Shown piece after piece: positions 1 to 64,000 of a DNA stretch of 64,000 nucleotides (positions within the stretch are counted from its first letter, which is position 1; the number at the start of each line of letters is the position of its first letter). The notes under the pieces are model-generated. The model was not told where the DNA came from and did no database searches. It saw only the letters and a list, made by a program, of their open reading frames with translations. The DNA comes from Hyphomicrobium sp. 99 (GTDB lineage Bacteria > Pseudomonadota > Alphaproteobacteria > Rhizobiales > Hyphomicrobiaceae), in contig NZ_KQ031382.1 in NCBI RefSeq assembly GCF_000384335.2, positions 1,488,001-1,552,000 on the forward strand. Direction: 5' to 3'. The position numbers were made by a program, and so were the translations under genes.

Positions 1-1
1 C

Positions 2-1873
2 CCGCATGATCTACGCCAGTTGGGGGAAGATCAGTTGCCGCAGCTCGCAGCAGAGCTTCGCGACGAGACGATCAGTGCCGTCTCGGAAACCGGTGGCCAT
101 TTGGGCGCGGGCCTGGGCGTGATCGAGCTGACGGTCGCTCTGCATTGGGTGTTCAATACGCCGGACGACCGCTTGATCTGGGACGTAGGCCATCAGGCCT
201 ATCCGCACAAGATTTTGACGGGACGCCGCGACCGCATTCGCACCCTGCGCCAGCCGGGCGGCCTCGCGGGCTTCACGAACCGTGAAGAAAGTCCCTACGA
301 TCCGTTCGGCGCCGGACATTCCTCGACGTCGATTTCCGCAGCGCTCGGCATGGCCGTCGCACGGGATCTGAACCAGAAATCGAACAACGTCATTGCCGTC
401 ATCGGCGACGGCGCGATGAGCGCCGGAATGGCCTACGAGGCCATCAACAATGCCGGCGCACGCGACGAACGATTGATTGTCATTCTCAACGACAACGACA
501 TGTCAATTGCGCCGCCGACCGGCGCGCTCTCGGCCTACCTCGCGCGTGTAACGTCCAGCGGCACCTACGTGCATTTGCGCGATTACGCGAAGCAGTTGGC
601 GAAGATGCTGCCGAAGGCGTGGGAACGCCGCGCGGCCCGCGTCGAAGAATATACGCGTCACCTTTGGCAGGGCGGCGCCTGGTTCGAGGAGCTGGGATTC
701 TATTACGTCGGCCCGATCGACGGACATGACCTCAATCAGCTTCTGCCCGTCTTGAAAAACGTGCGCGATCTCCAGCAGGGCCCGATCCTGCTGCATGTCG
801 TGACGAAGAAGGGCAAAGGCTACGCTCCGGCGGAGGCGGCTGACGACAAGTATCACGGCGTCAACAAGTTCAATGTCATCACCGGCGCGCAGGTCAAGCC
901 CAAGCCCAATGCACCGAGCTACACGAAGGTATTCGCCGACAGTTTGATTGCGGAAGCCCGGAAGGACAAACGTATCGTCGCGATCACCGCAGCGATGCCG
1001 TCCGGCACGGGTCTCGATCACTTCGGCAACGAATTTCCCGATCGCACGTTCGATGTCGGTATCGCCGAGCAGCACGCCGTGACCTTCGCAGCAGGGCTCG
1101 CGACCGAGGGTTACAAGCCCTTCGCGGCGATCTACTCGACCTTCCTACAGCGCGCTTACGATCAGGTCGTTCACGACGTTGCACTCCAAAGCCTGCCGGT
1201 TCGCTTTGCGATCGATCGGGCCGGTCTCGTCGGCGCCGACGGCGCAACGCACGCAGGATCGTTCGACGTAACCTACCTCGCGTGCCTCCCGAACTTTGTC
1301 GTGATGGCCGCGGCCGACGAGGCCGAACTCGTCCACATGGTCGCGACGCAAGCGCAAATTGACGACCGGCCGAGTGCGCTCCGCTATCCGCGCGGAGAAG
1401 GCGTCGGCGTCGAGTTGCCCGAAGAGGGCATTCCGCTCGAAATCGGTAAGGGCCGCATCGTCCGTCAGGGATCGAAGGTCGCTCTTCTCTCACTCGGAAC
1501 GCGGCTTGCCGAATGTCTGAAGGCTGCCGATCAACTCGCAGCCGCTGGGCTTTCGACGACGGTCGCCGACGCGCGTTTCGCAAAGCCTCTCGACGTCGCG
1601 ATGATCCGCGATCTGGCCGCAAATCACGAGGTTCTGGTGACCGTCGAAGAAGGATCCATCGGCGGCTTCGGCAGCCACGTGTTGCAGTTCTTGTCCGACG
1701 AAGGCCTGCTCGATCGCGGCCTTCGCGTCCGCGCGAAAGTTCTGCCGGACGTTTTCATGGATCACGGCAAGCCTGAAGCCATGTACGAAGCCGCACGGCT
1801 CAACGCGTCCGGTATTGTCGAGACCGTTTTCTCGGCACTAGGCCGCGCCGATGCAGTGGGGGAGCGCGCCTGA
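2..1873 (+). CDS. dxs: 1-deoxy-D-xylulose-5-phosphate synthase (5' partial)
   Basis: Thiamine-diphosphate enzyme that condenses pyruvate and glyceraldehyde 3-phosphate, the first step of the MEP isoprenoid pathway (cytoplasm). The reading frame is open from base 2 and codes [15 protein letters not shown] before the first internal ATG at 20, matching the family N-terminus, so the true start lies a few codons left of the window. Visible: thiamine-binding motif [13 protein letters not shown] with downstream NDND, the transketolase pyrimidine segment with [16 protein letters not shown], and [12 protein letters not shown]. About 623 codons are visible, near full length. It supplies precursors for the hopanoids whose decoration genes lie 18 kb away; that link is inference. 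Confidence 0.96.
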
Positions 1874-1913
1874 AGCATACTTAGAAAGCAAAACCTGAAC
1901 GTCGGAGGGTGAA

Positions 1914-2282
1914 ATGAACGCGATTGCGAGCCTCGTCGGGCGAGTTCTTCTTTCGGCAATATTCATTACCGCAGGGATCAACAAGATCTCGGGTTATTCC
2001 GGTACGCAAACCTATATGGAATCCCACGGGCTACCCGGCGGGCTTCTGCCCGTCGTCATCGCATTCGAGGTTGTCGTCGGTCTCGCAGTTCTCCTCGGCA
2101 TCTTCTCGCGCTGGGCGGGCCTACTGCTTGCGGGTTTCTGCCTTGCTACTGCGGCGCTCTTTCACTTCGACTTCGGCGATCAGGCTCAAGCAACGAACTT
2201 CATGAAGAACCTCTGCATGGCAGGGGGATTTCTGCTTCTTTTCGCGAACGGCTCCGGACGCTACGCGCTGAGGCCCGACTGA
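1914..2282 (+). CDS. DoxX family membrane protein
   Basis: Small integral membrane protein (122 aa) with about four hydrophobic helices. The N-terminus (LVGRVLLSAIFITAGINKI) is typical of the DoxX/DoxD family, followed by GLPGGLLPVVIAFEVVVGLAV. The biochemical role of most DoxX proteins is unknown; some act in thiosulfate oxidation or redox complexes. The start is set by a strong GGAGG ribosome site 7 bases upstream. It follows dxs by 40 bases on the same strand and may be cotranscribed, with no evident functional link. Confidence 0.85.
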   Translation: MNAIASLVGRVLLSAIFITAGINKISGYSGTQTYMESHGLPGGLLPVVIAFEVVVGLAVLLGIFSRWAGLLLAGFCLATAALFHFDFGDQAQATNFMKNLCMAGGFLLLFANGSGRYALRPD

Positions 2283-2304
2283 GAGCCGGGCCCCGCGTCG
2301 TTGC

Positions 2305-2730
2305 TTATTCTACGGTGATCGTCACGACGTCGGACTTCACCGGCGGATCGTGCGGAATGTGGTTCTTGTCGCCGAGCAGGAGCTGCAGCGTGTGCTTCCC
2401 GGGTTTAAGCTCCACGGACGCTTCCGTCTGGCCTTTCCCGTAGTGAACGTGATTTTCGTCCTTGGGGATCGCCTCGCCGAGGGCGGGGAGCGGTGCATCG
2501 ATCAAGAGATGATGATGGCCGGTGTGGGGCGTATCGCTTCCCGCCGGAGCGACCTCCATGCCTTCGATGCCGAATTTTATGGTAACCGGGCTCGAAACGG
2601 TCGCGCCGTCCTTCGGCTCGATGATAAAGACTTTCGCACCCGCGGGAGACGGCGTGCGCCCGCTGTCTGCCAAGGCCGCGATCGGCAGCATCAACGCGAC
2701 GAGCGCCGCGGCGAAGATTGCAGGTTTCAT
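2305..2730 (-). CDS. DUF4399 domain exported protein
   Basis: Protein of 141 aa with an N-terminal signal peptide (hydrophobic residues 4-17, likely cleavage after ALA). The mature part has the DUF4399 hallmark HTGHHHLLIDAP and a C-terminal beta-rich LKPGKHTLQLLLGDKNH segment, so it is probably a small periplasmic or outer-membrane-linked beta-sandwich protein. Function is not established. An upstream in-frame ATG (2745) exists, but the ATG at 2730 has GGAGAG at correct spacing and gives a clean signal peptide. It converges with the DoxX gene. Confidence 0.8.
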   Translation of the reverse strand: MKPAIFAAALVALMLPIAALADSGRTPSPAGAKVFIIEPKDGATVSSPVTIKFGIEGMEVAPAGSDTPHTGHHHLLIDAPLPALGEAIPKDENHVHYGKGQTEASVELKPGKHTLQLLLGDKNHIPHDPPVKSDVVTITVE

Positions 2731-2807
2731 ATGTGTGCTCTCCATCCTAGACCCATCAGACAGATGGGTCGGATGACCAGCAACGTCAATTAGGTTGGCA
2801 AAGGATT

Positions 2808-3539
2808 ATGCGTTTGGATCAGATGCTCGTGACGCGCGGATTGGCGCCGTCGCGTGCCCGCGCCCAGGATCTGATCAAGCGCGGCTTCGTGCGGGTCGGC
2901 GGCAGCGTTTGCGATAAGCCGGCGCAGGATGTGAAAGGTTCTCTCGCTATCGAGATTTCTTCCGAAGCTCCCGCCTATGTTTCGCGCGGCGCAGAGAAAC
3001 TTGTGGCCGCGCTCGCACACTTCGGCTTCGATCCTTCGAACAAAGTTTGCCTCGACGTCGGCGCTTCGACCGGTGGCTTCACGGAAGTTCTGCTCGAAGG
3101 CGGTGCCACCCGCGTCTATGCGGTCGATGTCGGCACCGCGCAGCTTCATCCGCGCATGAAAGATGATTCCCGCGTGGTCTCGCTCGAAAACTTCGACGCA
3201 CGACGGCTGACGCGATCTGAAGTTCCTGAGCCCGTCGCGGCCATCACCGTCGATGTCAGCTTTATCTCCGTCACGAAACTGCTTGCTCCGGCACTACAAC
3301 TCGCAAGCCCAGGTGCCTGGATGGTCGTGCTCGTGAAGCCGCAATTCGAAGTCGGACGAGACAACGTCGGCAGCGGGGGCATCGTGCGCGACGAGGCGGC
3401 GCGTCAGGGCGCACTGCAAAGCGTTCGCGCGTGGATCGAAAACCAGCCTGCGTGGACCGTCGTCGGCGACATGCCGTCGCCCATTCTCGGTGGCTCCGGC
3501 AATTCTGAATTCCTACTTGGAGCACGACGTAATGACTGA
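2808..3539 (+). CDS. tlyA: TlyA family rRNA 2'-O-methyltransferase
   Basis: Predicted SAM-dependent 2'-O-methyltransferase of the hemolysin A/TlyA family, which modifies ribosomal RNA in characterised members. An N-terminal S4 RNA-binding domain (residues 1-60, MRLDQMLVTRGLAPSRARAQ) is followed by an FtsJ-like Rossmann domain with the SAM motif CLDVGASTGGFTEVLL (about 83-98) and MVVLVKPQFEVG. Length of 243 aa is typical. The stop overlaps the start of the next RNA methyltransferase by 8 bases, indicating translational coupling. Older annotation as hemolysin is probably misleading. Confidence 0.9.
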   Translation: MRLDQMLVTRGLAPSRARAQDLIKRGFVRVGGSVCDKPAQDVKGSLAIEISSEAPAYVSRGAEKLVAALAHFGFDPSNKVCLDVGASTGGFTEVLLEGGATRVYAVDVGTAQLHPRMKDDSRVVSLENFDARRLTRSEVPEPVAAITVDVSFISVTKLLAPALQLASPGAWMVVLVKPQFEVGRDNVGSGGIVRDEAARQGALQSVRAWIENQPAWTVVGDMPSPILGGSGNSEFLLGARRND

Positions 3540-4764
3540 CGCGCGCGAACTCTTGATCCGCCGCATCGGCGCGCAAGGTGACGGAGTGGCCGACCTCGAT
3601 GGTGAGGCCGTCTTCGTACCGTTTACGCTGCCAGGAGAGTGCGTCGAAGCGGAAGTCGACGGCGAACGCGCGCGCCTGCTGCGCGTGCTTGAGCCGAGCC
3701 CGGAGCGCATCGCTCCCGTCTGCAAGCATTTCGGCAAGTGCGGCGGCTGCAGCGTTCAGCATATGGCGTCCGATACCTACGCCGAATGGAAGCGGAATCT
3801 CGTCGTCGACGCGTTTCGCTCGCGCGGCCTCGAACCGATCGTCGATCCCCTGCAAAGAACCGCAGGCAAACGCCGCCGCGCTGTGATGAAAGCGGTGCGC
3901 ACGCCCGAAGGCGTCGCGCTGGGTTTCTACGAAGCAGCGTCGCATGACCTCGTCGCAATTGAGGAATGCCCGGTTCTTGAGCCCAAGATCGTCGCGGCGT
4001 TCCCCGCCATCGGCAATCTGATCGCGCCGCTTCTTTCAAAACGCGGAGAAGCACGCGTCGCCATCACGCTGACGAAATCCGGCCTCGACATCGAAATCAC
4101 CGGCACCGAGCGTCAATTGACGCCGGAAGTTAGAAGCGTGCTCGCGGCGAAGGCCAGCGATATGCAACTCGCGCGCCTCATCGTCGGGAGCGAGCTCGTT
4201 GTCGAGACGTTGCACCCGTTCCTGACGTTTGGCTCGGCGGAGGTCGTCTTGCCGCCCGGCGTGTTCGTGCAAGCGGTCGAAGAGGCGGAGGCGGACATCG
4301 CACGTCGCGTCGTCGCTGCCGTCGGCAAGGCCAAGGCCGTGGCGGACCTGTTCTGCGGCTTGGGCGCGTTCACGTTTCCACTCGCGGCGCGCTCGCGCGT
4401 CTCGGCGTTCGATGGAGACAAGACAGCCATCGCCGCGCTTTCAGCAGCCGCGAAAAAAACGTCCGGTCTGAAGCCGATCACCGCAACCGTTCGTGATCTC
4501 TTCCGCGAACCGTTGTCACCGCTGGAACTCAACGAGCACGACGCTGTCGTATTCGATCCGCCGCGCGCAGGAGCCGAGGCTCAGTCACAGAGATTGGTGA
4601 GATCGAAAGTCAAAACCGTCGTCGCCGTATCCTGCAATCCGGCAACGCTCGCACGCGACGCGCGTCATCTCGTCGATGCCGGATACAAAATCGAATCCGT
4701 GACGCCGATCGATCAGTTCCTCTATTCCGCGCACGTCGAGGTCGTCGCGATTTTCCGCCGCTAG
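3532..4764 (+). CDS. TrmA/RumA-type RNA m5U methyltransferase
   Basis: Class I SAM-dependent RNA (uracil-5-)methyltransferase of the TrmA/RlmD group, 410 aa. A short TRAM-like N-terminus is followed by an iron-sulfur cysteine cluster (CKHFGKCGGC, about residues 64-73) and a C-terminal methyltransferase domain with VADLFCGLGAFTFPLA, FDPPRAGAE and the catalytic cysteine in VAVSCNPATLARD. The target base cannot be told from sequence. The start is the ATG inside the end of tlyA. The stop shares a CTAG tetranucleotide with the stop of the convergent sirtuin gene. Confidence 0.9.
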   Translation: MTDARELLIRRIGAQGDGVADLDGEAVFVPFTLPGECVEAEVDGERARLLRVLEPSPERIAPVCKHFGKCGGCSVQHMASDTYAEWKRNLVVDAFRSRGLEPIVDPLQRTAGKRRRAVMKAVRTPEGVALGFYEAASHDLVAIEECPVLEPKIVAAFPAIGNLIAPLLSKRGEARVAITLTKSGLDIEITGTERQLTPEVRSVLAAKASDMQLARLIVGSELVVETLHPFLTFGSAEVVLPPGVFVQAVEEAEADIARRVVAAVGKAKAVADLFCGLGAFTFPLAARSRVSAFDGDKTAIAALSAAAKKTSGLKPITATVRDLFREPLSPLELNEHDAVVFDPPRAGAEAQSQRLVRSKVKTVVAVSCNPATLARDARHLVDAGYKIESVTPIDQFLYSAHVEVVAIFRR

Positions 4765-5465
4765 CCGTTGCGGAGAATGCGGTCGACGAAAGCCGGGACG
4801 ATTTCCGTCGCGCGCCCATAGACCGCTTCGTCGAACAGGCTCGCGCCCTCTGAAGGTTCGAGATTGAGCTCGACCGTATGCGCCCCGCTCGCAGCTGCCT
4901 CGGCGACGAAACCGGCTGCCGGATACACATTCCCGCTTGTGCCGATCGAGACGAACAAATCGGCCTCGGAAAGCAGAGCATTGATGCGCCCCATTTCGTA
5001 GGGCATCTCGCCGAACCAGACGACGTCGGGCCGCATGCCGCCCGGCAACCCGCAAAACGGACAAGCCGTATCGACGCGAAGATCGTCTCGCCAAATCGTG
5101 CGATGAGAGCAAAACGTACAAAGCGCTTTAAACAGCTCGCCGTGCATGTGAATCAGCGACTTTGAACCCGCCGCCTCATGCAGCGCGTCGATGTTCTGCG
5201 TGACGACCGTCACGCCGCCGCGCTCAGCCTCGAGGCGGGCGAGCGCCAGATGCGCGGCATTGGGTTTGATGCCACGATGAGCACGCCGCCGCGCATTATA
5301 GAAATCATTGACGAGAAGCGGATTGCGCAGGAAGCCCTCAGGCGTTGCGACGTCCTCTAAATCGTACTTCGACCAGGTGCCGTCGGGATCGCGAAATGTC
5401 GGAACACCGCTTTCCGCAGAAAGTCCGGCGCCGGTGAGAACGATAATGTTCCGAAAACGCGCGAT
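4761..5465 (-). CDS. cobB: Sirtuin NAD-dependent deacylase, unusual start codon
   Basis: NAD-dependent protein lysine deacylase (class U/III sirtuin), about 234 aa. Visible motifs: GAGLSAESGVPTFRD (NAD site), TQNIDALHEAAG, catalytic His in HMHGEL, and a zinc site CTFC...CPFC. The first ordinary start in frame is an internal GTG at 5213, which would delete the NAD-binding motif. Upstream of that, the frame is open back to the TAA that ends aroC (5481-5483) and contains no ATG, GTG or TTG. A GGAGGCGAG ribosome site directly precedes an ATC at 5463-5465, so initiation at ATC is proposed. Lies in the same frame as aroC. Confidence 0.85.
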   Translation of the reverse strand: MARFRNIIVLTGAGLSAESGVPTFRDPDGTWSKYDLEDVATPEGFLRNPLLVNDFYNARRRAHRGIKPNAAHLALARLEAERGGVTVVTQNIDALHEAAGSKSLIHMHGELFKALCTFCSHRTIWRDDLRVDTACPFCGLPGGMRPDVVWFGEMPYEMGRINALLSEADLFVSIGTSGNVYPAAGFVAEAAASGAHTVELNLEPSEGASLFDEAVYGRATEIVPAFVDRILRNG

Positions 5466-5480
5466 TGTCTCGCCTCCGGC

Positions 5481-6569
5481 TTAAACGCCGATCTGTCCCC
5501 GATGGCGCAAGAAATGATCGGCGAGCACGATCGCCATCATGGCCTCGCCAACCGGAACGGCGCGGATGCCGACGCACGGATCGTGCCGGCCCTTGGTGAT
5601 GATCTCGGTCTCATGCCCCTGCCGATCGATCGTCCGGCGCGGTGCCAGGATCGACGAGGTGGGCTTCACGGCAAAACGGCAAACGATGGGCTGCCCGGTC
5701 GAGATGCCGCCGAGAACGCCGCCTGCGTTGTTCGATAGAAAGTCCGGAGCGCCGTCATTGCCGATGCGAATTTCGTCGGCGTTCTGCTCTCCGGTCAGTT
5801 CCGCAGCGGCCATGCCCGCGCCGATCTCGACGCCTTTGACCGCGTTGATCGACATCATCGCGCTCGCCAGATCCTGGTCGAGTTTACCGTAGAGCGGTGC
5901 GCCCCAACCTGCAGGCACGCCCTCGGCGACCACCTCGATGATCGCGCCGACGGACGAGCCGGATTTGCGAACCTTGTCGAGGTAATCGGCCCAGTGCTGA
6001 GCCGCCGTCGTGTCCGGCGAAAAGAACGGATTGTTGTTGACCTCGTCCCAATTCCAGTTGGCGCGATCGATCTTGATCTGACCGATCTGGATCAGGGCCG
6101 CGCGAATCCTGACGCCGGGAATGATCTTCCTGGCGACCGCGCCGGCCGCAACGCGCGACGCCGTCTCTCGCGCCGACGAACGCCCGCCGCCGCGATAATC
6201 GCGGATGCCATACTTCGCGTCGTAGGCGAAATCGGCGTGGCCGGGCCGATAGGCGTCTTTGATGTCGCCATAGTCCTTCGAGCGCTGATCGGTGTTTTCG
6301 ATTTGGAGCGCGATCGGCGTGCCGGTCGTCACCTGCTTGCCCGACGCATCCGGAAAGACGCCGGACAGAATTTTGACGGCGTCCGCCTCCTGGCGCTGCG
6401 TCGTGAAGCGCGATTGGCCGGGCTTACGCTTATCGAGATAGGTCTGGATATCGGCAGCTTCGAGCGCGATGCCCGGCGGGCAGCCGTCTACGACGGCCCC
6501 AATGGCAGGGCCGTGGCTTTCGCCCCAGGTCGTCACGCGAAATAGATGGCCGAAGGTGTTGTGAGACAT
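5481..6569 (-). CDS. aroC: Chorismate synthase
   Basis: Converts 5-enolpyruvylshikimate 3-phosphate to chorismate, the last common step of aromatic amino acid synthesis; FMN-dependent cytoplasmic tetramer. The N-terminus [20 protein letters not shown] is diagnostic, as are [16 protein letters not shown], the [12 protein letters not shown] motif and the C-terminal [17 protein letters not shown]. The 362 aa length is standard. The ATG at 6569 was chosen over upstream in-frame starts because homologues begin there. The sirtuin follows within 20 bases, so the two probably form one leftward operon. Confidence 0.96.
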
Positions 6570-7034
6570 TGCCTGAAAATTCGGAGTGGTGCCCGAAGAG
6601 CAAAATTCGGTGGCTCTGCAACGATTGTTGCCGGGCTGCGTCACCGCTCTTCTTAGGAGCCGAAGCCGTAGGCGGCAAGACCACATCGCCCGCAAAGCCG
6701 CGTGACAAGTCCCGGCGACGCAGATTAACTCGAGCCAGTATGCGTTCGCCTGCACGTCCTTCAGCAGATGATGGGACGAGGCGAGACCCACGCATCCGTA
6801 TTGGATCGACAACTCGGCCGAGCCCGCGTCCGCTGCCCGACCGCAGCTCGCGGCGCATCGAAAGATCGCAGGTGGCGGCTATGCGGATCACCCGTTCTCA
6901 TCGAACGGCGGGCTCACGCCGCGTCGCAATGTTTCGCCAGAAGTCCGCTGCCGGCTCATAAAAGACCGTTCTTCCCGGATTGAGCGTCCGAGGTCGAGGG
7001 GCCTTTCATCATGCACTCATGATTGAGTGTCGAA
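6570..7034. other. Intergenic stretch with no supported gene
   Basis: About 465 bases between the aroC start and a strong stem-loop at 7035. The open frames here (for example 6768-6983 rightward) are arginine-rich, lack ribosome sites and look like noise. A short hairpin (cactca/tgagtg, 7014-7029) precedes the terminator-like stem, so a rightward small RNA ending at 7065 is possible. The leftward aroC promoter should also lie here, but no convincing -35/-10 pair was found. Confidence 0.5.
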
Positions 7035-7065
7035 GAGCCGGAGAGCCGCATCTCCGGCTCTTTTT
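7035..7065 (+). terminator. Stem-loop terminator, 10-bp perfect stem plus T5
   Basis: Perfect 10-bp inverted repeat gagccggaga/tctccggctc around a 6-base loop, followed by five T on the + strand. It lies 14 bases past the stop of the leftward histidine phosphatase, for which it may also act, although that strand has only two T after the stem. No protein gene feeds it from the left. Confidence 0.75.
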
Positions 7066-7078
7066 CGTCGGGCTCAAT

Positions 7079-7696
7079 TCAAATCCACTGCATCTTGCCG
7101 CCGGAGAGCTTCAGGATCTTGTCCTGAGGAACTTCGAGGAAAGGCACGATCGCCCGGTCGATTCCGAGCAGCGCCCCGCGGGCGACGCGGCTGACCCCGC
7201 CGTGGCTGACGGCGATGGTATTGGCGGAAAGGCTCGCCAGCCAATCCGATACGCGCCGCTCAAGGTCTCGGTAGCTTTCCCCGCCAAGGGGGCGCCAGCC
7301 GTAAGGATCAGCAGACTTGCCCGCGATGCCTTCGGGATCCTTCGCGGGAAGCTCCGCCGCGAGTTCGCCCTCCCAATGGCCGTAGCTCAATTCCTGGATC
7401 TCGGGAGCCCTGCGAAACGCGTCGGGGTCGAGCCCGAGGACCGTACGGGCGAGGCGCATCGTTTCGACGGCGCGTTGAAGCGGGCTCGATACGAAATCGA
7501 AGTCCGCGACGGAGGGCTCGATGTCTTTCAGGATCGCGCCGTGACGGCGCGCTTGCTCGCTTCCCCTTTCATTCAGAGGGATATCGCGCTGCCCTTGATA
7601 ACGAGCTTCCCGATTCCAATCGGTCTCGCCGTGTCGAATGAGATAGAGCGTGAGTCCCGGCCTCAAAGAGACGGTGACCGACGCGTCCGCGCTCAA
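7079..7696 (-). CDS. Histidine phosphatase family protein
   Basis: Phosphoglycerate-mutase-like phosphatase of 205 aa. It has the catalytic signature LYLIRHGETDWN (about residues 17-28), the second arginine in SSPLQRAVETMRLA, the acidic residue in ELSYGHWEGE and the second histidine in AVSHGGVSR. Substrate unknown; cofactor-independent alpha-ribazole or sugar phosphate phosphatases belong here. Its TTG start overlaps the fabI stop (TTGA), so it is translationally coupled to fabI. Confidence 0.88.
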   Translation of the reverse strand: MSADASVTVSLRPGLTLYLIRHGETDWNREARYQGQRDIPLNERGSEQARRHGAILKDIEPSVADFDFVSSPLQRAVETMRLARTVLGLDPDAFRRAPEIQELSYGHWEGELAAELPAKDPEGIAGKSADPYGWRPLGGESYRDLERRVSDWLASLSANTIAVSHGGVSRVARGALLGIDRAIVPFLEVPQDKILKLSGGKMQWI

Positions 7697-8544
7697 GCCT
7701 CGTCGCTCTTGACGACGGAGATGTCGGGAGCGTCCTCGTTCTTCATGCCCTGGATATGATAGCCGCTGTCGACGTGGTGAATTTCGCCGCTGACGCCGCG
7801 CGAAAGATCGGAAAGCAGGTAGAGACCAGCGTTGCCCACGTCGTCGATCGTGACATTCCGGCGAAGCGCCGAATTGTACTCATTCCACTTCAGGATGTAC
7901 CGGAAGTCCGCAATGCCCGAGGCCGCGAGCGTCTTGATGGGGCCCGCCGAAATTGCGTTGACGCGGATACCCGTCCGGCCGAGATCGGCCGCCAGATACC
8001 GCACGCTCGCCTCGAGAGCAGCCTTCGCGACGCCCATGACGTTGTAGTGCGGCATGACCTTCTCGGCGCCGTAATAGGTGAGCGTCACGAGCGATCCGCC
8101 GTTCGGCATCAGCTTTTCAGCGCGCTGGGCGAGCGCCGTGAACGAAAAGCACGAGATCAGCAGGCTCTGCGTGAAGTTCTTTTCCGTGGTGTCGACGTAG
8201 CGGCCGTCGAGTTCGTTCTTGTCCGAAAAAGCGATGGCGTGGACCAGGAAGTCGAGGCTGCCCCAGGTCTTGCCGAGGTGGTCGAACAAGTTGTCCATGG
8301 ACGCTGCATCGGTCACGTCGCAGTGCAGGACGTTTTTCGCACCAAGTTCGGCAGCCAGCGGCTCGACTCGCTTCTTGAGGGCATCCCCTTGATAGGTGAG
8401 CGCAATTTCCGCACCTTGCGCAGCGCAGGCCTTTGCGATGCCCCAGGCGATCGATCGGTTGTTCGCGACGCCCATGATGAGGCCCCGCTTGCCCGCCATG
8501 AGGTTGCCTGGAAGAATGGACGTGTTCACTTGAGGCCCCGCCAT
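7693..8544 (-). CDS. fabI: Enoyl-ACP reductase (NADH), FabI
   Basis: Short-chain dehydrogenase that performs the last reduction of type II fatty acid elongation. The nucleotide-binding region GLIMGVANNRSIAWGIAKA is FabI-specific, and the catalytic Tyr-x6-Lys is seen in YNVMGVAKAALEAS. The 283 aa length includes a 15-residue N-terminal lead before MAGKRG. The ATG at 8544 has AAGGA about 10 bases upstream. It is followed without a gap by the histidine phosphatase gene. Confidence 0.94.
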   Translation of the reverse strand: MAGPQVNTSILPGNLMAGKRGLIMGVANNRSIAWGIAKACAAQGAEIALTYQGDALKKRVEPLAAELGAKNVLHCDVTDAASMDNLFDHLGKTWGSLDFLVHAIAFSDKNELDGRYVDTTEKNFTQSLLISCFSFTALAQRAEKLMPNGGSLVTLTYYGAEKVMPHYNVMGVAKAALEASVRYLAADLGRTGIRVNAISAGPIKTLAASGIADFRYILKWNEYNSALRRNVTIDDVGNAGLYLLSDLSRGVSGEIHHVDSGYHIQGMKNEDAPDISVVKSDEA

Positions 8545-8709
8545 GGGCGCTAATTCCTTAATTATTCCAATTTGGGATTGGTAAGTTTGGCCGCATCCTA
8601 CACAAATGCCCCTCCCGGTCCAGATGCCCGGTTGGCGCGAATGCGCGGCCATTGGCCCGAGGGCGGCCTTGTCCAGTGGGGTTTCTGTCCCGTAACGGAA
8701 CTCGAAGGC

Positions 8710-9450
8710 CTAGTGGGCCGCCATCTCGACAGCGTTTCCGGAGACCTTGGGCCGTTCTGAACCCGCAATCCGCCCGTCGTCGATCGTTATGATGCGATCG
8801 GCATATTGGAGGGTGCGGTGGTCGTGCGTGACCGCCAGAACGGCTCGCCGCGTGTCCTGAGCGACTTTTGCGAGCAATTCCATGACCGCCATGCCGTTTT
8901 TCGCGTCGAGAGCCGCCGTCGGCTCGTCCGCGAGAATGACCGACGGTGATCCTGCAAGCGCACGGGCAATGGACACACGCTGCTTTTCGCCGCCCGACAT
9001 TTTCGACGGCATGGCGTTGATGCGATGGCCAAGCCCGACGGACACGAGGGCCTCGGCGGCCTGCTCATAGGCGCCCGGGCCGTTGATGTCCCGAAGATCG
9101 AGCGCCAGCATGACGTTTTCGACGGCCGACAACGTCGGCACGAGATTATACGACTGAAACACGAACCCGACATGCGTCCGCCGAAGGTTGGCGAGCTGCT
9201 CCTTGCTCATGTTTTCCGTCCTGTGCCCCGCGATCGTAAGCTTCCCTTGCGTCGGCGAAAGGATGCAGCCGAGGATCGAAAGAAGCGTCGTCTTGCCGGA
9301 GCCCGACGGGCCCATCATCAGGGTCAACTCGCCCGTCTGAAGCTGCAGGTCGATGCCTTTGAGAACCTTGATCTCGTTCGGCGCCGTCCCGAGCACCTTC
9401 ACGATGCCTTCGGCTTCGACGATCACTTTGCTGTTTCCCGGCTCGGTCAT
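8710..9450 (-). CDS. ABC exporter ATPase, DevA/LolD type
   Basis: Cytoplasmic ATP-binding subunit, 246 aa. Walker A GPSGSGKTT (about residues 47-55), Q-loop VFQSYNLVP, signature MSGGEKQRVSIARAL, Walker B VILADEPTAALD and switch His in AVTHDH are all intact. The MacB/DevA-like subgroup usually pairs with a FtsX-fold permease and a membrane-fusion adaptor; the permease is encoded 21 bases upstream and the adaptor 3 kb upstream. A GGAGA ribosome site precedes the ATG. The exported substrate is unknown (glycolipids in the cyanobacterial Dev system). Confidence 0.9.
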   Translation of the reverse strand: MTEPGNSKVIVEAEGIVKVLGTAPNEIKVLKGIDLQLQTGELTLMMGPSGSGKTTLLSILGCILSPTQGKLTIAGHRTENMSKEQLANLRRTHVGFVFQSYNLVPTLSAVENVMLALDLRDINGPGAYEQAAEALVSVGLGHRINAMPSKMSGGEKQRVSIARALAGSPSVILADEPTAALDAKNGMAVMELLAKVAQDTRRAVLAVTHDHRTLQYADRIITIDDGRIAGSERPKVSGNAVEMAAH

Positions 9451-9471
9451 GTCACGTCTCCTGGAAATCGG

Positions 9472-10686
9472 TTAGCGGCTGAACACGACGGCCGGGTCGA
9501 TACGGACGACCTTGATGATGGCGCTTGTCGCAGCGAAGATGCACATGCCGATCGTGATTGCAAAAAGCTGCACAGCGAGCGGCATCGTCATGATGATCGT
9601 TAGTTTTGTGTCCTGCGCGGCTTGAATGGCGATGAGTGCCAAGCTCATGCCAAGGGCGAAGCCGATGAGGCCCGATAAGATGGCCTGAATGAGAATGACT
9701 TTAACGATGTAGCCCGCTCCGGCACCGAGCGCACGCAACGTGGCAAACTCGTTGATGTGATCTTTCGTGCTCGAATAGAGTGTCTGAGCAACGATGACAA
9801 TCCCAACGATTAGGCCGAGCAGTTTGCCAGCGTCGAGCGCCGCGCCCGCACCGGTCTGCTTGAGCCAGTAATCCTGGCTGCGCGTGCGGAACTGGGCCTG
9901 CGTCAAAACTTCTGTATCGGGAAGCCGCGTCTCGATTTCCTTACGCACTGTTTCGATATCGGCGCCCGGCAGAAGGGTCACCCGCTGATAGCTCGCCTGA
10001 TCTTGATTTGCGCCAGCGAGACGGCGTGACTCTTCAAGCGATGTGAAGACGAAGGGCAGCGTGGTGAACGAGCGCACGCGCTTGGTGATAGCGACGAGCT
10101 TGACGGTCGAACCGTTGAGTTCGGCCACGTCATCGAGCTGGCTGACGCCGAGATCGTTGAAATAGCTCCGGTCGATCGCGACGGTATTCGGCGCTTCGAG
10201 CGCTTCGCGGCTGCCGTCGGTGATATTCAAAGGCAGCGCTTTCGGGCTGTCGCCGGAGGTGCCGATCAGCAGTACGGTCGTCTCGCCGCCAAGCGGCTTC
10301 CGCCAGCGTGCGAATGAAACGAGCATGTCTTCCGAGTCAGCAACGCCGGGCGCAGACAACGCCATGTAGCGCTCGCGGCCTGACAGGAATGACGGATCGT
10401 CGTAGCTCTTCGTCCCGAGGGGAACGACCCAAAGATCAGCAGGCGCCGCGTCGATAATGGCCGCGATCTTGTTCGCGGAGCCGAGATAAATGCCGGACTG
10501 CACCGCGACAAGCACGACCGAAAACATGATGCCGACGACGGTGACGAAGAAGCTCAAGCGGTCATGGAAGAGATTGCGGTATGCGAGCTTCACCACCATC
10601 GGCATTGTACGCTTGCCCGACCGGTGCTTCGGCGACGGTGCAAATCTCGTCTTCGCGAGTACGGGTGCTGAAGCTGCGAGTTCCAT
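9472..10686 (-). CDS. ABC exporter permease, DevC type (FtsX fold)
   Basis: Inner-membrane permease of 404 aa with an N-terminal transmembrane helix (about 40-60, FFVTVVGIMFSVVLVAVQSG), a large periplasmic domain and three C-terminal helices (GLIVGIVIVAQTLYSSTKDH onward), the MacB/DevC topology. The motif HINEFATLRALGAG is typical of FtsX-like permeases. The ATG at 10686 has AAGGAGGGG upstream; an upstream TTG (10710) is less likely. It is the partner of the adjacent ATPase. Confidence 0.88.
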   Translation of the reverse strand: MELAASAPVLAKTRFAPSPKHRSGKRTMPMVVKLAYRNLFHDRLSFFVTVVGIMFSVVLVAVQSGIYLGSANKIAAIIDAAPADLWVVPLGTKSYDDPSFLSGRERYMALSAPGVADSEDMLVSFARWRKPLGGETTVLLIGTSGDSPKALPLNITDGSREALEAPNTVAIDRSYFNDLGVSQLDDVAELNGSTVKLVAITKRVRSFTTLPFVFTSLEESRRLAGANQDQASYQRVTLLPGADIETVRKEIETRLPDTEVLTQAQFRTRSQDYWLKQTGAGAALDAGKLLGLIVGIVIVAQTLYSSTKDHINEFATLRALGAGAGYIVKVILIQAILSGLIGFALGMSLALIAIQAAQDTKLTIIMTMPLAVQLFAITIGMCIFAATSAIIKVVRIDPAVVFSR

Positions 10687-10794
10687 GACCTTTTCCCCTC
10701 CTTGAGGCAATGGTCGAGATTTCGACGATAGCGACTTGGTTTGAGCTTTCCCAGGGGCGAGCGTGCGGATGGCCCCACTGTTCAGTGCTAGGAT

Positions 10795-11352
10795 TTATTC
10801 GCAGGGGACATCGACAAGCCCGGCGACGGCTGGCGAGTAGCGGCGGCAGACGTGTTTGGTTTCTGTCGTGACCGTCTTCGTTTCGGTAATAGACTTCGCT
10901 GGGGTGTCGGTCTTGTCCATGGTTGCCGAAGCCTGAGTGATCGAGCCGGTCGTCACATCCTTGGCTGGCGTCGTCGTCGTTTCGTTTGCGGCGGTGGGTG
11001 TCTTCTCGATCACCGTTGTCGTCGCCGGATCGGAAGAGAGCTTGTCCTCGAGCTTGGCTGTCTGAACGACCGGAGTTGCGCTGGGCTTCGCCGGAGCCTC
11101 GCTAACTTCAGTCTTGGGAGCGCGCTTGATCTTGGCGACTTTGCGAGCGGGGGCATCGTCCTGATAATCGCGGCGCACCGTGCGCGGACGTTCGCTGCGG
11201 CGATAGTCGCTGGCGTCATAATTCTCGTTCGAGTGCGCGATGAATGTTCCGAGCGGAAAGCCAAACCCGAGACGAACACCCGCGTTCGCAGCGTTTGTCA
11301 TCGTGGTGCCGGCCAGTACGGCAGCGGCGAGGGCGAATGCGATCTTGGACAT
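10795..11352 (-). CDS. Exported Thr/Lys-rich protein of unknown function
   Basis: 185 aa; not recognised. Signal peptide at residues 1-23 (FALAAAVLAGTTMTNAANA), then a short VRLGFGFPLG segment, a basic stretch and a long low-complexity, Thr/Ala/Lys-rich region (about 60-165), ending with two cysteines (CRRYSPAVAGLVDVPCE), possibly disulfide-bonded. A strong GGAGGATCAC ribosome site precedes the ATG at 11352. It lies 108 bases upstream of the permease on the same strand. A periplasmic or wall-associated role is inference. Confidence 0.65.
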   Translation of the reverse strand: MSKIAFALAAAVLAGTTMTNAANAGVRLGFGFPLGTFIAHSNENYDASDYRRSERPRTVRRDYQDDAPARKVAKIKRAPKTEVSEAPAKPSATPVVQTAKLEDKLSSDPATTTVIEKTPTAANETTTTPAKDVTTGSITQASATMDKTDTPAKSITETKTVTTETKHVCRRYSPAVAGLVDVPCE

Positions 11353-11537
11353 GTGATCCTCCAGCGGCAATTTTTGCTTCTATCTCGTCGCCGGTCCTCA
11401 CCGGCTATGAGAGGAGAATGCTCCAGAAAATCTCCTCCCGCTGTTCCAGTCGGAACAGTGCCGTCGAAATCAAAATTTCTTGGTTTTTCGCTGTATTAAC
11501 AGTAGGTTGTGTCGGGGTGCGAGATCGCGGAATCCCG

Positions 11538-11960
11538 TTACGCAGCGATCTGCAGCGTCAGGTCTTCCCTGACCTCGCGCGCCGTCGTGTTGGTCGCGGC
11601 ATCAAGCGCCAGCAACAATTGCTGCGCGTTGAATCCGAAACGGATGTTCAGGGGACGCTGCGCCGCTTCGCGCACCGCCGATCGAAGAAGCCGAAAGCCG
11701 CGGTCGAGAAACAAAGCCTTGAGACGCCGGCTCGCGAAGACGTCGAGGAGTGCGCGAAAACGCAAGGCGATCGCCAGGCGAGCAGTGTCGGAACCTTCGA
11801 ACTCGATCCAGAGACGATTTTCAAGGACGCGGATTTCTTCCTCCTTGAGACCGCGGAGTAACGCAAGTCCCTGACCGTTCTCGATCAGCATCTCCATCAC
11901 GATGTGAAACTCTGAAGCGTCAACCACCGGCACGTCGGCAAGATTGATACACGCACGCAT
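11538..11960 (-). CDS. Conserved hypothetical protein, 140 aa
   Basis: Not recognised. Predicted soluble, mixed alpha/beta, no signal peptide, rich in leucine, arginine and alanine, with amphipathic helical stretches in the C-terminal half. The start at 11960 is supported by GGAGAG six bases upstream. It begins 22 bases after the stop of the cold-shock-like gene, so both are probably on one transcript; a shared regulatory role would be inference. Confidence 0.6.
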   Translation of the reverse strand: MRACINLADVPVVDASEFHIVMEMLIENGQGLALLRGLKEEEIRVLENRLWIEFEGSDTARLAIALRFRALLDVFASRRLKALFLDRGFRLLRSAVREAAQRPLNIRFGFNAQQLLLALDAATNTTAREVREDLTLQIAA

Positions 11961-11982
11961 CACACTCTCTCCGGTACGCAGA

Positions 11983-12201
11983 TCAAATGCCGATGCTGCC
12001 GAAAGCCGACCACGGCGATCCTGCAAGCACAATGATGTCTCGAGCCTTGAGCTCACCGAGCTGAAAATGGACTTCCTGGCCCTCGAGGTCTTCCAAGCGA
12101 TTGCGAATGTCCGAGCCTTCGAAGCGATAAGCACGGCCGTCTTCCGCGCGGATCACGCCGACCCCGAGATCAGGTCGGAATTTTTTGATTTCTCCGTACA
12201 T
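11983..12201 (-). CDS. Small cold-shock-like (OB-fold) protein
   Basis: 72 aa protein resembling a cold-shock domain: GEIKKF, GVGVIRAEDGRAYRF, SDI, then GQEVHFQL. The canonical RNP1/RNP2 aromatic motifs (KGFGFI, VFVH) are not conserved, so nucleic acid binding is uncertain. Start chosen at the ATG at 12201 because AGGGAGAG lies six bases upstream; an upstream ATG would add 14 unremarkable residues. It sits between the exporter adaptor and the other exporter genes. Confidence 0.6.
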   Translation of the reverse strand: MYGEIKKFRPDLGVGVIRAEDGRAYRFEGSDIRNRLEDLEGQEVHFQLGELKARDIIVLAGSPWSAFGSIGI

Positions 12202-12561
12202 TTGTTCTCTCCCTGAGGTAGCCTGAGTGGTGGCGTCTTCCATAGCTGCATCATGCAAAAAACCTTGATTCTCCGCTGTTCCTGCAGGGACACGAAGCAC
12301 GCGGATAATAATTTTGTGGACTCTGCTTCGCGTCTTCGTGAGCCTATGAAGAATTCGGAATGGCTGCCTAAAAATGCCGGCGGGGAGGAGCGCTGGACGG
12401 GACCGCATTCCCATCCAGCACTTGCCTCCCCGCCCCAGGACCGGCGACGGCTTCACTAAGGAGGAAGCGATCCGCCGCTGGCCTTTTCAAGTCTCCGTTT
12501 CAGAAGTCATCCGCCAACATCACGCGCCGGCGTTTTCCGTCGGGAGCATTCGGCTTTCCCG
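12202..12561. other. Gap holding the adaptor-gene terminator
   Basis: 360 bases between the adaptor gene stop and the cold-shock-like gene. It contains the large leftward terminator hairpin at 12370-12434. Downstream of it, the AT-richer bases around 12290-12330 could hold the promoter of the cold-shock-like gene. No coding potential was seen. Confidence 0.55.
12370..12434 (-). terminator. Long hairpin with T-run after the HlyD-like gene
   Basis: On the minus strand, a 10-bp arm (ggcggggagg with cctccccgcc, 12379-12388 and 12425-12434) encloses a second 6-bp arm (gctgga/tccagc), and the stem is followed by ATTTTTA. Position 127 bases past the adaptor stop fits a rho-independent terminator, which would separate the adaptor transcript from the downstream genes. 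Confidence 0.7.
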
Positions 12562-13644
12562 TCACTTGAAAAAAGCGTCGGCCCGCATTCCAGGCAGCAA
12601 CGGAGGATTGCCATTGAGATCGACGGTGACTTCGAGGACTTCAATGTCGGTTGGACGGCGAGCGCCGCGAAGCGCGAACTGCGGTGAAGAAAGCGACGGG
12701 GCAAGCGCTGCGACCGTGCCTGCGAATTCTTTGCCGGGGTACGCGTTGCTCTTCACGGTCACCTTGCCGCCAACCTTGATCTTCGAGACATCGGTCTCGT
12801 CGACCTCGGCCTTGAGACGCACGACCGACATGTCGCCAAGAACCGCGAGAGCCTGGTCGGGCGAAGGCGCAACCATCTCGCCAGCCTTTGCGGGAAGCTG
12901 CAGAATGGTTCCGGCGACCGGCGCGCGAACGCGTGTTTTCTCGAGGAGAGCTTCGGCTACGGAGACATCCGAACGAGCCGCCTGCAATGCCGATTCAAGC
13001 CGATTGGGCGCGGGAATATCAGCCTTGGATTGTGCCGAAGCATAGTTCGCGCGTTCCTTTTGCAGTTTCGACTTCGCCTTCGCCAGGTAGTTGCGTGCAT
13101 CTTTCACGCGGTCGGCGCTGCCATTGCCTTGGCGCTGCGCCTGCAGCTCATATTCAAGGCCGAACCGCGCATTCGTCAGCGCCCGCTCGGCGGTGAAGAC
13201 GTTGTCTTCCGCGGTGCGGAGTTCGTCGCGCGCCTTGTCGAGAGGCTGAGCGTCACGCTCGCGTTTGCGGGACGCGGCCTCCGTCTCGGCCGCCTGCAGA
13301 CGAGCGCGCGCCTCATCGTCGTCGAGGCGGATCAGCAGTTCGCCTTCCTCGACGGTGTCGTTGAGCTTCACATTGACTTCGGCGATGCGCCCGAGAAGCT
13401 GAGCGCCGACGCGCACAAGTCCGGACTTGGGCTCGATCCGGCCGGGCGCTGCGGCCACCCAGTCGATTTTCGGCGCTACTTCCTCGCTCTTGATCGTGTC
13501 GTTCTTGTCGGATTTCGTATCCAACAAATCGCTGCGTGAAATAGCGATTGCACCGAATGCGCCGGCGCTGACCGCAACGAGCAGAAAGAACAGCTTCGCG
13601 AGGAAGCCTCCTCTGCGCGGATGATAAGTTTCGTCAGTGCTCAT
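12562..13644 (-). CDS. HlyD/DevB-type periplasmic adaptor subunit
   Basis: Membrane-fusion protein of 360 aa with one N-terminal transmembrane anchor (about 14-33), a lipoyl/barrel-sandwich half-motif (PGRIEPKSGLVRVGAQLLGRIAEV), a long alpha-helical coiled-coil hairpin (about 110-215), the second lipoyl half (VRAPVAGTILQLPAKAGEMV) and beta-barrel domains. Such adaptors bridge an inner-membrane ABC permease to an outer-membrane channel. A strong AAGGAGG precedes the ATG. With the DevC- and DevA-like genes downstream it probably forms one exporter, despite three intervening genes. Confidence 0.88.
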   Translation of the reverse strand: MSTDETYHPRRGGFLAKLFFLLVAVSAGAFGAIAISRSDLLDTKSDKNDTIKSEEVAPKIDWVAAAPGRIEPKSGLVRVGAQLLGRIAEVNVKLNDTVEEGELLIRLDDDEARARLQAAETEAASRKRERDAQPLDKARDELRTAEDNVFTAERALTNARFGLEYELQAQRQGNGSADRVKDARNYLAKAKSKLQKERANYASAQSKADIPAPNRLESALQAARSDVSVAEALLEKTRVRAPVAGTILQLPAKAGEMVAPSPDQALAVLGDMSVVRLKAEVDETDVSKIKVGGKVTVKSNAYPGKEFAGTVAALAPSLSSPQFALRGARRPTDIEVLEVTVDLNGNPPLLPGMRADAFFK

Positions 13645-13889
13645 GTGACAGTCCTCCTTAAAGATGCAGAGCCGGCCTGGGCGTCAGCTCCTGACCAGCA
13701 TCACGAGCCACGCTAACGACCCTATTCCGCCTTCGCTGTTTCGGTTGGAACAGGTCTGAATGAAGTGAAGATCATTGTTGGAGTGCGGATGAATTTTTGT
13801 AATCCGGAATTGCTGTTCAAGACGAAAAAAAGCTCCGGAATTATCCAGAGCCTTTGATCGCGTCGTCAGTGAAAATTGTATTGGCGGGC

Positions 13890-14165
13890 CTACTGGCACA
13901 TCTCGCGAAGTGTCCATCCGACGATCTTGCAGCTCTCCGAACCGTTGCCGTTCGTGATGCACTTGCGAGTCGGTAAGCGCTGATAGTCGCAGTAGTAATT
14001 GCCCGAGTGGCCCGAATAGCCGTGCATCGGCTTCGCGAACTGATAATCTTGCACGAAGAATTCCTTGGCGCCCCCGCCAGCGTTTGCGGCTGAGGTGTTG
14101 AGCGCCATCGCGCCAGCCAAAATGGCAAAAGCGCCCAGAGCAAACGTGAAGCTGAATTTCGTCAT
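13890..14165 (-). CDS. Small exported Cys-containing protein
   Basis: 91 aa; not recognised. Signal peptide at residues 1-29 (FALGAFAILAGAMALNTSA then ANA). The mature part of about 62 aa has four cysteines (YYCDYQRLPTRKC, SCKIVGWTLREMC), suggesting two disulfides in the periplasm. AAGGAGG lies seven bases before the ATG at 14165. It is divergent from the glutathione peroxidase gene. Confidence 0.7.
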   Translation of the reverse strand: MTKFSFTFALGAFAILAGAMALNTSAANAGGGAKEFFVQDYQFAKPMHGYSGHSGNYYCDYQRLPTRKCITNGNGSESCKIVGWTLREMCQ

Positions 14166-14358
14166 CGCCAATTCCTCCTTGGGTGAGCCTCGGGGCTCGT
14201 GAATTTGATGGAGGCAATCTAGACGTGGGTCGCGCTGGCGACTGTCACGAGCGGAACATGGGCTTCCCGTAAGCGTGCGGTTGATCGCAATGCGACACGG
14301 ATAGTATAAATGCACCCTGACCGAACGTCAGTAAGCATCGGAAATTGCGAGGCAAAAT

Positions 14359-14940
14359 TTGCGGAAACTTTTGAATGCTGCCACCAATATTTGGTCGATC
14401 TGGAAGGCGCCGCCGAGCGTGGCGCCCCAGGCAGACGTGAACGGCACAGCCTACGACTTTGAATTCGTCAGTATCGACGGCGCCCCGATGAAGCTTTCGG
14501 ATTGGCGCGGCCACGCGCTGCTGATCGTGAATTCGGCCTCGCTCTGCGGCTTCACCAAGCAATATGCGGGATTGCAGGAACTGTGGACGCGCTATGAGAA
14601 ATCGGGCCTCGTCGTCATCGCCGTGCCATCCAACGACTTTGGTGAGCAGGAACCTTCGCCCGATGGAGAGATCCAATCGTTCTGTCAGGGTGTGTTCGGC
14701 GTTTCTTTTCCGCTGACGTCGAAGCACTCCGTCGTCGGCCCGGAAGCGCATCCCTTTTACAAATGGGCAGCCGAAACAATGGGCCCGGCCGGTGTTCCGT
14801 CGTGGAATTTCCATAAATATCTTGTCGGCCGGGATGGGCGGCTCCTGCGCTCTTTTTCCACCAAGTTGGCGCCAACATCCCCTGAAATGATCACCTGGAT
14901 CGAGAAGGCTTTGGAGAAATCTTCTTCGCCACCGCACTAA
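14359..14940 (+). CDS. Glutathione peroxidase family protein (Cys type)
   Basis: Thiol peroxidase of 193 aa reducing hydroperoxides with glutathione or thioredoxin. Active-site motif NSASLCGFTKQYAGLQ carries cysteine (TGC) where vertebrate enzymes have selenocysteine, and is followed by VPSNDFGEQEP and WNFHKYLVGRDG. The cell also makes a selenoprotein, so the Cys form is noteworthy. The start is a TTG with an AGG-containing leader; no ATG is available before the conserved region. About 30 N-terminal residues precede the domain and lack a clear signal peptide. Confidence 0.88.
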   Translation: MRKLLNAATNIWSIWKAPPSVAPQADVNGTAYDFEFVSIDGAPMKLSDWRGHALLIVNSASLCGFTKQYAGLQELWTRYEKSGLVVIAVPSNDFGEQEPSPDGEIQSFCQGVFGVSFPLTSKHSVVGPEAHPFYKWAAETMGPAGVPSWNFHKYLVGRDGRLLRSFSTKLAPTSPEMITWIEKALEKSSSPPH

Positions 14941-15024
14941 ATCGATTCTCGCGCGTTCTGTTCAGGCCCGGTTCAAAGGGCCGAGGGACAAATGGCGCGG
15001 ATAGATGATCAAAGAGGGCGAACG

Positions 15025-16626
15025 ATGGATACAAACCGCCGTTTGCTTTTGAAGTCTGGTGGAAGTTTGGGGTTGGCGTGGCTGCTCGCTGCCCGCCCAC
15101 TGAACGCGATTGCCGCAACCGGTATTCCACAAAACGAGTTCAAGGCGCCTCAGCCCTTCTCATTCGACAGTCTCGAGAAGGAGGCGCGGCGCCTTGCTCA
15201 GTATAGTTATGAGCCGCCGGTCAACCCGTCGCCGAATGTGCTCGCGGAAATAGATTACGATCAGACGCAGCGCATTCGTTATCGCACGGATCGAACCGTT
15301 CATGTCGGCAACGCGGACCGTTACCCGGTTCAGTTTTTCCATATGAACAAGTATGCGTCCGATCCCGTCCGCATCAGCCTCGTGGAAGGCGGCCAGGCGC
15401 GCGAGCTGATCTACAACCAGGATCTGTTCGAAATTCCCTCCGGTCATCCAGCCGAAGGACTTCGCTCCGGCGCGGGGTTTGCGGGCTTTCGCATCATGGC
15501 TGAAGATCTCAAGACCGATTGGTTCGCGGCCATCGGTGCTTCCTATTTTCGAAGTTCCGGCCCTTACAACCAATACGGACTATCGGCGCGCGGCATTGCG
15601 ATCGATACGGCGATGTCGAAGCCGGAGGAATTTCCCCGCTTCAAACAGTATTGGCTCGAAGCCTCATCCGAGCCGGACGGCGGAATGATCGTCTATGCGT
15701 TGCTCGATGGACCGAGCATCGCGGGCGCCTACCGCATGCAGACAAAGCGAGTAATGCAGCCGGATGGCGTTTATCGCGTCGTCATGGAAATCGAGGCGCG
15801 GCTCCATATTCGAGCGGACATCGACCGCATCGGCATCGCGCCATTCTCGAGCATGTTCTGGTACGGCGAGGACACCCATCAGGAGCCGCGCGACTGGCGC
15901 CCGGAAATCCACGACAGCGACGGCCTGGCGGTTTTGACCGGCAACGGCGAACGCATCTGGCGGCCGATCCTCAATCCCCCGCACGCCATGACGAACGCAT
16001 TTTCGGATCGCAATCCGAAGGGTTTTGGACTGCTTCAACGCGACCGCAACTTCGATCACTATCTGGACGATGGAATTTTTTACGAAAAGCGACCGTCAGT
16101 TTGGGTCGAGCCGCTCGACGCATGGGGCGAGGGCGCCGTGCATCTCATCGAACTTCGGACCGACACCGAGACCTGGGACAACATCGTCGCCTGTTGGGTG
16201 CCGAAGGAGAAAGCCAAGTCAGGCCAGCGCCGCGTGTTCCGCTATCGGCTCTCGTGGCTCGATGATATTCCGTTCCCTGCATCCCTCGGACGCACGATCG
16301 GAACGTGGTCCGGCATCGGCGGACCGCCGGGCCTGAGCTACAACGCCCGGCCCGCGGGCACGCGAAAGTTCGTCATCGACTTCGCTGGAGAGGTCTTCGA
16401 AGGCCTCGGACGCGATAGCGGCGTCGAACTGATCGTCAATTGTTCGCGGGGATCGATCTCGGGCATCGCCACCTATCCGGTGGTCGGTCAGCGCCATCGC
16501 TGGCGCGCGATGTTCGATCTGAAAGAGGCGGGGATCGAACCGATTGATCTTCGAGCCTATCTGCGGAAGGGCGACGCGGCTCTCACCGAGACGTGGCTCT
16601 ATCAGTTCTTCCCCTCATCAGTCTGA
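15025..16626 (+). CDS. Periplasmic glucan biosynthesis protein, OpgG/OpgD family
   Basis: 533 aa protein for osmoregulated periplasmic glucan synthesis. The N-terminus has a twin-arginine style signal (NRRLLLKSGGSLGLAWLLAA), which favours OpgD over Sec-exported OpgG. The conserved N-terminal region (FSFDSLEKEARRLA, DYDQTQRIRYR) and the central APFSSMFWYGEDTH segment identify the family. The ATG at 15025 has a GAGGG site; the upstream ATG at 14992 would spoil the signal peptide. No opgH glucosyltransferase is in the window. Confidence 0.9.
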   Translation: MDTNRRLLLKSGGSLGLAWLLAARPLNAIAATGIPQNEFKAPQPFSFDSLEKEARRLAQYSYEPPVNPSPNVLAEIDYDQTQRIRYRTDRTVHVGNADRYPVQFFHMNKYASDPVRISLVEGGQARELIYNQDLFEIPSGHPAEGLRSGAGFAGFRIMAEDLKTDWFAAIGASYFRSSGPYNQYGLSARGIAIDTAMSKPEEFPRFKQYWLEASSEPDGGMIVYALLDGPSIAGAYRMQTKRVMQPDGVYRVVMEIEARLHIRADIDRIGIAPFSSMFWYGEDTHQEPRDWRPEIHDSDGLAVLTGNGERIWRPILNPPHAMTNAFSDRNPKGFGLLQRDRNFDHYLDDGIFYEKRPSVWVEPLDAWGEGAVHLIELRTDTETWDNIVACWVPKEKAKSGQRRVFRYRLSWLDDIPFPASLGRTIGTWSGIGGPPGLSYNARPAGTRKFVIDFAGEVFEGLGRDSGVELIVNCSRGSISGIATYPVVGQRHRWRAMFDLKEAGIEPIDLRAYLRKGDAALTETWLYQFFPSSV

Positions 16627-16698
16627 GAGGTGAGAGGCGTCGCGCTTCTCACCAGCGCGACGCGAACCGGAGCCAGAGCGGCTCCGCTGCAGCTTTTG

Positions 16699-17589
16699 CT
16701 ACTTGGCCGGACCCGTCTCGATGGGAAGTCCGTTCTCCTGGCCCCATTCGGCCCAGCTACCATCGTACACGGCGGCGTTCGTCTGCCCGACGACGGCAAG
16801 TGCCAGCGCCAGCATCGAAGCTGTGACGCCCGATCCGCACGTCGTCACGACCGGTTTGGTAATATCGATGCCGACAGCCTTGAAGAGCTGCGTGATCTCG
16901 GCAGGCGACTTATACGTGCCGTCCGCGTTCAAAAGCTGCTGCGAAGGAATGTTCTTCGAGCCGGGAATATGACCCTGACGCAATCCCGGACGCGGCTCGG
17001 GTTCGCTGCCTTCAAACCGCCCGGCGGGACGGGCATCCACGATCTGAACGCCGTTCTTCTTCAGCAGCGCCTTCATGTCGTCGAGGTCACGAATGATTTC
17101 GGTATTTTGCAGCGGTGAATAGTGCCGCTCCGAACGCTTCGGCGCAGGACCGTCCTCGAGCGCCCGGCCTTCGGCTTTCCATTTGCGAAGACCGCCGTTC
17201 AGAACAGCAACGTCGCGATGGCCCATGGCCCGGAACGTCCACCACACCCGCGCGGCCGAGAATATGCCCGTCGTGTCATAAACGACGATGCGGGCGCCAT
17301 CGCCGATGCCCATCTTCTTCATGCGCGACGCGAATTTCACGGTCGACGGGAGCATGTGCGGCAGCGACGACTTTTCATCGGAAAGATCGTCGATGTCGAA
17401 GAAGAGCGCGCCGGGAATATGCTCCGCGAGATACTCCTTCTTGGCATCGCGGTTGGCGGTCGGTAGATGCCAACTGCCATCGAGGATGATCAAATCGGGC
17501 GATGAGAGGTGATCAGCGAGCCAATCCGTCTCGACGATCCAGTTCTTGGCTGTAACAGGCAAGGAATTTCCCACGGGTTTGCTGGTCAT
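16699..17589 (-). CDS. sseA: 3-mercaptopyruvate/thiosulfate sulfurtransferase
   Basis: Two-domain rhodanese, about 296 aa. The N-terminal inactive rhodanese domain has YDTTGIFSAARVWWTFRAMGH. The C-terminal domain has the active-site loop CGSGVTASMLALAL, the CGSGVTA form being diagnostic of 3-mercaptopyruvate sulfurtransferases. It transfers sulfur to thiols or cyanide in the cytoplasm. Neither candidate start (ATG 17589, GTG 17613) has a clear ribosome site; ATG is preferred. Confidence 0.9.
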   Translation of the reverse strand: MTSKPVGNSLPVTAKNWIVETDWLADHLSSPDLIILDGSWHLPTANRDAKKEYLAEHIPGALFFDIDDLSDEKSSLPHMLPSTVKFASRMKKMGIGDGARIVVYDTTGIFSAARVWWTFRAMGHRDVAVLNGGLRKWKAEGRALEDGPAPKRSERHYSPLQNTEIIRDLDDMKALLKKNGVQIVDARPAGRFEGSEPEPRPGLRQGHIPGSKNIPSQQLLNADGTYKSPAEITQLFKAVGIDITKPVVTTCGSGVTASMLALALAVVGQTNAAVYDGSWAEWGQENGLPIETGPAK

Positions 17590-17800
17590 GGCTTTTTTGG
17601 CGGTCGAAAGCACATAGGCAAATCTTGTCGCGCCCGCAAGTTGAAGCGGCGAATTGGAGCAGGGAGCGCCCTTGGCGCATTTTGCGGCATCTCGGCCTTG
17701 GGACAGGGCTGTTTACGCGTTGTTTTCGAGCGCGCTTTTCAGTAAGAGACGCGCTTCGCGACCGGCTGGCGGGGCCAAATCCCGTTGGCCGGAAGCACGT

Positions 17801-17885
17801 GCGGGCGTGGCGGAACTGGTAGACGCACTGGATTTAGGTTCCAGCGGCGCAAGTCGTGGGGGTTCAAATCCCTCCGCCCGCACCA
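17801..17885 (+). tRNA. tRNA-Leu (anticodon TAG)
   Basis: 85 nt cloverleaf with acceptor GCGGGCG pairing with CGCCCGC, D-loop GGTAGACGC, anticodon loop TTTAGGT closed by CTGGA/TCCAG, a long class II variable arm, T-arm GGTTCAAATCC and encoded CCA. Identity as leucine follows from the TAG anticodon and the long variable arm. Confidence 0.96.
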
Positions 17886-18066
17886 CGCTTATCCGTAAAG
17901 CGCTGAAAACGCAGCCTTTGTCCGATTGCTTCAACCTAAGGGTTGCACGCTTGCTGTCTCACTGCCCCGCCTCCGGACGACGTGGCCGCCTCTGTCGGCC
18001 GATGATGCGAAAGTCGTCTTCGGTTTACGCCTTGCGTCAGCCCCATTCTCCAACCAACAAACTCGG

Positions 18067-19383
18067 ATGCTGACGCAGATGTCGCGAAAATGGCTCGTCG
18101 CCGGGGGAGGGATCTCAGGCCTCTCGGCAGCACAATCCTTGCAGGCCAGCGGCCGCGATTACCTCCTGCTGGAGCGCTGCCCGGCGTTGGGCGGCCTGAC
18201 GCGGACCACGCAGGTCGAGGACTTCTGCTTTGACTACACCGGCCATTTTCTCCATCTCCGCCGTTTTCCGAAGCCATCTCAAATCCCCTATGCGCATCTC
18301 AACGATGATGATTGGGAAACTGTCGAACGGAAGTCATACTTCTACGCCGGCGGCCGTCTGATCAACGCGCCGATCCAATATCACCTCGGCGAACTGCCTG
18401 ATGAGCTGCGCAACGAATGCGAAGCCTCCTACGACTCGAGACCGGCGGCCCGGGGCGACATCAATGGCTTCCGCGAGTTCATCGTTTCGGGCTTCGGCCA
18501 AGCTGTGGCCGATAAGTTTCTCATTCCGCAAAATGAGAAGACGATGGCGACGCCGCTCAGCCGGCTCTCCATCGGTGCTGTCAAAAGATTTTTCCCGCCG
18601 CCCGACGAGCAGCGCATCCGTGCCGGCTTTGCCAACAAGGCGGTTGAAGTCGCAGAGTACAACAGCACGTTCTGGTATCCGAAGCGCGGCGGCATCGATG
18701 TTCTGACGCGCGGCCTCGCCCGTGGCCTCAAAAGCGTTGCGACCAACGAAGAAATCATCGGTATCGACCTCGATCGGCGCACCGTTTCGACGAGCGCGGG
18801 GCGCACCATCGCCTGGGAAAAGATGCTGCCGAGCATTCCTCTCAAGGCGCTCTGCAAGCTGACGGGCGACCCAAAACTAACTGCGGCTGCCAATCGGCTG
18901 AGCCACAGCTCGACAATCAGCTTCAATTTCGGTGTTCGCGGAAAATTGCCGAGCAAACTCAAGGATGCGCACTGGGTCTACGTGCCCGACCGCGCCATCC
19001 CGTTCTATCGCTTCGGCTGCTATTCGAACATCAGTCCGGCCATGGCGTCGAGCGGCTATAACGCGGTCTATGTCGAAGTCGGCGTGCCCGGTGATGATAT
19101 CGACCGCACCGACATCGTCAGCAAGATCCAGCCCGGTGTCATCGCCGCACTCGAAAAACTCGGATGGGTGAAAAGCGAAGATATCGTTTGCACCGTCGCG
19201 CACGTCATCCGTTGCGCCTACGTCCATCACACGCCCGAGCGTGATCAGCTCGTACAGGGCATTCTCGCGCGGCTGAACGCGGCGGGCATTCATCCCATCG
19301 GCCGCTATGGGCTATGGGATTATGTGGGGATGGAAGATTCGATCAGCTCGGCGCTGACAACCGTCGAGTCACTGGTTGGATAG
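18067..19383 (+). CDS. FAD-dependent amine-oxidase/UGM-like oxidoreductase
   Basis: 438 aa protein with an N-terminal dinucleotide-binding fold (VAGGGISGLSAAQSL, then LLLERCPALGGLTRT) and a C-terminal FAD motif (GRYGLWDYVGMEDSISSA), resembling protoporphyrinogen-oxidase and UDP-galactopyranose-mutase-like proteins. The region around FDYTGHFLHLR supports the latter relation. Substrate unknown. It overlaps or abuts hpnK and likely belongs to the same operon, suggesting a role in lipid or glycan modification; that is inference. The ATG at 18079 is an alternative start. Confidence 0.75.
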   Translation: MLTQMSRKWLVAGGGISGLSAAQSLQASGRDYLLLERCPALGGLTRTTQVEDFCFDYTGHFLHLRRFPKPSQIPYAHLNDDDWETVERKSYFYAGGRLINAPIQYHLGELPDELRNECEASYDSRPAARGDINGFREFIVSGFGQAVADKFLIPQNEKTMATPLSRLSIGAVKRFFPPPDEQRIRAGFANKAVEVAEYNSTFWYPKRGGIDVLTRGLARGLKSVATNEEIIGIDLDRRTVSTSAGRTIAWEKMLPSIPLKALCKLTGDPKLTAAANRLSHSSTISFNFGVRGKLPSKLKDAHWVYVPDRAIPFYRFGCYSNISPAMASSGYNAVYVEVGVPGDDIDRTDIVSKIQPGVIAALEKLGWVKSEDIVCTVAHVIRCAYVHHTPERDQLVQGILARLNAAGIHPIGRYGLWDYVGMEDSISSALTTVESLVG

Positions 19384-19396
19384 GGGAGGCCGCCGC

Positions 19397-20245
19397 GTGA
19401 AAACATTGATCGTGACCGCCGACGACTTCGGGATGTCGATCCCCGTCAATGAAGGCATCGAAGCTTCCCATAGCAATGGAATTCTCTCCGCAACGAGCTT
19501 GATGTGCGGGGGCGAGGCGTTTTCCGACGCCGTCGAACGCGCAAAGCGGTTGCCGAACCTCGGCGTCGGCCTGCACATACACTTGGTCGATAGCCGCCCG
19601 GTCCTGCCGCCTGAAAAAATCCCGCTGCTGGTCGGTCCCGACGGATGCTTCTCGAATAATCCCGAGCGCTTCGGCTTCAATCTGTTTTTCTCGGGCGAGA
19701 TGCGGCGTCAGGCCGAAGCCGAGATCGAAGCACAGTTCCAGCGCTTCGAAGGAACCGGCCTCGTGATGGACCACATCAACGGCCATCATCACTTCCACAT
19801 GCACCCCGCCGTGACGGATGCCATCGCGAAGTTCGCGCCGCGCTATGGATCGGCGCCCGTGAGATTTCCGGTCGAGCCGTTTTGGCCGTCCTGGCAAGCG
19901 GGCGCCGACAAACCCGTTCAACGCTTCTTCAATTGGGCATTCTATGCCGGCCTGACGTACCGGATGCGCCGGAAGCTCAGGGCTGCCGGGCTGGTGCTTA
20001 ACGATCACGTATTCGGTGTAACCGACACGGGCGCTATGACCGAAAAGCGGATTCTCAGCTATCTCGAACACCTGCCCGATGGCGTGACAGAGCTTTATGC
20101 TCATCCCGCGATACGCGTCGAAAATCAGCCACAAACCTACGGCTCAGCCGAGGAATACCACGGTCTTGTCAGCCCGGTTGTCCGCGCCAAGGTTGCAGCC
20201 CTTGGGTTGCAACCTCTGACATTCAAAGCAGCCTTCGCGACCTGA
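19397..20245 (+). CDS. hpnK: HpnK-like (YdjC/ChbG fold) deacetylase
   Basis: Carbohydrate deacetylase of the YdjC family, 282 aa, recognised as hopanoid-associated HpnK by context. The metal site is visible: TADDFGMS (Asp-Asp), MDHINGHHHFHMHP (His cluster) and LYAHPA near the C-terminus. In the studied pathway HpnK removes the acetyl group from N-acetylglucosaminyl bacteriohopanetetrol. The GTG at 19397 is preferred because GGGGAGG lies six bases upstream. HpnI follows after 95 bases. Confidence 0.85.
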   Translation: MKTLIVTADDFGMSIPVNEGIEASHSNGILSATSLMCGGEAFSDAVERAKRLPNLGVGLHIHLVDSRPVLPPEKIPLLVGPDGCFSNNPERFGFNLFFSGEMRRQAEAEIEAQFQRFEGTGLVMDHINGHHHFHMHPAVTDAIAKFAPRYGSAPVRFPVEPFWPSWQAGADKPVQRFFNWAFYAGLTYRMRRKLRAAGLVLNDHVFGVTDTGAMTEKRILSYLEHLPDGVTELYAHPAIRVENQPQTYGSAEEYHGLVSPVVRAKVAALGLQPLTFKAAFAT

Positions 20246-20340
20246 GGTGTCGAAAGCTGCAGCATGTGGTACGCCGACCGGAAGTCATCGTAGCGGCGCG
20301 TTAGCCGCCTGATCTTATCGCCTAGGGGGACGTCCGCCGC

Positions 20341-21552
20341 ATGCACTTGCCGATCCTGGTTCTCAATCCCTTTGTGATCGCCGGTATCATCCTGGGTCTT
20401 GCGGCTTTGGCCTATTTGGTACTCGCGCTCTATTTCACCGCGCGCTTCCGCGAGCGTCCGGCTGCTGTCGAAGGATGGCGCCCGCCCGTATCGGTGCTGA
20501 AGCCCGTCCATGGCGCGCAGCCGTTCCTCTACGATTGCCTTCGCACGTTCTGCGATCAGGATTGGCCTGAGTACGAGATCATTTTCGGCGCGCATTCGGA
20601 AAACGATCCGGCCGTCGCAATCGTCAAACGTCTGATCGCAGAATTTCCGGATCGCAATCTGCGATTGGTCGTTGACGCAAACCTCGTCGGCCCCAATCCG
20701 CGCGCTTCGAACCTTGCGAATATTTATAAAGCTGCGCGCTACGACATTTTGATCGTCGCCGATGCCGATCTGAAGGTTGACCGCAACTGCATCGCCTCGA
20801 TGGCCGCACCGTTCGTCGATCCGAAAGTCGGGGCCGTGGCGTCGATCTACAAGGGCCTCCCCTACGGAGGAGCCGCTGCTGCCGATTTCGGCGCAATGAA
20901 TATCAGTGACTGGTTCGCCCCCTCGGTTCTGGTCGACGTCGGACTTCGCGGAATTGATTTCGTATTCGCGATGTGCGGCGTCCGGCGCGAAGCGCTCGAC
21001 TCGTTCGGCGGCTTCGATCACCTCGCCAACTTCTTCCCGGATGACTTCGCGCTCGGAAACCTCACGGCCCAGAAAGGCTATGAGGTGGTGCTCTCTTCCT
21101 ACTGTTGCGACACCATCGTGGCGGAGAGGAGTTTCAGCGAACTGTTTCGCCATGAGATCCTGTGGCAGCGGATGGAGCGGTTCTGTCGGCCCGCCGACCA
21201 CTTCATGTCGGTGATCACCTGGCCGTTGCCGTTGCTTCTCGTTCTGCTCTTGCCGTGGCCGTCAATCATCGGACTATCGATCGTCGGCCTGGAGATCCTG
21301 CTCCGTATCGCACTTCACTATCAGGTTCGCCGGAGCTTCCGGATGAATACGCCCGCTCGGGCTTGGTTGGTTCCGGTGCGGGAATGCGTATGCTTCTTCG
21401 CGTGGGCGTTCGGCCTTTTCGGCAACAAAGTGCGCTGGGGGAAGAACATCTTCACCTACGAAGCTTTCCGTAAGCTCATCGGGGACGGACGGAACGCCGC
21501 TGCCTCGAACAGTGACCGGCGCATGGCCGCGGCGGTCGGAGACAAGGGATGA
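20341..21552 (+). CDS. hpnI: HpnI-like hopanoid glycosyltransferase
   Basis: Membrane family 2 glycosyltransferase of 403 aa, ceramide-glucosyltransferase-like. There is an N-terminal transmembrane helix (about 8-32), nucleotide-sugar region RPPVSVLKPVHG, the metal motif in VADADLKVD, and FPDDFALG with the QRMERFCR acceptor-side motif, then C-terminal membrane helices (about 282-330). In the known pathway HpnI adds N-acetylglucosamine to bacteriohopanetetrol. Its stop overlaps the next start (ATGA), coupling it to hpnL. Confidence 0.87.
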   Translation: MHLPILVLNPFVIAGIILGLAALAYLVLALYFTARFRERPAAVEGWRPPVSVLKPVHGAQPFLYDCLRTFCDQDWPEYEIIFGAHSENDPAVAIVKRLIAEFPDRNLRLVVDANLVGPNPRASNLANIYKAARYDILIVADADLKVDRNCIASMAAPFVDPKVGAVASIYKGLPYGGAAAADFGAMNISDWFAPSVLVDVGLRGIDFVFAMCGVRREALDSFGGFDHLANFFPDDFALGNLTAQKGYEVVLSSYCCDTIVAERSFSELFRHEILWQRMERFCRPADHFMSVITWPLPLLLVLLLPWPSIIGLSIVGLEILLRIALHYQVRRSFRMNTPARAWLVPVRECVCFFAWAFGLFGNKVRWGKNIFTYEAFRKLIGDGRNAAASNSDRRMAAAVGDKG

Positions 21553-22574
21553 GCGCCGAGCCGATCCCCTCTTCCTCCAATTCACGCACCGCGTTGTTCA
21601 TTGCCGCGATGTCCGGAATAACGTTCGCGATTTGCCTCGTCGTCTATTTCGGCATCTCCGGCGTTTGGGATGCGATGGCGACCGCAGGTTGGCGCGGCAT
21701 GAGCGCGATTCTCGGTGCCTATATGGCGTCGCTGTTCTTCTGCGCCTGGAGCTGGCGCGTGCTGCTCGTTGAAAGCCATCCGACGCATCGGGGCATGTTG
21801 TTTCTGTGGGCGCGCTGGGTTCGCGACAGCATCGGCAATCTGCTCGCCATCATCCCCGGCGCCGGCGAAGCCGCGGGAGCGCGCGAATTGAGCAAGCACG
21901 GCCTGAGAGTGAGCGTCGCGGCCGCGACGACGATCACCGACATGACGACGGAAATGCTGAGCCAGCTGCTCTATACGTTCATGGGGCTCGCCATACTCTT
22001 CGTCTATCATCCCGATGAACCGGCGGCCTGGTGGGCGGCCGGAGGACTCGGCATAGCGACCATCGCTGTCGTGGGCTTCCTCGTCGCGCAGAACAAGGGG
22101 CTGATCCTCTTTCTGGAGACGCTGCCGGCGAAGCTCGGCTTCACACGCGCTTGGGAAGGCCTATCCGACAGCGACAGCATTCATGCTGCCATTCAATCGA
22201 TCTATCGCAAGAAGGGAGCCGTTATCGCTTCGACCTTCCTGCATCTTTTGGGCTGGCTCGCGGGCGCTGCCGAAACCTGGATCGCATTGTGGTTCATGAA
22301 CCAAGCGCTTTCGGCGGGCGATGTGCTGTCTCTCGAAAGTCTCGTCTTCGCACTCCGCACGGCAGCGTTCATCGTCCCCTGGGCCGCAGGTGTTCAGGAG
22401 GGCGGCTACGTGGTGATCGGCGGCCTGTTCGGATTAGGCCCGGATGTGGCGCTGGCCCTCTCGTTGCTGAAACGCGCGCGCGAAATCATCTCTGGATTGC
22501 CCGGCCTCCTCGCGTGGCATTTCTCGGAAGGCAAACGCCTCTGGCAAAACCGCCTCGCGTCCTCACGCAAATAG
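21549..22574 (+). CDS. hpnL: HpnL-like membrane protein (LPG synthase TM fold)
   Basis: Integral membrane protein of 341 aa with about seven to eight helices, in the lysylphosphatidylglycerol-synthase transmembrane/flippase-like family. Recognisable regions are SIGNLLAIIPGAGEAAGARELSKHG-type (residues around 100-120) and WAAGVQEGGYVVIGGLFGLG near 280. HpnL proteins are hopanoid-cluster members of unproved function, possibly lipid translocation. Coupled by a 4-base overlap to hpnI. Confidence 0.82.
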   Translation: MSAEPIPSSSNSRTALFIAAMSGITFAICLVVYFGISGVWDAMATAGWRGMSAILGAYMASLFFCAWSWRVLLVESHPTHRGMLFLWARWVRDSIGNLLAIIPGAGEAAGARELSKHGLRVSVAAATTITDMTTEMLSQLLYTFMGLAILFVYHPDEPAAWWAAGGLGIATIAVVGFLVAQNKGLILFLETLPAKLGFTRAWEGLSDSDSIHAAIQSIYRKKGAVIASTFLHLLGWLAGAAETWIALWFMNQALSAGDVLSLESLVFALRTAAFIVPWAAGVQEGGYVVIGGLFGLGPDVALALSLLKRAREIISGLPGLLAWHFSEGKRLWQNRLASSRK

Positions 22575-22668
22575 CGGACGCGAGCAAAAGCAGTCCCAAC
22601 ATCGGCCTTTCATATGGGCCGCTTATTCCTCTAGGCTTCCGCCGGACTCGGTAATCGGGAGGCCATGA

Positions 22669-22959
22669 ATGAAATCCCTTTGCGTTGCCTTTCTCTTCGC
22701 GATTGGTTTGGCAACTCCGGCGCTCGCCGTCCGCTGCGATGGAGACTTCCAGCTCGTTAAGGGCTCGTGGGTATCGACGCCCTATTGCCGAGCCGCGCAG
22801 ATCGCAAGCGTGGCCCGTGAATCCGGCATTCGCGTTTCGCCAGCAGCAATCCTGGCAAATCCCGCTCGCGGCGACGAGCTGTGCCGCTTCCTCGGAGCCG
22901 ACTACCGGGTACATCCCGCGTGTGAACAGCTGCACGCCGTGATCGAATTTGTCTGGTAG
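22669..22959 (+). CDS. Small exported Cys-rich protein
   Basis: 96 aa; family not recognised with confidence. Signal peptide at residues 1-20 (LCVAFLFAIGLATPALA). The mature protein has four cysteines (VRCDGDFQLV, TPYCRAAQIA, ELCRFLGADYR, HPACEQLH) and is likely a disulfide-bonded periplasmic protein. It lies 95 bases after hpnL, perhaps transcribed separately. A 12-bp inverted repeat follows 80 bases downstream. Confidence 0.7.
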   Translation: MKSLCVAFLFAIGLATPALAVRCDGDFQLVKGSWVSTPYCRAAQIASVARESGIRVSPAAILANPARGDELCRFLGADYRVHPACEQLHAVIEFVW

Positions 22960-23038
22960 CCGCGAACTCCGGCGGGTTGCCTGCCTGATCGTGTCAATCG
23001 TTAACGGACGGCTCCGAATTGCTCCGGGCCGGTCAACG

Positions 23039-23082
23039 GCGCTTTAGGCGAGGATGCCGTTGTCTTGGGGCGCCTAAAGCGC
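23039..23082. repeat. 12-bp perfect inverted repeat, possible terminator
   Basis: gcgctttaggcg (23039-23050) and cgcctaaagcgc (23071-23082) are exact reverse complements around a 20-base spacer; TTT follows the right arm. It may end the upstream transcript or serve as an operator for the DsbA-like/sel genes, whose first start is 63 bases on. Confidence 0.6.
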
Positions 23083-23144
23083 TTTACTGCCACAAATACG
23101 GATACGGAAAGTTCGCATGAATTGCTTCACCCCGGAGGCAACAG

Positions 23145-23687
23145 ATGAGCCAGTTATCTGTACCGGTTTCCGAAGACGACCACATTGAAGGTCCGATGAA
23201 TGCGCCAATGACCTTGGTCGAATACGGCGATTTCGAGTGCCCCTACTGCGCGGAGGTCTTTCCGGTCATCAAGGGAGTACAAGAGAAGATGGGCGAGAAT
23301 TTGCGGTTCGTCTTTCGGCATTTTCCGCTGACGCGGCTTCATCCCCACGCGGAGCATGCGGCGGAAATCTCCGAAGCTGCCAATACCATCGATCGCTTTT
23401 GGGACATGCACGATATGCTTTTCAAGAACCAGTCGGCGCTCGATGACGCGCACCTGATGATCGACGCAAGAGCTGTCGGGCTTGATGATGAAAGCGCTCG
23501 CTTGGCCTTCGCTGGCGGCTACGCCGATCATATCAAGAGAGATTTTCGCAGCGGCGTGCGCAGCGGCGTGAACGGAACGCCATGCCTCTTCGTTAATGGA
23601 CAACGCTACGACGGCCCGCGCAACGTCGATACCATCGTGGCGGCGCTCAAGACCATCAGCCCCAACCCATCCGAGCTCGACGCTTGA
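23145..23687 (+). CDS. DsbA-family thioredoxin-fold protein (cytoplasmic)
   Basis: 180 aa thioredoxin-fold protein with active site FECPYCAEVFP (Cys32-x-x-Cys35) and the cis-proline region NGTPCLFVNGQRYDG. It lacks a signal peptide, unlike periplasmic DsbA, and resembles the Thioredoxin_4 domains found free or fused to NhaA. It carries a GGAGGCAACAG ribosome site and ends 46 bases before selA, so cotranscription with the selenocysteine genes is plausible. Confidence 0.82.
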   Translation: MSQLSVPVSEDDHIEGPMNAPMTLVEYGDFECPYCAEVFPVIKGVQEKMGENLRFVFRHFPLTRLHPHAEHAAEISEAANTIDRFWDMHDMLFKNQSALDDAHLMIDARAVGLDDESARLAFAGGYADHIKRDFRSGVRSGVNGTPCLFVNGQRYDGPRNVDTIVAALKTISPNPSELDA

Positions 23688-23733
23688 ACCGTGACGACGG
23701 CTCTGGTGTTGAGTGTTTTCCCTTGAGGCCTAA

Positions 23734-25167
23734 GTGGAAATTGCCAGAGCCGCTCTCCGTGATCTCCCCTCCGTCGATGCCGTTCTGAATAGCGCGACCG
23801 CCGCCGCGCTCTTGGAGCGGTTCGGACGTTCCGCTTCCACGGAAGCGATCCGAACCGTGCTTGCTGAAACACGTATCGCGCTCAAGTCGAGGATGTTGCC
23901 GCCCCCGACAGTCGAGCAGGTGGCGACGCTGGCGCTGTCTCGGCTCGCCGACGGCGATCGCACGGCTCTTCGCCCGTTGTTCAATCTCACAGGCACCGTT
24001 CTTCATACCAATCTCGGACGCGCGGTGCTCGCCGAGGTCGCGATCGAAGCCGCGGTGGCAGCCATGCGAGATCCCGTCGCGCTCGAATTCGATTTGGCGA
24101 CCGGCCGGCGCGGCGAACGCGATGATCATGTCAGAGATCTTCTCTGCGCTTTGACGGGCGCGGAAGACGCGACCGTCGTAAACAACAACGCCGCCGCCGT
24201 TCTGCTTTCGCTCAACACACTCGCCGCCGGACGCGAAGCGATTGTTTCTCGTGGCGAGCTGATCGAGATCGGCGGGGCCTTCCGCATGCCCGATATCATG
24301 TCCCGCGCCGGGGCGAAGCTCGTCGAGGTCGGAACAACGAACCGAACCCATCCGAAAGATTATAAGTCCGCAATCAACGAAGCGACCGGGGTCATTCTGA
24401 AGGTTCATACCTCGAACTATCGCGTCCTTGGTTTCACATCCGATGTCGGCGGAGCCGAACTCGCGCGCATCTCAGCCGACAGAAATGTTCCGCTGATGAA
24501 CGATCTCGGATCGGGCACCATCGTCGATTTGTCCCGATATGGACTGAAGAAAGAGCCGACCGTGCGGGAAGCCGTGGCGGAAGGCGCCGATGTGGTGACG
24601 TTCTCCGGTGACAAGCTTCTCGGCGGGCCACAGGCGGGCTTCATCGTCGGCAAGCGCGCTATAATCGATGCCATCAATCGCAATCCCATGAAACGCGCGC
24701 TGCGCGTCGACAAAATCCGCCTCGCCGCCATCGAAGCAACGTTGAAACTCTATCGCGACCCGGATCGCCTTGCCGAACGCCTGCCTACGCTGCGGTTGCT
24801 CGCGCGGCCACGTTCCGAAATCGAAGATCAGGCTCGCCGCCTCTCGCCCGCCGTGCAGCAGTCCGTCGGACGAGGCTTCACGGTGACCATTTGCGAATGC
24901 GAAAGCCAGATCGGCTCCGGTGCGCTGCCGCTCGATACGATCCCGAGCGCCGGCCTCCGCATCACGTCGAACACCGGTGGCATCGCACTCGAACGATTGG
25001 CGGCCGCGCTGCGCGGCTTGCGCCGGCCGGTCATCGGTCGTTTGGAAGATGGCGCCATTGTCCTCGATCTCAGATGCTTGACCGATGAAACCGAATTTCT
25101 ATCTGTTCTGAACGCACTCGATAGCGACCCCTCGGCGCAATTCCAAAACGGCCAACCCAGCCGATAA
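23734..25167 (+). CDS. selA: L-seryl-tRNA(Sec) selenium transferase
   Basis: PLP enzyme of 477 aa that converts seryl-tRNA-Sec to selenocysteinyl-tRNA using selenophosphate; a homodecamer in E. coli. The PLP lysine is Lys294 in SGDKLLGGPQAGFIVG. Other marks are FNLTGTVLHTNLGRA, VVNNNAAAVLL and LMNDLGSGT. The start is a GTG with GAGG five bases upstream. Its stop is 7 bases before selB. Confidence 0.96.
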   Translation: MEIARAALRDLPSVDAVLNSATAAALLERFGRSASTEAIRTVLAETRIALKSRMLPPPTVEQVATLALSRLADGDRTALRPLFNLTGTVLHTNLGRAVLAEVAIEAAVAAMRDPVALEFDLATGRRGERDDHVRDLLCALTGAEDATVVNNNAAAVLLSLNTLAAGREAIVSRGELIEIGGAFRMPDIMSRAGAKLVEVGTTNRTHPKDYKSAINEATGVILKVHTSNYRVLGFTSDVGGAELARISADRNVPLMNDLGSGTIVDLSRYGLKKEPTVREAVAEGADVVTFSGDKLLGGPQAGFIVGKRAIIDAINRNPMKRALRVDKIRLAAIEATLKLYRDPDRLAERLPTLRLLARPRSEIEDQARRLSPAVQQSVGRGFTVTICECESQIGSGALPLDTIPSAGLRITSNTGGIALERLAAALRGLRRPVIGRLEDGAIVLDLRCLTDETEFLSVLNALDSDPSAQFQNGQPSR

Positions 25168-25174
25168 AAGCAAA

Positions 25175-27244
25175 ATGATCATCGGCACCGCCGGCCACAT
25201 CGATCACGGCAAGACGGCTCTGGTCAAAGCATTGACGGGGGTCGATGGCGATCGACTGAAGGAAGAGAAGGCGCGCGGGATCACGATCGACCTTGGTTTT
25301 GCTTATCTGCCAACGGCCGATGGCCAAATCCTCGGGTTCATCGACGTACCGGGCCACGAACGGTTCGTCCACACGATGCTGGCGGGCGCGAGCGGCATCG
25401 ACTTTGCGCTGCTGACGGTCGCTGCCGACGATGGGGTGAAGCCACAAACGCTCGAGCACCTCGCGATCCTCGATCTTCTCGGCATCGGCAATGGCGTCGT
25501 GGTCGTGACGAAGGCTGATCTCGTGAGCGACGAGCGCATCGGCGAAGTCACGAGCCAGATCAAAGAAGCAGCCTCGGGCACTGTGCTCGCGAACGCCGAT
25601 ATCTTGACCGTCTCAGCGATGACGGGGCGCGGCATCGGCGACCTCCGCGAATATCTCGTGGCCGCGGCGTCAGTCATCCACGCGCGATCCGCCGAAGGGC
25701 GCTTTCGCCTCGCCGTCGATCGGGTCTTCACGCTGTCTGGCGTCGGCGTCGTCGTAACCGGTACGGTTCTCTCAGGCTCTGTTCGCGTCGGTGATCAGGT
25801 GCTGCTGAGCCCATCCGGATTAGCCGCCCGCGTGCGCTCGATACACGCCCAAAACAAACCCGCCGATACCGGCCGCGCCGGCGACCGTTGCGCACTCAAT
25901 CTCGCCGGCCCCGACATCTCGAAAGATGCGATCCACCGTGGCGATATCGTGCTCGATCCGGAGCTTCACGCGCCGGCCAATCGCATCGACGCCGTCTTGC
26001 GAATTTTGCCGTCGGAAGAAAAGCCGATCGGGCAATGGTTTCCCGTGCGCTTGCATTATGCATCCGCCGAAGTCGGCGCGCGCATCGCTCTGTTCGACGA
26101 CAAATCGCTTCAGCCCGGCTCGTCTGCCGACGTACAACTTGTTCTTGATCAGCCGATTGCGGCAGGCGTGCCCGATCGTTTCGTTCTGCGGGACGTCTCG
26201 GCGCAACGCACGATCGGCGGCGGCAAATTTATCGATCTCCGCGCGCCAGCCCGAAAGCGGCGAACGCCGGAACGGCAAGCCCAACGCGCCGCAATGGCGA
26301 TAGACGATCCGCACGCGGCGTTGTCGGCGTTGCTCGACGCGCCGCCTTTCACGGTCGATCTGACGGCGTTCGCACGCGACAGGACTCTCTCGGGTGCGCA
26401 AGCCGAGCGGCTTTCTTCCGAGCTTGGCCTGACCGTCTTGGAAGCCCGCGATACGCGTACGGCTTTGTCGTCGCAACGATGGAAGTCCTTCGCGGCGGGC
26501 CTCGGCGAGCGAGTCGCGGCGTATCACGAAACGAACCCCGATCTCCAAGGTATCGGACGTGAGCAACTGCGCCTGATGCTCGAGCCGCGTTTGACCAAGA
26601 CGGCATTCTCCGCCGCCCTTCAAAAACTAGCGAATGACGGCGGCATCGCGCTCGATGGCGCTTTCGTTCGCCTAGCGTCCCATCAAGTGCGTCTGGCGGC
26701 TGATGATGAAGCCGCATGGAAGTCAATCACCGCGCTTCTCAGAGGCGAAGAGCGTTTTCGCCCTCCGCGAGTACGCGACATCGCGAGTACGACCGGGCGC
26801 GCCGAGCGCGAGGTCCGCCGACTGCTGAAACTTGCCGGCCGCCTCGGTTGGGTCGACGAAGTGGCCCAGGACCATTTCTTTCTCCGTGAAACCGTCCGTG
26901 AGATCGTCGCCATTGCGGCAGGCATTTCAGAACAGGCGAAGACCGGAACTTTCAACGCCGCCGAACTCCGCGATCGCCTCGACAATGGCCGCAAGGTTGC
27001 AATCCAGATTTTGGAGTTCTTGGATCGCCATGGCGTGACCCTGCGCAAGGGTGATCAGCGCCGCATGAATGAGCATCGGCTGGACTTGTTTGGAAGCCCT
27101 GTGCTTTCGTCAGTTGACGTGCACGGAGGTGAATCGTCCCCGGTGGGACGTTCGGACTTCAAATCCGAGTGGGGCAGCGAGCCTGTCCCAGGTGGGTTCG
27201 ACTCCCATTCGCCTCCGCCAACTTTTCCGAAAACGCGCACCTGA
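25175..27244 (+). CDS. selB: Selenocysteine-specific elongation factor SelB, 3' end overlaps selC
   Basis: GTPase of 689 aa that carries Sec-tRNA to UGA codons by binding the SECIS hairpin. Motifs: [17 protein letters not shown] (residues 3-19), [19 protein letters not shown]; beta-barrel domains follow, and the C-terminal winged helices run to about residue 635 ([16 protein letters not shown]). No stop occurs before the tRNA-Sec gene: the last 40 or so codons are read through the whole tRNA and end at the TGA 27242-27244. This tail is low-complexity ([14 protein letters not shown]), evidently a by-product of tRNA sequence. Confidence 0.95.
27125..27220 (+). tRNA. selC: tRNA-Sec (anticodon TCA), nested in selB
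   Basis: 96 nt. The 8-bp acceptor GGAGGTGA pairs with TCGCCTCC (one G-T pair) and extends further; the anticodon arm CGGACTTCAAATCCG presents TCA; a long variable arm (GGGGCAG/CTGTCCC) and T-arm GGTGGGTTCGACTCCC follow; discriminator G and CCA are encoded. Closely resembles E. coli selC. It lies entirely inside the selB reading frame on the same strand. Confidence 0.97.
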
Positions 27245-27250
27245 AGCGCG

Positions 27251-28297
27251 TTAGAAGATATTGATCCGCCGCTCTCCGGTTCTGACGGAGCCGATGATGC
27301 GCGCGCTCGAATATCCCGCCGCCTCGATGGTGCTGCGCAAATCTTCCGCCTGGTCAGGAGCGCATGCGATCAGCAAGCCTCCCGACGTCTGCGGATCGGT
27401 CAAAAGCACCCGTCCCGTTTCCGGCAGGCTCTGAGGCAAGACGACGTCCTGGCCATAGCTCGCCCAGTTTCGCCCCGAGGCGCCCGTCGCAAATCCCGCC
27501 TCCGCCAAAGCTTGCGCGGATGAAAGAAATGGAACGCGGTCGTAGGCGATATCGATGCTGACGCCGCTCGCGCGGGCCATTTCGAGAGCGTGTCCGAGAA
27601 GGCCGAAGCCGGTGACGTCCGTCATGGCGTGAACGTACGAGCGCTCGCCCAATGTAGAGCCGATCCGGTTCAGCAATGTCGTTGACGCTATCATCTCGGC
27701 ATAAGCGTCCTCCGGCAGGGAGCGTTTCTTGAACGCTGCCGAATAGATGCCGACACCTATACCTTTGGTCAGAATGAGAGCGTCGCCCGGCTGCGCGCCC
27801 GCATTCAGGCGGATGTTCTGCGGCTTTGCGAGCCCTATCACGGCCAGCCCGTAGATCGGTTCAGGCGAGTCGATCGAGTGGCCGCCCGCAACGGGAATTC
27901 CCGCTTCCGCGCAAATCGACGACCCGCCGGCGAGGATGTCGCGCACGGTGTCGATGGGCAGTTTGTCGAGCGGCATACCGAGGATCGCGAGTGCCATGAT
28001 GGGCCGTCCGCCCATCGCGTAGACGTCGGAAATGGCGTTGGTCGCGGCAATGCGCCCGAAATCCCGAGCGTCATCTACCATCGGCATGAAGAAGTCGGTC
28101 GTGGCCACAACGCATTGATCGTTGTCGATGTGCCAGACCGCGGCATCGTCTCCGGTCTCCGTTCCGACCAGTAACTGCGCGAAGTGTCCGGCGCTCGGTT
28201 GCCCGGCAAGCAATTGCTGCAAAACAGAGGGAGCGAGTTTGCAGCCGCATCCGCCTCCATGCGCCAAATCGGTTAAACGAATAACAGGTCCGAGCAT
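27251..28297 (-). CDS. selD: Selenide, water dikinase
   Basis: Makes selenophosphate from selenide and ATP for SelA (and tRNA selenouridine). 348 aa with the catalytic Cys17 in [11 protein letters not shown], encoded by TGC rather than UGA, and Lys20. [17 protein letters not shown] and [17 protein letters not shown] are conserved, and DPQTSGGLL is near the C-terminus. It converges on selB, leaving only 6 bases between the stop codons. Divergent from the permease gene across an AT-rich 148-base gap. Confidence 0.96.
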
Positions 28298-28445
28298 TTT
28301 ACATGCCTCGTAAGCGGAATGATTACTGGGAATGAAGGATCAACAACAATGCAAATTTGCTGTTCTTTCATCTCAGGATAAAGATAGACTATCAGTATAC
28401 TTCATTGCACAAAATGTTTTGCCTGAATTGCCGTTGGAGAATTGG

Positions 28446-29513
28446 ATGAACGCCAGTCGCCAATCCGATATCACGCTCAGGTGGGTCGTCTTCTTGACGA
28501 TAGCCGTCGTCGGGCTCTTCTACGTAAAATGGTTTCCATATTATAACCGCGCATTCGTTGCGGCAGACAATCATTCCATCGGCAATTCGATATTGATGGG
28601 CACTTCTGCAGCACCGCCTGCGCCTTCATGGGACGCGGCGCTCGGTTACGCTTTGGCCTACGGCAAAGCCATCTGGCAGGCGATGGTGCTCGGCTTGCTG
28701 TTAGGTGCGGGAATCCAGGCGCTTCTGCCGGCTGATTGGATCGCGCGCGTGCTGGGCAAGACGGGCTTCAGCACCGTCGCGGTTGCGGGCATCCTCTCCG
28801 TTCCGAGCATGATGTGCACATGCTGCGCAGCGCCCGTCGTCGTCGGCTTGCGCGAACGCCAAGCGTCCCCCGGCGCCGCTATCGCTTTCTGGCTGGGCAA
28901 TACGGTGCTCAATCCCGCGACGCTCGTATTCATGGGGTTTGTCCTCGGTTGGAATTGGACCGCGCTACGCATCGTTTTGGGAATCCCCATGGTCTTTGGC
29001 CTCGGCTACCTCGTCAACCTGATGGTGACGCCGCAGGAAGCCGCAGCTGCCGAAGCCCACATCGCCGCGCTCACAAATAAATCGGAAACCACCGGTTCGA
29101 AGGCGACGAACGCATTCATCCGCTGGATCGAAATTTTCGTTCGCATGGCCGTGCGCCTCATCCCGGAATACATCATTCTCGTCTTGCTGCTTGGAGCTGC
29201 GCGCGCGTTCCTGTTTCCCGAAATCGGCCCCAGCCTCGACAACAACATCGGCTGGATCGTCGCCTTCGCGGTGGCCGGAATGCTGTTCGTCATCCCGACG
29301 GCAGGTGAGGTGCCGATCATTCAAGCCATGCTCGCACTCGGCATGGGCGGCGGGCCAGCCGCCGCACTGTTGATGACGCTGCCGCCCGTGAGCTTGCCAT
29401 CCCTCGCAATGGTCAGCGGATCGTTCCGCATGAAGCTACTTCTCACGGTCGCGGGCGGGGTCGTGATCTTTGGCATCGTTGCGGGCCTGATCGCCGTCGG
29501 CCTCAAGATGTGA
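28446..29513 (+). CDS. ArsP/DUF318-type permease
   Basis: Integral membrane protein of 355 aa, about eight helices in two halves, of the ArsP_1/YraQ permease family. The motif SMMCTCCAAPVVVGLRERQA in the first half is the cysteine-bearing conserved loop, and FVIPTAGEVPIIQAMLALG is the matching loop of the second half. Some members export organoarsenicals; substrate here is unknown. The start at 28446 is preferred (GGAG eight bases upstream) over 28332, whose extra 38 codons are AT-rich and poorly protein-like. It sits between selD and the formate dehydrogenase genes. Confidence 0.82.
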   Translation: MNASRQSDITLRWVVFLTIAVVGLFYVKWFPYYNRAFVAADNHSIGNSILMGTSAAPPAPSWDAALGYALAYGKAIWQAMVLGLLLGAGIQALLPADWIARVLGKTGFSTVAVAGILSVPSMMCTCCAAPVVVGLRERQASPGAAIAFWLGNTVLNPATLVFMGFVLGWNWTALRIVLGIPMVFGLGYLVNLMVTPQEAAAAEAHIAALTNKSETTGSKATNAFIRWIEIFVRMAVRLIPEYIILVLLLGAARAFLFPEIGPSLDNNIGWIVAFAVAGMLFVIPTAGEVPIIQAMLALGMGGGPAAALLMTLPPVSLPSLAMVSGSFRMKLLLTVAGGVVIFGIVAGLIAVGLKM

Positions 29514-29520
29514 GGTTGTC

Positions 29521-30450
29521 CTAACCGATGAGCAGCATCGGATTGGGAGCGTGCCGCGCCCAGCCGGCTTCCCCGACCATGATGTCGAGGCCGAGCGTTG
29601 CGAGATCGTCGGCGTAGGGATCGGCCTTCGTATCCTTGACCTGATAAATCATCTTCGCATAGGTCTGACAGTCGTCGCAGGTCTCCGCCTTGACGATGCC
29701 CGGTCCGCCCTCGATCTCCTTCAGCGAAACGCGGCCTGAACTCTCGCACGTGATGCAAATCGCGCGCGTGTGGTTCCAGGCCGTAGAGCAGAGCGAACAA
29801 TAGAGGTAGCGGACCCCCGGCACGTCCCCCGAAGCCGTGATCATTCCTGAGACCGCCGTCGAGCCACAACACGGACACAGCCCTCGCTGTGGAAGCAGAC
29901 GCAATGCCGACGCATCAAGGGAACCGGCGAGGCGCGCAAAATAAACCTGAAGCGCCGCAGCTATGTAGAGAGTGACACCGACGTCGCCGCTGCCGACGGT
30001 ATCTCGAAGAAAGCCATCCGCGAGATCTTCGATGTCGTCCGTCGACGCGCCGCGCAACTTGGCAGTGGCTTCGCGCGCGGGCGCGGGAAGAGCGCAATCC
30101 TCGATCTTATCGAGAATTGTGAAAAGGCCTTCGCGCCAAGCCGAATTGCGATGATGACCATCCGCCGCAAGCGGCGGCATCCGGGCGGCCACCGACCGAT
30201 CGATAAAGGATCTATCGATTGCGGGGAGCGGCGGAAATGTGGTCGATGCCTCGTGTTGGGCTTTCGATACGGCGGCCATGAACAGCAGCCATTCCGACAT
30301 GGGATGATCGGTGGCCAATGTTCTCAATCGAGAAGCGGTATCGGAAAAGCGTTTCGTGGGATTGGGCAGGATCAACGCTTCGGGGGTTTTGACGCCACCC
30401 TGCTGATTGCCGATCCATTTGCCGCTTGGCGGTGCGCCACCTTGCTTCAT
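29521..30450 (-). CDS. fdhE: Formate dehydrogenase accessory protein FdhE
   Basis: 309 aa cytoplasmic rubredoxin-like protein needed for assembly of respiratory formate dehydrogenases. Four CxxC pairs mark the iron-binding C-terminal domain: CPCCGS, CSLCST, CITCES and CDDCQT. It is the last gene of the leftward fdh operon, 10 bases after the gamma subunit, and converges with the permease. Confidence 0.93.
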   Translation of the reverse strand: MKQGGAPPSGKWIGNQQGGVKTPEALILPNPTKRFSDTASRLRTLATDHPMSEWLLFMAAVSKAQHEASTTFPPLPAIDRSFIDRSVAARMPPLAADGHHRNSAWREGLFTILDKIEDCALPAPAREATAKLRGASTDDIEDLADGFLRDTVGSGDVGVTLYIAAALQVYFARLAGSLDASALRLLPQRGLCPCCGSTAVSGMITASGDVPGVRYLYCSLCSTAWNHTRAICITCESSGRVSLKEIEGGPGIVKAETCDDCQTYAKMIYQVKDTKADPYADDLATLGLDIMVGEAGWARHAPNPMLLIG

Positions 30451-30460
30451 CCACGCGCTC

Positions 30461-31135
30461 TCATTTACGCGTCTCTTCTCTCACATCGTTGGGCCTTGGG
30501 CCGGCGGACCCCGTCGCCACGAGCGACCGGAACCACTTGCGATGATGTCGCCAAGCCCAACCGGGCGTCACGTACCCTTGCGTCATCGCCCGCATCGATC
30601 CCCGGACCCAGATCGCTGCATAAACGTGTATGATCCAGATGAGAATTGCACCGATCGCACACAAGGAATGAATGAGTAGCGCCGCGCGTTGGGTCGGAAT
30701 GGAAGTCCACGTTCCAAAATAATATTCCCAAATCACGAGGCCGGTGACGAAAAGAACCGGGACCAGGATTGCCATCGACCAGAAGACGAACTTCTGCCCG
30801 GCGTTGAAGCGCGCGACTTCCGGAACGCCTTCTTCTTCGTTAACGAGCACCTTGTCTATCGCCATCATCCATCGGACGTCGTCTTTCGTCCAAAGATTGT
30901 CGCGCCAGAACTGAATCATCAAACCGCTATAGCTGATGAGCAGCACCACGCCGATCCATGGATGTGCTTGCCGCGCCCACTGACCGCTGCCGAACAAAGC
31001 CGAAAGCCAAAAAAGAAGCGGATCGAACATCGACAGACCAGAGATCATCAGCAGCACGAAGCAGGCCGCGGTGATCCAGTGATTGATCCGCGTCGTCGTA
31101 CTGTTCCTGATCAACGTTCCGCGCGGACGTGTCAT
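30461..31135 (-). CDS. fdoI: Formate dehydrogenase gamma subunit (cytochrome b556)
   Basis: 224 aa diheme membrane subunit that passes electrons from the beta subunit to quinone. It has four transmembrane helices, an N-terminal haem-ligand histidine in [19 protein letters not shown], and [21 protein letters not shown] near residue 170. Its ATG overlaps the beta stop (ATGA). Typical of FDH-N/O enzymes; the choice between fdnI and fdoI names is arbitrary. Confidence 0.92.
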
Positions 31136-32064
31136 GTCGCGTGCTCCGGTGGCGATTTCGGTGCGTTCTTTCCTTCGATAAGGTGTTCGGCTGCCTCTTC
31201 GTCTTCCGGCTGAACCTCGTTCGGTCCGGCGATGACCCAATGCATGAAACCGGATATGGCGGCGGCCGCTATGCCCACAAGCGCCACCGGTTTGATGAGG
31301 CCCTTCCAGAATTCAACCGTCGCGCTGATCCTCGGATTTTCCGGCAGACCAGCATAGATCGACGGCGTATCGGCGTGATGCAGAACGTACATGACATGCG
31401 TGCCGCTAACTCCGGGCGGATCGTAAAGGCCGGCATTTTCGAACCCGCGCGATTTTAGCTCTTCGACGCGTTCGCCGGCCCAGTCCGTCATGTTCTTCTT
31501 CGACCCGAACAGGATCGCACCGGTCGGACATGCTTTCACACACGCGGGCTCCAGGTTGACGGCCACGCGATCCGAACACAGCGTGCATTTATACGACTTG
31601 TGATCGACCTGGCTGATGCGCGGGATGTTGAAAGGACATCCCTTCACGCAATAGCCGCACCCGATGCAATTCTCGCTGATGAAATCCACGATCCCGTTGC
31701 CGTACTGTACGATCGCGCCGGGGGCCGGGCAGGCCTTGAGACAACCGGGATCTTCGCAATGCATGCAGCCGTCCTTGCGGATCAGCCACTCGAGATCGCC
31801 CTTGTCGTTTTCATGTTCCGTGAACTTCATCAGCGTCCACGTATGCGGATCGAGGTCGAGCGGATTGTCGTAGGTGCCCTCGAACCAGCCGACCTCGCCA
31901 CGGAGATTGTTCCACTCCATGCATGCCGCCTGGCACGCCTTGCAGCCGATGCAGCGCGTCACGTCGATGAGCTTCGCAACCTGCTCTTCATAGGAGCGCG
32001 CGGCAGGCGGCGTAATCGTAGTGGCCGAAATGCGGATGTAGTCCTGTGACTGAAGATTGGACAT
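31132..32064 (-). CDS. fdoH: Formate dehydrogenase beta subunit (4 x 4Fe-4S)
   Basis: 310 aa iron-sulfur subunit relaying electrons from the catalytic subunit. Cysteine clusters: [45 protein letters not shown] and CTLCSDRV...[12 protein letters not shown]-terminal transmembrane helix (about 262-280, [19 protein letters not shown]) anchors it, as in E. coli FdnH. Start chosen at the ATG at 32064; the open frame continues upstream into the alpha gene. It begins 11 bases after alpha. Confidence 0.95.
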
Positions 32065-32075
32065 CGACCACTCCG

Positions 32076-35000
32076 CTAGACCAACGGTCCGTTGACACTT
32101 TCGACATTGACCAGAAACGCCTTGAATTCGGGCGTCTGCGTATTGGCGTCTCCCACGGACGGCGTCAGCGTGTTGGCGCCGTAACCTTTTCTCGCCTGAC
32201 CCGTGAAGCCCCAGTGCAGCGGCACGCCGATGACGTGGGTTGGCTTCCCGTCGACCAGGAGCGGCTTGATCCGCTTCGTCACGTAAGCCTTGCACACGAC
32301 GAAGCCTCGCTTGGAGGCAACGCGAACCCAGCTGTTGTTCGCGATGCCCTTTTCGTTCGCCAGGACTTCGCCGATTTCAACGAACTCCTGCGGCTGCAGG
32401 ATCGCATTGATGCGTGCGTGCTTGGTCCAGAAGTGGAAGTGCTCAGTAAGCCGGTAGGTCGTTGCGACGTAGGGGTAATCGGCGGGTGTTCCGAAATCCG
32501 CGCGGTCATCGGCAAATACGCGCACAGCGGGATTTGACTGAACCTTCGGATGCAGCACGTTGGGCACCGGAGATTCGAGCGGCTCATAGTGCTCGGGGAA
32601 CGGCCCTTCCACCATCTGATCGAGCGCGAACAAGCGGCCGACGCCTTCGGAGTTCATGATGAAGGGACCAACAGAGTCGGAGGGCTTGATCGTTGGCCCG
32701 TAATCGGGAACGTCGATGCCAACCCACTTGGCTCCGTTCCATTGAATGATCGGCTTCGCCGGGTTCCACGGATTGCCGAGAACGTCAGCACTGGCGCGAT
32801 TATAGAGAATGCGCCGGTTGGCCGGCCACGCCCACGCCCAGTTCGGCGCGATGCCCTGATCGCGTGGATCGGACGCGTCGCGCCGGGCCATCTGATTGCC
32901 CTTCTCGGTGTAGCTGCCCGAGAAGATCCAGCAGCCCGACTCCGTGGTGCCGTCATCGCGCAACTGCCCGAAGCCATCGAGCAGCTGCCCGGCTTTCACC
33001 ACAACGGCACCGGACGGATCTTTGAGGTCCGCACGCGCCCGGCCGTTCATGTCCTTCGCCAGCTCTTCGGGATCAGGATCGGTTGGGTTGGTATAATTCC
33101 AAGTGAGGTTCAGGATCGGGTCGGGGAAGGCGCCGCCCTCCTTGCGATAGAGTTCGCGTATCCGGTGGAAGAGTCCCGACATGATCCATATATCGGACTT
33201 CGCTTGCGCCGGCGCCTCAGCGGCTTTCCAGTGCCATTGTAGCCAGCGCGCCGAATTGACGAGAGAGCCTTGCTCTTCCGCGAAGCACGTTGTCGGCAGC
33301 TGGAAGACTTCCGTCTGGATCGCGGCGGAATCAGCAGGGTTTTGCGGGCCGAAATTCTCCCAGAACCGCGACGTCTCGGTATCGAGCGGATCCATCGTGA
33401 CGAGGAACTTGAGCTTCGAAAGCCCACGGCGAATCTTGCCGCGATCCGGGAAGGCCTGCTGCGGATTGAAGCCCTGACAGATGTAGCCGTTGATCTCGCC
33501 TTTGTTCATCATCTCGAACGCGCGGATGATGTCATAGAGCGGAACGTTGAGCTTTGGCAGCCAGTCGTAAGCCCAGTTGTTCTCGGCCGTGGCAGCATCG
33601 CCGTAGATCGACTTCTGGAAGCTGACAAAGAACTTCCTGTAGTTTTGCCAGTAGCTCATCTGGCCCGGACGCACAGCTTTGAATTGCCGCGTCTTCATGT
33701 AGTCGTCGAAAGTCAGCTCCTGATCTTTCGGCAAGGTCATGTAGCCGGGCATCTGGTTCGACAGCAGCCCGACGTCGGTAAGTCCCTGAATGTTGGAATG
33801 GCCGCGCAGCGCATTCATACCGCCGCCTGCAACACCGATATTGCCGAGCAGAAGCTGCACCATCGCCATCGTGCGAATGTTCTGCGAACCAATGGAGTGT
33901 TGCGTCCATCCAAGCGCAAAAAGGCTCGTCATCGCCTTGTCGGGCACCGACGTCGCAGCGATCATGCTGCAAATGTGCAGATATTTATCCTGCGGCGTAC
34001 CGCAGATGCGCGACACCATTTCAGGTGTGTACCGGTCAACGTGCTTGCGCAGCAGGTTGATCACGCAGCGCGGATTTTGCCACGTATCGTCGACCTTGGC
34101 GAAGCCTTGTTCGTCGACCTCGTAATTCCAGCTCGATTTGTCGTAGCTGTGCGTCTCTTGATTATAGCCGCTGAAAAGACCGTCCTCGAAGGCGAAGCCG
34201 TCTTTTACGATGAAGCTGGCGTTGGTGTAGGCGCGTACGTACTCGTGCTGGATTTGATCTTTCTCCAGCAGATACCGGATGACACCCGACAGGAACGCGA
34301 TGTCGGTTCCGGGCCTGATCGGCGCATAATAATCGGCAACCGACGCCGTTCGCGTGAAACGCGGATCAACGACGACCAGCTTCGCGCCGTTCTCAATCTT
34401 CGCTTCGATGACCCACTTGAAACCGCACGGGTGCGCTTCGGCGGCGTTTCCGCCCATGACGATGACCAGGTTGGCATTCTTGATGTCCTGCCAAGTGTTG
34501 GTCATTGCACCGCGACCGAATGTTGGAGCCAGACTGGCCACCGTCGGTCCGTGTCAGACACGGGCTTGGTTATCGAAGACCAACATCCCGAATGACCGGG
34601 CGACTTTCCAGGTGAGGTAGGAGGTCTCGCTCGAAGAGGCCGACGCCGCCAGCATGCCGGTGGAGAGCCACCGGTTGACGGTCGTGCCCTGGTCGTTCTT
34701 CGCAATGAAATTCTTGTCGCGATCGTCTTTCATCAATCGCGCGATGCGGTCGAGCGCCCAATCCCAGGTGACCTCTTTGAACTCGCTGGTTCCTGGTGCG
34801 CGATATTTCGGGACTTGAAGCCGCGTTGGCGCGTGAACGATGTCGAGAAGAGCCGAACCCTTCGGGCAAAGCGTGCCGCGGTTCACCGGATGGTCCGGAT
34901 CGCCCTCGATGTGCATGATGTTGGAGTGCGCGTTCTTCGCGCCGTCGCCCGTCGTGTAGATCAGGATGCCGCAAGCGACCGAACAGTAAGTGCAGGTATT

Positions 35001-35147
35001 GCGGGTCTCTTTGGCAGCGGCAAGTTTGAAGGGACGGACGGATTCGGCCAACGCCGCGCCACAGCCCCCAAATCCCATGGCCCCTAAGCTTGACGATGCG
35101 AGTGTCGCACCCGACAGCTTGATGAACCCTCTGCGTGTCAGTGACAT
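32076..35147 (-). CDS. fdoG: Formate dehydrogenase alpha subunit, selenocysteine at codon 198
   Basis: Periplasmic molybdopterin (bis-MGD) catalytic subunit, 1023 aa, oxidising formate to CO2. A twin-arginine signal ([19 protein letters not shown]) leads; the 4Fe-4S site is CTYCSVACG...LCPKGS. The frame is broken by TGA at 34554-34556, in [19 protein letters not shown], the exact context of the selenocysteine in E. coli FdnG. Read through, it is one gene of family length. The start at 35147 has an ACGGAG site; the GTG/ATG starts beyond the UGA are artefacts. First gene of the fdh operon. Confidence 0.97.
34514..34556 (-). promoter_or_regulatory. SECIS-like hairpin following the UGA codon
   Basis: Starting at the UGA, the minus strand can form ACCGA/TCGGT as lower stem, an internal loop, then GGCC/GGCT around the apical loop AGTCT, close to the SelB-binding AGUCU/GGUCU loops of E. 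coli fdnG and fdhF. Coding sequence is constrained at the same time, so this is a fold seen by eye. Confidence 0.75.
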
Positions 35148-35633
35148 CGGGCACTCCGTACTTTTTGCGCGAGCGAAGCAGCAGCACGTGAACAACATAG
35201 TGTAGGCTCTGATGGTTGCCTAGCGAACCTGCGTTAACCCTGAGAGTCACCTCACAAATCGGACATCTTCTCCAGCGGTCGGGCATCTGCAACTTGTAGC
35301 CAGATGCGGGGCGACGGTGCGGGGCGAGGTGGCCGCCTGTCCTATTTTGAAGCAATCGCGACAGCGTATTGCCAATCACGCGGAAAGGCTGTTTAAGGCC
35401 TCCTCATAGGCTTCCAGGCGCCCGATGTTGGCATCCCTTCAGGGATTGTTCCAGGTCGGCGACACGCGGTAGTTTAAAAACGTAGCAAATTCAACGCAAT
35501 AGCTGCGAGGGCAACTTCTGTCCGCACCGGTATTGCGGCAGCCGGCGGCGTTAGCGCTTTGTAGACGCGCCGGCGTCTCCCCAAATAGTTGAGCGGCAAG
35601 GTGCAGAGTCAGCACCGGCAATAGGATACGGCG
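35148..35633. other. Divergent gap between fdh operon and tig
   Basis: 486 bases holding both promoters. No gene is supported. An atccc-ttca-gggat hairpin lies at 35429-35442, and the minus strand near 35385-35450 has two short protein-like stretches in different frames that could be a gene remnant. No clear FNR, sigma-54 or sigma-70 site was identified. Confidence 0.45.
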
Positions 35634-36992
35634 ATGCAGGTCACGGAAACGGCAAGAGACGGATTGAAGCGCACTCTCGAGGTGGTTGTCGGCAAGGCAG
35701 AGCTCAATGAGCGCTTCGTGTCTCGCCTCGACGAGCTCAAGGATCGTGTGCAAATCAAAGGCTTTCGTCGTGGCAAGGTTCCGCTCGCGCATCTGAAGAA
35801 GATCTACGGCAAGTCGCTGATGCAGGAAGTGATGGAGCAGACGCTCAACGATACGAGCGCGCAGGCCATCAAGGATCGCAACGAGCGCCCGGCACAACAG
35901 CCGAAGGTCGAGCTTGTCGATTTCAACGAGCAGACCTTCGAGAAGATCGCCAACGGCGAGGGTGATCTTGCCTACAAGATGTCGTTCGAGGTTTTGCCGC
36001 CGATTCCGCTCTCAGACCTGAAAGCGCTGAAGCTTGAGCGCCTCGTCTCCGAAGTCGACGACGCCGCTATCGAGAAGGCCCTCACCAGCCTCGCTGAGCG
36101 CAACACGGCCTATGATCCGGAAGAGGGACGCGTCGCAGGCGAAGGCGACCTCGTGACGATGGATTTCGTCGGTCGCATCGATGGCGAAGCCTTCGAGGGC
36201 GGATCCGCCGAAGGCCAGAGCCTCGTGCTCGGGAAAAAGCAGTTTATTCCGGGCTTTGAAGAGGGCGTTGCGGGCATGAAGGCCGGCGACGAGAAGGTCG
36301 TCAGCGCGACGTTCCCGGAAGATTATCCGATGCAGGCGCTGGCTGGAAAAACGGCCCAGTTCGACGTGAAGGTTTCGGCGGTAGCAAAGCCCAGGACGCC
36401 GGCGATCGACGAAGACTTCGCCAAGGGGCTCGGTGCCGAAAATCTCGAGCAATTGCGCGGTTTCGTAACCGAGCAGATCAAGCGCGAGTATGACCAAGCG
36501 TCGCGGGCGAAGCTTAAGCGTGAGATTCTGGATGCGCTCGATAAGGCGCACACGTTCGAGCTTCCTGCCTCTCTTGTTGATTTCGAATTCAACAATATAT
36601 GGACACAGCTCGAGAACAATCTCAAAGCCACGAACAAGACGTTCGCCGACGAAGGCAAGACCGAGGACGAGGCTCGCGCCGAGTACCGTGGTATCGCCGA
36701 GCGCCGGGTCCGCCTTGGCCTCGTGATCGGCGAGATCGGAGAGAAGAACAATCTGCAGGTTTCGCAGGATGAGTTGCGTCGCGCGCTTGTAGAGCAGGCT
36801 CGCCGCTACCCAGGCCGGGAAAAGCAGGTGTACGAATATTACGAGAAGACCCCCGGCGCCATTGCTGAGCTTCGCGCACCCATCTTCGAGGACAAGGTCA
36901 TCGACCACGTGATCGAAGAAGCAAAGCCGGAAGAGAAGAAGGTCTCGCGTGACGAATTGTTGAAGGCCGTCGAAGAAGCGACCGAACGCTGA
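35634..36992 (+). CDS. tig: Trigger factor
   Basis: Ribosome-bound chaperone with peptidyl-prolyl isomerase activity, 452 aa. The N-terminal ribosome-binding domain contains GFRRGKVPLAHLKKIYG (E. coli signature GFRxGKxP, about residues 43-51); the FKBP domain lies at about 160-245 (GDLVTMDFVGRIDGEAFEGG, FIPGFEEGVAGM); the helical chaperone domain follows. AGGAT precedes the ATG. First of the tig-clpP-clpX-lon-hup block. Confidence 0.96.
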   Translation: MQVTETARDGLKRTLEVVVGKAELNERFVSRLDELKDRVQIKGFRRGKVPLAHLKKIYGKSLMQEVMEQTLNDTSAQAIKDRNERPAQQPKVELVDFNEQTFEKIANGEGDLAYKMSFEVLPPIPLSDLKALKLERLVSEVDDAAIEKALTSLAERNTAYDPEEGRVAGEGDLVTMDFVGRIDGEAFEGGSAEGQSLVLGKKQFIPGFEEGVAGMKAGDEKVVSATFPEDYPMQALAGKTAQFDVKVSAVAKPRTPAIDEDFAKGLGAENLEQLRGFVTEQIKREYDQASRAKLKREILDALDKAHTFELPASLVDFEFNNIWTQLENNLKATNKTFADEGKTEDEARAEYRGIAERRVRLGLVIGEIGEKNNLQVSQDELRRALVEQARRYPGREKQVYEYYEKTPGAIAELRAPIFEDKVIDHVIEEAKPEEKKVSRDELLKAVEEATER

Positions 36993-37090
36993 TTGCCTTC
37001 ATCTGCAGAGCAGTGAAAGCTAGAGACTGAAGCGTGCGAGTCAGGCCGGCGTGCTGAACGCGCCGGCCGAAATGAGGAAAGACGAGGGCG

Positions 37091-37741
37091 ATGCGCGATC
37101 CGGTAAACACCCTGACGAACACATTCTGGCCGATGGTTGTCGAGCAGACGACGCGCGGCGAACGCGGTTACGATCTGCCGTCGCGCCTTTTGAAGGAGCG
37201 CATCATCTTCGTGACGGGTCCGGTCGAGGACCAAATGGCGGCATCGATCTGCATGCAGCTGTTGTTCCTCGAGTCCGAGAACCCGAAAAAAGAGATCTCG
37301 ATGTACATCAACTCGCCGGGCGGCGTGGTGACGGCCGGCATGGCGATCTACGACACGATGCAGTTCGTGAAGCCGCAGGTCGCAACGTTGTGCATCGGCC
37401 AGGCTGCGTCGATGGGTTCGCTTCTTCTCTGCGCCGGCGCCAAGGGCATGCGGTACGCGCTCCCGAACGCACGCGTGATGGTGCACCAGCCGTCGGGTGG
37501 CTTCTCGGGCCAGGCGTCCGACATCGAGCGCCACGCCGAGGACATCATCAAGATGAAGCGCCGTCTCAATGAGACCTATGTGAAGCACACAGGTCAGACA
37601 TACGAGATGATTGAGAAAACTCTGGATCGCGATTACTTCCTGACGGCCGACCAAGCCCGCGATTTCGGCCTTATCGATAAGGTTCTCGAAAGCCGCGACG
37701 AAGTTGACGCTGGCGTATTCGAGAGCAAATCGTCAGGCTGA
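37091..37741 (+). CDS. clpP: ATP-dependent Clp protease proteolytic subunit
   Basis: Serine peptidase forming the 14-mer barrel used with ClpX/ClpA, 216 aa. Catalytic Ser107 in [11 protein letters not shown], His in VMVHQPSGG, and Asp in the C-terminal third. The [20 protein letters not shown] segment is typical. Located 98 bases after tig and 344 bases before clpX, so clpX probably has its own promoter. Confidence 0.97.
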
Positions 37742-38085
37742 CGAGTGTAAGCGCAACAAAACCGCCGTTCGCCGCGTGGGAGCAGAAGCTATGCGCGCCC
37801 CGCGCGAACGTCGCAGAACAAACGCCGCACGTTGGCGTGCATTTAGGTAAATTATCGCAATAAAATCGCGGTGTTGCCGGGTCGTTTATCAACTGTGGCA
37901 ATAGCGCCGCTTGCGACCCATGGCTGGCTGGGCTCCATTAATCCAATCTTGATCTGCTGAACGTTAGCGTGCTGAGATCGGTTATTGAGTTCACGTCGCC
38001 GCAGAATCGGCTCCGCGCCGGACGTGAACGGCGGGCCAAAGCAAGAACATCGCGTTGATGTGGCTTGCACGGAAGGTGAGAACAC
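37742..38085. other. clpP-clpX gap with a structured clpX leader
   Basis: 344 bases without a gene. Near the end a 9-bp inverted repeat (gttcacgtc 37989-37997, gacgtgaac 38021-38029) encloses an inner gccg/cggc hairpin, 57 bases before the clpX ATG. This may be a 5' leader structure. A heat-shock promoter is expected but was not recognised. Confidence 0.5.
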
Positions 38086-39336
38086 ATGGCTCAAGAGAAG
38101 AACACTCTCTACTGCTCTTTCTGCGGCAAGAGCCAGCATGAGGTACGAAAGCTTATTGCTGGTCCGACTGTATTCATCTGCGATGAATGCGTCGAACTCT
38201 GCATGGATATCATCCGGGAAGAGAACAAGAACACTCTCGTGAAGTCTCGTGACGGCGTGCCGACGCCGCAGGAGATCTGCAACGTGCTCGACAGCTACGT
38301 CATCGGGCAGTTCCACGCGAAGCGCGTTCTCTCGGTGGCGGTCCACAACCACTACAAGCGTCTCAACCACGCTACGAAGAACAACGACGTCGAACTCGCG
38401 AAGTCGAACATCCTGCTGGTTGGCCCGACGGGCTCCGGCAAGACGCTGCTCGCGCAGACGTTGGCGCGCATCCTCGATGTGCCGTTCACGATGGCTGACG
38501 CCACGACGCTGACCGAAGCGGGCTACGTCGGCGAAGACGTCGAGAACATCATCCTGAAGCTCCTGCAGTCGGCAGACTACAACGTCGAGCGGGCGCAGCG
38601 CGGCATCGTCTATATCGACGAAGTCGATAAGATCAGCCGCAAGTCTGACAATCCTTCGATCACCCGCGATGTATCGGGCGAGGGCGTGCAGCAGGCGCTT
38701 CTGAAGATCATGGAAGGCACGGTTGCTTCCGTTCCGCCCCAGGGCGGCCGCAAGCATCCTCAACAGGAATTCCTGCAGGTCGACACGACGAACATCCTGT
38801 TCATCTGTGGCGGTGCGTTTGCGGGTCTCGAAAAGATCATCTCGCGCCGTGGCAAAGGTTCGTCGATCGGCTTCTCGGCGAAGGTCACAGGACCCGACGA
38901 GCGGCGCACGGGCGAAATCCTGCGCAACGTCGAGCCGGAAGATCTGCTGAAGTTCGGCCTCATCCCCGAATTCATTGGTCGTCTGCCTGTCATCGCGACG
39001 CTGGAAGACCTCGATGAAACCGCGCTCGTCCAGATCCTGACCGAGCCGAAGAACGCCATCGTCAAGCAGTATCAGCGCCTCTTCGAAATGGAGGACGTGA
39101 AGCTGACGATTACACTCGATGCGCTGAAGGCCATCTCGCGTAAGGCCATCGAGCGCAAGACGGGTGCTCGCGGTCTGCGGTCGATCATGGAAGGCATTCT
39201 GCTCGACACGATGTACGATCTCCCGACGCTGAAGGGCGTCGAAGAAGTCGTCATTGGGCCGGAGGTCGTGGAAGGTTCAGCTAAGCCGCTGAGAATCTAC
39301 TCCGACCGCGCCGAGGAAAAGGGCTCGACGGCGTAA
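38086..39336 (+). CDS. clpX: ATP-dependent Clp protease ATPase subunit ClpX
   Basis: AAA+ unfoldase, 416 aa. The N-terminal zinc-binding domain has CSFCGK (about 11-16) and CDECVELC; Walker A is [15 protein letters not shown] (about 112-126); Walker B is [10 protein letters not shown]; the IGF-containing pore loop region is [18 protein letters not shown] ([11 protein letters not shown]), which docks ClpP. In essentially all respects canonical. GGAAGGTGAG ribosome site. Confidence 0.97.
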
Positions 39337-39613
39337 CCCATCGCGACAATTACGGCCTTCCGGGGGCTTGGTCCCGGGACTTGTTTGCGGGACGCCGGTC
39401 CCCATTTGTTCGGAGGGAGTGGCGTCAAGCAGCCAGCCGAGGAAATCCGTAAAGCCGGTGTCTTGAGCTTGGGTCTCACCCCGCGCTCGCGCTCACGAGC
39501 ATGTCGACCGTCGCCACAAAAAGGGGCGGGAAACGTGGCTCCTAAGTGGAACGAGTGTGGAATGCGCTGGTAGGCTGTGACAAGCTTCCAGTGCACGGCG
39601 AATAGGTAGTGAA

Positions 39614-42040
39614 ATGAGCGAAGACAAAAAGACCAAAGAGAAAGCCGGCGGCAAGGAGCTGTTTCCGGTTCTGCCGCTTCGCGACATCGTTGTGTTCCCG
39701 TACATGGTCGTTCCCCTCTTCGTCGGTCGCGAGAAGTCGATCGCAGCGCTCGAAGAAGTGATGCGCGCCGACAAGCAGATCCTGCTTGCCGCGCAGAAGA
39801 ACGCCGGTGACGACGATCCGGCGCCGGACGCCATTTACGAGATCGGCACGCTTGCATCCGTGCTCCAGCTTTTGAAGCTGCCCGATGGTACCGTGAAGGT
39901 GCTCGTCGAAGGCAACGCGCGCGCCAAGATCGTCCGCTACACCACGAACGCCAATTACTTCGAGGCCGAGGTCGAACGCGTTGCGGAAGTTCCGGGCGCC
40001 AAGGACGAGCTCGAAGCGCTCGCGCGTTCCGTCGTGACGCAGTTCGAAAGCTACGTGAAGCTCAATAAGAAGGTCTCGCCAGAGGTCCTGAGCAACGTCG
40101 GCCAGATCGAGGACTATGCGAAGCTCGCAGACACGATCGCCTCGCACCTCGCCGTGAAGATCTCCGAGAAGCAGGACGTGCTGGAAACCGCCAGCATCTC
40201 CGAGCGGCTTGAGCGCGTCTACACGCTCATGGAGAGCGAGATCTCCGTTCTGCAGGTCGAAAGAAAGATCCGCTCGCGCGTCAAGCGCCAGATGGAGAAG
40301 ACGCAGCGCGAGTACTATCTGAATGAGCAGATGAAGGCCATTCAGAAGGAGCTTGGCGATTCCGACGAACGCGATGACATCGCCGAATTCGAGGAAAAGA
40401 TCGAGAACACCAAGCTGTCGAAGGAAGCCAAGGACAAGGCGCTGGCTGAGCTGAAGAAGCTCAAACAGATGTCGCCGATGTCGGCCGAAGCGACGGTCGT
40501 TCGCAACTATCTCGATTGGCTCTTGTCGATCCCGTGGGGGATCAAGGGCAAGGTCAAGAAGGATATTGCCGAAGCGCAGACGATTCTCGATCAGGAGCAC
40601 TATGGCCTCGAGAAGGTCAAGGAACGCATCCTCGAGTATCTCGCCGTGCAGGCGCGTACCAATAAGCTGAAGGGCCCGATCCTCTGCCTCGTCGGACCTC
40701 CGGGCGTCGGTAAGACGTCGCTTGGTAAGTCGATCGCGAACGCGACCGGCCGTGAGTTCGTGCGCATGTCGCTCGGCGGCGTTCGCGACGAAGCGGAAAT
40801 CCGTGGCCATCGCCGGACCTATATCGGCTCGATGCCGGGCAAGGTCATCCAGTCCATGAAGAAGGCGAAGCGGACAAACCCGCTCTTCCTTTTGGACGAG
40901 ATCGACAAGATGGGTCAGGACTTCCGCGGCGATCCGGCTGCGGCGCTGCTCGAAGTCTTGGACCCCGAGCAGAACGGCACGTTCAACGATCACTATCTTG
41001 AGGTCGACTACGATCTCTCGAACGTGATGTTCGTTACGACCGCCAACACGCTGAACATCCCGCCGGCCCTGATGGACCGTATGGAGATCATTCGTCTCGC
41101 GGGTTACACCGAAGACGAGAAGCTGGAAATCGCCAAGCGCCACTTGATCCCCGAGCAGTATTCGGCTCACGGGCTCGAGCAGGGTGAGTGGTCGGTCGAA
41201 GATGGCGCTTTGAAAGAGGTCATTCGCCGTTATACGCGCGAAGCCGGCGTTCGCTCTCTTGAGCGCGAAATCGCCAAGCTTGCCCGTAAGGCAGTGAAGG
41301 AAATCTTGACGTCGTCGAAGACCTCGATCGTCGTCACGGCCGAGAACGTCCACGACTTCCTCGGCGTGCCGAAGTATCGCTACGGCGAAGCTGAGCTCGA
41401 AGATCAGGTCGGCATCGTTACAGGCCTCGCCTGGACCGAGGTCGGCGGCGAGTTGCTGACGATCGAAGGCGTCATGATGCCGGGCAAAGGCAGAATGAGC
41501 GTCACGGGCAACCTGCGCGATGTGATGAAGGAATCGATCCAGGCCGCGAACGCCTACGTTCGCTCGCACTCGATCGATTTCGGAATTCATCCCACGCTGT
41601 TCGAGAAGCGCGACATCCACGTGCACGTGCCGGAAGGCGCGACGCCGAAGGATGGACCTTCTGCGGGTATCGCGATGACGACGGCGATCATCTCGGTTCT
41701 GACCGGCATTCCCGTCCGCAAGGACGTGGCGATGACGGGCGAGATTACGCTCCGTGGTCGCGTGCTTCCGATCGGCGGCCTCAAGGAAAAGCTCCTTGCA
41801 GCCCTGCGCGGTGGCATCAAGACGGTCATCATTCCGGAAGAGAACGCCAAGGACTTGGCGGAAATTCCGGCCGAGGTGCAGACCAAGATCGATATCATCC
41901 CGGTCTCGCGTCTCGATGAAGTCTTGAAGATCGCGCTCGTCCGCGTTCCCGAACCCATCACCTGGGACGAGGCAGCTGAAGCCGAGGCCCTTGAGGCAAA
42001 AGAGTCCGGAAAGGCCAGTGCGCGGATAACCGCTCACTAA
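39614..42040 (+). CDS. lon: ATP-dependent protease Lon
   Basis: AAA+ serine protease, 808 aa. N-terminal substrate-recognition domain ([21 protein letters not shown]), coiled-coil middle (about 190-290), Walker [16 protein letters not shown], Walker [11 protein letters not shown], and the C-terminal protease domain with catalytic Ser in [10 protein letters not shown] and Lys in [15 protein letters not shown]. It is followed by a clear terminator. A long antisense frame across the gene is a codon-bias shadow. Confidence 0.98.
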
Positions 42041-42072
42041 GCTTGCTGAACGGAAAAATTTAGCGAAATAAG

Positions 42073-42110
42073 TGCCCCTGTGCAGTAACTGTGCAGGGGC
42101 ATTTTCTTTT
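42073..42110 (+). terminator. lon terminator
   Basis: Stem tgcccctg/caggggca, extended inward by c-g, a-t and wobble pairs, around a GTAAC loop, followed by TTTTCTTTT. Starts 33 bases past the lon stop. Confidence 0.9.
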
Positions 42111-42164
42111 GTATGCGTTGAGCACATCGGGGTGCTTTTGTCCGGAAATACGGGCTTTTTCCGC

Positions 42165-42193
42165 TTGACGGAAGGGGCGATTGGGCGCTTCTA
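42165..42193 (+). promoter_or_regulatory. Candidate hup promoter
   Basis: TTGACG (42165-42170), a 17-base spacer and CTTCTA (42188-42193), about 97 bases before the hup start. Good -35, modest -10; seen by eye only. Confidence 0.4.
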
Positions 42194-42289
42194 ACCAAGC
42201 ATGCGCGGCTGGCTACTCCCCCGATGTGGCCGCCTCGGGCGTTTACGCCCTGAGCTGAAACCCATCTCCCACATTAGAGGAAAGACGAG

Positions 42290-42568
42290 ATGAGCAAGAA
42301 AGATTTGATTGATGCCGTTGCCAGAGATTGCGAGCTGACGAAGGAGAAGGCGAGTGGCGTGGTTGATGCCGTTCTCGCTCACATTCGCGCCGCGATGAAG
42401 GACGGCCACGAAGTCCGCATCCCCGATTTCGGTACCTTCAAGGTCGCTGCCCGCAAGGCGCGCGAAGGCCGCAACCCCGCCACCGGCAAAACCATTCAGA
42501 TCCCGGCCTCGCGCGTGCCGAAGTTCACGCCGGCTAAGGGTCTCAAGGACGCACTGAACTTGAACTAA
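42290..42568 (+). CDS. hup: HU family DNA-binding protein
   Basis: Nucleoid protein of 92 aa that bends DNA non-specifically. Helical N-terminus MSKKDLIDAVARDCELTKEK, then the HU/IHF signature IPDFGTFKVAARKAREGRNP and the beta-arm with proline in NPATGKTIQIPASRVPKF. Strong GAGGAAAGACGAG leader. Its place after lon is the usual alphaproteobacterial order. Confidence 0.95.
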   Translation: MSKKDLIDAVARDCELTKEKASGVVDAVLAHIRAAMKDGHEVRIPDFGTFKVAARKAREGRNPATGKTIQIPASRVPKFTPAKGLKDALNLN

Positions 42569-42588
42569 GCCGATTTCATCTATTTTTC

Positions 42589-42625
42589 ACGCGCGTCGCG
42601 AGAGCGGCGCGCGTCTTTGTTTTTG
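42589..42625 (+). terminator. hup terminator
   Basis: acgcgcg (42589-42595) pairs with cgcgcgt (42608-42614), followed by CTTTGTTTTT. Lies 20 bases past the hup stop. Confidence 0.82.
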
Positions 42626-42650
42626 ACAGCCCTTCCGAGACCGATTAGCA
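42623..42650 (+). promoter_or_regulatory. Candidate tRNA-Val promoter
   Basis: A perfect -35 TTGACA (42623-42628), 16-base spacer and TTAGCA as -10, about 11 bases before the tRNA. It overlaps the T-run of the hup terminator. Confidence 0.5.
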
Positions 42651-42660
42651 AGGGCGCTTC

Positions 42661-42735
42661 GGGCGGTTAGCTCAGTGGTAGAGCGCCTCGTTTACACCGA
42701 GGATGTCGGGAGTTCGACCCTCTCACCGCCCACCA
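42661..42735 (+). tRNA. tRNA-Val (anticodon TAC)
   Basis: 75 nt: acceptor GGGCGGT/ACCGCCC, D-arm GCTCAGTGGTAGAGC, anticodon arm CCTCG-TTTACAC-CGAGG giving TAC, T-arm GGGAGTTCGACCCTCTC, encoded CCA. Confidence 0.97.
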
Positions 42736-43003
42736 TTTTTCAAATGATTGAGCTCTGGGCTTCGATGGGCCCCGCATTTGCGGGCACCATTTGTGTTCCG
42801 CCGCGCAACTAGACGTCTTTAGGCCGGTTGGCGGATGTTCGTTCAAGCAGATTAGGTCGATAACCGTGGCTCAACGGAACGGGCCAAGGCCCTGCTTCGA
42901 CGATTCCCGTCACCACGCGTCTTTTAATTCGCACCGAACCTCCCAAGTGAAGCGGCGACGCTCGTATGCCGTCCTTCCAAGCCCATCGAAGAAAGAAAAT
43001 CCC

Positions 43004-43510
43004 ATGGCCGTTTCAATGTACGACATCGCGATCCCGACCTTCCAGAAGCAGCTAGGCGCGCTCGACGCGATCCTCGATAAGGCCGATGCCTACGCCACGG
43101 CCAAAAAAATCGATATCGCGGTGCTGCTGGCCGCGCGCCTTTATCCCGATATGTTCAACCTCACCCGCCAGGTTCAGCTGGCGACGGACTTCGCCAAGGC
43201 GGCACCGGCGCGACTGGCGGGTCTCGAGGTGCCGAGTTTGCCCGACACTGAAACCACGCTCCCTGAACTCAAGGCGCGCGTCGCAAAGGTTCAAACGATG
43301 CTGGCAGCCTATAAGCCGGAGCAGTTTGAAGGCTCAGAAGCCAAGCAATTGACGCTCAAGCTCGGCGGGAAAGATGTGACGTTGAGCGGGCGCGAATATC
43401 TGCTGCACGTGGCGTTGCCGAATTTCTATTTCCACTGCGCAACGGCCTACAACATCCTGCGACACAACGGCCTTGAAATCGGCAAGCGGGATTTTCTTGC
43501 CAAGTCCTAA
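43004..43510 (+). CDS. DUF1993 family protein
   Basis: 168 aa cytoplasmic helical protein of the DUF1993 family (MAVSMYDIAIPTFQKQLGAL, HVALPNFYFHCATAYNILRHNG), related to DinB-like four-helix bundles. Function unknown. The conserved C-terminal H-x-x-x-x-x-x-x-x-H arrangement may bind metal, by analogy with DinB. The ATG at 43004 matches the family start; the long upstream open frame is not coding. Confidence 0.85.
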   Translation: MAVSMYDIAIPTFQKQLGALDAILDKADAYATAKKIDIAVLLAARLYPDMFNLTRQVQLATDFAKAAPARLAGLEVPSLPDTETTLPELKARVAKVQTMLAAYKPEQFEGSEAKQLTLKLGGKDVTLSGREYLLHVALPNFYFHCATAYNILRHNGLEIGKRDFLAKS

Positions 43511-43564
43511 GCATAGCGCGGCGACAGCGCGCGATTTTGTTGTCTTTCTCGTGCGATCTCTGGC

Positions 43565-43593
43565 TTGACGACTGCACGGTCATCACGTATTCC
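43565..43593 (+). promoter_or_regulatory. Candidate tRNA-Asp promoter
   Basis: TTGACG (43565-43570), 17-base spacer, TATTCC (43588-43593). It lies 46 bases before the tRNA. Read by eye. Confidence 0.45.
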
Positions 43594-43639
43594 CAGCGTC
43601 GTGACGGCGGGCGCTTCGGCGCCCGTCACTTTCTGGATT

Positions 43640-43716
43640 GCGGGAGTAGCTCAGTTGGTTAGAGCGCCGCCCTGTCACGGCGGAGGCCGCGGGTTCAAGT
43701 CCCGTCTCTCGCGCCA
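43640..43716 (+). tRNA. tRNA-Asp (anticodon GTC)
   Basis: 77 nt: acceptor GCGGGAG/CTCTCGC with one G-T pair, D-arm GCTCAGTTGGTTAGAGC, anticodon arm CCGCC-CTGTCAC-GGCGG giving GTC, T-arm GCGGGTTCAAGTCCCGT, discriminator G and encoded CCA. Followed by an accessory-looking region. Confidence 0.97.
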
Positions 43717-43933
43717 TTTCCTTGAAAAGTAACGACGGCCTTCTAGGCTGATGTTCCTGATCGGAAATGGCGCCAAGATCCAAGCGTCTCGCTCCGTTGG
43801 AGAGGCGCCCCCAAGCTAGCAATCCTCGAAGCCGCCGACCGTCACATCCCGCTGAAATCTCCGGACCCCCTTTGTGCGGCTCCATGATCGCCTAGCGGGG
43901 GCTGACAACTCCAGACGCGCGCCCGTTAGTCGT

Positions 43934-44836
43934 TCACCTATCGCGTTCGCTCCAGTACAGCCCGGCTTCATCCGGATTCTGCCGCCGAACGGTGATGCTG
44001 CTCATAGTCTCCTGTCCGGCTGCCGCAATCACGAACGCAATGATCGCCTCGAGGAGCGACATCAGCGCGACGCTCGACGCAAGCACGAACGGCGTGCGCA
44101 TAGGCACCACGAACCGGTGACCGGCCCCAGACATGATGGGGGAGGCAGGACTATCCGAGATGCCTATCACCTTGATCCCTCGCGACACCGCCAACGTCAC
44201 GGCGTCGACGACTTCGTGCTGGTAGGGCTTGAATGCCATGGCGAGGAGAACGTCATTTCCCTCTGCCCGTACAAGCCCGTCGACGGGCCGTAGGCCATCT
44301 CGTGGGATAGCCGCGACCCGGCCGATCGCCATCCCAGCGAGATACGCGAAATATGCGGCGATTGAATTGCCCATGCCCGTCCCCAGCACATAGGTCGTCG
44401 GAGCTTGGACGATATCATCCGCTGCGGCCTTGATTGCGAGGGAGGTCGTCCCGGAAAACATTCGTTCGATGTTGCCGATCGAGGCAGTCGCCAGCTCGGT
44501 ATATAGCCCTGAAAACTCACCGTCATCCGATAGTGACTGGAGCCCGCTGATCCTGTCGGGGAAGTCGTCCTGCCCCCTGATGACCCGTTCCCGGAATGGC
44601 CTCCTGAAATCCTCGTAACCCTCGAAGCCGATGGCACGAGCCATCCTCACAAGCGTATTCGGTTTGACAGCGGCCTGTTGAGCCATCTCTCGAACAGAGG
44701 TCACGCTGACGAGGTTCGAATTCTCGAGAACGTGCGCCGCGGCTTTTCTCAACTCGGGCGTCAGGCGACCAAGGCTCGCGGTCAGCAGGTCGAGGACCTC
44801 GGCGGCAGTATCTGGTCGAATGAATGAATTGCCCAT
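43934..44836 (-). CDS. MurR/RpiR family transcriptional regulator
   Basis: 300 aa. An N-terminal RpiR-type helix-turn-helix (about 20-95; SVREMAQQAAVKPNTLVRMARAIGFEGYEDFR-type, split across residues 47-80) is joined to a C-terminal SIS sugar-phosphate-binding domain (about 130-265; TYVLGTGMGNSIAAYFAYLA, VIGISDSPASP). Such regulators sense phosphosugars. No sugar catabolic gene is adjacent, so the target is unknown. Confidence 0.9.
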   Translation of the reverse strand: MGNSFIRPDTAAEVLDLLTASLGRLTPELRKAAAHVLENSNLVSVTSVREMAQQAAVKPNTLVRMARAIGFEGYEDFRRPFRERVIRGQDDFPDRISGLQSLSDDGEFSGLYTELATASIGNIERMFSGTTSLAIKAAADDIVQAPTTYVLGTGMGNSIAAYFAYLAGMAIGRVAAIPRDGLRPVDGLVRAEGNDVLLAMAFKPYQHEVVDAVTLAVSRGIKVIGISDSPASPIMSGAGHRFVVPMRTPFVLASSVALMSLLEAIIAFVIAAAGQETMSSITVRRQNPDEAGLYWSERDR

Positions 44837-45321
44837 CTGATCTCTTGAAAATACGTGAGAGCCAATGTGGAGGCGCCACGCGCGTGCGCGCAGAGCCGGG
44901 AAATGACCGGATTACGGGCGAACGAATATGCAAAATGGAAGTATAGAGAAGCGCCCCCGGGACCCGAATTAATCAGTATGCAGTGCATCATATTGGCGCC
45001 CGGTCATCAAGCCCATCCCGGGGTGGCGCCCGACGCGTTCGATTCGCATCTTTCTCCAAAAACGAACTTCGAAAGCACGGTTTCGCGCTCTTATTCTCGG
45101 GCAAACCGAACAGTATTTGGGCAAAAAAGCCCTTTTTGTTGCGCGATCGTCACACAGTGTTCCCTGAGAAATGATCACCGGTACTATTTGATTGAATGGG
45201 ACGGCCGTACCATTACAAAAAAGTATGCCGGATTGGAGCAGCGACGAAGTCGCCTCGGATCCTGAGCGGCGGACGGGGACAGAGGGCGCGGGGATGCCCT
45301 TCTGCAAAATAGGGGATTTAG
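44837..45321. other. Divergent gap before the porin gene
   Basis: 485 bases, noticeably less GC-rich than neighbours in its right half. It should hold the promoters of the leftward regulator and rightward porin. A short palindrome atgca-g-tgcat lies near 44978-44988. No gene, tRNA-end repeat or terminator was recognised. Confidence 0.45.
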
Positions 45322-46125
45322 ATGTTCGGACGTAAAGTTACGGGTGGGCTTTTTGCTGCGGGCCTCGCAATGCTCGCGACTGCAAACGTCGCATCAGCAG
45401 AAGAGAGACAGTTCGGCTATTCGCTGACCATCACGGGCGCTTCGGATTACTTGTTCCGTGGCATCTCGTACACGAACAATAGCCCGACGGCCAACGTCTA
45501 CCAGGAAGTGACCTATGGCATCGCGTATCTCGGGCTGTGGACCTCAACGATCAACTACAAGAACTCTGACACCGGGTACGAAAGTGGTTTGGGTCCCTGG
45601 GAGCAAGATATCTATCTCGGCATTCGGCCGACAACTGGTCCTGTAAGCTGGGACCTAGCCGCGTTTTATTATCTCTACGGCAATCACGCCCCCACGAAAA
45701 ACTCCGTGTTCGACACTTCCTATCTCGAATTCAAGATCGGCGCGACAACGACGCTCCGCCAGGGGCTGACGGTGGGTGCAACGGTTTGGCTGACCCCGGA
45801 TCAGGGCTATGCTGCTACCGACAACATCTCGGTTGAGGGCACGGTTGCCTACGATCTTCCGAAGTATGGCGTGTTCGCTCCTCAGTTCACCGCCTTGGTC
45901 GGCTGGTCGAATTCGGGAACCAACAGCACCTACACCGACGGGTACTGGCTTGGTCAACAGGAATACGCGTACTGGAACGCCGGCGTGAAGGTCAACGTCG
46001 ACAAGTACTTCATGGACTTCCGCTACTCGGGCACGTCAATCGACGAAAACAACGCGGGTGGACTATATAAAGGACTTGCTGACGATCGCTTCGTGTTCTC
46101 GGCAGGTGTAAACCTCCTTCCATAA
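45322..46125 (+). CDS. TorF-family putative outer-membrane porin
   Basis: 267 aa with a signal peptide (residues 1-26, GLFAAGLAMLATANVASA) and a beta-rich, aromatic mature part starting FGYSLTITGASDYLFRGISY, the start motif of the TIGR02001/TorF family. It ends in a short VFSAGVNLLP strand. Predicted eight-or-more-strand outer-membrane barrel; substrate unknown. GGGGAT lies before the ATG, and a terminator follows. Confidence 0.85.
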   Translation: MFGRKVTGGLFAAGLAMLATANVASAEERQFGYSLTITGASDYLFRGISYTNNSPTANVYQEVTYGIAYLGLWTSTINYKNSDTGYESGLGPWEQDIYLGIRPTTGPVSWDLAAFYYLYGNHAPTKNSVFDTSYLEFKIGATTTLRQGLTVGATVWLTPDQGYAATDNISVEGTVAYDLPKYGVFAPQFTALVGWSNSGTNSTYTDGYWLGQQEYAYWNAGVKVNVDKYFMDFRYSGTSIDENNAGGLYKGLADDRFVFSAGVNLLP

Positions 46126-46197
46126 AAAGCTTTCGACCGTGCTCTCACGCGGTCGAAGACGGCTGGAGTTTGATCTCTCTCAACGCCCAGCTCAGTG

Positions 46198-46232
46198 GCC
46201 GCTGCACGCCCCCGTGCGGCGGCTTTTCTTTT
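46198..46232 (+). terminator. Porin gene terminator
   Basis: gccgctgcacg (46198-46207 region) pairs with cgtgcggcggc with one T-G pair around a CCCCC loop, followed by TTTTCTTTT. A second hairpin (ttcgaccg/cggtcgaa, 46132-46156) without T-run lies upstream. Confidence 0.82.
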
Positions 46233-46249
46233 GCGCACGCGCAAGTGGT

Positions 46250-46633
46250 TCGGTCCTTCCTCCAACCGCTCGATAAACCTTTTCCGATGATCGCGACAGC
46301 CGATGTCGGCCGACTGGCGGCGCAACTGCTCCAGGAGAAGTATCAGGGCAGACGCGTCGTCGAACTGGAAGCCGCCCGGCGCTATACGCCCAATGACGTT
46401 GGGGCGACGTTCGCGAAAATCCTCGGTCGTCCCGTTCAAACGAAAGCCGTGCCGCGCGAGACCTGGGGTGCTCTCTTCAAATCTCAGGGATGAAAGATCC
46501 GATCCCGCGCATCCAGATGCTCGATGGCTTCAACGAGGGATGGATCGAGTTCGAAGGAGCGCCAGCAACGCGCTTAAAAGGGCAAACGGAGCTGGAAGTC
46601 GTGTTAAAGGGCTTGGTTCAAGCGGCGCAGTAA
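46250..46633 (+). pseudogene. Remnant of an NmrA-type NAD(P)-binding protein
   Basis: Residual C-terminal part of an NmrA/azoreductase-like oxidoreductase. One frame reads LQPLDKPFPMIATADVG, RRVVELEAARRYTPNDVG and ends SQG at a TGA (46491-46493). The homologous continuation MKDPIPRIQMLDGFNEGWIE follows in another frame to the TAA at 46631-46633. The Rossmann half is missing; a transcription terminator lies where it should be. So both 5' truncation and a frameshift are present. Confidence 0.75.
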
Positions 46634-46758
46634 CATCTTATTGGCGGGGCTGCTTTGAGGGATCGGAAGGTCTCTTCACAGCGGCCACGTGCCCGCGATC
46701 CTGAGCACCAACTCCCTCGCCAACGCAATCTGCGCTGACGCAAATACGGATGAAATGA

Positions 46759-47835
46759 ATGCAAACCGGCCTGAAGCGCGAAGACGTACGCGGCGACACG
46801 AGCCTGCGATGCCTTGGCTGGGAAGGCTATGCGAGCGGCACCTTTTCGTCGGCGTTTCTTCGCACGAGCGGCTTCACTCTAACGGGAGAGGATCATCTCT
46901 CTGACGACGCCGCAAGCCGGAAGATCCTCGCCGAACGCGGCAGCTGGGACATCGTCAACATCAACACGCCGTTTGTGCGCGACGTCCTGCACCCGGCCGG
47001 CGTCATTCGTCCTCTCTCGCGTCGCTTCAGCGATCGCATAAACGGTTTAAAGCCGCCCTTTAGTCGCTTTGAAGCCGCCGTTCGCGACACCGACAATCAG
47101 CTCATCGGTCTTCCGCAGCGCTTCGGACCGTTCAATCTTGTCGTCAATCAAAAAGGATTGTCGGTCGCAACGGCCCGGGACGAAGGCTTTCGCCTTGCGA
47201 TGGAGCCGAGCCTCAAGAACCGGTTCGGCGTCCTCAAGTACGACGATTTCAACGTCATGCACATCGCCATTGCGGCGGGACTGAATCCGTTTGTGCGAAT
47301 GGATGAGGCTTCGCTGTCGGTGTTTTGCGCCGCCGCCCGGACCATTCTTCAATCGGCACGGCTCATCACCGGCGATCATCATCGGATGAACGCTGCACTT
47401 GCCGCCGGAGAGATCGATTTCTACATCAGCGGCGGAACCTACACGGCATCTCCCGCGCGCCTCGCAGGGCTTCTCCAGGTGCAAGCCGTCACTCCGGAAC
47501 GAGGACCCATCGACGGAAAAGGCGCTGTGGCCTTTGTTGAGGTCAATGCTCTTCTCAAGGACGGCCGCGCGGTGCCTGGCGCCGCTGAGGCCTTTCTGGA
47601 TTTCATCGCGAGTGCTGTAGGCGCGAAAGCCGCAGCGTTAGCCGCGGGAGCATGCAACCCTGTTGTCCAAATGAGCGATCCTGCCGTGCGCGATCTTTTC
47701 TCGCGCTCTGAGCTGAAAGCGATGCAGTGGGACGACCTGGAAGAGGATCTCTCCTACTGCGCCGATTACGCAATAATGCCGGACTACGCGAATTTGCTGG
47801 CGATCGTGCATTCGGTCAGCCCGCCAACAACATGA
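46759..47835 (+). CDS. PotD-like solute-binding protein without signal peptide
   Basis: 358 aa resembling polyamine-type periplasmic binding proteins (LRCLGWEGYAS at the start, IVNINTPFVRDVL, DFYISGGTYTASPARL). No hydrophobic signal peptide precedes the mature-like N-terminus, the ribosome site is weak, and no ABC permease or ATPase gene is near. It may be a cytoplasmic sensor-type relative or a gene that lost its 5' end. It converges with the next gene, 8 bases apart. Confidence 0.7.
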   Translation: MQTGLKREDVRGDTSLRCLGWEGYASGTFSSAFLRTSGFTLTGEDHLSDDAASRKILAERGSWDIVNINTPFVRDVLHPAGVIRPLSRRFSDRINGLKPPFSRFEAAVRDTDNQLIGLPQRFGPFNLVVNQKGLSVATARDEGFRLAMEPSLKNRFGVLKYDDFNVMHIAIAAGLNPFVRMDEASLSVFCAAARTILQSARLITGDHHRMNAALAAGEIDFYISGGTYTASPARLAGLLQVQAVTPERGPIDGKGAVAFVEVNALLKDGRAVPGAAEAFLDFIASAVGAKAAALAAGACNPVVQMSDPAVRDLFSRSELKAMQWDDLEEDLSYCADYAIMPDYANLLAIVHSVSPPTT

Positions 47836-47843
47836 TCCCGAAA

Positions 47844-48959
47844 TCACTTGAACAGCGACGTGAGCGAGAAAGAAGAAGCAACGACGATTGGCGGGTTTTC
47901 AGCGACCTGCGGATAAGGCTCGTCGATATAAACGCTGACGCCCGTGGCGCGCTGCTCCTTGATGAGGGAGGCGACGTAAGCCCAGCCCTTCGGCTCGAGC
48001 CCAAGACACGCTTCAGACATTTCGCCCTTCAGACGCTCATGGATGGCAATGTTCCCGCGCGCCAGGATGGCCGCGGTTTGCTGAGGCGTGAACTTGTCTC
48101 TGTTCCAGAGCTTCCGGAGATAGATTCCAGCGACGTTTCGCTTTGTTTTCGGCCCCCAGGTGATGCGAGGACCGCTATCTGATCCGAAGGAATATTCGCC
48201 GGGCGGCAGCGGTCCGACGGCGCGCGCGGCGAGGCAGTCGGGCTCTGGATTATTCCGGCACACGTCTCGGCCGGAGATCGCCCAGGCAATCGTCTGGCCG
48301 CGCGCCGACGGGTCATCGGCAATGACGAAAAGGCGACCCGTCCGTATCGTGTAACCGAGGCGGAAATTCGGGATGGTCGGCGGAACTTCGTGGACGACAT
48401 CGTCGAACGGATTGCAAATTTCGCCGCCCGTCAGTTTTCGCGGAAAGCCGTTGAGCTGAATGGTGACGTAATCGACGCCCGGTGCGCAGTCCCATTGTGG
48501 CAAGGTCTTCTTGGCCGCCAGAACGACCGGTGAGGGCAAAGCTTTCGGCTGCGGCGCTGGGCCAACGGCGATTGTAGGCTTTTCGACAATGGGCGGCGGA
48601 ACGTGCGAGGTCGGGGCGACAACCTTTGGCAGATGCCTGATCTGCTCGCATTTGGCGGAGACCTTCGGCGGTTGAATTTGCTTCACCGCCAGCCGACGGG
48701 CAACCGAAGCATTGGCGCCCGCTTTGATGTAGGCAAGAATGAGCGCCTGCTGAACCTCGATCTGTTCCTGCGATAATTCGAAGATGCAGTCTTCGTAGAT
48801 CTGATCGCCGACCTGACTGAAGAAATCGGCAATCTGACCGGCCGCCACGCCTGCGGCGGCTTTCGCGTCGGCTTTCACCGGCTGCTGCGCATGACCGTGA
48901 TTCGTCATGAGCAGGAAACCCGTAAGGGCAAAGAGGAATGCCGCTTTGATTTGATTCAT
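47844..48959 (-). CDS. Exported protein, possible L,D-transpeptidase/DUF2778-like
   Basis: 371 aa with a signal peptide (residues 1-24, AAFLFALTGFLLMTNHGHA). A helical N-terminal half and proline-rich linker (about 125-165) lead to a C-terminal domain with VGPLPPGEYSFGSD and IAIHERLKGEMSEACLGLEP, which resembles the IHG...SxGC active site of L,D-transpeptidase-like folds, with Cys as candidate nucleophile. Assignment is tentative. The start is placed at the ATG at 48959, directly before the signal peptide, rather than 49085. Confidence 0.6.
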   Translation of the reverse strand: MNQIKAAFLFALTGFLLMTNHGHAQQPVKADAKAAAGVAAGQIADFFSQVGDQIYEDCIFELSQEQIEVQQALILAYIKAGANASVARRLAVKQIQPPKVSAKCEQIRHLPKVVAPTSHVPPPIVEKPTIAVGPAPQPKALPSPVVLAAKKTLPQWDCAPGVDYVTIQLNGFPRKLTGGEICNPFDDVVHEVPPTIPNFRLGYTIRTGRLFVIADDPSARGQTIAWAISGRDVCRNNPEPDCLAARAVGPLPPGEYSFGSDSGPRITWGPKTKRNVAGIYLRKLWNRDKFTPQQTAAILARGNIAIHERLKGEMSEACLGLEPKGWAYVASLIKEQRATGVSVYIDEPYPQVAENPPIVVASSFSLTSLFK

Positions 48960-49247
48960 CGGTTCAGTAGAGGTGCGGCGGCGGGATTGAGCCGGCAATG
49001 TATGGATCGGTGTTAGGTCGCGCCCAGGCATGTCTTTGCACGGCCTGTACATCCTTTGGTTCACGGTGGCGCAGCGATGATTCATGAGTCATTCCTAGCC
49101 CAAAAGTCTGGGCAAGAGAGTGGCTTTCCTCACGGATCAGCTCATTTCATCAACCAGCATCCGCTCAGAGCGAGCCAAACTCGCCTCGTGAATAAAACGA
49201 TCCCACGCACGCGTCGAGAGCGACGGTGCCTAGAGAGATGATGCGAA

Positions 49248-49697
49248 ATGCAAATCTACGTCGACGCGGACGCGTGCCCGGTGAAAGCCGAAGTGGTGCG
49301 CGTTGCTGCCCGGCACGATATTCCCGTTCACATGGTGGCGAACAGCTGGATGCGGATCGAGGCGAGCCCGCTGGTCAAGCTTGTCGTCGTCAAAGACGGT
49401 CCCGACGCGGCAGACGATTGGATCGCCGAGCGAATTGGCGCTCCCGACATCGCGATAACCGCGGACATTTTACTCGCCGCTCGGTGCCTTAAGGCAGGAG
49501 CGCAATGCATCGGTCCAACGGGCAAGACATTTAGCGACGCGAATATCGGCATGGCGGTTGCGATGCGCGATATGCAGCGGCATTTGCGCGAAACGGGAGA
49601 AAGCCGGGGGTTCAATCCCACGTTCACACCGCGTGATCGCTCGCAATTCTTGCAGGCGCTCGAAAATGCGGTCCAGGCCGTAAAGAGAAGAGGGTAG
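49248..49697 (+). CDS. YaiI/YqxD family protein (UPF0178, DUF188)
   Basis: 149 aa protein of the UPF0178 family. The start MQIYVDADACPVKAEVVRVA and the later DIAITADILLAARCLKAGA are diagnostic and resemble a PIN/NYN-like nuclease fold with conserved acidic residues. Function is not established. A GAGAG leader precedes the ATG. Confidence 0.9.
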   Translation: MQIYVDADACPVKAEVVRVAARHDIPVHMVANSWMRIEASPLVKLVVVKDGPDAADDWIAERIGAPDIAITADILLAARCLKAGAQCIGPTGKTFSDANIGMAVAMRDMQRHLRETGESRGFNPTFTPRDRSQFLQALENAVQAVKRRG

Positions 49698-49788
49698 GAA
49701 CCGCTGTTCTCCCGCAATCTCGATGCCGCCCGCGATCGGCATCGAGAGAGCGCAGGGATTTGTTTAGATCATGATTTTTCGAAGCGGA

Positions 49789-50145
49789 TCATCGCCAGCC
49801 ACGGTGACCGCCGAAGCGATGGCCGTACCCGCCTCCTCCATGCCAGCCGCGCCGGCCATACCAACCGCGTCCGCCGTACCAGCGAGGTCCCCAGCCATAG
49901 GGATAATATCCGGCGTAGTAGGGGTACGGCCTATAAAATCGGGGGCCGTAGAAGGCCGGGCCATAATAATTGGTGCCATAAAAAACCGGGCCGTCGAAGC
50001 AACACTCACGCGTAACCGGCGGACCTTCGACGACAGCGCCTCGTCCTTCGCAGCATTCGTCGCCTCCGAAATCCGCTGCTGTCGCTGCGTGAGGCGTAAA
50101 GCTCGTCAATGCGAGAACCGGAAGCGCATAAATCAGATTTCTCAT
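49789..50145 (-). CDS. Gly/Tyr/Arg-rich exported protein
   Basis: 118 aa. Signal peptide (residues 1-23, NLIYALPVLALTSFTPHAA), two Cys-Cys pairs (DECCEGRG, RECCFDGP), then a repetitive YGP/FYGPRFYRP region and a C-terminal Gly-Trp-Arg tail. Low-complexity secreted proteins like this are common in Hyphomicrobiales and of unknown role. GGGAG lies eight bases before the ATG at 50145. Confidence 0.7.
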   Translation of the reverse strand: MRNLIYALPVLALTSFTPHAATAADFGGDECCEGRGAVVEGPPVTRECCFDGPVFYGTNYYGPAFYGPRFYRPYPYYAGYYPYGWGPRWYGGRGWYGRRGWHGGGGYGHRFGGHRGWR

Positions 50146-50259
50146 GAAAATGCTCCCTGCAGACCGCATTCAAAAGACGCCCGGACCTGTGAATGATTGC
50201 TGAACAATCGTCGTTAGTTGATGGTCTGGTCCGTATGAAGAATATTGCTCAAAACATGT

Positions 50260-50290
50260 GTAATGGTGCGGATATATCCGGGACCATTAC
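50260..50290. repeat. 31-base nested palindrome, candidate operator
   Basis: Outer arms gtaatggt and accattac are exact reverse complements; the centre is the perfect 12-base palindrome cggatatatccg. No T-run follows on either strand, so regulator binding is more likely than termination. It lies 115 bases upstream of the Gly/Tyr-rich protein gene. Confidence 0.6.
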
Positions 50291-50834
50291 AAGTTAGTGC
50301 AACACACATTTCTCACAGCAATTAGCCGTTTCTAAATAGGCGAAAACAATTCGAGAAGGAGCCATTGCTTCGGGGCGCGCGAATAAAGCGCTCGCGGCGC
50401 GATCGCCAATCCTCCGCTAGCGTTGCAATTTTATATGCGCGAAATTGGCGAACGGAATTGCCGTTTCCCGCGAGGCTAATCTCTCCCACTTTGGGAAGGA
50501 CACTTTCCGAAAGAAAGATCTTTCGACCTCTGCTGCGAGGGATTGGTTGGAACGCGACAGCAGAGCTGATGCGCATCGCGATCGACGCGGCGGCGTTCCC
50601 GAACTCGCCATAGCAACACGCGCTCGCCGCAAGTCCACCGCCGCGCGAAACCGCAGTGCGCGCCAAGCTCAGACAACTTGGCCGAGCCCAGACAGCTGAA
50701 ACGACATGGTGGGTGGAATTGGTTCGCTCGGCAGCCACCTCACGCGCGCCGGCTCACCCCATGTGACAGATTGCCGTGGCGGTGACGAAAAAGGCATCGG
50801 CGTAACGGTTTCCCAGCCTCGCAAAACCGGAGCG

Positions 50835-50914
50835 GGTGCAGGGGTGTTGCACCTGAGAACGCCGTAGGTTAACACCGGCCCAGGGCGAAAGCCCTGAGAC
50901 TCGGCCGTGTTACC
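50835..50914 (+). promoter_or_regulatory. Structured leader before nuoA
   Basis: Two hairpins: ggtgca/tgcacc (50835-50853), then a strong compound stem in which ggttaacaccggcc (50867-50880) pairs with ggccgtgttacc (50903-50914) with two bulges, enclosing cagggc-gaaa-gccctg with a GAAA tetraloop. It ends 12 bases before the nuoA ATG, next to the likely ribosome site. Structure is seen; a regulatory role is inferred. Confidence 0.6.
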
Positions 50915-50926
50915 GGATTGACGGCG

Positions 50927-51292
50927 ATGATAGATCTGACCTCGCAATACCTGCCGATCGCGATTTTTATCGGCGTCGCGCTCTTCATCGGCGCCTCGCT
51001 GATGGTCGCTCCCTTCCTGGTTGCCGTCCGCAACCCCGACCCCGAAAAGGTCTCCGCCTACGAGTGCGGCTTCAGCGCCTTTGACGACGCCCGCATGAAA
51101 TTCGACGTGCGGTTCTATCTCGTGTCGATCCTCTTCATCATCTTTGATCTTGAGATCGCGTTCCTGTTTCCGTGGGCTGCCGCCTTCAGAGAAATTGGCG
51201 TTTACGGTTTCTGGTCGATGATGATCTTTCTGGGCGTGCTGACCGTCGGCTTCATTTACGAATGGAAGAAGGGCGCGCTGGAATGGGATTGA
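50927..51292 (+). CDS. nuoA: NADH-quinone oxidoreductase subunit A
   Basis: 121 aa membrane subunit of complex I with three helices. The loop [27 protein letters not shown] contains the conserved cysteine of the ND3 loop, and [15 protein letters not shown] is the second helix. The ATG at 50927 is preferred to a TTG nine bases earlier. It overlaps nuoB by 10 bases. Confidence 0.94.
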
Positions 51293-51876
51293 TCCTCAAA
51301 GACGAGCGTCCAAGCGGCCTTATCTTCGATCGCGTTTTTGAGCGGGCGCAGGAAGGCTCTCCTGGTGCGGTGTCACCCGCAGCCGATCCGTTCTTCACCG
51401 AAGTTTCAAACGAGCTTGCGGACAAGGGCTTTCTCGTCACGAGCGTCGACGACTTGATCAATTGGGCCCGCACGGGCTCACTGATGTGGATGACGTTCGG
51501 CCTCGCCTGCTGCGCTGTCGAGATGATGCAGGCGTCGATGCCGCGCTACGACGTCGAGCGATTCGGCTTTGCTCCGCGCGCCTCGCCCCGGCAGTCGGAC
51601 GTCATGATCGTTGCCGGTACGTTGACCAACAAGATGGCCCCGGCGCTCCGCAAGGTCTACGACCAGATGCCGGAGCCGCGCTACGTCATCTCGATGGGAA
51701 GCTGCGCCAACGGCGGCGGCTACTATCATTATTCATATGCCGTCGTCCGCGGCTGTGATCGCATCGTGCCGGTCGATGTCTATGTGCCTGGCTGCCCACC
51801 GACGGCCGAGGCGCTCCTTTACGGAATTTTGTTGCTGCAGCGGAAGATACGCCGCACCGGCACAATCGAACGCTAA
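51283..51876 (+). CDS. nuoB: NADH-quinone oxidoreductase subunit B
   Basis: 197 aa peripheral-arm subunit that holds the N2 4Fe-4S cluster next to the quinone site. Cluster cysteines are in [21 protein letters not shown] and [12 protein letters not shown]. The start overlaps the nuoA end (GAATGGGATTGA). The N-terminal 40 residues are longer than in E. coli, as is usual in alphaproteobacteria. Confidence 0.95.
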
Positions 51877-51905
51877 TCAAAGCCGACTTTGGAGATCGTC
51901 ACGCA

Positions 51906-52511
51906 ATGACGGAGTTGATCGCGCTGCAGGAGACCGCTCAAGCGGCCGCGGGCGACGCCCTGCAACAGGCTATCATTGCCTATGATGAACTCACGATCAC
52001 CGTTGCTCGTGACCACATCGTCGAAGTCTTGACCAAGCTTCGCGACGATCCGAAATGCCAGTTTGAAGTCCTGATCGACATCTGCGGCGTCGACTATCCC
52101 GAGCGCGCCGAGCGGTTTGACGTCGTCTATCATCTGCTGTCGGCGCGCCTCAATCAGCGGCTGCGAGTCAAGATATCGACGGACGAGACGACGCCCATCG
52201 CAAGCGTCAACGACGTTTATCCGGCCGCCAATTGGTACGAGCGGGAAGCCTACGACCTTTACGGTATCCGGTTCACGGGCCACCCCGATCTTCGCCGTAT
52301 TCTCACCGATTACGGCTTCCAGGGGCATCCGCTCCGCAAGGATTTTCCGCTCACCGGTTACGTTGAAGTTCGCTACGACGACGAAAAGAAGCGCGTCGTC
52401 TACGAGCCGGTGAAGCTCACGCAGGAATTCCGCGATTTCGATTTCGAGAGTCCTTGGGAAGGCCCAAGCCACGTTCTCCCGGGCGACGAGAAAGCCGGCC
52501 CGAAATCGTGA
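51906..52511 (+). CDS. nuoC: NADH-quinone oxidoreductase subunit C
   Basis: 201 aa, the 30-kDa complex I subunit, separate from NuoD as in alphaproteobacteria and mitochondria. Signature: [30 protein letters not shown], split around residue 110-140, and [15 protein letters not shown]. It is followed not by nuoD but by two unrelated genes. Confidence 0.95.
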
Positions 52512-52669
52512 ATCACGCGACACGCCATCTGCAGCGCTATCTTCCCGGTGCTGTTGCCATCGTCCTCGAATTCCACACGTTCGGGCGGTCCTTTGCTTCC
52601 CATCGGACTGATCACGTTCGATAGTCGTTCGGCCGGGAGACCGGAGTGATTGGTGAGGCCAGGATCGGA

Positions 52670-52969
52670 ATGCAATTCGAGGTCAGTGTCGCGCTAGCGG
52701 CAGCTCTCATGATCGGGGCTTTCATACTAGATTGGCCACGGGCCGTTGCCGGGCTCGTGCTCGGCGTGATCTGCCGTTACCTGCCCTATGGAACGCTCAC
52801 GATTCCGGCCGGCGTCATCCTCGTCTCAGGCGCCGCGGAATTGCTTTATCCTTGGTTCGGCCGCACGACGGAGCCGCACTTCTGGGGCTTTTTCTTTGGG
52901 CTCTTTGCGGTCGCAGGAACTGCGTCGAGCCTCTATATTACTATACGCAACCTAAAAGACCGGCTGTAA
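52670..52969 (+). CDS. Small membrane protein within the nuo locus
   Basis: 99 aa, about three transmembrane helices (VSVALAAALMIGAFIL, LTIPAGVILVSGAAELLY, FWGFFFGLFAVAGTASSLY); not recognised. AGGATCGG precedes the ATG; a GTG at 52646 is an alternative. It starts 158 bases after nuoC and ends 12 bases before the thioesterase gene, so it probably rides on the nuo transcript. Confidence 0.65.
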   Translation: MQFEVSVALAAALMIGAFILDWPRAVAGLVLGVICRYLPYGTLTIPAGVILVSGAAELLYPWFGRTTEPHFWGFFFGLFAVAGTASSLYITIRNLKDRL

Positions 52970-52981
52970 GGACTGAGGACC

Positions 52982-53431
52982 GTGAAAGACACGCTTCACG
53001 CCGGAGCCAAGACGCAATTTTCGTTTCGCGTGCCCGCCACGAAAACGGTGCCGCATCTCTATCCCGAGGCGCACGAGTTCCAACTCATGCCAACCGTTTT
53101 CGCGACCGGCTTCATGGTCGGACTGATGGAATGGTCCTGCCTTAACATTATCGGGCCCCATCTCGACGAGGGAGAGGGCTCGCTCGGCATTCATATCAAT
53201 GTTTCGCACCTCGCCGCGACTGTGCCGGGACAGACGGTGACGGTCGATGCCGAGTGCACGAAAGTCGCAGGCCGACAGCTATTCTTTCATGTGAAAGCGC
53301 ATGACGGGATTGATTTAATCGGCGAGGGCGAGCATCAGCGTATGGTCGTGAACTGGCAGAAGTTCGAGCAACGAGTGAACGACAAGGCGAAGCTCGCCAG
53401 ACTAGCACCGATTACCCGCGGGACCGTTTGA
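52982..53431 (+). CDS. Hotdog-fold thioesterase, FlK-like
   Basis: 149 aa thioesterase-family protein ([52 protein letters not shown]), resembling the fluoroacetyl-CoA thioesterase-like group; the Glu/His arrangement is compatible with acyl-CoA hydrolysis. The GTG start has GAGGACC upstream. Its stop lies 3 bases before the nuoD ATG, which suggests coupling. Substrate unknown. Confidence 0.8.
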
Positions 53432-53433
53432 AC

Positions 53434-54624
53434 ATGGCCGAGACTGAGATCCGTAACTTCAACATCAATTTCGGGCCGCAGCACCCTGCGGCGCACGGCG
53501 TGCTTCGCCTCGTGCTCGAACTCGACGGCGAGGTTGTGGAGCGCGTCGATCCGCACATCGGTCTTCTCCATCGCGGCACCGAGAAGCTCATCGAGCACAA
53601 GACGTACATGCAGGCGATCGGCTATTTCGATCGTCTCGATTACGTCGCCCCGATGAATCAGGAGCACTCGTTCTGCCTTGCTGCAGAAAAGCTTTTGGGG
53701 CTCGAGGTCCCCTACCGCGCCCAGCTGATCCGCGTGCTTTTCTCCGAAATCGGCCGACAGCTGTCGCATCTCTTGAACGTCACGACCCAGGCGATGGACG
53801 TCGGCGCGCTGACCCCGCCGCTCTGGGGCTTCGAAGAGCGCGAAAAGCTGATGGTGTTCTACGAGCGCGCATCCGGCTCGCGCATGCACGCGAAATACTT
53901 CCGCATGGGCGGCGTCCATCAGGACCTGCCGGAGCAGCTGATCGACGATATCTACGCCTGGTGCGACCCGTTCCTGAAAGTCGTCGATGATATCGACGGC
54001 CTTTTGACCGAAAACCGCATCTTCAAGCAGCGGAACGTCGACATCGGCGTCGTGACGCTTGATGAAGCTTTCGCGTGGGGCTTTTCGGGCGTGATGGTCC
54101 GCGGTTCTGGCGCGGCTTGGGACTTGCGCAAGTCGCAGCCTTACGAATGCTACGCCGACCTCGAGTTCGATATCCCGATCGGCAAGAACGGTGACTGCTA
54201 CGACCGCTACCTGATCCGCATGCAGGAAATGCGGGAAGCGACCAAAATCATGAAGCAGTGCTGTGAGCTGCTGAAGTCGCCGCGCGGCAAGGGTCCGCAC
54301 GTCGCCGAGAACAAGAAGGTCGTGCCGCCGAAGCGCGGTGAGATGAAGCGCTCGATGGAAGCGCTGATCCACCACTTCAAGCTCTATACCGAAGGCTTCC
54401 ACGTGCCTCCCGGCGAAGTCTACGCCGCGGTCGAGGCGCCCAAAGGCGAGTTCGGCGTCTATCTCGTCTCCGACGGCTCCAACAAGCCCTATCGCTGCAA
54501 GATCCGCGCTCCTGGATTCCCGCATCTCGCGGCGATGGATTTTATAAACCGCGGTCACATGTTGGCGGACGTCTCCGCGATCCTCGGTTCACTCGATATC
54601 GTCTTCGGTGAAATCGATCGCTGA
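53434..54624 (+). CDS. nuoD: NADH-quinone oxidoreductase subunit D
   Basis: 396 aa, the 49-kDa subunit lining the quinone cavity. N-terminal [20 protein letters not shown] and [13 protein letters not shown], conserved histidine and tyrosine region; C-terminal [19 protein letters not shown] and [10 protein letters not shown]. The ATG at 53434 is the family start. The following SRPBCC gene may start within its end. Confidence 0.95.
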
Positions 54625-54631
54625 AGACGCC

Positions 54632-55063
54632 ATGGCCCGCGCGATCGAGACATCGATTTTGATCGCGGCACCGGCTTCACGTGTCTGGTCCGTGTTAATG
54701 GATTTCGGCGGCTACCCCGCATGGAACCCGTTCATCCGCACTATCGAAGGCGAACGGCGAATAGGCGCTAGGCTCGAAGTCCAGATCGAGGCACCGGGGC
54801 TCAAAGCCCAGACGTTTCGCCCTGTCGTCGTCGAAGTCGAGCCCGAGCGGATTTTCTCCTGGCGTGGATCGCTTCCGATGCCAGGTCTATTTACCGGCCA
54901 CCACAGGTTCGTGCTCAGTGCCGAAAGCTCAGGCACCCGCTTCGAGCATTCGGAACAGTTTTCAGGGCTGCTTATCCCCTTTGTCGGGAGTGTCCTCGAT
55001 GCAACGGAGCGCGGATTTCGAGCCATGAACGAAGCGCTGAAGGCAAAGTCCGAGGCTCGGTAA
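54632..55063 (+). CDS. SRPBCC family protein
   Basis: 143 aa START-like/polyketide-cyclase fold (Bet v 1-like): ETSILIAAPASRVWSVLMDF, YPAWNPFI, then F-x-x-S-E-Q-F. Usually binds a hydrophobic ligand; role here unknown. A GTG at 54608, inside nuoD, is an alternative start. Second intruder group of the nuo locus. Confidence 0.8.
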   Translation: MARAIETSILIAAPASRVWSVLMDFGGYPAWNPFIRTIEGERRIGARLEVQIEAPGLKAQTFRPVVVEVEPERIFSWRGSLPMPGLFTGHHRFVLSAESSGTRFEHSEQFSGLLIPFVGSVLDATERGFRAMNEALKAKSEAR

Positions 55064-55158
55064 CACCGGGACCAAGCCGCCGCGATACACGCTGGCGCTT
55101 GTCACAAAGCCCTGGCAAATTGGGGGAAGGGCCCGAGTAGCCTGAAAAGGAACAGCGT

Positions 55159-55638
55159 ATGATCCCCGTTGCTGCCCCAATGGTCGATAATCTGTTTCTG
55201 CTCGCCGTAGCCGCTGTTGGATGGGGCTTGAGCCTCTCGACTTACCGCCTTTTCGCCCGCCCGCGAAGCTGGCCCATGGGCGCGTTGCAGTCCGATCTCC
55301 CATTCATTCCCGTTCTAATCGGGCTTGGTGGCCTGTTCGCCGGCTTGCTGTTTGCGACGGCGCGCGGCGCCGATGATGGCGGGTGGATGATCATCGCGCT
55401 CGGCCTGTTGTTCGCGGCGCTTTGGACCGGCTTCCTACGCGTCGGTTCGCAGCTCTCGCTCTTTCTCGCGCCAATCGCGACGTTTCTTCTACTGCTAGGC
55501 TGGCTCGCCGTGCCGCTTGGATTCTCTGAACGTCGATGGGCGACGGAGCGTCCAGCAGAGACACTTCAACGTCGCGGAATTCTCGCTCCGGACGCGCCCA
55601 TCACCGCGCCGACGGCTTCGCCGAATTCGGCTCCATAG
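55159..55638 (+). CDS. Membrane protein of unknown function within the nuo locus
   Basis: 159 aa with about four hydrophobic helices (residues 8-27, 49-66, 75-90, 97-119) and a Pro/Ala-rich C-terminal tail. Not recognised. AAGGAACAG precedes the ATG. It ends 233 bases before nuoE, long enough for an internal promoter. Confidence 0.65.
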   Translation: MIPVAAPMVDNLFLLAVAAVGWGLSLSTYRLFARPRSWPMGALQSDLPFIPVLIGLGGLFAGLLFATARGADDGGWMIIALGLLFAALWTGFLRVGSQLSLFLAPIATFLLLLGWLAVPLGFSERRWATERPAETLQRRGILAPDAPITAPTASPNSAP

Positions 55639-55871
55639 CTGCGAGCTTTTCGTCGCACCCGAATATCCGCGAATATCGTTGCTTCCCCACCCGGATGGAT
55701 AGGCAAATGCTTGCCTTGTCGTCGCATTCCTCGTAACTGGACCGCCTTGGTGGCTGAGGGTTAATGTCACTCTGAGAGTCGACATTGAGGCGTGACGGGC
55801 CAAATCACTGTTGTGACTTTGGACACGTTGGGTAATTCGGCGCCATACGACTGACGTTCGAGGAGCCATGG

Positions 55872-57035
55872 ATGGCCGTTCGCCGACTGAATCCAGTGCA
55901 GCCTGCGCAGTTCGCCTTCACGCCTGAGAATTTGGCGTGGGCGAGCGAGACGATCGCAAAGTATCCCGAAGGCAAGCAGGCATCGGCGATCATCCCCTTG
56001 CTTTGGCGCGCGCAGGAGCAAGCCGGCTGGTTGCCCGAACCCGCCATCAGGCTCGTCTGCGATATGTTGGGCATGGCCCACATCCGCGGCCTGGAAGTCG
56101 CTACCTTCTACACGATGTTCCAGCTTTCGCCGGTGGGAACGAAAGCCCATATACAGGTCTGCGGCACGACGCCGTGCATGCTCCGCGGGTCGGGTGATCT
56201 CATCGCGGTCTGCAAGAGCCGCATCGACGGCCATTCGCACACGCTCAACGCTGACGGCACGCTATCGTGGGAAGAGGTCGAATGCATCGGCGTCTGCGCG
56301 AACGCCCCGGTCGTCCAGGTCGGCAAAGACACCTACGAAGATCTGACGCCCGAGCAGCTGACGAAGATTATCGACGCCTTTGTGGCCAGCAGACAGCCAA
56401 AGCCCGGGTCCCAGACTGGCCGCGTGGCATCCTGCCCGGTAACCGGCCCGACGACATTGACCGATCCGGCGCTTTTCGATGGCTCCACAGTGGGCGCCTG
56501 GAAGAAGCGCTTCGAAGAGACGTCGGACGGAAAGGCTGGGGTGGCCGAGGCCGCACCGCCGTCGTCACCGGGAGGCGCGGCCCCAAAGCCCGCGCAGCTT
56601 CATCCGGCAGCGCTGACCGCCATGGCCAACGCCGGTCTCGTAAAGGAGCTCGAGGAGCGCAGTGGCGGCAAGGCGCTTTCCGCCGATGAACTCAGCAAGA
56701 TCAAGGCTGACATGGTCCGCGACAGGGCGATTGCTGGCGCCGGCGCGAGCCGGAACGTCGAGCCCGATCTTTTAAAGGAGCCGCGCGGAGGCAAGGCCGA
56801 TGATCTGTCGCTCATCCCAGGCGTCGGCGCCGACGTGGTCGATAAGCTTCACGCAATCGGCATCTGGCATTTCGATCAGATCGCCAAGTGGACGCCTCAG
56901 AACGTCGCGTGGTTTGAAGTTCAGTTGGATGGCTTTATGGGCCGCGTGACGCGTGACAAATGGATCGAGCAGGCGCAGAAGCTCGCATCCGGTTGGCGTC
57001 CGGAAACTAAAGCCGGCAAAAGGCCGAAAGGGTAG
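55872..57035 (+). CDS. nuoE: NADH-quinone oxidoreductase subunit E with C-terminal extension
   Basis: 387 aa; the standard thioredoxin-like 2Fe-2S subunit takes the first 170 or so residues ([10 protein letters not shown] and [12 protein letters not shown] give the four cysteines). A linker rich in Pro/Ala (about 190-240) leads to a C-terminal region with a helix-hairpin-helix-like segment ([21 protein letters not shown], near 325) and [13 protein letters not shown]. Such extensions occur in related alphaproteobacteria; their role is not settled. GAGGAG ribosome site. Confidence 0.92.
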
Positions 57036-57040
57036 CGCGC

Positions 57041-58327
57041 ATGCTGCATGATCGCGACCGCATATTCCGCAATCTCTACGGCTTCCACGACGTCGGTCTT
57101 AAGGGCGCGATGAGCCGTGGCGCGTGGGATGGCACGAAGTTCTTCATCGACAAGGGCCACGACTACATCATCGACGAGGTGAAGAAGTCGGGACTTCGCG
57201 GCCGAGGCGGCGCGGGCTTCCCGACTGGCCTCAAGTGGTCGTTCATGCCGAAGGCCGACGCCCGGCCGAGCTATCTCGTCATCAATGCCGACGAGTCGGA
57301 GCCCGGCTCCTGCAAGGATCGCGAGATCCTTCGCCATGACCCGCATCTGATGGTCGAAGGCGCGCTGCTCGCATCCTTCGCGATGCGCGCGCACACCTGC
57401 TACGTTTATGTGCGCGGCGAATATATCCGCGAGCGCGAGGCGCTCCAGCGCGCCATCGATGAAGCCTACGCAGCCAAGCTCGTCGGCAAGAACAATGTCC
57501 ATGGCTGGGACTTCGACATCTACGTCCACCACGGCGCCGGCGCCTACATCTGCGGCGAAGAAACGGCGATGCTCGAAAGCATCGAAGGCAAAAAGGGTCA
57601 GCCGCGTCTGAAGCCGCCATTTCCGGCGAACGTCGGACTCTATGGCGCGCCGACGACGGTCAACAACGTCGAAAGCATTGCCGTCGCTGGCGAAATCCTG
57701 CGTCGCGGATCGGCGTGGTTTGCAGCCCTCGGCAAGCCGAACAATACCGGCACCAAGCTCTTCCAGATCTCCGGCCACGTCGAGCGCCCGTGCGTCGTCG
57801 AAGAAGAGATGGGCATTCCGCTCAAAGAGCTGATCGATAAGCATTGCGGCGGCATTCGCGGCGGCTGGGATAATCTGCTCGCCGTCATTCCCGGCGGGTC
57901 TTCCGTTCGCTGCATCACGGCGCAAGAGGCCGAGGCCGTGACGATGGATTTCGACGCGCTCGGCAAGCTCGGCTCCGGTCTCGGCACCGCTGCCGTGATC
58001 GTGATGGACAAGTCGACGGACATCATCGCCGCGATCCGGCGCATCGCCTACTTCTACAAGCACGAGAGCTGCGGCCAGTGCACGCCGTGTCGCGAAGGCA
58101 CCGGCTGGATGTGGCGCGTGCTCGAACGCATGGAGCGCGGCGAAGCGGAAAAACGCGAAATCGATCTGTTGTTCGATGTCACGAAGCAAGTCGAAGGCCA
58201 TACCATTTGCGCGCTCGGCGACGCGGCGGCATGGCCTGTTCAAGGTTTGATCAAAAACTTCCGTCCGGTGATCGAGGCGCGTATCGACGATTACACGGCG
58301 AAACACGCCCGCGTGGCGGCAGAGTAG
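57041..58327 (+). CDS. nuoF: NADH-quinone oxidoreductase subunit F
   Basis: 428 aa subunit that binds NADH, FMN and a 4Fe-4S cluster. [16 protein letters not shown] (FMN/NADH loop, about 51-66), [18 protein letters not shown], and the cluster site [16 protein letters not shown] plus a later Cys in HTICALGD are all present. It starts 5 bases after nuoE. Confidence 0.97.
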
Positions 58328-58342
58328 GCTGCGGAAAACACA

Positions 58343-60439
58343 ATGCCCAAGCAACTGATTGTCGACGGCATACCGATTGAAGTCGAAGACGGCACGACGC
58401 TGATGCACGCCTGCGAATTGGCGGGCTCGGTCATTCCGCGCTTCTGCTATCACGAGCGGCTGTCGATCGCCGGCAACTGCCGCATGTGTCTGGTCGAGGT
58501 CGAGGGATCGCCGAAGCCGGTCGCGTCCTGCGCCATGCTCGTCAACGATTTGCCGCCGAACCGGGACGGCTCGCCGAAGGTCGTCAACACCGCCTCGCCG
58601 ATGGTGAAGAAGGCGCGTGAGGGCGTGATGGAGTTCCTGCTCATCAATCACCCGCTCGACTGTCCGATCTGCGACCAGGGCGGCGAATGCGATCTGCAAG
58701 ATCAGGCGATGGCCTTCGGTATGGGCGGAACGCGCTATCACGAGAACAAGCGCGCCGTCGAAGAAAAGCACATCGGCCCGCTTATCAAGACGATGATGAC
58801 GCGCTGCATCCATTGCACGCGCTGCGTCCGCTACATGACGGAAGTCGCAGGCGTCGAAGAGCTTGGCCTGATCGGCCGTGGAGAAGACGCGGAAATCACG
58901 ACCTATCTCGAGCGCGGCATTCTCTCCGAGATGAGCGCTAACGCCGTTGACCTCTGCCCGGTCGGCGCCCTTACGCATCGTCCGTGGGCCTTCGCCGCTC
59001 GGCCGTGGGAAATGGAAACCTTCGAGACGATCGACGTCATGGATGCCGTTGGCTCATCGATCAGCGCCGACGTGCGCGGCGCCGCCGTCATGCGCATCCT
59101 TCCGCGCAACAACGACGCCGTGAACGAGGAATGGATTTCCGACAAGACGCGTCACGTCGCCGACGGTTTGAAAACGCAGCGCCTTGACCAGCCCTACATT
59201 CGCAAGAATGGCCGCTTCGAGCCCGCAACCTGGGATGATGCTCTGAACCTCGTCGCCGCGAAATTGAAGTCGGCGTCGGCCGCGAAGATCGGCGCCATTG
59301 CGGGCGATCTCGTAGCCGCCGAGGAAATGTTCGCGCTGAAGGATCTTCTGACCAAGCTCGGCGCGACGTCGCTCGATTGCCGGCAGGCCGGAGACAAGCT
59401 CGATCCGAAGCTCGGCCGTGCGAGTTATCTCTTCAACTCAGGCATCGAAGGCATCGAGGAGGCTGACGCGATCCTCATCGTGGGCGCCAATCCGCGCCTT
59501 GAAGCAGCAGTCCTCAATGCCCGGATCCGCAAGCGCTGGCGTACCGCGCCGACCAAAATTGCCGTTATCGGCGCGAAGGTCGATCTTGCGTATCCGTACG
59601 AATATCTGGGCGCCGGCCCCGAGACCCTGGCGGAGATCGCGAACGGCAAGCATCCATTCGCCGAAGTGTTGAAATCAGCGGCGAAGCCGATGGTCATCGT
59701 CGGACAGGGCGCCTTCGCCCGCGCTGACGGTCTCGCCTCGCTGTCGCTCGCCGCGCGCATCCTTCTCGCGGCATCGGCCGGCAAAGACGCCGCGTGGAAC
59801 GGCTTCAACGTCCTTCACACCGCTGCGGCCCGCGTCGCGGGTCTCGATCTCGGCTTCGTGCCAGGGAAGGGCGGCAAGGACGTCGCCGGAATTCTCGGCC
59901 CCGACACCGAGTTCGTCTATCTGCTCGGCGCCGACGAGTGCGATGTCTCGAAACTCAGCCCATCCGCGTTCGTTGTCTACCAGGGCACGCACGGCGACAA
60001 GGGCACTGAACGTGCCGACGTCATTCTTCCGGGCGCCGCTTACACCGAGAAAAACGCAACCTACGTGAACACCGAGGGCCGCACGCAGCAGACGCTCAAA
60101 GCTGTGTTCCCGCCGGGTGACGCCAAGGAAGACTGGACGATCATCCGGGCGCTCTCGGAACGCGCCGGCGCAAAGCTCCCCTACGACAACATAAACGAGC
60201 TTCGCGCAGCGATGTACCGGACGAGCCCGCAGCTCGCTGCCCTCGACACGATCGAAGCGCGCGCCGTATCCGGGCTTGAAACGCTCGCGAAGCTGACGGC
60301 GCAACCATCGTCGGAGCCATACGCTCCGGTGATTGCCGACTTCTATATGACGAACCCGATCGCGCGAGCGTCAGCCGTCATGGCGGGCATGAGCGCGCTT
60401 CGGGCTTCCCATGAACAGAAACTCAACGCAGCGGAATAG
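58343..60439 (+). CDS. nuoG: NADH-quinone oxidoreductase subunit G
   Basis: 698 aa, 75-kDa iron-sulfur subunit. N-terminal 2Fe-2S ligands (FCYHERLSIAGNCRMCLVEV), the His-Cys3 cluster (HPLDCPICDQGGECDLQDQA), the 4Fe-4S pair (CIHCTRCVRYMTEVAG, DLCPVGALTHRPWAF), then a molybdopterin-oxidoreductase-like domain without cofactor. It carries the usual alphaproteobacterial length, shorter than E. coli NuoG. Confidence 0.96.
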   Translation: MPKQLIVDGIPIEVEDGTTLMHACELAGSVIPRFCYHERLSIAGNCRMCLVEVEGSPKPVASCAMLVNDLPPNRDGSPKVVNTASPMVKKAREGVMEFLLINHPLDCPICDQGGECDLQDQAMAFGMGGTRYHENKRAVEEKHIGPLIKTMMTRCIHCTRCVRYMTEVAGVEELGLIGRGEDAEITTYLERGILSEMSANAVDLCPVGALTHRPWAFAARPWEMETFETIDVMDAVGSSISADVRGAAVMRILPRNNDAVNEEWISDKTRHVADGLKTQRLDQPYIRKNGRFEPATWDDALNLVAAKLKSASAAKIGAIAGDLVAAEEMFALKDLLTKLGATSLDCRQAGDKLDPKLGRASYLFNSGIEGIEEADAILIVGANPRLEAAVLNARIRKRWRTAPTKIAVIGAKVDLAYPYEYLGAGPETLAEIANGKHPFAEVLKSAAKPMVIVGQGAFARADGLASLSLAARILLAASAGKDAAWNGFNVLHTAAARVAGLDLGFVPGKGGKDVAGILGPDTEFVYLLGADECDVSKLSPSAFVVYQGTHGDKGTERADVILPGAAYTEKNATYVNTEGRTQQTLKAVFPPGDAKEDWTIIRALSERAGAKLPYDNINELRAAMYRTSPQLAALDTIEARAVSGLETLAKLTAQPSSEPYAPVIADFYMTNPIARASAVMAGMSALRASHEQKLNAAE

Positions 60440-60445
60440 GGACAC

Positions 60446-61516
60446 ATGCTCGACTCGCTGCAGACATTCATGAACGACTACGGCTGGAACGTGCTGGTGC
60501 TCATCGGCTTTTCGCTGCTGATGCTCGTCGTGCTCCTGGTCATCATCGCCTTCCTGCTGCTGATGGACCGCAAGGTGTGGGCGGCCGTACAGATGCGCCG
60601 CGGCCCGAACGTCGTCGGGCCCTTCGGCCTCTTGCAGTCGTTCGCTGACCTTTTGAAGTTCGTCCTGAAGGAACCGATCATCCCGTCGGGCTCCGACAAG
60701 GTCGTCTTCCTGCTCGCGCCACTCGCAACAGCAACGTGCGCCTTGGCATCGTGGGCGGTCATTCCCGTCAACGAGAACATCTGGGGCAAGTGGGTGATCT
60801 CCGACATGAACGTCGGAATTCTCTACCTGCTCGCGATCTCCTCGCTCGGTGTGTATGGCATCATCATGGGCGGCTGGGCGTCGAACTCGAAATACCCGTT
60901 CATGGGCGCGCTCCGCTCCGCTGCGCAGATGGTTTCCTATGAGGTCTCGATCGGCTTCGTCATCATCAGCGTGTTGCTCTGCGTCGGCTCGCTCAACGTG
61001 ACGGATGTCGTCAACTCGCAGAGGACAGGCGTCGGCACCACGCTCGGCATGACGAGCTCGCTGCTCGACTGGCACTGGCTGCCGCTCTTCCCGATGTTCA
61101 TCATCTTCTTCATCTCGGCGCTGGCCGAAACGAACCGGCCGCCGTTCGATCTTGTTGAAGCCGAATCGGAACTCGTCGCCGGCTTCATGGTCGAATATTC
61201 CTCGACGCCGTATCTGCTCTACATGCTCGGTGAGTACGTCTCGATCGTCGCCATGTGCGCGATGACGACGATCCTCTTCCTCGGAGGCTGGTTGCCGCCG
61301 CTGGATATCTGGCCGCTCAACGCCGTGCCGGGGCTCTTCTGGTTCCTGATCAAAGTCGTGTTCGTCTTCTTCATGTTCGCGATGGTGAAGGCGATGGTGC
61401 CGCGGTACCGCTACGATCAATTGATGCGACTTGGCTGGAAGGTGTTCCTGCCGCTGTCGCTCGTTATGGTCGTCATCACGGCCGCCGTGCTGCAATTCGG
61501 AGGCTTCCTCTCATGA
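60446..61516 (+). CDS. nuoH: NADH-quinone oxidoreductase subunit H
   Basis: 356 aa, ND1-type membrane subunit at the quinone entrance, about eight helices. [20 protein letters not shown] (about 33-52), the acidic loop [20 protein letters not shown] and [20 protein letters not shown] are diagnostic. AGGGACAC precedes the ATG; the end overlaps nuoI (ATGA). Confidence 0.96.
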
Positions 61517-62001
61517 GCGTAGCGCGCGCTGCAAAATCGCTTTTCCTCTTGGAGTTCGTCTCGGCGTTCTTCCTGACAATGCGCTACTTCTTCTCGCCGA
61601 AGAAGACGCTGAACTATCCCTACGAGAAAGGCCCGCTGTCGCCCCGCTTCCGCGGTGAGCACGCGCTCCGCCGTTATCCGAACGGTGAAGAGCGCTGCAT
61701 CGCCTGCAAGCTCTGCGAAGCGATCTGCCCGGCCCAAGCGATCACGATCGAAGCTGGTCCGCGCCGCAACGACGGCACGCGCCGCACGACGCGCTACGAC
61801 ATCGACATGACGAAGTGCATCTATTGCGGCCTCTGCCAGGAAGCCTGCCCGGTTGATGCGATCGTCGAAGGCCCGAACTTCGAGTTCGCGACCGAGACGC
61901 GCGAAGAACTTTTCTACGACAAGGACCGGCTGCTCGCGAACGGCGACCGCTGGGAACGCGAAATCGCAAAGAACATCGCGCTCGACGCGAAGTATCGATA
62001 G
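61513..62001 (+). CDS. nuoI: NADH-quinone oxidoreductase subunit I
   Basis: 162 aa subunit with two 4Fe-4S clusters (N6a, N6b): [18 protein letters not shown] and [18 protein letters not shown]. The amphipathic N-terminal helix sits on the membrane. The ATG at 61513 overlaps the nuoH stop; longer upstream frames are spurious. Confidence 0.96.
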
Positions 62002-62012
62002 AAGGCAAGGCG

Positions 62013-62651
62013 ATGGCATCGGCGCTCTTTTTCTATCTCTTTGCAGTACTCGCGGTGGTATCGGGCGCTTCCGTCATTTTGACGAAGAACCCCGTCCACG
62101 CCGTTCTGTTTCTGATCCTGGCGTTCTTCAACGCGGCAGGACTTTTCGTTCTGCTCCAGGCCGAGTTCCTGGCGATGCTGCTTGTCATCGTCTACGTCGG
62201 CGCGGTTTCCGTGCTCTTCCTGTTCGTCGTCATGATGCTCGACGTTGACTTTGCCGAGCTGAAAGCTGGCTTCATCAAGAATGCAAAAGTCGGCGCGCTG
62301 ATTGGCGGCATCGTGCTGACGGAGCTTGTCGCGCTCGTCGGTTACCGGGGCCTCGCGGTCGCGCCGGTGATGACCCCATCTGCGCCTATCCCCACGGGCG
62401 TCACCAACACCCGGGCGCTCGGTGAAATCCTCTATACGCAATACGTCTACTACTTCCAGGGAGCCGGCCTCATCCTGCTCGTCGCGATGATCGGCGCCAT
62501 CGTGCTGACGCTCAAGCATCGACAGGGCGTCAAGCGTCAATCGATCGCCGCGCAGGTCGCACGCGGACCGGCGACGGGCCTCGAAGTCATCAAGGTTCCG
62601 AGCGGTGGTTCGGTCATCCCGCCCGCCAAACATCCGGAGGCAGCCGAATGA
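62013..62651 (+). CDS. nuoJ: NADH-quinone oxidoreductase subunit J
   Basis: 212 aa ND6-type membrane subunit with five helices: [36 protein letters not shown] and [20 protein letters not shown] (pi-bulge helix). AAGGCG ribosome site; its stop overlaps the nuoK start (ATGA). Confidence 0.95.
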
Positions 62652-62956
62652 CCATAGGTCTCGGACATTATCTCGTTGTTGCCGCGTGCCTCTTCACGCT
62701 CGGCATCTTCGGCATCTTCCTGAACAGAAAGAACGTCATCGTCATCCTGCTCTCGATCGAGCTGATGCTGCTGGCGGTCAACATCAACCTCGTCGCGTTT
62801 TCTCATTTCAATGGCGACCTCGTCGGTCAGGTCTTCGCGCTCTTCGTGCTGACCGTCGCCGCGGCCGAATCCGCCATTGGCCTCGCGATCATGGTCGTCT
62901 ACTTCCGCAACCGCGGCTCCATCGCGGTCGAAGACATCAACATGATGAAGGGGTGA
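62648..62956 (+). CDS. nuoK: NADH-quinone oxidoreductase subunit K
   Basis: 102 aa ND4L-type subunit with three helices. Conserved acidic residues are in [20 protein letters not shown] and [16 protein letters not shown], part of the proton channel. Coupled to nuoJ by a 4-base overlap and 7 bases before nuoL. Confidence 0.96.
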
Positions 62957-62963
62957 GGCGGGA

Positions 62964-64000
62964 ATGATTTACGCCGCCATCGTTTTTCTGCCGCTTGCGG
63001 GCGCGCTGATCGCAGGTCTCTTTGGCCGCGCCATCGGCGCCCGGCCGAGCGAGGTCGTCACGACAGCGTTCCTGATGACCGCTGCCGTGCTGTCGTGGGT
63101 CGCGTTTTTCCAGGTCGCGCTTGGACATGAAACGCACGACGTGACGCTGATGCGCTGGATCACATCAGGCGAACTCGACGTGTCATGGTCGCTGAAGATC
63201 GACACGCTGACGGCCGTCATGCTCGTCGTCGTAACGACCGTCTCATCGCTCGTGCATCTCTATTCCATCGGGTACATGCACGAAGATCCGTCGCGGCCAC
63301 GCTTCTTCGCCTATCTCTCGCTCTTCACCTTCGCGATGCTGATGCTGGTGACCAGCGGCAACCTCGTGCAGATGTTCTTCGGCTGGGAAGGCGTAGGCCT
63401 CGCGTCCTATCTTCTCATCGGCTTCTGGTATCAGAAGCCCTCCGCCAATGCCGCCGCGATAAAGGCCTTCATCGTCAACCGCGTCGGCGATTTCGGCTTC
63501 TCGCTCGGCATCTTCGGACTGTTCTTCGTCTTCCACACGGTCAATCTCGACGCGCTGTTCGCGGCCGCACCGAGCGCCGTCGGCAAGACGTTCAGTTTTG
63601 CGGGTCACCAAGTCGATATCCTGACGACGCTCTCGCTGCTGCTGTTCGTCGGAGCGATGGGCAAGTCAGCCCAGTTCCTGCTGCACACATGGTTGCCGGA
63701 CGCCATGGAAGGCCCGACACCCGTCTCCGCGCTCATTCATGCAGCGACGATGGTGACAGCCGGTGTGTTCATGGTCGCCCGCCTGTCGCCGATCTTTGAA
63801 CTGGCGCCGAATGCGCTCATTGTCGTGACGCTCATCGGCGCGATCACGGCCTTCTTCGCGGCGACCGTCGGCCTCGTCCAGAACGACATCAAGCGCGTCA
63901 TCGCCTATTCGACGTGCTCGCAGCTCGGCTACATGTTCGTTGCATGCGGTATCGGTGCGTATGGCGCCGGCATCTTCCACCTCTTCACGCACGCCTTCTT
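62964..64000 (+). CDS. nuoL: NADH-quinone oxidoreductase subunit L (3' partial)
   Basis: ND5-type antiporter-like proton-pumping subunit; about 345 codons are visible and the frame is open to the window edge. Begins [20 protein letters not shown]. Visible: [40 protein letters not shown] (conserved Glu), [20 protein letters not shown] (Lys and Trp-Leu-Pro-Asp) and [24 protein letters not shown] precedes the ATG. nuoM and nuoN presumably follow outside. Confidence 0.96.

Follow-up and report, generated by a model that had tools for sequence, protein, structure and literature searches.

Nesting of the tRNA-Sec gene (selC) within the reading frame of selB has been reported in diverse Rhizobiales and other Alphaproteobacteria, along with partial overlaps in Gammaproteobacteria, remnants in Sinorhizobium and some losses (Mukai 2021, Int J Mol Sci 22:4605; PMC8124441). 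The same paper proposed, as a hypothesis, an either/or model in which processing of the tRNA leaves a nonstop selB message. Passages in two reviews (PMC9312934, PMC13188914) repeat the nested arrangement, and Hyphomicrobium is not mentioned in the text of Mukai 2021. Among the open-access papers searched, we found no experimental test of nested selC-selB. As this kind of nesting and the model were already in print, neither the observation nor the either/or mechanism is new. A whole tRNA within a bacterial coding frame was a prediction in 2021; the comparative signals described here now point to real translation through it.

The selB-selC locus and its neighborhood

In the window (the whole stretch of 64,000 nucleotides from Hyphomicrobium sp. 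99 that was analyzed), the selB frame (25175..27244, plus strand; an ORF with an ATG start, 689 aa including the tRNA-coded tail) has its sole stop at TGA 27242-27244 and is open through all 96 bases of selC (27125..27220, plus strand, with encoded CCA). The first-pass annotation had claimed this open frame, and the ORF list, ARAGORN and Rfam bear it out: ARAGORN calls tRNA-Sec with anticodon TCA (UCA) at 27125-27220, and Rfam RF01852 (tRNA-Sec) matches 27125-27216 with 82.7 bits, against a cut-off of 47. The earlier distance of 22 bases from the tRNA to the end of selB was likewise correct, the stop codon starting at the 22nd base. The predicted selC fold has an energy of −47.7 kcal/mol and a z-score of −3.2. 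A search of the genome (4.1 Mb, 3 contigs) found one strong selC copy; the second-best RF01852 match (L002), at 52.5 bits, is above the cut-off and is not called as tRNA-Sec by ARAGORN, and matches of ~50 bits to the model are present in many genomes of the family.

The ORF carries the GTP_EFTU, SelB beta-barrel and SelB winged-helix domains (Pfam) that identify a SelB elongation factor. Its body comprises residues 1-640 (25175..27094), ending ...HRLDLFG, as delimited by structure alignment, the C-termini of relatives and pLDDT. The alignment to a solved bacterial SelB structure (chain 5lzb) reaches residue 632; residue ~640 is near the C-terminus of relatives whose frame stops before selC; and mean AlphaFold2 pLDDT (26 rows) is 73 for residues 631-640 and 41 for residues 641-650. 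The remaining 49 residues consist of a 10-residue linker (residues 641-650; 27095..27124) that is free in sequence but kept in frame, 32 residues coded by selC itself (651-682, from Gly (GGA) to Pro (CCA)), and a trailer of seven codons (TFPKTRT) that, with the stop codon, occupies 27221..27244. With pLDDT below 50 for residues 644-689, this tail is predicted to be disordered, in agreement with the earlier remark that it has no obvious fold.

Upstream lies selA, encoding selenocysteine synthase (23734..25167, plus strand; Pfam SelA PF03841, 558 bits), and since 7 bases separate its end from selB, the three genes probably form a single operon, selA-selB-selC. Downstream, a selD-like selenophosphate synthetase gene (27251..28297, minus strand), named from its position and its AIRS and AIRS_C domains (Pfam), converges on selB-selC. 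Between the convergent selC and selD lies a 7-bp inverted repeat, AACGCGC-ACCTGAA-GCGCGTT (27232..27252, belonging to no strand), whose loop holds the selB stop and whose right arm overlaps the selD stop. The repeat could be a two-way terminator shared by selC and selD; it has no T run, a terminator scan gave no match there, and its strength is unequal across the genus.

Two abutting ORFs at 32076..35198 (minus strand), joined across their junction, form what we take, from its sequence, to be the gene for the formate dehydrogenase alpha subunit. The in-frame TGA between them (34554-34556) is likely a selenocysteine codon. A SECIS_3 element is located at this TGA (34501..34559, minus strand; Rfam RF01989, 82.2 bits), and is the single match of RF01989 in the whole genome; the search for other SECIS families covered the 64-kb window. 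The window thus links selA, a selD-like gene and a SECIS_3-bearing formate dehydrogenase gene.

Occurrence and history of the overlap

When selB-selC junctions were compared across relatives, as the first-pass annotation had suggested, all 13 strong selC loci of the genus proved to be nested in selB (22 genomes searched, selC in 13), so a sequencing error as the cause of the missing stop before selC is rejected. By SelB, the closest named relatives of the window include Hyphomicrobium, and the selB of H. facile DSM 1565 is nested too (L122). The survey was made with the tRNA-Sec model at genus, family, order and class level, the window being counted at every level and the sets overlapping. In the family (103 genomes), 22 of the 30 loci above 60 bits were nested. 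The order sample of 397 genomes gave 31 loci, 8 of them fully nested, and the class sample of 385 genomes gave 55, of which 3 were nested; a 56th class match (54.9 bits) was left out because its locus was not fetched. The selB frame stopped before selC at 4 family, 11 order and 26 class loci, and inside selC at no family, one order and one class locus. At 4, 11 and 24 loci, respectively, no SelB was found beside selC, meaning none by tblastn with the window SelB over the 1.5-3 kb of flanking sequence that was fetched. At one locus in the class sample, selC was on the opposite strand to selB. The 80 named loci whose SelB is most similar divide into 49 that are nested, 9 with a stop in the tRNA, 19 with an earlier stop and 3 without an adjoining selC. 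In a phylum-wide sample (398 genomes), 53 genomes had a match; 28 new loci were fetched, the remainder being already in the set or not fetched. Of the 28, 9 had a SelB directly upstream in our search, and none had an overlap.

Rows without a tRNA-Sec call by ARAGORN (L002-L008, L036, L037) were left out of the comparisons, and two with short SelB (L026, L104) were left out of the tree. Loci from two record sets partly duplicate one another (e.g., L013 and L120, with identical SelB rows), which the thinning described below handles.

Several individual loci deserve mention. One family genome (G032) carries both a nested selC and a further copy without a SelB detected in its flank (L024, L119). 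In Mesorhizobium temperatum (L184) and Microvirga calopogonii (L190), the SelB tail corresponds to the 5' part of tRNA-Sec; these tails are remnants of the kind known from Sinorhizobium. Mesorhizobium temperatum has an intact selC elsewhere (L230), and Microvirga calopogonii has no match above 48.7 bits. The selB-selC of a record titled Candidatus Eremiobacteraeota (L131) groups with Dyella, and the record is probably a mislabelled or contaminated bin.

On the SelB tree, the overlap state changed at least 15 times (18 with three states), and the starred branches alone force 7 changes for the nested state and 9 for a stop before selC; these counts come from a single FastTree topology that has long rows, leaves its deep branches open and does not give the direction of gain or loss. 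Most likely, the arrangement arose once in an Alphaproteobacterial sel operon and was then lost repeatedly, the repeated losses being read from the single phase in which selB enters selC. One distant SelB (L074, 36% identical) also has a frame that enters selC in phase 0, stopping at TGA 46-48; its overlap is possibly independent.

Reading phase, linker length and the stop beyond the tRNA

There are 89 rows, representing 88 loci (L001 being a second copy of the window), where selB stays open into selC, and the phase of entry is 0 in every one of them: 78 are fully nested and 11 stop at the tRNA TGA 46-48. By comparison, the 60 loci in which selB stops before selC are spread evenly over the three phases (19/20/21). 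Frames 1 and 2 are also mostly open through nested tRNAs (65 and 67 of 78), and a paired test of frame openness on the SelB tree had too few informative pairs. In three nested loci (L031-L033) the 3' part of the tRNA-Sec has one base less and is therefore shifted relative to the selB frame; the frame nonetheless stops soon past the tRNA.

The linker changes length in steps of three. Measured from SelB residue 635 to selC, the 87 rows have 17 different distances, each divisible by three, which requires at least 30 changes by parsimony on the tree, or at least 16 as a tree-free minimum; counted apart, there are 10 changes within uncoupled and 17 within coupled rows, coupled meaning that the start of a downstream ORF of at least 60 aa overlaps the end of selB. 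In simulations, 86% of one- or two-base linker deletions would still leave selB overlapping selC. The chance that 16 changes all fall in threes hinges on the natural share of three-base indels, and is 1e-7 if that share is one third, 5e-5 at half and 0.007 at 70%. Tails read in the wrong phase would be longer (medians of 58 and 148 aa, versus 39), which is perhaps why frame and length are kept. Hydropathy did not single out frame 0 among the three possible tails (−0.84, −1.03 and −0.59 for frames 0, 1 and 2).

Beyond the tRNA, the selB frame closes promptly. In the 42 distinct uncoupled nested loci, the median distance from the tRNA end to the first stop is 7 codons in frame 0, versus 34 in frame 1 and 21.5 in frame 2, and the frame-0 stop is within 15 codons in 41 of them; the frame-0 median is likewise 7 in the 26 coupled nested loci. 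Free selC genes (56 with an earlier selB stop, 38 without adjoining SelB) have medians of 19.5-32 codons over the three frames, and where the frame has already closed at TGA 46-48 (11 loci), the frame-0 stop has relaxed to a median of 61. Within the uncoupled rows, the prompt frame-0 stop has changed position at least 22 times. Thinning to one row per SelB identity cluster kept the direction of the contrast at all four thresholds, though it became weaker. For frame 0 against frames 1 and 2 in uncoupled rows, p was 8e-7 and 4e-6 at 90% identity (35 rows), 1e-4 and 0.001 at 80% (23 rows), 0.005 and 0.005 at 70% (10 rows), and 0.02 and 0.04 at 65% (7 rows), where the frame-2 median was 13 and the frame-0 median of separated loci dropped to 15. 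We take the prompt frame-0 stops as evidence that ribosomes travel to the far end of the tRNA.

Taken together, the one phase, the three-base linker steps and the prompt stops that relax after closure of the frame suggest real translation through the tRNA. From these sequence comparisons, selB is probably translated through tRNA-Sec, with selection on the frame and length of the tail.

Explanations of the overlap and comparison with known systems

The explanation that we favor, with a probability of about 0.6, is jointly one of a single transcript, two overlapping products and a tolerated disordered tail. The transcript, probably selA-selB-selC, would serve as message and tRNA precursor: ribosomes finishing SelB would read in frame across tRNA-Sec and stop a few codons on, giving SelB a disordered tail. 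Alternatively, the tRNA part would fold and be freed by RNase P and 3' processing, with loss of the selB stop codon. Each RNA molecule would then yield mature tRNA-Sec or full SelB, never both, and nonstop selB products would presumably be rescued. As part of this joint explanation, the tail appears to be tolerated rather than specifically needed, selection acting on its frame and length and not on its sequence beyond what the tRNA demands. A further step, which we offer tentatively, is that this bifunctional RNA has been kept for its own sake: selB would be translated through its own tRNA with a selected phase and a near stop, and each RNA spent as message or as tRNA would tie the level of the factor to its only substrate.

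The first-pass annotation and Mukai 2021 went further and proposed regulation by the alternative processing, in which freeing tRNA-Sec would destroy the selB message and so keep SelB and the tRNA in proportion. The anatomy of selC inside the selB frame fits this proposal, as do the one strong selC copy in the genome, the presence of a tmRNA gene that is available to clear nonstop products, and the nesting of every selC locus in the genus. On the other hand, the overlap state has changed too often on the tree, and separate arrangements are too common (just 8 of the 31 order-level loci being nested), to sit easily with it. Furthermore, balance by itself predicts neither the prompt stop nor the phase lock; whichever phase were open, the either/or choice would be the same. 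The selected frame and length are signs of translation rather than of regulation, and a tolerated overlap with costly wrong or long tails fits equally. Regulation of SelB and tRNA-Sec by the overlap is plausible, but we consider it unlikely to be the explanation. Of the first-pass interpretation, then, the nesting and a tail with no predicted fold stood, and removal of the selB stop by tRNA maturation follows from the position of selC upstream of the TGA; the balance between SelB and tRNA-Sec stays a proposal.

A promoter of selC's own inside selB would give separate transcripts with little competition between the products. Upstream of selC, synonymous change at codons with invariant amino acids is somewhat low, 0.33-0.46 for codons 10-60 versus a mean of 0.50 over 220 codons, a comparison of 12 genus rows with few columns. 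Scanning 26800-27500 for a sigma-70-like consensus gave no match, a test with little power in that almost none is expected by chance, and the 12 genus rows show variation at each of the 13 bases preceding selC, again a weak test. We regard a separate promoter as doubtful.

That the overlap is a pure relic, untranslated in practice or fully neutral and inherited by descent only, is improbable. Its single phase and clustered distribution would fit one origin, and the sequence of the tail shows little sign of coding constraint: synonymous changes within the tRNA are 36 of 120 in nested and 30 of 97 in free genes (p = 0.88), and with no excess synonymous share in the nested genes, selection on the tail sequence inside the tRNA gives no signal. 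The linker likewise has no codon-position signal (p = 0.34), and that of the trailer is weak (p = 0.014; p = 0.11 for a control stretch past the stop). However, a relic would account neither for a linker that has changed length repeatedly, and always in threes, nor for prompt frame-0 stops that have been repositioned time and again among uncoupled rows.

Translational coupling of selB to a downstream gene, of the ATGA type, is very improbable. A downstream ORF of at least 60 aa begins within the end of selB in 27 of the 78 nested rows, but the other 51 have no coupled start, and at this locus, where selD is convergent and there is no overlapping start, such coupling is rejected.

With the comparative signals pointing to translation across the tRNA, the either/or choice can be put to the test in Hyphomicrobium cultures, e.g., of H. 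facile DSM 1565.

Among known systems, one parallel is the tRNA-Lys nested in cox1 of Armadillidium mitochondria, which, as far as its summary in PMC8124441 goes, is likewise a tRNA wholly within a coding frame and in direct orientation, but belongs to a compact mitochondrial genome and involves unrelated genes. The partial overlaps of Dyella and Luteibacter (PMC8124441) enter the tRNA in the same phase as the window, but their SelB ends inside the tRNA at bases 46-48 whereas the window SelB runs through; the stop at TGA 46-48 also occurs in L042, L074 and Mesorhizobium atlanticum (L137). The window is closest to the nested selB-selC genes of Mukai 2021, with which it shares a whole 96-nt selC in the selB frame on the same strand, a tRNA-coded tail with Gly (GGA) first and Pro (CCA) last, and sel genes beside formate dehydrogenase. 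It differs from many, though not all, of these in that its selB stop overlaps no following start, and it is further set apart from them by a convergent selD and an inverted repeat spanning both stops.
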